Shown here in pieces: positions 1-24,749 of a stretch of 24,749 nucleotides of DNA; within the stretch, counting starts at the first letter, position 1, and each line of letters opens with the position of its first letter. The notes beneath the pieces are model-generated. The model was not told where the DNA came from. It saw only the letters and a list, made by a program, of their open reading frames with translations, and made no database searches. The stretch covers positions 1-24,749 of IMG/VR virus record IMGVR_UViG_3300006108_000057; one strand, given 5' to 3'. The stretch is from a virus. Both the position numbers and the translations under genes were made by a program.

Positions 1-78
1 TTGATTGAGTTCATTGTATAAATCTCCTATAGATACGACCTTTCCATCTATAATTACAAGAGTTTGACTTTCAACCGA
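1..78 (-). other. Probable N-terminal end of an intein inside gp17
   Basis: From Ser264 of the gp17 frame the protein reads SVESQTLVIIDGKVV followed by SIGDLYNELNQ to the window edge. This fits the intein splicing block A pattern: Ser/Cys first residue, a T-hydrophobic-V strand, then D-G-K and I-x-D-L. It does not resemble the usual gp17 continuation, which goes into the nuclease domain after a GSxxTLI segment. The preceding extein (SERQFEQEFQ) is canonical. Only 26 residues are visible, so blocks B, F and G and any internal endonuclease lie outside the window. The alternative is a divergent uninterrupted gp17. Confidence 0.7.
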
Positions 79-867
79 TTGGAATTCTTGTTCAAACTGC
101 CTTTCCGAAGTGTTCCGAATCGTTTCTTCTTTCCATTTCTCATCACGACCTGGAACTTGTGACCAGTGAATTTCAAATGGAACATAGTTGTTTCTTTTAT
201 TGATTGCATCTGTCCAAATCTTATAGAACAGATTCATACCATTTGGTGTAGAAACAATAATAATCTTTGTTTTAGTACCAGCAGTAATAACTGGATAAAC
301 AGATGTAAAGAATTCGTATGCAATATTAGATGGTACAAATGCAAACTCATCTAAGAATACGATGTTAAATGATCCGGAACGTGCCGCAGAGGATGATGTA
401 GATGATGCAGTTATCTTTGATCCATTCTCTAATTCAATGAAACCTTTGTTCCAAGTGATCACACCTTGCTGTAACCACATAGGTAGATTTTCATATGCTA
501 ACTGAAGTTTACCTAGAATATCTCGTGCGGTATTACCTTTGTTAGCAAGAATGGCTACGTTGAACGAGTCTTGAAATAGAATGGTCCAGAGAAGATATGT
601 TACGGTAGTAGTGGTTTTACCAACCTGCCGAGGACATTTGGTGATAACGAATCTATTATTGTGGAATGTCTCAATCATTTCCTTTTGAAAATCATACATC
701 TTAAAAGGAACTAAACCGTGATCCAATGTGATGATTTTTACATACTTGGCAAAATAAATTGGATCACGAGAACATTTAATATACTCATCAATTTGTTCTT
801 GAGTATACGGTAATTCAATTCCTGCTCGTTTTAAGAGTGGATTGTCACGGTAACTGATAGAACTCAT
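1..867 (-). CDS. 17: Terminase large subunit gp17, 5' part (interrupted by probable intein, truncated by window)
   Basis: DNA-packaging motor ATPase/nuclease of T4-like phages, acting at the portal of the prohead. The frame is open from ATG at 867-865 to base 1 (289 codons, no stop). Visible in order: an adenine-binding glutamine motif (MYDFQKEM, about residues 57-64), Walker A CPRQVGKTT (78-86), Walker B with catalytic acid IVFLDEFAF (169-177), and a coupling motif IIIVSTPNG (202-210). This is the complete N-terminal ATPase domain; the RNase H-like nuclease domain should follow but is not reached. At residue 264 the expected continuation of a QEF..C.F.GS..TL-type segment is replaced by an intein-like sequence. 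The start codon overlaps the gp16 stop by 4 bases (ATGA), implying translational coupling. The T4 family assignment is very secure; the part beyond residue 263 is discussed separately. Confidence 0.96.
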   Translation of the reverse strand, partial: MSSISYRDNPLLKRAGIELPYTQEQIDEYIKCSRDPIYFAKYVKIITLDHGLVPFKMYDFQKEMIETFHNNRFVITKCPRQVGKTTTTVTYLLWTILFQDSFNVAILANKGNTARDILGKLQLAYENLPMWLQQGVITWNKGFIELENGSKITASSTSSSAARSGSFNIVFLDEFAFVPSNIAYEFFTSVYPVITAGTKTKIIIVSTPNGMNLFYKIWTDAINKRNNYVPFEIHWSQVPGRDEKWKEETIRNTSERQFEQEFQSVESQTLVIIDGKVVSIGDLYNELNQ

Positions 868-1295
868 TCTTTACCTTTGAGTAACGCCGAAAGGTCTTTG
901 GTACTTCCTAGGAAGATTGCTTTATCTATAGTTGTATTGTTCACTTCTTTCTTACCATTCATATCACGCATTTGTTTCTGTATATTCAATAGTTCTTTGT
1001 TTGCATCTACCATGTTTTTCAATAATGTACCAAAAACTTCAAATGCTCTTGGATGCTCAGATTCTCTGGCAATTCTAAGAATATCTTCCATTGCTTCTTT
1101 GCCTTGATCAATAATACCTTGAAGATTCTCACGAGATTGTTGATAATCATCAGATAAATCATCTTCTACATTGATAGGTAAAGATGGTTTTGCTGGAACT
1201 ATTTCTGTTTTAGGTTCAACAGGTTTGATTTCGGTAGGTTCTATACCAAATATTTCATCCATATTTTTTTCAAATTTGCTCATAGATTTACTCAA
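864..1295 (-). CDS. 16: Terminase small subunit gp16
   Basis: Small terminase of the T4 type, the ring-forming DNA-recognition and regulatory partner of gp17. At 143 residues it is close to the T4-like size. Diagnostic sequence is the central segment DDYQQSRENLQGIIDQG followed by EAMEDILRIA, then ESEHPRAFEVFGTLLKNM and NKELLNIQKQM: the paired central helices of the family with the hallmark HPRA(F/Y)EV motif. The N-terminal third is acidic and proline-rich and probably flexible. ATG overlaps the gp15 stop (ATGA) and its own stop overlaps the gp17 start (ATGA), so 15-16-17 form a coupled string. Nothing is broken. Confidence 0.93.
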   Translation of the reverse strand: MSKSMSKFEKNMDEIFGIEPTEIKPVEPKTEIVPAKPSLPINVEDDLSDDYQQSRENLQGIIDQGKEAMEDILRIARESEHPRAFEVFGTLLKNMVDANKELLNIQKQMRDMNGKKEVNNTTIDKAIFLGSTKDLSALLKGKE

Positions 1296-2377
1296 TCAGT
1301 TATATTGTATTCTGTAATAATTGTATTAACCGTATAATTATTTGCAGTATTTATGGAACCAAAGTCGATAATAGTACTACTGGTATTAGGTGTAGCAATA
1401 CTACCATAATCAACTACTGGAACAATTTGTTGTACTGGTATTGTATTGGCAATTTCTGGATTAGGATACACATCAATCTCAACATATTTTTGTGGTACAA
1501 AATTATAGGATGAGAAAGTGTAACTTGCATTAGACTGGAGACCAATAATAGGTCTACTTGATATAAAATTACCATTAATATTAGTTAATGTTAATTTGTT
1601 TCCATGAATATCTGAAACAATAGCCGTTGCAATAGAAGTACTAGGAGAATGACCTTGATAAACCATCTCACTAATTTTATATGTACCTGTACCTGACGCA
1701 TGATTAATTGAGAACTCGACGGCATCTTGGTCTGTGATCATTTGATAGATAGATGTAATTGAGTGTGTAATAATACTTGAACTACTTGCCTGACCAAATA
1801 TATAACCTTTCACCGTAAAGTTTAGTGTCCAAATGACGGATCGTGTATCATGGTCTCTGTCACCTTCATAATCCACTTCATAAGTTGTTGAATTTAATAC
1901 AACAGGTAGTTCTTTAATAATACCCATTTCAGGTATCATATTGACTTTGACTGTATAATCTGGTGTAAAGAAAGGTAAAATATGCTCAATAATTTGTGTA
2001 CCATCTTCAATATTTCTGACATAAAGATACAATGAAAAGTCAAAATTATAAGGTACTGGATTATATTGTGATATTAATCCGGTAGGTGTTTGTGCAAAGT
2101 TTTTAACATTTGTATTTTGTTTTCGTGATGAATCATATGAAATACCATTCATCTCATATGACATTCTAGGTAAAGTCATCATCACTTTTTTATCTAAATC
2201 TGGATCAGCCTGAATTCGCATCACATATCTTTCTTTTGATGCATAAGTGATGGGTACAAGAATATGCTCGTATTCCATCATGTTTTCGTCATATCTTGTC
2301 AATGTGATGTTATCAAATAGATCACCAAACGCCACAATAATTTTACGAATGGCTCTATTATAAGTTGTTTTTGCCAT
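1292..2377 (-). CDS. 15: Tail sheath stabiliser / tail terminator gp15
   Basis: Caps the tail tube and sheath and contacts the neck in T4-like virions. N-terminal family features: a short basic start followed by VAFGDLFDNI and a MMEYEHILVPITYASKERYV-like strand region (residues 34-53), then an RIQADPD segment. At 361 residues it is longer than T4 gp15 (272). The extra length lies in the C-terminal third: residues about 228-293 form a small domain (GTGTYKISEMVYQG ... NINGNFISSRPIIGLQSNA) that also occurs in gp14, and a low-complexity tail rich in V, I, N and T follows. The start codon overlaps the gp14 stop (TAATG). Order and N-terminus make the assignment firm; the role of the added domain is unknown. 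Confidence 0.9.
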   Translation of the reverse strand: MAKTTYNRAIRKIIVAFGDLFDNITLTRYDENMMEYEHILVPITYASKERYVMRIQADPDLDKKVMMTLPRMSYEMNGISYDSSRKQNTNVKNFAQTPTGLISQYNPVPYNFDFSLYLYVRNIEDGTQIIEHILPFFTPDYTVKVNMIPEMGIIKELPVVLNSTTYEVDYEGDRDHDTRSVIWTLNFTVKGYIFGQASSSSIITHSITSIYQMITDQDAVEFSINHASGTGTYKISEMVYQGHSPSTSIATAIVSDIHGNKLTLTNINGNFISSRPIIGLQSNASYTFSSYNFVPQKYVEIDVYPNPEIANTIPVQQIVPVVDYGSIATPNTSSTIIDFGSINTANNYTVNTIITEYNITD

Positions 2378-3324
2378 TATATTTTTCCAAATGCATTAGT
2401 TTCAGATATATCTGTAATATTGTTTGCTTGCGTGTTGATATATTTGTTATCGTAACCATCATGTCTATTTTGATTTTCAAGAGTATCGTAGTTAACCAAA
2501 ATGTATTGAGCATTACTGGATGCACCAATGACAATAACATTATCCAAGAAATCACCAGATATATTTGCAATTGTCAATGCATTTTGCTGAGGTATCCACT
2601 CTTGAACAAATGCAATTGAGGTTGCATTGTTGGAAGTACCATCTGGTGATTGGAAAACATATTCTGATGGAATATAAGTTCCTGTTCCTGCACCAGTATT
2701 TAAGGTAAATGAATATGAATCATCTTGAAGGATACTATCAATCATTTCGTTACCCGTGTTAATCATCTCATTAGAGTACTTGAACTTCTCTAGTGATAAT
2801 TCATAAAAATAAGGAACTGATCTACCTAGTGTTGCAAAATCTTTATTCTGATCTACAAATTTAATTTCGTATAATTCACCCGTACCATTCAGAAAAGGTA
2901 CAAAAATTAGATCACCTTCAAGTGGTCTTGTATGTATATTCTGTGGTATTCTTTCTGAGAATGTTCTCTTGGAAACAATTACTTTAACTTGATTCCGGAT
3001 TTCAAGACCAAATTTGGAAAAGAACTCTTGTTCTCCCATGTAATCTTGAGAACTGCTGAGGTACATTTCCATAGGATAATGTACGGTAAAAGTCTTTAAT
3101 GGATCTTCACCAAAGAGTAAATCACGAGCAGATTCGTTTGAGTTGGGTACATAGAATGCATCAAATCCCATGATCTTAATTGATTCGACAATAAGATCCT
3201 CCACGATTCTCTGTTCGTTATATTTGGCATTATAATTATTAAAGTATTGGGATCCCATTAAATTTATGTCTGTAATATTAAAGTTTACTAAATAAGTGTG
3301 TATCGCCGGATTCGTGGTCCGCAT
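2377..3324 (-). CDS. 14: Neck protein gp14 (head completion)
   Basis: Head-completion/neck protein that joins the filled head to the tail. 315 residues. Recognised by an N-terminal region ending in EDLIVESIKIMGFDAFYVP (42-60) and RDLLFGEDPL (67-76), then EFFSKFGLEIRNQVKVIVSK (100-119) and a PLEGDLIFVPF strand (134-144). Residues about 211-280 carry a domain similar to one in gp15 (AGTGTYIPSEYVFQSPDG ... IANISGDFLDNVIVIG). The ATG is preceded by a weak TTAGGG ribosome-binding sequence. Between this gene and gp13 sits a divergent HNH gene, so gp14 is separated from its usual upstream neighbour and a late promoter for it is not obvious. Confidence 0.92.
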   Translation of the reverse strand: MRTTNPAIHTYLVNFNITDINLMGSQYFNNYNAKYNEQRIVEDLIVESIKIMGFDAFYVPNSNESARDLLFGEDPLKTFTVHYPMEMYLSSSQDYMGEQEFFSKFGLEIRNQVKVIVSKRTFSERIPQNIHTRPLEGDLIFVPFLNGTGELYEIKFVDQNKDFATLGRSVPYFYELSLEKFKYSNEMINTGNEMIDSILQDDSYSFTLNTGAGTGTYIPSEYVFQSPDGTSNNATSIAFVQEWIPQQNALTIANISGDFLDNVIVIGASSNAQYILVNYDTLENQNRHDGYDNKYINTQANNITDISETNAFGKI

Positions 3325-3328
3325 ACAC
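3298..3328 (+). promoter_or_regulatory. Stem-loop upstream of HNH gene, overlapping gp14 start
   Basis: GTGTAT pairs with ATACAC around an inner CGGA/TCCG stem with single-base bulges and a 7-base loop. It lies about 12 bases before the AAAGGAG ribosome-binding site of the plus-strand HNH gene (ATG 3355) and also covers the gp14 start codon on the other strand. A translational-control role is inferred by analogy with hairpins before T4 endonuclease genes. Confidence 0.4.
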
Positions 3329-3354
3329 CCTAATACTGTAAAGGAGTATCAGCC

Positions 3355-4101
3355 ATGTCTATACACTATTTAGACAACAAATATACCAAATGGTATTACA
3401 ACATCATTACCAAAGCGCAGAACCGAGTTACCGAAGAGTATACGGAAGAACACCATATTATTCCTAAAAAAATTGGTGGCAGCAACAAAAAAGAGAATAT
3501 GGTAAGATTAACCGTGCGTGAACATTATATTGTTCATCATTTGTTAATTAAGATGCTTAAAGGTGTACCAAAAAAGAAAATGGTACATGCATTTTGGTGT
3601 ATGAGTCACACTCGTGAAGAGATAAAGTTAAATAACCGACAGTATGAATACTTGAAAAAGATATATGCGGAAATGCAGTCGGAATTATCCAGAGAAATAT
3701 GGAATAGACCTGGACATAAAGAGAAGATGCGATTGATTCAGAATGATCCTGAATATATTAAGAATCAAAGTGAGAAAAAGAAAGAAAGATGGAAAGATGA
3801 AGAATATAGAATCAAACAAGAATCAATTAGAACGAGTGAAGAGTTTAGAACTAAGTTGTCGGCAATAAGAAAAGAGAATTGTGCGACACAAGAGTTTAGT
3901 GATTGGGCTAGAAACTTACATGTTGAAAAATGGTATGTATGTCATCCGGTACATACTGGTGGTAAAGAAATACTCATAGAACACTTGACTAATTTTTGTA
4001 AACAAAATGGATTAAGTCAAGGCAATATGGGTGCGATTGCTCGTGGTACTGGAGGAAGAAAACAACACAAAGGATGGACCTGCAGAAAGTTTAATTCATA
4101 A
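3355..4101 (+). CDS. HNH homing endonuclease (free-standing)
   Basis: A 248-residue HNH nuclease. The motif is clear: EHHIIPKKIGG (residues 32-42, His33/His34), Asn48, then REH with His57 and HHLL (61-64), a beta-beta-alpha metal fold. The middle is lysine/arginine-rich with NUMOD-like repeats (e.g. NRPGHKEKM, RTSEEFRTKL). The end, HLTNFCKQNGLSQGNM ... HKGWTCRK, looks like the helix-turn-helix DNA-binding module at the C-terminus of phage HNH enzymes. ATG is chosen because AAAGGAG lies 8 bases upstream. It is the only plus-strand gene in the window, convergent with gp13 (11-base overlap) and divergent from gp14. It is paralogous to the gene at 22981-23733. The likely role is selfish homing into phages lacking it; the target is unknown. 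Confidence 0.93.
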   Translation: MSIHYLDNKYTKWYYNIITKAQNRVTEEYTEEHHIIPKKIGGSNKKENMVRLTVREHYIVHHLLIKMLKGVPKKKMVHAFWCMSHTREEIKLNNRQYEYLKKIYAEMQSELSREIWNRPGHKEKMRLIQNDPEYIKNQSEKKKERWKDEEYRIKQESIRTSEEFRTKLSAIRKENCATQEFSDWARNLHVEKWYVCHPVHTGGKEILIEHLTNFCKQNGLSQGNMGAIARGTGGRKQHKGWTCRKFNS

Positions 4102-4864
4102 ACCATTCTAGTGGAGGTCCAAAATTAGTTTCCATTTCTTTCTCTAGTCTTTCAATCTCATCAACTGCTTCCTGGTATGTTTGCTGACCATTGAGTGTAA
4201 CACCGCCGGGTAATTGTATACCACCAAACTTCTTCATATTGTTACCCCAATCTCTTTTGATGAGTTGAGTGGCATATTCTTTTAACCAACGGTCATTCCA
4301 AACTCTATGATATACATCCGGATTGATGACCGCATAACACTCAGCAACAACAACTGTTCCTGCGGGGGCTTCAGAATATCCCCACGCCCATTCGATATAC
4401 AATCTTTGCATATGTCTTTGAAAACGAATAGGAACTTCACCAGTAAACATGATCTCTAAAGACCTTAAGTGTTGCTGCGTAAGAGCATAGTTAATATAAC
4501 TTGCAGAAGTGAAATCCATGAGCTCATTTAATCTTAACTGATATCTGAGGTCAAACATTGAAACTGTTGCCTGCGAATCAGTCACTGGAAATATACGAGT
4601 AACACCAGTAATCTCCATAGGATTACCATCAGCATCCGTGGAACCACTTAAATCCAAATATTTCTGAGCAATATCCGAATCTTGAATTGCTTTGATGTAA
4701 TACACTTTCTGTAGACCATCATAGTGATAATCCTGGAAATATTGAATAGCATCATCAATGCGTTGCTGTACAGTATCTGGATCGACATTTATGTCTATAA
4801 CAGGAAATCCCAATCTGCGTAAACAGTAATCGGTAAACTCATCTCTATTCGTAATTGCTGCCAT
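4091..4864 (-). CDS. 13: Neck protein gp13 (head completion)
   Basis: T4-like neck/head-completion protein that attaches to the portal after packaging. 257 residues (T4 gp13 is 309). The family signature is at the N-terminus: DYCLRRLGFPVIDINVD (12-28), then QQRIDDAIQYFQDYHYDG (33-50), which follows the pattern of cyanophage and other T4-like gp13 proteins. ATG at 4864 is preceded by TGAGGAT, and a TATAAATA late promoter lies 29 bases further upstream, so this gene begins the neck/terminase transcript. Its 3' end is overlapped by 11 bases by the opposing HNH gene, so read-through from either side would make antisense RNA. Confidence 0.9.
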   Translation of the reverse strand: MAAITNRDEFTDYCLRRLGFPVIDINVDPDTVQQRIDDAIQYFQDYHYDGLQKVYYIKAIQDSDIAQKYLDLSGSTDADGNPMEITGVTRIFPVTDSQATVSMFDLRYQLRLNELMDFTSASYINYALTQQHLRSLEIMFTGEVPIRFQRHMQRLYIEWAWGYSEAPAGTVVVAECYAVINPDVYHRVWNDRWLKEYATQLIKRDWGNNMKKFGGIQLPGGVTLNGQQTYQEAVDEIERLEKEMETNFGPPLEWFMN

Positions 4865-4892
4865 ATAATCCTCAGATTGAATGTTGTATATC

Positions 4893-4900
4893 TATTTATA
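4893..4900 (-). promoter_or_regulatory. T4-type late promoter for gp13
   Basis: Exact TATAAATA on the minus strand (TATTTATA as given), 29 bases before the gp13 start codon and downstream of the terminator at 4939-4968. This is the consensus -10 element used by sigma gp55 in T4-like phages. No -35 is expected. Confidence 0.8.
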
Positions 4901-4938
4901 TCACGAGTATCAAGAGTAGTACTTATGTGACCAAATGA

Positions 4939-4968
4939 AAAACCTCTCCGGATTAGCAGAGAGGTTTT
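4939..4968 (-). terminator. Intrinsic terminator after the chaperone-like gene
   Basis: AAAACCTCTC pairs perfectly with GAGAGGTTTT (10-base stem) around a 10-base loop. On the minus strand the stem ends in a run of five U, which would stop tail-fibre transcripts before the gp13 promoter. The flanking A and T runs could make it bidirectional, which would also stop plus-strand transcription that reads past the HNH gene. Confidence 0.82.
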
Positions 4969-5017
4969 GGTAAAAACCCAACAGGTTCTTAGTGATGACT
5001 CAGATTATGCTGATATA

Positions 5018-5545
5018 TTATTTGTTTGCTTCTGCTGCCGCTGCTGCATCTGGATCTAATGGCCATGATACAGATACTGCCTGAAGTGCTGCCATATCTG
5101 CTGCACCATTGATTGCAGTAATTACAGTATTAGTTGTTGTACGAATACTGGCTCTCCATGTTGACCATTCTGCTGGTACTGGAGTTGCTGATGATTCTGC
5201 TGCACGAGTAACCATCCAGTCACTTGGTGAAAGAATGCTGTGTGCTGCTGCTTTGATTGCTGCAACCATTTCTGCTTTCTTTGCAGTCAAATCTTTAGGT
5301 GTAGCAGTGTAAGATACAGTAACAGTATTGGATGCAGAATCATACACTGGTGCATTTTCTGAAACCCAATAGAATCTGTCATCAGCACGGTCAGATTTGA
5401 TTACATCAACCATACCAATTGCTGCTTTATCTTCTGGTGTTGCTAGGTTGCACCAGTTAGCAGGATATTGAATATCATTGAGAGTGAATCCAGTATTTGG
5501 TGATACCATCTGAATGATTTCGTTGTTTTGTACTATTGCGAACAT
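5018..5545 (-). CDS. Phage tail assembly chaperone-like protein
   Basis: 175 residues. The C-terminal half, about 87-165, holds a SILSPSDWMVTRAAESS segment followed by VPAEWSTWRASIR. This resembles the SDW ... W..(W/Y)R.(A/S)(L/I)R pattern of phage tail-assembly-chaperone-like proteins found next to tail-fibre genes in many caudoviruses. The N-terminus (MFAIVQNNEIIQMV) looks like the short beta start common to these proteins, and the end is alanine-rich (DPDAAAAAEANK). Start supported by TTAGGAG seven bases upstream. It is the last gene of the fibre block and is followed by a terminator. A role in fibre folding or attachment is inferred from position and family resemblance only. Confidence 0.6.
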   Translation of the reverse strand: MFAIVQNNEIIQMVSPNTGFTLNDIQYPANWCNLATPEDKAAIGMVDVIKSDRADDRFYWVSENAPVYDSASNTVTVSYTATPKDLTAKKAEMVAAIKAAAHSILSPSDWMVTRAAESSATPVPAEWSTWRASIRTTTNTVITAINGAADMAALQAVSVSWPLDPDAAAAAEANK

Positions 5546-5576
5546 TTGTTTCTCCTAAATTATATTCGTGATGAGT

Positions 5577-5584
5577 TATTTATT
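5577..5584 (-). promoter_or_regulatory. Possible late promoter (one mismatch)
   Basis: AATAAATA on the minus strand, one base from the TATAAATA late consensus, 32 bases before the start at 5545. It sits at the very 3' end of the preceding endonuclease gene. Spacing matches that of the exact copy before gp13. Confidence 0.4.
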
Positions 5585-5585
5585 A

Positions 5586-6293
5586 CTATATTTCTATTGG
5601 TTTAGAAAAGCATTCAGTGTGACCATTAAAGGTTTTAGATGGTCTATATCTATATTGTTTATTTGCTCGTTTTAATTCTTTCTCTTTTAAGTATATATCA
5701 AATAATTTACCTGTAACTTTTTCATGATAAACCATTTCATATGGTATTTTTCTGATGCGGCCTTCAATAGTGTCTCTAGTGATTCCAATCTTCCAGAAAT
5801 GTTCAATACCATCAGTAAACTCTATTAAGTATAATGTAGCATCTATTTCTTTTAGGTGTGGCTTCTTATTAAAAGTTTCATACTGCATAAAACCATTATT
5901 CAATTTAGAACAACTCGGACAACCATGTGTATTATGTAGAGATGCCCATGCCATACGTTCAAATACTAAATTGCATGTTAAACATTTAAATTTGCATTTA
6001 CTATCTATACCATTATAATCAGAAAGCAATTCAAATCCATTTTCTTTTAGTTTAACATTGACATACTCAATATCATGTTTATTTTTTCTACCTTGATTTG
6101 GTGCAGTAACTTCTTTTCTATAACAACCACATGATTTAGTGTGTCCATTTCTCAACTTTTTACCTTCAACCACTGTTTCATTACCACAATCACATTTACA
6201 TAACCAAGTTGCACGTCCCGTATTACTGTCTACCCTTTCAATTATCGATAATCGGCCAAATTTCTGGCCAGTCATATCAATTACTTTAGACAT
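5586..6293 (-). CDS. Zinc-finger/T5orf172 (GIY-YIG-like) putative homing endonuclease
   Basis: 235 residues from ATG at 6293. Residues 1-60 form the module MSKVIDMTGQKFGRLSIIER ... WLCKCDCGNE ... HTKSCGC (Cys32, 34, 36, 55, 57), frequent at the front of phage homing endonucleases. Residues 100-128 carry a second Cys cluster (CKFKCLTC ... CPSC). The C-terminal part, ATLYLIEF (152-159), FWKIGITRD (166-174) and GHTECF (224-229), resembles the T5orf172 branch of GIY-YIG nucleases, Glu227 being the likely catalytic acid. A longer in-frame form starting at TTG (6332) is possible, but ATG at 6293 fits better: it follows the preceding fibre gene's stop (TGA, 6297-6295) by one base and begins the conserved module. 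The reading of nuclease class is tentative; the endonuclease-like nature is fairly sure. Confidence 0.75.
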   Translation of the reverse strand: MSKVIDMTGQKFGRLSIIERVDSNTGRATWLCKCDCGNETVVEGKKLRNGHTKSCGCYRKEVTAPNQGRKNKHDIEYVNVKLKENGFELLSDYNGIDSKCKFKCLTCNLVFERMAWASLHNTHGCPSCSKLNNGFMQYETFNKKPHLKEIDATLYLIEFTDGIEHFWKIGITRDTIEGRIRKIPYEMVYHEKVTGKLFDIYLKEKELKRANKQYRYRPSKTFNGHTECFSKPIEI

Positions 6294-6294
6294 G

Positions 6295-7314
6295 TCATCT
6301 GGCCAAACTATATTTAAAAGGATTCTCCGCAAATGCGGCGTATATGTAGGTGCCGCCAGACGTATTTGTTAAATTTCCACCAGGTGTACGACACTTAAAA
6401 CCATTAGACAAGATGTCAAATTGATTATCAGTTAGTTCTGCACTTGAATTATCTGCCAGTAAATAATTAGTTATTGAATTGTATGTTCCTCTTGAAGTAT
6501 CAATCATTCCCCAATCAGAAGTTGCATCTGATCTTTTGATAAGAATAAAACGTGGTCTTAGCCCAGTATACACAAACGGCCCGGAAGTTGATCCATTTCC
6601 TGTATAGCTACCAAACGCACTGTATCCGGGTATGGCTGCGAAGCAGTAGGCAATTAGTTTTTGTGCAGTCGTAGTATTAAGATTTCCTTGGCGCAAAGTA
6701 AACACAGTTGATGTTGGTGATGTGCTTGACCAAACATTACTTGGAGTCTGTTGTGCCGCAGTTGTGTTTAAAACAATGTATGCGGTATTTCCAAGAGAGG
6801 CGTGATAGCAATACCATCCATCAACATAATCTCTATTTTTAATAATAATAAAACTAGGAGCAACACCTAGACCATGCCCCATAGTTGCGGCTGTACCCGA
6901 TGTATCTAAGCCAGTAAAACTAACCACACTAAACCCAGCCGTAGTATTCACGCTTACAGTGGATGTGATAGAGCCGTTGGTATTAGTAACCGCAGTACCA
7001 CCTGCTAACCAACACCAAGCAACATATGTGACACCTGAATTGTTATAAGTAGAATCAGATCCAAGTGTAAATCCGGTGGATGTAAATGCTGTTATGCCGT
7101 TAGAATCTGTTGATTCTGCATTAGTGGTATCTGAACTGATAGCCTTGGTTGATCCTCTTATACTATCAACTAACTTATGATCAGTTGCCGCAGACCGAGA
7201 TTTAATCCATACAAAATCAGGTTGAAAACCGACGGTAATAGTTTGTGTCGCTCCAGTACCTGTATAGGTGATAGCCTGCATGTATTTACGACCATCGTTT
7301 ATGGTTGTTGCCAT
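6295..7314 (-). CDS. Tail fibre/adhesin protein, DUF7483-like; probable detached C-terminal half of the LamG protein
   Basis: 339 residues. Two tandem copies of a beta-rich unit: the first has FQPDFVWIKSRSAATDHKLV (28-47), then WCWLAGG near 100; the second has GVAPSFIIIKNRD and further on RPRFILIKRSDATSDWGMID. It ends in AAFAENPFKYSLAR. In phage proteins I know of this type, such units follow a LamG/SPRY region ending in FKALNTYNLP within one polypeptide; here that half is the neighbour at 7917-9281 and an endonuclease gene lies between. The new start ATG (7312-7314) has AGAGAGGA upstream inside the endonuclease 3' end and overlaps it by 16 bases. It presumably still assembles on the virion as a host-binding part; whether the two halves associate is unknown. 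Confidence 0.75.
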   Translation of the reverse strand: MATTINDGRKYMQAITYTGTGATQTITVGFQPDFVWIKSRSAATDHKLVDSIRGSTKAISSDTTNAESTDSNGITAFTSTGFTLGSDSTYNNSGVTYVAWCWLAGGTAVTNTNGSITSTVSVNTTAGFSVVSFTGLDTSGTAATMGHGLGVAPSFIIIKNRDYVDGWYCYHASLGNTAYIVLNTTAAQQTPSNVWSSTSPTSTVFTLRQGNLNTTTAQKLIAYCFAAIPGYSAFGSYTGNGSTSGPFVYTGLRPRFILIKRSDATSDWGMIDTSRGTYNSITNYLLADNSSAELTDNQFDILSNGFKCRTPGGNLTNTSGGTYIYAAFAENPFKYSLAR

Positions 7315-7910
7315 ATATATCCTCTCTGTTTACATTTATCGAAATGATATCTTGTCATTCCGCTAGGACTACCTTGTTTATTACAATGTGGGCATACAAC
7401 TTTCGGTTGACTAGATTTGGCCAATCTCAGGTTATACTTATGTTCTTCCGTTAGTTGTTTCCCAACTTGTGCTAATCTTATTTTTTCCTTATGTTCCGGA
7501 GAAAGACTACCACGTGATTTTCCTAATTTTGCTAATCTCATTTTTTGCCGAGTTTCATCCAAGTGAGTTTTACCAAACATAGGATGGTCTCTTTCTTTGA
7601 ATGCTGCCGAAAATTTGTTGGAAGTTTGCTTTGCACCATTCAAACATAACGAGTCATTAAATAATTTATTGTGCATCTCTATCTCTAATTGCAAAGCATC
7701 TTCTTTCGTATCAAATGTTTCAATAATAGTTTTCTTCAGTAAATGTCTTTCATTTTTTAATAAGTATTTATATCGCAGACACCTTTCAGTTTTTCCTTTA
7801 GATGAACCGAAATAATCTTTTGTATTTTCTGGTGTTGCTCCGGATGCATACTTTGATCCTATATAAAATTCACCAGTTACAATATGTGTTACTTGATATA
7901 CATACGGCAT
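7299..7910 (-). CDS. GIY-YIG homing endonuclease
   Basis: 203 residues. N-terminal GIY-YIG domain: YVYQVTHIVTGEFYIGSK (3-20), then DYFGSSKGK (32-40), with the likely metal-binding Glu in LQLEIEMHN (76 or 78). Next are NUMOD3-type DNA-binding repeats: HPMFGKTHLDETRQKM (109-124), SLSPEHKEKIRLAQVGK (135-151) and LTEEHKYNLRLAK. A C-terminal zinc finger CPHC ... HFDKC (Cys173, Cys176, His189, Cys193) follows. Its ATG lies 6 bases after the stop of the LamG protein gene and its last 16 bases overlap the start of the downstream fibre gene, so it fills the whole gap. This is the layout of a free-standing homing gene that has split a gene, as with mobE in Aeromonas phage nrdA. Confidence 0.92.
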   Translation of the reverse strand: MPYVYQVTHIVTGEFYIGSKYASGATPENTKDYFGSSKGKTERCLRYKYLLKNERHLLKKTIIETFDTKEDALQLEIEMHNKLFNDSLCLNGAKQTSNKFSAAFKERDHPMFGKTHLDETRQKMRLAKLGKSRGSLSPEHKEKIRLAQVGKQLTEEHKYNLRLAKSSQPKVVCPHCNKQGSPSGMTRYHFDKCKQRGYIWQQP

Positions 7911-7916
7911 TATATT

Positions 7917-9281
7917 TTATAAGTTATAGGTGTTCAGTGTTTTATAACTTGTGTCGCTTGGGGTGTAATTAAAAGTAAAATAGCCACCTGTTTGATAAAC
8001 AGTTACATAAGGGAAAAGCTCTTGTGTTGCGGGTAATCCAGTAACAGTTGTTAAAGTTGTACCATTTAATTTAATAATGGTTGTGCCAGCATCTCTGTCA
8101 ATTAAAAATTCGTATTCATCTCCAGTTGCGCCAGAAAGACCAGAACCCGCAACATCAGTTACAACGCTACCGCCAGAATATTTGTGAACAATTCCGCGGG
8201 CTGAAATTGCTTGAACTTGGACTGTTGTATACCAATTTGCAGCCGCACCGCTACTAGCACCAGTTACCGGGGCTCCAGAACTATTGCAAGCAAATCCAAT
8301 ATAGCCGTCATTGCTACCAGTAACAGAACCAGTAACTTTAAATTTCCATGCCCATTTTCCAGTAATGGGGATTGACATGGTGCTTGGAAAACCAGAATAG
8401 TTTGCTGAAGAATTATTTAAATATAAATTTCCATCAGCAAGGGTGGCTCCTGAACTTGTAGTGACATTTACTGATAATGGATTACCAACAGCATAATTCC
8501 CCGCCGTCGCACTTGTCAGCGTAGGCACATCCAACATCGAATCATAGGTCGTACCTGCTGTCAGCGAGATGTTGTTACAAGTCCAGTTATTACCATTACC
8601 AGATCTATCTGCGCCTAATGTGGTCGTGCTAGTGTTGTTGCTAAACGGTAAGTAGAAACCGTTAGTGCCATAAGTGCCAGTGTACTTAAGTGGCTGCCAT
8701 ACACCTGTTGTTGCGTTAAATGCTCCAAAAGATGTGGGGGTTAAGGCTTGACCGTCAATGAAGTTGACTTCGGCTTGGTATCCATCCCAAAATCCTGCAT
8801 TACCGTCATAGCAACTCAGATACATTGGGCTTGATGCCGTATTAACTGCGGTGTTTGTGTTTTGAGCGGCTACGTTGTATGAAGAATAGGATGTTATTAA
8901 AGATCCATTCACATACATCAATACACGATTAGTCGATGTGGCTTGTGTTGTATCAACAGCAACAACAATGTGATACCAAGATGATGGGTCACGATACACC
9001 GCATTTGTTAAAGTTGCGGAAACTCCGTTGAAATCAAATCTTAAAACATCGGCTGAAGTTATTTGCACATCAAAGAATGTACTTGCTGAATTACCAGCGG
9101 CAAATATATTTTGTGAAACACCGAGTTTTCCTCGCTTTACCCATGTAGATAAAGTGAATTTCTGTTGATTACTGGTAACACTTGGAGTTCTATTCAAATA
9201 CGCACTCGCACTGCTACGAAAGCGCAACGATTTCTGGATATTGTACCCACTGGTACCACTTGCTAATACTGGAAATGTCAT
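7917..9281 (-). CDS. LamG (concanavalin A-like) tail fibre/adhesin protein, probable N-terminal half
   Basis: 454 residues. Residues about 15-180 form a LamG/concanavalin-like jelly roll: KSLRFRSSASAYLNR, then FTLSTWVKRGKLG (43-55), WYHIVVAVDTT and LMYVNGSLITSY. A short linker mentions FIDGQALTP and DRSGNGNNW, then a second SPRY-like beta sandwich runs from about 285 (GKWAWKFKVTG ... GYIGFACN ... YEFLIDRDAGTTIIKLNG) to the end, SYKTLNTYNL. Such proteins are typical of phage host-recognition structures and normally continue past NTYNL into DUF7483-type repeats, which here form a separate gene after the GIY-YIG insertion. ATG lies 2 bases after the preceding gene. Carbohydrate or cell-surface binding is inferred from the fold. 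Confidence 0.8.
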   Translation of the reverse strand: MTFPVLASGTSGYNIQKSLRFRSSASAYLNRTPSVTSNQQKFTLSTWVKRGKLGVSQNIFAAGNSASTFFDVQITSADVLRFDFNGVSATLTNAVYRDPSSWYHIVVAVDTTQATSTNRVLMYVNGSLITSYSSYNVAAQNTNTAVNTASSPMYLSCYDGNAGFWDGYQAEVNFIDGQALTPTSFGAFNATTGVWQPLKYTGTYGTNGFYLPFSNNTSTTTLGADRSGNGNNWTCNNISLTAGTTYDSMLDVPTLTSATAGNYAVGNPLSVNVTTSSGATLADGNLYLNNSSANYSGFPSTMSIPITGKWAWKFKVTGSVTGSNDGYIGFACNSSGAPVTGASSGAAANWYTTVQVQAISARGIVHKYSGGSVVTDVAGSGLSGATGDEYEFLIDRDAGTTIIKLNGTTLTTVTGLPATQELFPYVTVYQTGGYFTFNYTPSDTSYKTLNTYNL

Positions 9282-9283
9282 AA

Positions 9284-9736
9284 TTAAGCCACCGCTAAAG
9301 ATTGACCCTGCATGTATAAGTTTGTTCCATCAGAGCGGAACACGAAGAAGTCTTTTGCACCTGCCGCAGTACTAAGAGTAGGAGCAACACCAGATGGGAA
9401 CTTGAATACTGAGTTCCATGTTAGTGTGCGTGATCCTGTGGCATCTTGAATGACTGCTAGTGCATAGAAAGCACCATTCTGCAAAGTAGCAGGAGCAGCC
9501 AGTGTACGATTACCACCCAAAGTTACAGCAGCAACTTGACCTGCTTGTACGTTCCAAGAAATAGTGGCACCATCTGTTAATGTCTGTTGTGGAGAATATG
9601 CAGTACCAACAATAGAGACATTCTGAGCAGTATCAATAGTCAACGCTGTGACATTATTACTCTGCAAATTGAACGATGTGGAGGTTAATGTACCAATCGT
9701 GTTGGATAATACCGTACTTTTAACTTGTGTTGTCAT
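9284..9736 (-). CDS. Small tail fibre protein
   Basis: 150 residues. The first ~45 residues (MTTQVKSTVLSNTIGTLTST ... LQSNN ... TIDTAQNVSI) match the start of the S74 fibre protein at 12355-13248, so they are probably an attachment or trimerisation module used twice. The rest, GATISWNVQAGQVAAVTLGG and the final FFVFRSDGTNLYMQGQSLAVA, is a beta-type fibre tip found in many phage tail proteins (the FF.FRSDGTN motif is common there). The ribosome-binding site AGGTAGGA lies inside the end of the preceding micro-ORF. No enzymatic motif is visible. It probably works with the LamG protein, whose gene begins 2 bases later. Confidence 0.65.
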   Translation of the reverse strand: MTTQVKSTVLSNTIGTLTSTSFNLQSNNVTALTIDTAQNVSIVGTAYSPQQTLTDGATISWNVQAGQVAAVTLGGNRTLAAPATLQNGAFYALAVIQDATGSRTLTWNSVFKFPSGVAPTLSTAAGAKDFFVFRSDGTNLYMQGQSLAVA

Positions 9737-9737
9737 T

Positions 9738-9766
9738 TTAGATTCCTACCTTTGCTTTTAATGCTG
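9738..9766 (-). repeat. 29-bp direct repeat, copy 1 (C-terminus plus ribosome-binding site)
   Basis: Identical over 29 bases to 12355-12383 and matching 12203-12231 at 24 of 29 positions. On the minus strand it encodes ..ALKAKVGI-stop and contains AAAGGTAGGA just before the next ATG. Confidence 0.85.
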
Positions 9767-9782
9767 TAATTAAATTTGCCAT
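9738..9782 (-). CDS. 14-residue micro-ORF, remnant fibre C-terminus
   Basis: MANLITALKAKVGI then stop. Its ATG overlaps the stop of the upstream gene (TAATG), and its end is identical in DNA to the end of the S74 fibre gene. The same bases supply the ribosome-binding site of the next gene. It may be a leader peptide for coupling or simply a recombination scar. Confidence 0.35.
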   Translation of the reverse strand: MANLITALKAKVGI

Positions 9783-10003
9783 TATTTAAGTCCTTCTAAA
9801 AAGGTTTTAACCTGCTCGGCCGTCATAGGATTGCCGTCTGCGTCTTGTAACTCTACACCATTAGCAAGATCGGCTTTGAATTGCTGGTAGTCGGTGTTGG
9901 CGGGTGCGAGGGGTATGATTGATTCAATATTTCCAGATTTTAATACACCACCCAAAAAATCAGATTTGGTTTCTTCGTTAAATGAATTGATTAGTTTATA
10001 CAT
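9782..10003 (-). CDS. Small conserved-type phage protein of the fibre region
   Basis: 73 residues, soluble, no signal peptide or membrane segment. The middle, PLAPANTDYQQFKADLANG (32-50), resembles small proteins found beside tail-fibre genes in many phages, where a P.DP.NTDYQ.F..W(L/I) pattern is frequent. It ends EQVKTFLEGLK. The start is supported by GGAG about 9 bases upstream. It begins one base after the stop of the upstream fibre gene and its stop overlaps the start of a micro-ORF (TAATG). Function unknown; a fibre accessory or assembly factor is a reasonable guess from position. Confidence 0.6.
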   Translation of the reverse strand: MYKLINSFNEETKSDFLGGVLKSGNIESIIPLAPANTDYQQFKADLANGVELQDADGNPMTAEQVKTFLEGLK

Positions 10004-10004
10004 T

Positions 10005-11147
10005 TTATAACTCCGAACTAAATGTCAACTGACCTTGGTTAATCATAAATGCATATAGTGTATTAGCAGTATCACCAACAGTTGACATTGCGCCAGTATA
10101 ATTTAACTGAACATACGCAGAATCTTGATACCCAGTAGCTGTAGGTGTTACACCACCAACAGCTACACTACCTGTTGTACTATCAACATAAGTACCTGAA
10201 TATATAACTCGAACAGTACCAGTTGAGTTTGTTGCTATCGTGGGTGATGCACGTAATGCCACAGGTAATTGAAACCCAACAAATTTAGTTGTAGCTGCTC
10301 TTGTAGTCATTATGAAAGGATTGGCGTAAGTTGCTGCACTGATATATTGATAATACCGCTGGCACAACGCCAATTCCTGACCATACTGACGATACTCAAA
10401 ACTGCTGGCTACTGAGCCAACCTCTAGCTGTACGCCTGTGATGTAGAAGGTTGCGCCGGATGTGCCGACTACGCTGACTGCTCCTGTGGCAGAAAGGTAG
10501 TTTGAGCCAGCCCATGAACTAGCAGTACCGCTAAATGAAGAACCCATACCAAGACCAAAATTGACACGAATAGAACCAGCACTAGACGAGCCAACCCATG
10601 TTCCGCTAGTATCGCCAGCAATAGTTACACTAATTGATGTCCAAGTATTAGCCGAAGAAACTGTATAAGTAAATGGATAACTTCTGCCTTGGGTGGCATT
10701 TTGAATAGAACCACCAAATGTTCCTGTTAATGATGAATAAACTTGGAAAGATAAGGTGACGGTTTTAGCATTAGCAGTACCCCATCCTAAATCGGATGTA
10801 TTAAATCCTTCTATTGTTTGCTGTACTCCAAAATAATCATTTGTACCAATAGAATATGCTGATTGTGATGTCAATCCAAGATAATTGCTAAATCCTACTG
10901 GTGAAGTTACTGAACCAGCATTTTGTTGAACTGCAAATTTAGATGCTACGGATTGAAAATAAACCCACCTGTCTAATGTATATATATTGGTAGCCGTTGC
11001 ACTAGGAGTTGTAGAAGCCCCCGCATTACGCTGGTCAATCACCATCGCACCGTTAATGATACGGTTACGCATTACGCTGGATGCTGGACTGAATGCCGCA
11101 CCTGTACTACTTGTTAATTTATCTACTGCTAATTGTCCGTATGCCAT
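10005..11147 (-). CDS. Tail fibre protein with carbohydrate-binding-like domain
   Basis: 380 residues. The N-terminus MAYGQLAVDKLTSSTGAAF is a short shaft-like start. Residues 27-50 read RNRIINGAMVIDQRNAGAS ... YTLDRW, a motif found at the start of a jelly-roll (carbohydrate-binding-module-like) domain in many phage tail proteins. That domain closes near 240-265 with FYITGVQLEVGSVASSFEYR and is followed by QELALCQRYYQYI, again a standard junction. The C-terminal ~110 residues are a beta-rich tip (LRASPTI ... AYVQLNYTGAMSTV). Start supported by AAGGGG 8 bases upstream. It probably recognises host glycans; ligand unknown. Complete, with no sign of truncation. Confidence 0.75.
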   Translation of the reverse strand: MAYGQLAVDKLTSSTGAAFSPASSVMRNRIINGAMVIDQRNAGASTTPSATATNIYTLDRWVYFQSVASKFAVQQNAGSVTSPVGFSNYLGLTSQSAYSIGTNDYFGVQQTIEGFNTSDLGWGTANAKTVTLSFQVYSSLTGTFGGSIQNATQGRSYPFTYTVSSANTWTSISVTIAGDTSGTWVGSSSAGSIRVNFGLGMGSSFSGTASSWAGSNYLSATGAVSVVGTSGATFYITGVQLEVGSVASSFEYRQYGQELALCQRYYQYISAATYANPFIMTTRAATTKFVGFQLPVALRASPTIATNSTGTVRVIYSGTYVDSTTGSVAVGGVTPTATGYQDSAYVQLNYTGAMSTVGDTANTLYAFMINQGQLTFSSEL

Positions 11148-11157
11148 TTCGTTCCCC

Positions 11158-12108
11158 TTATAGAATTACCCAGCGACTGGTTGAACCTACGGTGACGTTT
11201 GCCGTATTCGCAATGGTCATTGGACCAACAGATATAGCATTTGTACCTGCTGGTAGTGTATAACTTGATGAAACTGTGTTACTATTTAGAAGTAATCCGT
11301 TAGGTGCTGATATAAATCCAGTGAACACTCGTGCCATCACCACGTCACCTGCGGTTGCCGCAGTGGTCAATGTGATAGAACTAGTAGAAGTTTCAGTGTA
11401 ATCATATCCAGGTAACTGTGCAACACCGTTGATAAACACTTCAACCTGATTTGAACCAGGTGAATATACTGGTGTATTGAATACAGTCTGCCCTGCGGTT
11501 GCTGTGGTATTAGCAAACACAGATGACATGGTAGAATATGCAACATTAGATGATGAGTATCCAGATACCTGAACGTATACTAAATCACCTGCTGCCAATC
11601 CAGTGTTGAATGTGATAGATGTTGTGGTTGTTTCTGTATAGTCTGTGTTAGCAGCCTGTGCAACACCATCAATGAATACAGATAACTGATTAGCACCTAC
11701 GGTATAAGTTGGTGTAACAAATACAGTCTGACCTGCTGTTGCAGTAATCAATTTGTTGGTACTAGTAACAGTAACAATAGTATTACCAGAACCACCGCCA
11801 CCACCACCTGTATTTGCCTTAGCAAAAGCAGCATTAGCAGTAGCATAAGCAGCATTAGCAGTATTGTATGCGTTCTGAGCACTTGCACCAGAGTTAGCAG
11901 CAGCAAATGCAGCATTAGCAGTGATGTATGCTGAGTTAGCAGTGGAATATGCAGTGTTTGCAGTGTTTGATGAGTAGACTAAAGCAGATGCAACATTGAC
12001 TGTATTGATGGTTACACCAGTGGTGGTGATGTTTGTACTTCCATCAATAACTTGTGTTGATCCTACTGTTAATCCGTTTTTGACAACGAAATTGTTTTGG
12101 TTAGCCAT
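11158..12108 (-). CDS. Tail fibre protein with alanine-heptad shaft and two tandem beta modules
   Basis: 316 residues. The N-terminal region (FVVKNGLTVGSTQVIDGSTN, residues 7-26) is a beta start seen in many fibres. Residues 49-99 are alanine/asparagine heptads (AYSTANSAYITANAAFAAAN ... AYATANAAFAKAN) of the same kind as in the 2111-residue fibre. A glycine linker GGGGGGSG (101-108) follows, then two copies of one module: TATAGQTVFVTPTYTVGANQ onward (122-183) and TATAGQTVFNTPVYSPGSNQ onward (202-263), each with VFI.GVAQ and DYTET. The end is a small beta cap (TANVTVGSTSRWVIL). It reads as shaft, hinge and paired knobs of a trimeric fibre. Upstream lies a tandem 10-base repeat; no exact late promoter was seen. 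Confidence 0.75.
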   Translation of the reverse strand: MANQNNFVVKNGLTVGSTQVIDGSTNITTTGVTINTVNVASALVYSSNTANTAYSTANSAYITANAAFAAANSGASAQNAYNTANAAYATANAAFAKANTGGGGGGSGNTIVTVTSTNKLITATAGQTVFVTPTYTVGANQLSVFIDGVAQAANTDYTETTTTSITFNTGLAAGDLVYVQVSGYSSSNVAYSTMSSVFANTTATAGQTVFNTPVYSPGSNQVEVFINGVAQLPGYDYTETSTSSITLTTAATAGDVVMARVFTGFISAPNGLLLNSNTVSSSYTLPAGTNAISVGPMTIANTANVTVGSTSRWVIL

Positions 12109-12130
12109 TTCGGTTCACTATCCCCTATGG

Positions 12131-12150
12131 TTGTGTTAAGTTGTGTTAAG
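12131..12150. repeat. Tandem 10-bp repeat
   Basis: TTGTGTTAAG occurs twice back to back, followed by a decayed third copy (TCGTTTAACT). It lies 23-42 bases upstream of the start of the fibre gene ending at 12108. An adjacent A+T-only inverted repeat (AATACT/AGTATT, 12161-12179) follows. Function unknown. Confidence 0.6.
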
Positions 12151-12202
12151 TCGTTTAACTAATACTTTTATTTAGTATTTTTTATAAGTTAAAATATACG
12201 AT

Positions 12203-12231
12203 TTATATGCCTACTTTTGCCTTTAACGCTG
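12203..12231 (-). repeat. 29-bp repeat, diverged copy 3
   Basis: Matches copies at 9738-9766 and 12355-12383 at 24 of 29 bases while still encoding ALKAKVGI-stop, which suggests protein-level conservation for some time after duplication. Confidence 0.7.
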
Positions 12232-12289
12232 CAATTTCAGCAACCTGTTGTGCAACTAATGTGGCCAGTTCAGGATGGTGTTTAGCCAT
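12203..12289 (-). CDS. 28-residue micro-ORF ending in ALKAKVGI
   Basis: MAKHHPELATLVAQQVAEIA then ALKAKVGI and stop. It ends with the same eight residues as the S74 fibre protein, though its DNA differs at 5 of the last 29 bases, mostly silently. The Val/Leu/Ala heptad spacing (LATLVAQQVAEIAALKAKV) would continue a coiled-coil end like that of the S74 chaperone. It may be a decayed duplicate or a short coiled-coil peptide; no good ribosome-binding site is seen. Confidence 0.4.
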   Translation of the reverse strand: MAKHHPELATLVAQQVAEIAALKAKVGI

Positions 12290-12327
12290 CCCGGTAGGCG
12301 TGGATCTTGTTCAGTAGCCCAGTTCAT
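12256..12327 (-). CDS. 23-residue micro-ORF
   Basis: MNWATEQDPRLPGWLNTILN then WPH and stop. Its ATG overlaps the stop of the 8-codon ORF before it (TAATG), so it could be translated by re-initiation. It overlaps the next micro-ORF in another frame. Function unknown; it may be spurious. Confidence 0.25.
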   Translation of the reverse strand: MNWATEQDPRLPGWLNTILNWPH

Positions 12328-12353
12328 TATTTAACTTGTATCGTGCTTGCCAT
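12327..12353 (-). pseudogene. 8-codon ORF MASTIQVK, possible remnant of a fibre N-terminus
   Basis: It starts one base after the S74 gene's stop and carries a good ribosome-binding site (AGGTAGGA) supplied by that gene's end. The eight residues resemble the first residues of the fibre genes starting at 19620 (MTTTLQLRR) and 20150 (MSTYQLQMRR), then stop. This could be a truncated fibre start or chance. Confidence 0.25.
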
Positions 12354-12354
12354 G

Positions 12355-12383
12355 TTAGATTCCTACCTTTGCTTTTAATGCTG
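12355..12383 (-). repeat. 29-bp direct repeat, copy 2
   Basis: 3' end of the S74 fibre gene, identical to 9738-9766. It contains the last codons (ALKAKVGI-stop) and AGGTAGGA placed correctly for the ATG at 12353. Confidence 0.85.
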
Positions 12384-13248
12384 CGTTGTCGGATTGAAGT
12401 GCAGTAACTTGGACTGAGAGTTCTTTAATAGCGGCTACCAATAATGGGATGATCTCCGTGTAAGCAACACCCAAGTATTCCGTGTCATCATCTGAACCAG
12501 AAATTTTTGATACTGATACGGCTTCAGGCAATACGGCTTGAACATCTTGAGCAATTAAAAAAGCTCTGCTTGTTCCTTCTGGGTCTGCTTTATACCTTCC
12601 TGTTACTGAACGCAGTGATGCAACTTTTGTAGTCGCATTTTCAATTGGAATCAAATCTGTTTTTAAGCGTTCATCAGAATTTGATGTCCAAGATGTTGCG
12701 CTAGTGCTGCTTAAATAAACACCTGTAGTGCCACTAGAAGCAATATAAAATTGACCGGGGCTTGAAGTAACAGGACCAACCAACCATTTTGTTGTACCAG
12801 AATTACTAGATAAAGTGAAACCGTTACCAGCATAATTTACGCTTGTAGTTCCCACCAGCAAGTTGCCGCTGGAGTCGATACGCATTACCTCAGTAGCTCC
12901 GGCCCCTTGAAAAAATCTAATATCTGTATTTCCCCACAAACCTATGCTTGTGACTGCCGGATGTGTTATTCCCCCAGCAGTTGCTGCTGCGCTATTTGTG
13001 AATAAAATATAGTTATCGTTATTAGCATAAGTTGAAGCAGAATCTCTTAAACCTAATACTTGAACAGCAGAAGCATCTGCCGTAACAGATAATTTTGCTC
13101 CGTTATTTGCAGTTGTTGTACCGATTGCCACGTTCTGGCTAGTATCTACAGTTACCGCAGTCGTATTGTTGGACTGCAAATACAGTGGAGTTGCTGTCAC
13201 TGTTCCAATCGTATTACTTAGAGTTGAACTTAAAACTTTTGTTGTCAT
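12355..13248 (-). CDS. Tail fibre protein with peptidase S74 (endosialidase-type) intramolecular chaperone
   Basis: 297 residues. N-terminal adaptor (MTTKVLSSTLSNTIGTVTAT ... LQSNN, 1-45) shared with the protein at 9284-9736. A beta fibre body follows with FRS-type repeats (VMRIDSSGNLLVGTTS, 121-136). From residue 191 the C-terminal chaperone begins: SDERLK (191-196), the Ser/Lys self-cleavage dyad of peptidase S74, then FLIAQDVQAVLPEAV and YTEIIPLLVAAIKEL, ending in a coiled coil (LSVQVTALQSDNAALKAKV). In this family the chaperone folds the trimer and cuts itself off at the Ser. It has its own late promoter 34 bases upstream, and its final codons form a 29-bp repeat carrying a ribosome-binding site. 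Confidence 0.92.
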   Translation of the reverse strand: MTTKVLSSTLSNTIGTVTATPLYLQSNNTTAVTVDTSQNVAIGTTTANNGAKLSVTADASAVQVLGLRDSASTYANNDNYILFTNSAAATAGGITHPAVTSIGLWGNTDIRFFQGAGATEVMRIDSSGNLLVGTTSVNYAGNGFTLSSNSGTTKWLVGPVTSSPGQFYIASSGTTGVYLSSTSATSWTSNSDERLKTDLIPIENATTKVASLRSVTGRYKADPEGTSRAFLIAQDVQAVLPEAVSVSKISGSDDDTEYLGVAYTEIIPLLVAAIKELSVQVTALQSDNAALKAKVGI

Positions 13249-13281
13249 TTTAGATTATCCTTAGTTTAATCTTGTTTATTC

Positions 13282-13289
13282 TATTTATA
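13282..13289 (-). promoter_or_regulatory. T4-type late promoter for the S74 fibre gene
   Basis: Exact TATAAATA on the minus strand, 34 bases before the start codon at 13248, overlapping the stop of the upstream giant fibre gene (13285). Confidence 0.72.
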
Positions 13290-16200
13290 CGTTGACGTTT
13301 GTTCTAATCAATTTCACTGTGGTTGTTGCATTAACTGGTGTGAACAACAGATTCAATGTACCAGTTGTAATACTTGCATCAAATGAACCTAGTGATGAAC
13401 CTGTGAATATCTCACCATACTGATTCATGTACACAGTAGTACCATCATGGATTACTAATAGTTTGATTGTGTGATAACTTGAACCTGAAGTCATCTGAAC
13501 CAAGTATTCAGTAGAACGATAAGTTGATGTTGGGAATGAATCAACAGAAACTTGTGATGTTGTACTGGTTGTTAATGTGTTAGAAGTAACATAACCGTTT
13601 GCCAATGTAACAGTACTGATTGCAGTATTGGATGCTGATGTGACACGACCAAAACTATCTACTGTAATCACTGCTACGTTAGATGAACTACCGTATGTTC
13701 CTGCTGTTACACCAGATGTTCTCAAACCAATATCAATTGTCTTACTACTTGGTGTCAATACGTTAATACCGTTTGCAGTAGCAGAAGTAATTGTCAAGGT
13801 ATCATTGTTACTTGAAGCAACACTTGATGTACCATTTGCTGTTACTGTAGCAAACGCCAATCTAGCAGCAGTATTAGCATATGTAGATGCCGAAGCAGCA
13901 TTGTTGAATGCAGTATTCGCTTGTACAAATGCAGCAGTTGCTGTCGTATTTGCTGTGGTTGCTAATGATGATGCTGCGTTGGCGGCAGTAAATGCTGCGG
14001 TAGCAGTAGTATTAGCACTTGTTGCTAGAGTTGATGTTGTGTTACCAGCAGTGAATGCTGCCTGTGCCAATGTGTTAGCAGAGTTAGCAACTAGTGCTGT
14101 ACTATTACCGGAAGCATATGCTGCTTGTGCAAATGATAGTGTATTGTTACCAGCAGTGAACGATGCTTGTGCCAGTGTATTAGCAGTATTTGCCTGAGTA
14201 AATGCTGCGGTAGCAGTTGTATTTGCAGTTGTTGCTAATGTTACACCAGAGTTTGCCTGTACGAATGCGGCAGTTGCTGTTGTATTAGCAGTAGTTGCTA
14301 ATGATGATGCTGCGTTGGCAGCGATAAATGCTGATGTCGCTGTTGTATTAGCAGTGTTTGCCTGATTGTATGCATTCTGTGCTAATGTTGAACCAGATGA
14401 TACTGATGAAGTATTAGCAACAGTCTGGAATGTTGTACCATCATTTGTGAACTGCCATGCCTTAGCAGACTCGTTCCAGATGAATGATGTGTTAGCACTA
14501 CTACCACGATTCACTTCAATACCAGCATTCTGTGTTGGAGCACCTGTCACATTTGAGTTCAATGTGATGATGTTATCTTCAACTACTAGATTAACTGTAT
14601 TAGCATAGAATGTTTGGCCAGTGACTGTTAGGTTACCAGTAACTGTTGTATCACCAGTAATTGTACCACCAGATGAACTAAACTTGGTGTTAGCAATAAT
14701 GCCTACTGAGTTACTAGCATTGAATGCTGCTTGTGCTAGATTAATGCCGTTGTTGGCATAGTTAGAAGCAGACTGTGCATTATTAATTGCTGTGTTAGCA
14801 TAGTTACTGGCTGATTGAGCATTGTTGATACCAGTATTAGCATATGCACTTGCACTAGCGGCATTATTGAATGCTGTATTTGCTTGAGTAAATGCTGCGG
14901 TAGCAGTTGTATTAGCAGTAGTTGCTAGTGCTGATGCTGAGTTAGCAGCAGTAAATGCAGCAGTTGCTGTTGTATTAGCAGTTGTTGCCAGTGATACACC
15001 AGAATTAGCAGTAGTAAATGCCGCTGTTGCTGTTGTATTAGCAGTTGTTGCCAGTGATACACCAGAGTTTGCCTGTGTGTATGCTGATGTAGCAGTTGTA
15101 CCAGCAGAGTTGGCAGCATTGTAAGCATTCTGTGCTAGTGTACCAACATTATTTGCCTTGTCATATGCGGACTGTGCCAACAATGATGTAGCATTACCTG
15201 AAGCAAATGCTGCTTGTGCTAATGTAACACCAGCATTTGCTTGAGTAAATGCGGCAGTAGTAATAGTTGATGTTGTATTGCCCGAATCAAATGCAGCCTG
15301 TGCTAGTGTACCAGCAGAGTTTGCTTTAGTGAATGCTGCCGAAGTAACTGTTGAAACATTGTTACTTGAATCAAATGCTGCTTGTGCTATTGATCCAGCA
15401 GAATTTGCTTTAGTGAAAGCAGATGCAGCAACTGATGAAGCAGAGTTTGCCTGTGCAAATGCGGCAGTAGCAGTCGTATTAGCAGTTGTTGCCAGAGTTG
15501 CTGTAGTATTGCCAGCATCAAACGCTGCTTGTGCAAATGTACCAACATTATTTGCCTTGACAAATGCTGCTGATGCTGTTGTACTTGCTGTATTAGCAAC
15601 AATTGCTACTGAATTACTAGCATCGAATGCAGACTGTGCCACACTACCTGCACTATTTGCTTTAACGAATGCGGCGGTAGAAGTTGTACTTGCTGTGTTA
15701 GCAATGATAGCAGTACTGTTACCAGAATCATATGATGCCTGTGCTACAGTACCAGCAGAGTTTGCTTTGATGAATGCTGCTGTAACAACTGTTGAAACAT
15801 TGTTACTTGAATCAAAAGCATACTGCGCTACAGTACCTGCATTGTTTGCCTTAGTAAATGCTGCGGTAGCAACTGTTGAAACAGAATTACTTGAATCAAA
15901 TGCTGATTGTGCTACAGTACCGGCATTGTTTGCTTTATCGTATGCTGATTGTGCTACAGTACCTGCTGAATTTGCTTTAGCAAATGCTGCTGATGATACG
16001 ATACTATCTGTATTGGCCTTGTCAAATGCTGCCTGTACATATGTGCCTAGATTGACACCGTTACTAATTACATTACCTTTGAAGTAACTAGCATTGACGT
16101 TAGCATATGCAAATGATGGATCAGCAATATTGATGACGTTGTTGGATTCAACTTCTGGTGAGTAACCTTGGAAGAAGATGTATTCTTTGAGATTTGGATC

Positions 16201-19200
16201 ACGAATCAAACCAGAGTGAGCATTTGCACCATTGTTGTAATGTCCAATAAAACCAATGTCTAGTGTATCACTTGAGTAGTTGCCTACACCCAAGTAAATC
16301 AATGGATCATTTACAACAAGTTGTGATGAACTAATTGTTGTTGAGTTACCAGAGATGACTAGATTACCAGAAACTGTCAAGTCATTGGTAATGGATACTG
16401 ATCCTGAGATTGTACCACCAGATGAACTGAACTTAGTATTACTAGAAGCAAATGCTGCCTGTGCTATTGTAACACCTGAGTTAGCAACGATAGCAGTACT
16501 ATTGCCTGAATCGTATGCTGCCTGTGCTACTGTACTAACCGAGTTTGCTTTGGCAAATGCAGCAGTTGCTGTTGAACTAGCAGTGTTAGCAACAATCGCT
16601 ACTGAGTTACTGGCATCGAATGCTGATTGTGCTACAGTACCAGCAGAGTTGGCTTTGGCAAATGCAGCAGTTGCTGTTGTACTTGCTGTGTTAGCAATGA
16701 TAGCAGTACTGTTACCAGAATCGTATGATGCCTGTGTTAGTGTACCAACATTGTTTGCCTTACTGAATGCTGCTGTTGCTGTTGCACTAGCAGTATTGGC
16801 AACAATTGCTACTGAGTTACTAGCATCAAATGCTGATTGTGCCACAACACCGGCACTGTTTGCCTTACTGAATGCAGCAGTAGCAGTTGTATTGGCAGTT
16901 GATGCTAGAGTTGCTGTAGTATTACCCGCATCAAATGCTGATTGTGCTACAGTACCTGCGTTGTTTGCTTTGGTGAACGCTGCTGTTGCTGTTGTATTGG
17001 CAGATGATGCTAGAGTTGCTGTAGTATTACCTGAATCATATGCTGCCTGTGCTAGTGATCCAGCAGAGTTTGCTTTAGTGAAAGCGGATGCAGCAACTGA
17101 TGAACCAGTATTTGCTTGTGTATATGCAGACTGTGCTAGATTACCTGCTGAATTTGCCTTATCATATGCAGACTGTGCTAGAGTTGTACCAGTATTTGCC
17201 TGTGTATATGCTGCTGAAGCAATTGTACCATCTGTATTTGCTTTGTCATAAGCAGATTGAGCAAGTGATGTACTAGCATTAGCCTGTAAGTATGCAAATG
17301 TAGCAGTTGTATTAGCAGTTGATGCTAGAGTTGCTGTAGTATTACCTGAATCGTATGCTGATTGTGCTACAGTACCTGCTGAGTTTGCCTTGTTAAATGC
17401 TGCCGATGCATTTGTTGTTACTGCACTGATGTTTGTATTCTGAGTTGAATCTACACCAGAGATGTATGATACATTTGATGAAATTGCAGAGTTAACTTGA
17501 GTAATGGTGTATGCATCTGTAATGCCATAACCACTTACTGTTGTTGGTTTGTTTGTTAGATCAGTAAATGATCCAGAGAACAGTGTAGGTAGACCTGACA
17601 AATCTTGATAGTTACCTGATGTGGCCACTGTTGATAGACTTGGTTTACCTGTCAAGTCTGCGTATGCACCAGAGAACAATGTTGGTTTGTTAGTTAGATC
17701 ATTATACGAACCAGATGTTGCTACAGTTGCTAGTGATGATGTGTTTGCCTTACCGGAGATTGCAGTGTACACAAATGGTTCTGTTGCCAATGCGACTTCA
17801 CTTGAAACTGGACCAGCAACCCACTTACCTGTTGATTCACTCCAGATTAGGCGTTGATATGTCTGAGTACCACGATCTACTTCAATACCAGATGCACCTA
17901 ATGTAACACCACTACCTGATTCACCTTTGTTCAATACAATGATATTATCTTTGATTGTTGTATTGGTAGATTCAATAGTTGTAACAGTACCTTTAACATC
18001 CAAGTTACCATTAACTGTGAAGTTACCTGTTACAGTTGCGTCACCAGAGATTGTGCCACCTGATGAAGAATACTTAGTATTAGCAGCATCATAGGCATTC
18101 TGTGCTAATGTACCGGATGAGTTTGCCTTATCATATGCTGATTGTGCTAGATTTACACCAGTATTTGCTTGAGTGAACGCTGCTGAAGCAAGTGTACCAT
18201 CTGTGTTTGCTTTGTCATAAGCAGACTGTGCTAGAGTACCTGCTGAGTTTGCTTTAGTAAATGCTGCGTTTGCTGTATTGAATGCAGGTTGAATCTGTGG
18301 TGAAACATTGTTAGCAGAATCAAATGCTGCCTGCGCCAATGTGATACCAGAGTTAGCATACTGTGATGCTGAAGCAGCATTGTGTGTTGCTGTATTTGCC
18401 TGATCGTATGATGATTGTGCTAATGTAATACCAGAGTTTGCATACTGTGAAGCAGATGCCGCATTGTGTGTTGCAGTATTGGCTTGATCAAATGCAGCAC
18501 TTTCTAGTGTTGCATCTGTATTTGCCTTGTCAAATGCTGCTTGTGCCAATGTGATACCAGTATTTGCATATTGACTCGCACTTGCTGCATTACTCAATGC
18601 TGTATTAGCGTACTGTGATGCCGATGCTGCATTATGTGTTGCTGTGTTGGCTTGACTGTATCCTGCATTAGCAGTATCAAATGCTGGTTGAATCTGTGGT
18701 GATACGTTATTTGCTGAATCAAATGCAGCCTGTGCTAATGTGATACCAGTGTTAGCATAGTTAGAAGCGGATGCTGCGTTATGAATACCTGTATTTGCAT
18801 ATAGTGAAGCAGATGCAGAATTATGTGTTGCAGTATTTGCCTGATCAAATGCTGCCTGACCAAATACAGCAGAGTCACTTGTATTTGCTTTATCGTATGC
18901 TGCTTGTGCTAGAGAAATACCTGTATTCGCATACTGTGATGCTGATGCAGCGTTAGCAATACCTGTGTTAGCATAGTTAGAAGCGGATGCTGCGTTAGCG
19001 ATACCAGTGTTAGCATAGTTAGAAGCGGATGCTGCGTTAGCGATACCTGTGTTAGCATATTGTGACGCTGATGTGGCATTGTGTGTTGCTGTGTTTGCTT
19101 GATCGAATGCTGCTTGACCAAATACAGCAGAGTCACTTGTATTTGCTTTATCAAAAGCAGCCTGTGCCAATGAAATGCCAGAGTTTGCGTATTGTGATGC

Positions 19201-19620
19201 TGAAGCAGCATTTTGAATACCTGTATTTGCATACTGTGATGCTGAAGCAGCATTATTAGTTGCAGTATTCGCCTGAGCAAATGCTGCCTCACCGTAGATT
19301 GCTGATTCGCTGATGTTTGCTTTGTCGTATGCAGCCTGTGCCAATGAAATGCCAGAGTTAGCATATACACCAGCACTATTTGCTGTATCATAGGCTAGTT
19401 GTGATGTGACAACTAACGTACTAAAATCTGATGTGCTTACAGTGTTACTTGTGATACTTGAAAGATCAGCCTGTGTTGCAATATAGTGACCACCTTGTGT
19501 TACACCATCATTTACAACCAATGTATTTAAGTCTGTATCTACGACTACCTCACCAACAGCCCCTGTAAAGACTGCGATTTCTGCGGTATTGCCTCTTCTT
19601 AATTGTAGTGTTGTTGTCAT
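13285..19620 (-). CDS. Giant tail fibre (2111 residues) with alanine-heptad shaft and three knob domains
   Basis: N-terminal module TLQLRRGNTAEIAVFTGAVG ... VNDGVTQGGHYIA (about 3-50) is shared with the 157-residue neighbour. Then come blocks of 7/14-residue repeats (AQAAYDKANTSDSA, AASASQYANTGI, ATAAFTKANNAGTV), Ala falling at heptad a/d positions: about 60-515, 705-1060, 1195-1640 and 1745-1920. Each of three globular inserts begins with (K/Y)(F/Y)SSSGGTI(S/T)G: knob 1 (about 516-705, ending in SGSYNDLTNKPT-type repeats), knob 2 (1061-1195) and knob 3 (1643-1745). The C-terminal domain (about 1920-2111) contains SVDSFPTSTYRSTEYLVQM and LVIHDGTTVYMNQYGEIF. It is probably a long trimeric host-recognition fibre, standing in for T4 gp34-37. 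The frame is intact throughout despite extreme repetition. Confidence 0.88.
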   Translation of the reverse strand: MTTTLQLRRGNTAEIAVFTGAVGEVVVDTDLNTLVVNDGVTQGGHYIATQADLSSITSNTVSTSDFSTLVVTSQLAYDTANSAGVYANSGISLAQAAYDKANISESAIYGEAAFAQANTATNNAASASQYANTGIQNAASASQYANSGISLAQAAFDKANTSDSAVFGQAAFDQANTATHNATSASQYANTGIANAASASNYANTGIANAASASNYANTGIANAASASQYANTGISLAQAAYDKANTSDSAVFGQAAFDQANTATHNSASASLYANTGIHNAASASNYANTGITLAQAAFDSANNVSPQIQPAFDTANAGYSQANTATHNAASASQYANTALSNAASASQYANTGITLAQAAFDKANTDATLESAAFDQANTATHNAASASQYANSGITLAQSSYDQANTATHNAASASQYANSGITLAQAAFDSANNVSPQIQPAFNTANAAFTKANSAGTLAQSAYDKANTDGTLASAAFTQANTGVNLAQSAYDKANSSGTLAQNAYDAANTKYSSSGGTISGDATVTGNFTVNGNLDVKGTVTTIESTNTTIKDNIIVLNKGESGSGVTLGASGIEVDRGTQTYQRLIWSESTGKWVAGPVSSEVALATEPFVYTAISGKANTSSLATVATSGSYNDLTNKPTLFSGAYADLTGKPSLSTVATSGNYQDLSGLPTLFSGSFTDLTNKPTTVSGYGITDAYTITQVNSAISSNVSYISGVDSTQNTNISAVTTNASAAFNKANSAGTVAQSAYDSGNTTATLASTANTTATFAYLQANASTSLAQSAYDKANTDGTIASAAYTQANTGTTLAQSAYDKANSAGNLAQSAYTQANTGSSVAASAFTKANSAGSLAQAAYDSGNTTATLASSANTTATAAFTKANNAGTVAQSAFDAGNTTATLASTANTTATAAFSKANSAGVVAQSAFDASNSVAIVANTASATATAAFSKANNVGTLTQASYDSGNSTAIIANTASTTATAAFAKANSAGTVAQSAFDASNSVAIVANTASSTATAAFAKANSVSTVAQAAYDSGNSTAIVANSGVTIAQAAFASSNTKFSSSGGTISGSVSITNDLTVSGNLVISGNSTTISSSQLVVNDPLIYLGVGNYSSDTLDIGFIGHYNNGANAHSGLIRDPNLKEYIFFQGYSPEVESNNVINIADPSFAYANVNASYFKGNVISNGVNLGTYVQAAFDKANTDSIVSSAAFAKANSAGTVAQSAYDKANNAGTVAQSAFDSSNSVSTVATAAFTKANNAGTVAQYAFDSSNNVSTVVTAAFIKANSAGTVAQASYDSGNSTAIIANTASTTSTAAFVKANSAGSVAQSAFDASNSVAIVANTASTTASAAFVKANNVGTFAQAAFDAGNTTATLATTANTTATAAFAQANSASSVAASAFTKANSAGSIAQAAFDSSNNVSTVTSAAFTKANSAGTLAQAAFDSGNTTSTITTAAFTQANAGVTLAQAAFASGNATSLLAQSAYDKANNVGTLAQNAYNAANSAGTTATSAYTQANSGVSLATTANTTATAAFTTANSGVSLATTANTTATAAFTAANSASALATTANTTATAAFTQANTAFNNAASASAYANTGINNAQSASNYANTAINNAQSASNYANNGINLAQAAFNASNSVGIIANTKFSSSGGTITGDTTVTGNLTVTGQTFYANTVNLVVEDNIITLNSNVTGAPTQNAGIEVNRGSSANTSFIWNESAKAWQFTNDGTTFQTVANTSSVSSGSTLAQNAYNQANTANTTATSAFIAANAASSLATTANTTATAAFVQANSGVTLATTANTTATAAFTQANTANTLAQASFTAGNNTLSFAQAAYASGNSTALVANSANTLAQAAFTAGNTTSTLATSANTTATAAFTAANAASSLATTANTTATAAFVQANTAFNNAASASTYANTAARLAFATVTANGTSSVASSNNDTLTITSATANGINVLTPSSKTIDIGLRTSGVTAGTYGSSSNVAVITVDSFGRVTSASNTAISTVTLANGYVTSNTLTTSTTSQVSVDSFPTSTYRSTEYLVQMTSGSSYHTIKLLVIHDGTTVYMNQYGEIFTGSSLGSFDASITTGTLNLLFTPVNATTTVKLIRTNVNV
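13900..19400 (-). repeat. Array of 42-bp-register coding repeats in the giant fibre gene
   Basis: Most of the giant gene is diverged 21- and 42-bp units encoding 7- and 14-residue heptad repeats, interrupted by three unique knob segments near 17510-18075, 16035-16440 and 14400-14690. The units vary in codon choice, which probably limits slippage and recombination. The boundaries given are approximate. Confidence 0.8.
18965..19048 (-). repeat. Two near-perfect tandem 42-bp units
   Basis: 18965-19006 and 19007-19048 differ only at the last base. Each encodes one 14-residue unit of the type ANAASASNYANTGI. A more diverged copy lies just before them, so this is a recent duplication inside the array. 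Confidence 0.85.
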
Positions 19621-19676
19621 TTTTTTATGAACTCTTTATTAGTTGACTGTTAGAAAAATAATTGGTTGATGATGAA

Positions 19677-20150
19677 TCATGCAACAGGTAGAATCTCTCT
19701 TAAATATCTCACAAATGTATTAGCAGTATTAGGTGTAAACAATAACTCAAAAGTACCGGATACGATATGTGCATCAAATGTTCCTAATGATCCTGATGTA
19801 TTTAGATCGTTATAAATCACCTTATGTACGGTAGTTCCATCATGCAATACATTGATATTTACAGATTGATAACTTGTTCCACAAGTAATTTGTACATTAT
19901 ATCTTGCTGATCGATACACTGTTGCATCAAATGTATCCACCGATGCTTGATTAGTATTAAGGAATCTATGAATATTTATAATAGTTGCTACGTCAGCAGC
20001 ACTGGCAATATAGTGTCCGCCTACAGTAGTTCCGTCATGAACAACTAAAGTATTTTTATCAGAATCGACTGTAAGTTCACCGGCAGCACCAGTAAATGAT
20101 GCTATCTGTGATGTACTGCCTCTTCTCATTTGTAATTGATATGTTGACAT
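19677..20150 (-). CDS. Miniature fibre protein: N- and C-terminal modules of the giant fibre without the shaft
   Basis: 157 residues. Residues 1-60 (QLQMRRGSTSQIASFTGAAG ... VHDGTTVGGHYIASAAD) match the start of the 2111-residue protein, and residues about 65-157 (SVDTFDATVYRSARYNVQIT ... INVLHDGTTVH ... SLGTFDAHIVSGTFELLFTP) match its end. There are no heptad repeats and no knobs between them. It lies directly upstream of the giant gene in the same direction. It may cap or nucleate the fibre, compete for its attachment site, or be the ancestral form from which the giant grew. No clear late promoter of its own; a modest GGAT lies before its ATG. Confidence 0.75.
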   Translation of the reverse strand: MSTYQLQMRRGSTSQIASFTGAAGELTVDSDKNTLVVHDGTTVGGHYIASAADVATIINIHRFLNTNQASVDTFDATVYRSARYNVQITCGTSYQSVNINVLHDGTTVHKVIYNDLNTSGSLGTFDAHIVSGTFELLFTPNTANTFVRYLREILPVA

Positions 20151-20171
20151 GTTTAATTATCCAAATATGTG

Positions 20172-21407
20172 TTAGAATGTACCGGAATCCATACTTCCAG
20201 AAATAACTTGAGCATCGAATGTTGCACCCATACTAGACATCTGATCTGCCAAGTTGCCATAATCTACAGTATGGTTAGCAGCCAAGAATACATATCCCAA
20301 ATCTAATCCGTTTGTGGAAGGGTTATATACAAATCCTAAATCAACTGGTGGATATTCAATACCTAATCTCTGGATACTCTTTCTGATAAATGAAACTGTC
20401 ATTGGTGCATAATTAGGAGTAAACAGAACATTAACCATATTTGAAGATACATTTGCACTAAATGTACCTAGAGAATCGTATGTAAATGTTTCACCATATA
20501 CTGAGAATGATGCCAATGTATCACCATTCAATACGTTCATGTTAATCATATGTGAATCCAAACCGTTCTCAATCTGGAACATATAAGATGAACTTCTAAA
20601 TGACATGACATCTAGTCTATCAACAATCTCAGGATACAAACTATTCAAATTAACTGTACCCGCAGTAATACTTGAGATGTTACTGAGTGATGTAGTATTT
20701 GCTGAAATTACATTTGAACTCAATGTTCCTGTTGATGGAACATAAGTCAACACATCTACGTTTGTAAATATTGAATTGACTGTTTGATTGGATGAGTTAG
20801 CAAATGTAACAAAGAATGTGTTGGATGAATTATTTGAATTATATGGTTCATCAACAATTGCCACTTCCATAACCGCAGAGTTAGCAAACTCGTATGCCGC
20901 ATTAGCATGAGCAAAAGATGCATTTGCGTAATCATCAATTGCCTGAATTGTTGGACCAGTAATTGCACCTGCAACATACAGGTTACCTGATCCGTTAGCG
21001 TCAACAAAATTAATAGTGTTAGCAGTTAATACATTTGCATAGACATTTGCTGTGTCAATATGCAAATCTCCAGTCATTGTATCGCCTACTTTGCGTACAA
21101 ATGAATGGATGTTATCTTCGTCTAGACCAACACTGAAAGATTTAGCAGTAGCATTTGCAGTAATGGTAATTGCATTTGCTGCTTCTGGAGTGATAGTAAG
21201 TATATCACCCGCAGTGGTAGCAAACAGTGGAGTACCATTTGCCACTACTGTTCCAAATTCATCCTTTAGGAAGTACTGAATGTTGTTGGATGCATCAGAG
21301 TAAAATAACTTACCATCAGCACGAGCAAGTGCTAATTCACCAGGTAATAATGTAGACGGTGTGTTACCTGATACTGCCGAGTTTCTTATTTTGATATTTG
21401 TTGACAT
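20172..21407 (-). CDS. Tail fibre/structural protein related to the giant fibre
   Basis: 411 residues. The N-terminus NIKIRNSAVSGNTPSTLLPG ... ELALARADGKLFYSD (4-40) is a variant of the module in which a repeat-poor beta start precedes fibre bodies; phage tail proteins with a LxxGELA motif are common. Next is a DTMTGDLHIDTANVYANVLT segment (107-126) and a brief alanine-heptad stretch (ANASFAHANAAYEFANSAV). The giant fibre's C-terminal domain then appears at about 265-350 (LDVMSFRSSSYMFQIENG ... INMNVLNGDTLASFSVYGETF ... SLGTFSANVSSNMVNVLFTP), but here it is internal, followed by about 60 further residues ending MDSGTF. The start follows the coiled-coil gene's stop by 6 bases. Confidence 0.7.
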   Translation of the reverse strand: MSTNIKIRNSAVSGNTPSTLLPGELALARADGKLFYSDASNNIQYFLKDEFGTVVANGTPLFATTAGDILTITPEAANAITITANATAKSFSVGLDEDNIHSFVRKVGDTMTGDLHIDTANVYANVLTANTINFVDANGSGNLYVAGAITGPTIQAIDDYANASFAHANAAYEFANSAVMEVAIVDEPYNSNNSSNTFFVTFANSSNQTVNSIFTNVDVLTYVPSTGTLSSNVISANTTSLSNISSITAGTVNLNSLYPEIVDRLDVMSFRSSSYMFQIENGLDSHMINMNVLNGDTLASFSVYGETFTYDSLGTFSANVSSNMVNVLFTPNYAPMTVSFIRKSIQRLGIEYPPVDLGFVYNPSTNGLDLGYVFLAANHTVDYGNLADQMSSMGATFDAQVISGSMDSGTF

Positions 21408-21413
21408 ATTTTA

Positions 21414-22916
21414 TTAGAAAGAACCGCCGTCTTGAGGTTTTGGAGCAGCATCACCAGATGGTGCTGCTGTGCTTGTATTCTTCAAAGATTGCAATTGTGT
21501 AATTTGATTTTGCATTTCTGAAATCTTTTTCTCATACATAGCATTCAAATTATTCTTCTGATTGCCTGCTTCAGTCAGTTTTTTCTCATAATCAGCACGA
21601 ATTAGATTACTCTGATTATTTAGTTGAAGTATTCTTTTATCGGCTGTTGCTTTATACTTCTTGTGTTCTTCAACTAAGTCATTGTATTTCTTCTCAATTT
21701 CACTACCGGCACCACTATTATTACTCAATTCATGTATCTGACTTTCATACATTGACACTAAATTATTTTTTACACCAGTCATTTCAACAATCTTGGCTTC
21801 ATATTTCTTTGTCAATGCATCAATCTTTGCTTCATATTCAGAAACGTCAACTTGTGCTGGTTGATTCTGTGCAGCACTGACAGCATTATTTAGTTGTGTG
21901 GTCAACTCAGCAATCTTGGCATCATATGCAGAAGTATCAACAGGTTTTACTTGTGATGCTTCGTTTAATTTTTGAGTTAAGTCGGCAATCTTGGATTCAT
22001 ATTCAGCAACTAATGTAGAGTTATCACCACCTGCACTGTTGGCAACTTCAGCCAACTTACTCAAATAATCATTTAGATTCTTTTGATTCTGTTCATTCAA
22101 CTGATTGATTTGATTAGTCAAATCAGCAATCTTGGCATCGTATGCGGATGTATCTGCTTCCTGTACTACAGTCTGTACTACTGGTTGTACATTCGCTAAC
22201 TGATCATTCAATGCGGCAATCTTGGATTCATATTCAGATTTTACTGCATCAATCTGTTTCTGTACATCATCAGAATTAACACCAGAACCAGTATTCTCAC
22301 TTACCTGTTTATTTAACTCAGCAATCTTTGCTTCATAATCTGATTTAAGTTTTTGATTTTCGTCACGAGTCTTCTGCAACTCATTCTTAAATGTATCCAA
22401 ATGAACCAACTGAGCCTTAACTCCATTGTGTTCACCTAGAATTCTATTCTTTTCAGCCAATACATCATTCTTTTCTTTTAGAACATCATTATATTTGGCT
22501 TCGTACTCGGATTTAATCTTTTGATTTTCTTCACGAGTTTTAATTAGATCATTCTTGAATGTTTCCAAATGAACTAATTGTTGTTTATTCTTTTCGTTCT
22601 CTTCTTTGAGAGCGTTGAGTCTGGTAATATCATCATTAAGTTTGGTAATGGTATTCACATGCGACTGAATATCAGATTCCAGAACTGAAATCTTTTGTGA
22701 TGTGGTCGCATCAGCACCACTCTTGACAAGTTCAATCTCACTTCTAAGGTCAGCAATAATCTTATCCTGCTCTACAACTTTTTTAGTGTAGTCGTCAATA
22801 AGTTCCTGCGTAAGTCTTAGATTGGTTTTATTCGTGATAGCATTTAATAGAAACTCTTTAGTGGTATCTGTTAAATGTTCAATATAATAATTGACAAATT
22901 TCTCATTGGCTGCCAT
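21414..22916 (-). CDS. Long coiled-coil virion structural protein
   Basis: 500 residues, charged and almost free of Cys and Trp. The N-terminus MAANEKFVNYYIEHLTDTTK ... LLNAI resembles cyanophage and other T4-like structural proteins that begin with a (F/Y)..YYIE.LT segment. From residue 45 to about 480 it is heptad coiled coil with internal repeats: LETFKNDLIKTREENQKIKS and LDTFKNELQKTRDENQKLKS, and at least seven YxxKIAxLxxQ(L/I)NxL-type units (e.g. YDAKIADLTNQINQLNEQ). The tail is low-complexity (STAAPSGDAAPKPQDGGSF). Own late promoter 47 bases upstream and a strong AGGGAG ribosome-binding site. A rod-like whisker, spacer or assembly scaffold is plausible; the exact role is unknown. Confidence 0.7.
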   Translation of the reverse strand: MAANEKFVNYYIEHLTDTTKEFLLNAITNKTNLRLTQELIDDYTKKVVEQDKIIADLRSEIELVKSGADATTSQKISVLESDIQSHVNTITKLNDDITRLNALKEENEKNKQQLVHLETFKNDLIKTREENQKIKSEYEAKYNDVLKEKNDVLAEKNRILGEHNGVKAQLVHLDTFKNELQKTRDENQKLKSDYEAKIAELNKQVSENTGSGVNSDDVQKQIDAVKSEYESKIAALNDQLANVQPVVQTVVQEADTSAYDAKIADLTNQINQLNEQNQKNLNDYLSKLAEVANSAGGDNSTLVAEYESKIADLTQKLNEASQVKPVDTSAYDAKIAELTTQLNNAVSAAQNQPAQVDVSEYEAKIDALTKKYEAKIVEMTGVKNNLVSMYESQIHELSNNSGAGSEIEKKYNDLVEEHKKYKATADKRILQLNNQSNLIRADYEKKLTEAGNQKNNLNAMYEKKISEMQNQITQLQSLKNTSTAAPSGDAAPKPQDGGSF

Positions 22917-22962
22917 AGTAATACTCCCTATAATAATTATGTACTTAAATGATATGATTAAC

Positions 22963-22970
22963 TATTTATA
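22963..22970 (-). promoter_or_regulatory. T4-type late promoter for the coiled-coil gene
   Basis: Exact TATAAATA on the minus strand (CAAGATATAAATAGTT), 47 bases before the ATG at 22916, in the gap after the HNH gene. Confidence 0.75.
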
Positions 22971-22980
22971 TCTTGATTTT

Positions 22981-23733
22981 TTACAACTTAACACAAGACC
23001 ATCCACGATAATAACTCACTTTGTTGTTAGAGAGTTGACTCATCATACCTGCACTTAAACCATTCTCTTCACAAAATTTGCACAAACCTTTTACTTCAAA
23101 AGATTGTCCTTCAGGATTTGTTACCAAATACCTCTTGGCAGTTTTTTCAAATATCTTCTGTTTAACTTCTGGTCTATTCTGTACTTCTTTCTGTTGGGCT
23201 GATACCATACTTTTATACTCAGCAGAATTATAGTATGAGTTTGGATCATCCCACTTTTCTTTTATTCTGTCAGACTGAACTTGTTTACGCTCAGGTCTAT
23301 TCTGCACTTCTTTACCTTTCTCTCGCATCTTTTGATTAGTTTCGGGAGAGTTTAATTTAATTTTTAATGATTCTGATTTTCTTTTTACATAATCAGGATC
23401 TTTATGTAACTGAATAATATATTCCGATCTTATTTTTTTCAGATGTTCATATTGTGTACTGGTTACTCTCACATTTGATTTTTTAGATATAGTCATCTGC
23501 CAATACGCACATATCATTTTATATTTTGGTGCACCCCTTAACATTTTAGTAAGTAAATGGTGTACAATGAAATGTTCTCTAGCAGTGAGATTCACCATAT
23601 TATCTTTGGCATCCGTACCGCCTAATGCTTCCGGTATAATATGGTGATTCTCTTTGTATCCAACTAAATCTCTTGACTTAGCCGACTCAATAATTGCGTA
23701 ATACCAACGTGTATATTTATTATCTAAATACAT
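22981..23733 (-). CDS. HNH homing endonuclease, paralogue of the one at 3355-4101
   Basis: 250 residues. HNH core: ENHHIIPEALGG (His30/His31), Asn45 and REHFIVHHLL (His54, His58/His59). The start MYLDNKYTRWYYAIIESAK aligns with HYLDNKYTKWYYNIITKAQ of the other gene, and MLRGAPKYKM with MLKGVPKKKM. The middle has NUMOD-like basic repeats, VQNRPERKQVQSDRIKEKW and VQNRPEVKQKIFEKTAKR. The end, KGLCKFCEENGLSAGMM ... YYRGWSCVKL, is the same helix-turn-helix type. ATG has AAGAAGGAGA 7 bases upstream. It sits between two genes whose products both end in DGG(T/S)F, so it interrupts a likely operon. Here it is co-directional with its neighbours, unlike its paralogue. Confidence 0.93.
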   Translation of the reverse strand: MYLDNKYTRWYYAIIESAKSRDLVGYKENHHIIPEALGGTDAKDNMVNLTAREHFIVHHLLTKMLRGAPKYKMICAYWQMTISKKSNVRVTSTQYEHLKKIRSEYIIQLHKDPDYVKRKSESLKIKLNSPETNQKMREKGKEVQNRPERKQVQSDRIKEKWDDPNSYYNSAEYKSMVSAQQKEVQNRPEVKQKIFEKTAKRYLVTNPEGQSFEVKGLCKFCEENGLSAGMMSQLSNNKVSYYRGWSCVKL

Positions 23734-23767
23734 CGCTGTGTCTCCTTCTTAAAGTTTTGGACATAGA

Positions 23768-23798
23768 GCCCGGGGGTGTTGGTAGCACCGCGCCGGGC
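23768..23798 (+). promoter_or_regulatory. GC-rich stem-loop upstream of HNH gene (possible plus-strand terminator)
   Basis: GCCCGG pairs with CCGGGC and an inner GGTG with CACC, leaving a short loop. Six T follow one base after the stem on the plus strand, as in an intrinsic terminator, but no plus-strand gene precedes it. On the minus strand it falls 35 bases before the HNH start codon. It is far more GC-rich than its surroundings. Confidence 0.5.
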
Positions 23799-23825
23799 AT
23801 TTTTTACAACTAAATCAACTACTTA

Positions 23826-24749
23826 TCAGAATGTACCGCCATCAAGTGTTGTAGTCCATGTGGGAACTCCACTTGCATCAACAGTCATAATCTGGTAACT
23901 TGTTGTAGCATCATTTGTACCAGCAGCAGCAGTTACTTGCAATGCACCTGTGCCATTGCCATAAACCATGCCATTCTGTGTGAATGATGTTACACCTGTA
24001 CCACCGTTAGGAACTGTTAGTTGCTGTGTTAGTGATACTGCACCAGTTACTGACAATGCGCCAGATAGTGTTGTATCGCCTGTAACACCTAGTGTACCAC
24101 CAACAGAAGCATTACCAGAAGTAGTGATTGTATCTGTTGATAGACCACCTGATACTGTAGCACCACTACTGATTGTTGCGCCACCTGATAGTGTTGTAGC
24201 ACCAGTAACAGCTAATGTACCACCAACTGTTTCGTTACCTGTGATTGAAGCACTTGTTGCTGTCAATGCGCCAGTAGAAACTGTTGCTAGTGTTGAAGCA
24301 CCAGTTACTGTCAATGTATCAGTTGTTGTACCACCAGTTACTGTTGCGCCACCTGAAACTGTAGCACCACCAGAAATTGTTGTAGCACCTGCTGATACTG
24401 TACCTAGGGTTGATGCACCAGTTACTGATAGTGTACCACTTGCAGAAATGTCTGTTGCACTTACTGCTGCTAGTGTTGATGCACCAGTTACTGATAGTGT
24501 ACCACCAACTGAAGCATTACCTGAAGCAGATAGTGTGTCTGTTGATAGACCTGAAGATACTGTAGCACCACCAGACAATGTAGCAGCACCGGTAACACCT
24601 AGTGTACTTGACAATGTTGTAGCACCAGAAACTGCTAGTGTACTTGATAGTGTTGTAGCACCGGTAACACCTAGTGTTGAACCAACAGTTGCAGCACCAG
24701 TTACTGCTAGTGTGTCTGTTGTTGTACCACCTAGAACACCTAGACCTGA
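23826..24749 (-). CDS. Repetitive beta-type tail fibre protein, 3' part (start beyond window)
   Basis: The frame stays open to base 24749 with no ATG, so at least 307 residues are present and the N-terminus lies outside; the apparent TTG start near 24614 is not a real start. It is built of short units such as GGTLSVTGASTL, ATTLSGGATVSSGLSTDTLT and SASGNASVGGTLG, low-complexity Gly/Ser/Thr/Ala beta repeats that probably form a triple beta-spiral or helix shaft. The last ~70 residues are a familiar phage fibre end: LTVPNGGTGVTSFTQNGMVY, GNGTGALQVTAA, then MTVDASGVPTWTTTLDGGTF. The first gene of the set visible here; a HNH gene follows. Confidence 0.8.
   Translation of the reverse strand, partial: SGLGVLGGTTTDTLAVTGAATVGSTLGVTGATTLSSTLAVSGATTLSSTLGVTGAATLSGGATVSSGLSTDTLSASGNASVGGTLSVTGASTLAAVSATDISASGTLSVTGASTLGTVSAGATTISGGATVSGGATVTGGTTTDTLTVTGASTLATVSTGALTATSASITGNETVGGTLAVTGATTLSGGATISSGATVSGGLSTDTITTSGNASVGGTLGVTGDTTLSGALSVTGAVSLTQQLTVPNGGTGVTSFTQNGMVYGNGTGALQVTAAAGTNDATTSYQIMTVDASGVPTWTTTLDGGTF

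Follow-up and report, generated by a model that had tools for sequence, protein, structure and literature searches.

The window analysed here, a 24,749-nt stretch of viral DNA, contains three tightly packed minus-strand genes: a LamG-SPRY gene (half 1), a free-standing homing endonuclease gene, and a DUF7483 gene (half 2) (Table 1). As read in the first-pass annotation, half 1 stops at SYKTLNTYNL, a single endonuclease gene follows, and half 2 comes next. The half 1 stop codon lies at 7919-7917 (CTGAACACCTATAACTTA-TAA) and is separated by AATATA (7916-7911) from the endonuclease ATG at 7910 (ATGCCGTATGTATATCAA); the sequence TAAAATA at this stop was common to the GIY-YIG cassettes of the window and of loci L163 and L164. 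The end of the endonuclease gene, CAGAGAGGATATATATGGCAACAACCATAA, holds both AGAGAGGA and the ATG of half 2, and the endonuclease stop codon is read out of ACC-ATA-AAC in half 2. The gap and overlap lengths given by the first-pass annotation were exact, and the ribosome-binding site that it placed within the end of the endonuclease gene was found there, upstream of the half 2 ATG. A second contig (L002) of the same virus showed the same arrangement, with 1 mismatch in 8,749 nt, and the arrangement is therefore not an assembly slip.

Table 1. Features of the split adhesin locus and other genes mentioned in the text
Feature	Position	Strand	Basis
Half 1 (LamG + SPRY, adhesin N-terminal part)	7917..9281	minus	ORF, 454 aa
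Six-base gap, half 1 stop to endonuclease start	7911..7916	minus	sequence
GIY-YIG/NUMOD3 free-standing homing endonuclease gene, Seg-like	7299..7910	minus	ORF, 203 aa
Ribosome-binding site AGAGAGGA for half 2, within endonuclease coding sequence	7320..7327	minus	sequence
16-base overlap, endonuclease end / half 2 start	7299..7314	minus	ORFs + sequence
Half 2 (DUF7483, adhesin C-terminal part)	6295..7314	minus	ORF, 339 aa
Second endonuclease-like gene (T5orf172-type, zinc module)	5586..6293	minus	ORF + profile matches
HNH-type endonuclease gene	3355..4101	plus	
HNH-type gene resembling that at 3355..4101	22981..23733	minus	
Repeat-rich protein gene, 2111 aa	13285..19620	minus	

Half 1 matched Laminin_G_3 in Pfam (47 bits). 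Its SPRY domain gave no Pfam call but was detected with a profile built from relatives. Half 2 matched DUF7483 (PF24299, 408 bits). The halves mapped to opposite ends of phrog_19943, a virion protein of 1227 positions in PHROGs, with half 2 matching positions 893-1227. The intervening gene product matched NUMOD3 in Pfam (39 bits), phrog_314 ("homing endonuclease," E 9e-29) and, with 31% identity over 95%, the Seg-like endonuclease of RB16. It combines a GIY-YIG nuclease, whose Pfam match fell under the cut-off (16.6 versus 22.6 bits), with a NUMOD-type DNA-binding part, as does the Seg-like class.

The second endonuclease-like gene begins one base past the half 2 stop, so that half 2 has an endonuclease gene on either side; its product has a T5orf172-type C-terminus and a zinc-type N-terminus as in phrog_374. 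A related gene was located directly after DUF7483 in 10 relatives, and the DUF7483 module is therefore often endonuclease flanked. With the two HNH-type genes, one of which lies between the head-tail connector genes Ad2 and Hc2 (PHROGs) and is oriented opposite to the genes around it, the window carries four endonuclease-like genes in 24.7 kb. A tail-fibre gene cluster also encodes a 2111-aa protein, most of which is made up of degenerate SAYDKANT/AAFDKANS-like repeats.

One gene in relatives

The concatenated halves were searched against phage genomes with tblastn. Seven phage records had one place covering at least 80% of the concatenation, headed by Methylophilales phage MEP301, in which 99% was covered by one "SPRY domain containing protein." Among cultured phages, a single fused ORF was carried by MEP301, CRP-811, and SS120-1. 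More than 400 IMG/VR loci were then gathered by protein searches, and their joints were classified with LamG, SPRY, and DUF7483 profiles. Of 241 distinct joints, in a similarity-based sample that does not give population frequencies, 180 were one continuous LamG-SPRY-DUF7483 ORF, 47 were split with nearly nothing in between and no endonuclease, and 10 were split by an interval of 450 to 630 bases holding an endonuclease ORF; the remaining 4 were LamG-DUF7483 genes lacking SPRY. One further locus, L163, which is truncated upstream, raises the interval-bearing split joints to 11. When the fused junction NTYNL-PTPTI was aligned with NTYNL-stop/MATTI of the window, every flanking residue was kept and none was lost, and the interval between the halves was filled by the endonuclease ORF alone. 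The earlier proposal that the halves form a single gene in other phages was borne out by this gapless alignment, and single proteins spanning both were found in MEP301 and at the 180 fused joints.

It is typical of intron and split-intein elements that an endonuclease gene separates two gene halves. The presence of such a gene at this joint would fit a self-splicing intron or split intein that rejoins the halves, as in "fractured genes," but this explanation is most improbable here. No Rfam match was obtained at the gathering threshold over the whole window, or at the joint even at E≤5. Only 6 nt precede the endonuclease gene and 16 nt of overlap follow it, in agreement with the first-pass view that there is no room for a self-splicing intron. 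Alignment to fused relatives revealed no surplus residues on either half at the break that could be a split-intein fragment, and half 2 is provided with a ribosome-binding site and start of its own.

The fused protein of locus L083 was modelled with AlphaFold2 from a 77-row alignment, with one GenBank-record row left out (mean pLDDT, 84.6; pTM, 0.86), and matched laminin-G/neurexin and SPRY folds in the PDB. In this model the break falls after N470-L471 in a coil, the last SPRY strand being called at 451-455 and the first DUF7483 strand at 483-489. Such a linker could be the easiest place for two polypeptides to replace one.

Endonucleases and restart signals at the joint

In all 11 endonuclease-bearing joints the interval was the endonuclease gene, but its type differed. 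The GIY-YIG/NUMOD3 type was present in the window, L163, and L164; an HNH type, zinc-finger-like in its C-terminal part, in L003, L128, L141, L174, L175, and L256; and a phrog_374 type in L253 and L257. The three families are mutually unrelated, and all their members at the joint sit a few bases or less from the same codon. Other parts of the adhesin gene yielded no endonuclease. The one candidate interruption there, in L358, had no evident endonuclease reading frame, and the wider spacing in S-SRM01, considered as a possible insertion, proved to be a single long ORF.

In every endonuclease-bearing joint, half 2 starts inside the last codons of the endonuclease gene. A Shine-Dalgarno-like core was present 4 to 12 bases upstream of half 2 in 11/11 joints by a looser definition and in 9/11 by a stricter one, compared with 13.9% and 2.9%, respectively, of internal in-frame ATG codons of fused genes. 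The joint endonucleases are under purifying selection, with dN/dS values of ∼0.17 for the window and L163 (dN, 0.17; dS, 0.97) and 0.11 for L128 and L141.

The occupant of the joint also differed between otherwise similar loci. L163 (GIY-YIG), L128 (HNH), and L253 (phrog_374) shared 82 to 83% DNA identity over 3 to 4.5 kb downstream; this similarity starts within ∼15 nt of the half 2 ATG, and the three genes upstream are unrelated. The half 2 sequences were placed on an unrooted tree of 232 rows and on a second, careful tree, with 48 rows used for the split-clade test. On the careful tree, a single half 2 clade was rejected both for the GIY-YIG carriers (AU test, p∼4e-49) and for the HNH carriers (p 1e-5); the rejection was weak for the phrog_374 pair (p 0.04). 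A single clade of all endonuclease carriers, which would fit one ancestral split with later turnover of the endonucleases, was not rejected (p=0.105). Between the window and L163/L164, the endonucleases were 70/69% identical and the half 2 sequences 60/61%. The distribution of the endonucleases among the phages, as judged from these comparisons, is non-vertical.

Two further ideas were considered and discarded. One was that an endonuclease at the joint boosts exchange between the halves; the identities of SPRY and DUF7483 correlated only weakly in fused and endonuclease-split genes alike (rho, 0.21 and 0.20, the latter with n=10), and no shuffling effect was therefore seen. Nor did the joint stand out as the best-conserved stretch of the gene, its windows ranking roughly 240 to 420 of 1,480, and since this conservation is only moderate, the argument that the joint is a natural target by virtue of conservation is weak.

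Split or endonuclease first

The first-pass annotation proposed that the GIY-YIG gene had split the adhesin. The exact halves and the endonuclease-filled joint support that picture, but the existence of splits without an endonuclease does not, and causation is not established. The refutation named in that annotation, relatives that lack the endonuclease and nevertheless carry two separate genes, holds in part: such relatives were found at 47 of the 241 joints and among cultured pelagiphages. The two-gene forms L085, L041, L067, and others read NTYNL-TAA-GGAACAACC-ATG-CCAACAACATATGCA, and the cultured pelagiphages HTVC024P, HTVC011P, and Greip have two genes, no endonuclease, and the sequence ...NL-TAATG-GC. 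In this sample, endonuclease-free splits were four times commoner than endonuclease-bearing ones; an endonuclease is therefore not needed for the break.

Settling in a ready intergenic gap is usual for free-standing homing endonucleases. The odds are about even that the split came first, through point changes or recombination with an allele of the two-gene form, and that the endonuclease settled later in the gap. In addition to the 47 endonuclease-free splits, the closest relatives of half 1 favour this order. The nearest, L085, is split at the same TAA without an endonuclease; it is 81% identical to the window's half 1, with the DNA match ending exactly at the common TAA, compared with 77% for the fused L083. 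L083 (1685-3213) and L085 (937-2474) themselves share a largely near-identical adhesin stretch: close to the joint, most 60-nt windows on either side are 97 to 100% identical in DNA, compared with 45 to 75% across ∼180 nt around it. Since they differ mainly in this patch, one-gene and two-gene forms can be seen to interchange in nearly the same protein, and the two loci constitute a natural allele pair of the adhesin.

The half 2 trees bear on the same question from both sides. The 232-row tree requires 21 changes of the fused/non-fused label, at least 9 of them forced by starred branches, and a single clade of all split forms among the 48 rows was rejected (p 9e-5). On the careful tree, half 2 of the window grouped with splits of differing content, namely, L003 (HNH), L257 (phrog_374), and L154 (split, empty), with support of 91/90 (not starred), which again favours an earlier split. 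Against this order, the sister of L256 (HNH) is the fused L113 (98/95). In addition, the proline of the fused protein, which is missing in the NL-stop split forms, is retained at most HNH joints (NLP-stop). These two observations suggest that HNH genes entered fused genes directly in some lineages. For half 2 of the window, no very close fused sister was found, the best being 61 to 62% identical. Its mixed group can be read as easily as one older split with changing occupants, and the GIY-YIG gene is therefore not accepted as the demonstrated splitter; its entry into an already split gene, or its replacement of another endonuclease there, appears at least as likely as its having made the split.

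It is also conceivable, although improbable, that two genes are ancestral, that the long ORFs are later fusions, and that the endonuclease lies between two old genes. The unrooted tree does not fix the direction of change, and DUF7483 can follow LamG without SPRY, as in the four cases noted above. However, fused forms dominate and span the whole tree, splits appear as scattered tips or small groups, and the rejection of a single split clade also argues against this explanation.

Interpretation and comparison with known split genes

Building on the observed break, its position and recurrence, the three families, and the restart signals, we interpret the locus as a phage adhesin in genes-in-pieces form, the joint of which is occupied by a mobile free-standing homing endonuclease (probability, roughly 0.78). 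Because two further endonuclease families, or an endonuclease-free cut, occupy the same joint in other phages, the SPRY-DUF7483 joint is best read as a recurrent, tolerated point of fission and endonuclease landing. The ancestral or common form would be a single LamG-SPRY-DUF7483 protein whose SPRY/DUF7483 linker permits a break in the reading frame without loss of residues. In different phages, this joint has received homing endonuclease genes from three or more unrelated families, which would replace one another. Each supplies the stop context for half 1 and, within its last codons, the Shine-Dalgarno sequence and ATG for half 2, so that both halves would stay expressed from one operon. We infer that the endonuclease cleaves joints that do not yet contain it and inserts a copy of itself there and that both halves are made and presumably assemble on the tail as two subunits.

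A bolder extension, which we consider doubtful, is that this linker serves permanently as an endonuclease dock in an adhesin family widespread among aquatic phages. Unrelated families would have convergently evolved C-termini that double as restart sites and would compete for and replace one another at one address, while co-conversion would move the two-gene allele between phages and make the C-terminal module a separately inherited subunit.

The adhesin joint belongs with the known genes-in-pieces Aeh1 nrdA/mobE, T4 gene 60/mobA, and phage 25 gene 43, since the same kind of event has been described in nrdA, gene 60, and gene 43 (PMC2988022). In Aeromonas phage Aeh1, the ribonucleotide reductase gene is arranged as nrdA-a/mobE/nrdA-b (PMC2988022, PMC10448857). 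As in the window, two ORFs that correspond to a single gene in relatives enclose a free-standing endonuclease ORF, and the Aeh1 enzyme works as separate polypeptides. Aeh1, however, combines an HNH endonuclease with a metabolic enzyme of demonstrated activity, whereas the window combines a GIY-YIG endonuclease with a tail adhesin. Unlike the Aeh1 site, the adhesin joint also accommodates HNH and phrog_374 types, and it occurs split without an endonuclease as well. In Aeromonas phage 25, the DNA polymerase gene is split as 43A/seg43/43B (PMC2988022). There, too, a Seg-type gene lies in a split gene, and in both cases it is uncertain whether it was the splitter or an invader of an existing split. 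The phage 25 gene encodes a polymerase, and a relative has an untranslated spacer in place of the endonuclease, whereas the endonuclease-free split adhesins have almost no spacer.

Differing endonuclease genes at one genomic address in related phages have a further parallel: in 2005, Sandegren reportedly described the replacement of mobC and mobE by SegH and Hef in T4-related phages. Those addresses are ordinary intergenic regions, whereas the adhesin joint lies inside a usually single gene. In the HEG-islands of ICP1 and other phages, a cargo gene is flanked by endonuclease genes (PMC10448857). Half 2 resembles such cargo in having endonuclease genes on both sides, but the halves shuffle as freely in fused genes.

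To our knowledge, genes split by homing endonucleases are known from a handful of enzymes of replication and nucleotide metabolism. What is new here is a structural adhesin gene in which the event is repeated, within this sample, at one base-level address, and which suggests that division of a phage adhesin into two polypeptides at a domain linker can still be tolerated. With three unrelated families and natural intact and endonuclease-free controls at the joint, the question of splitter versus ready gap becomes testable across lineages.
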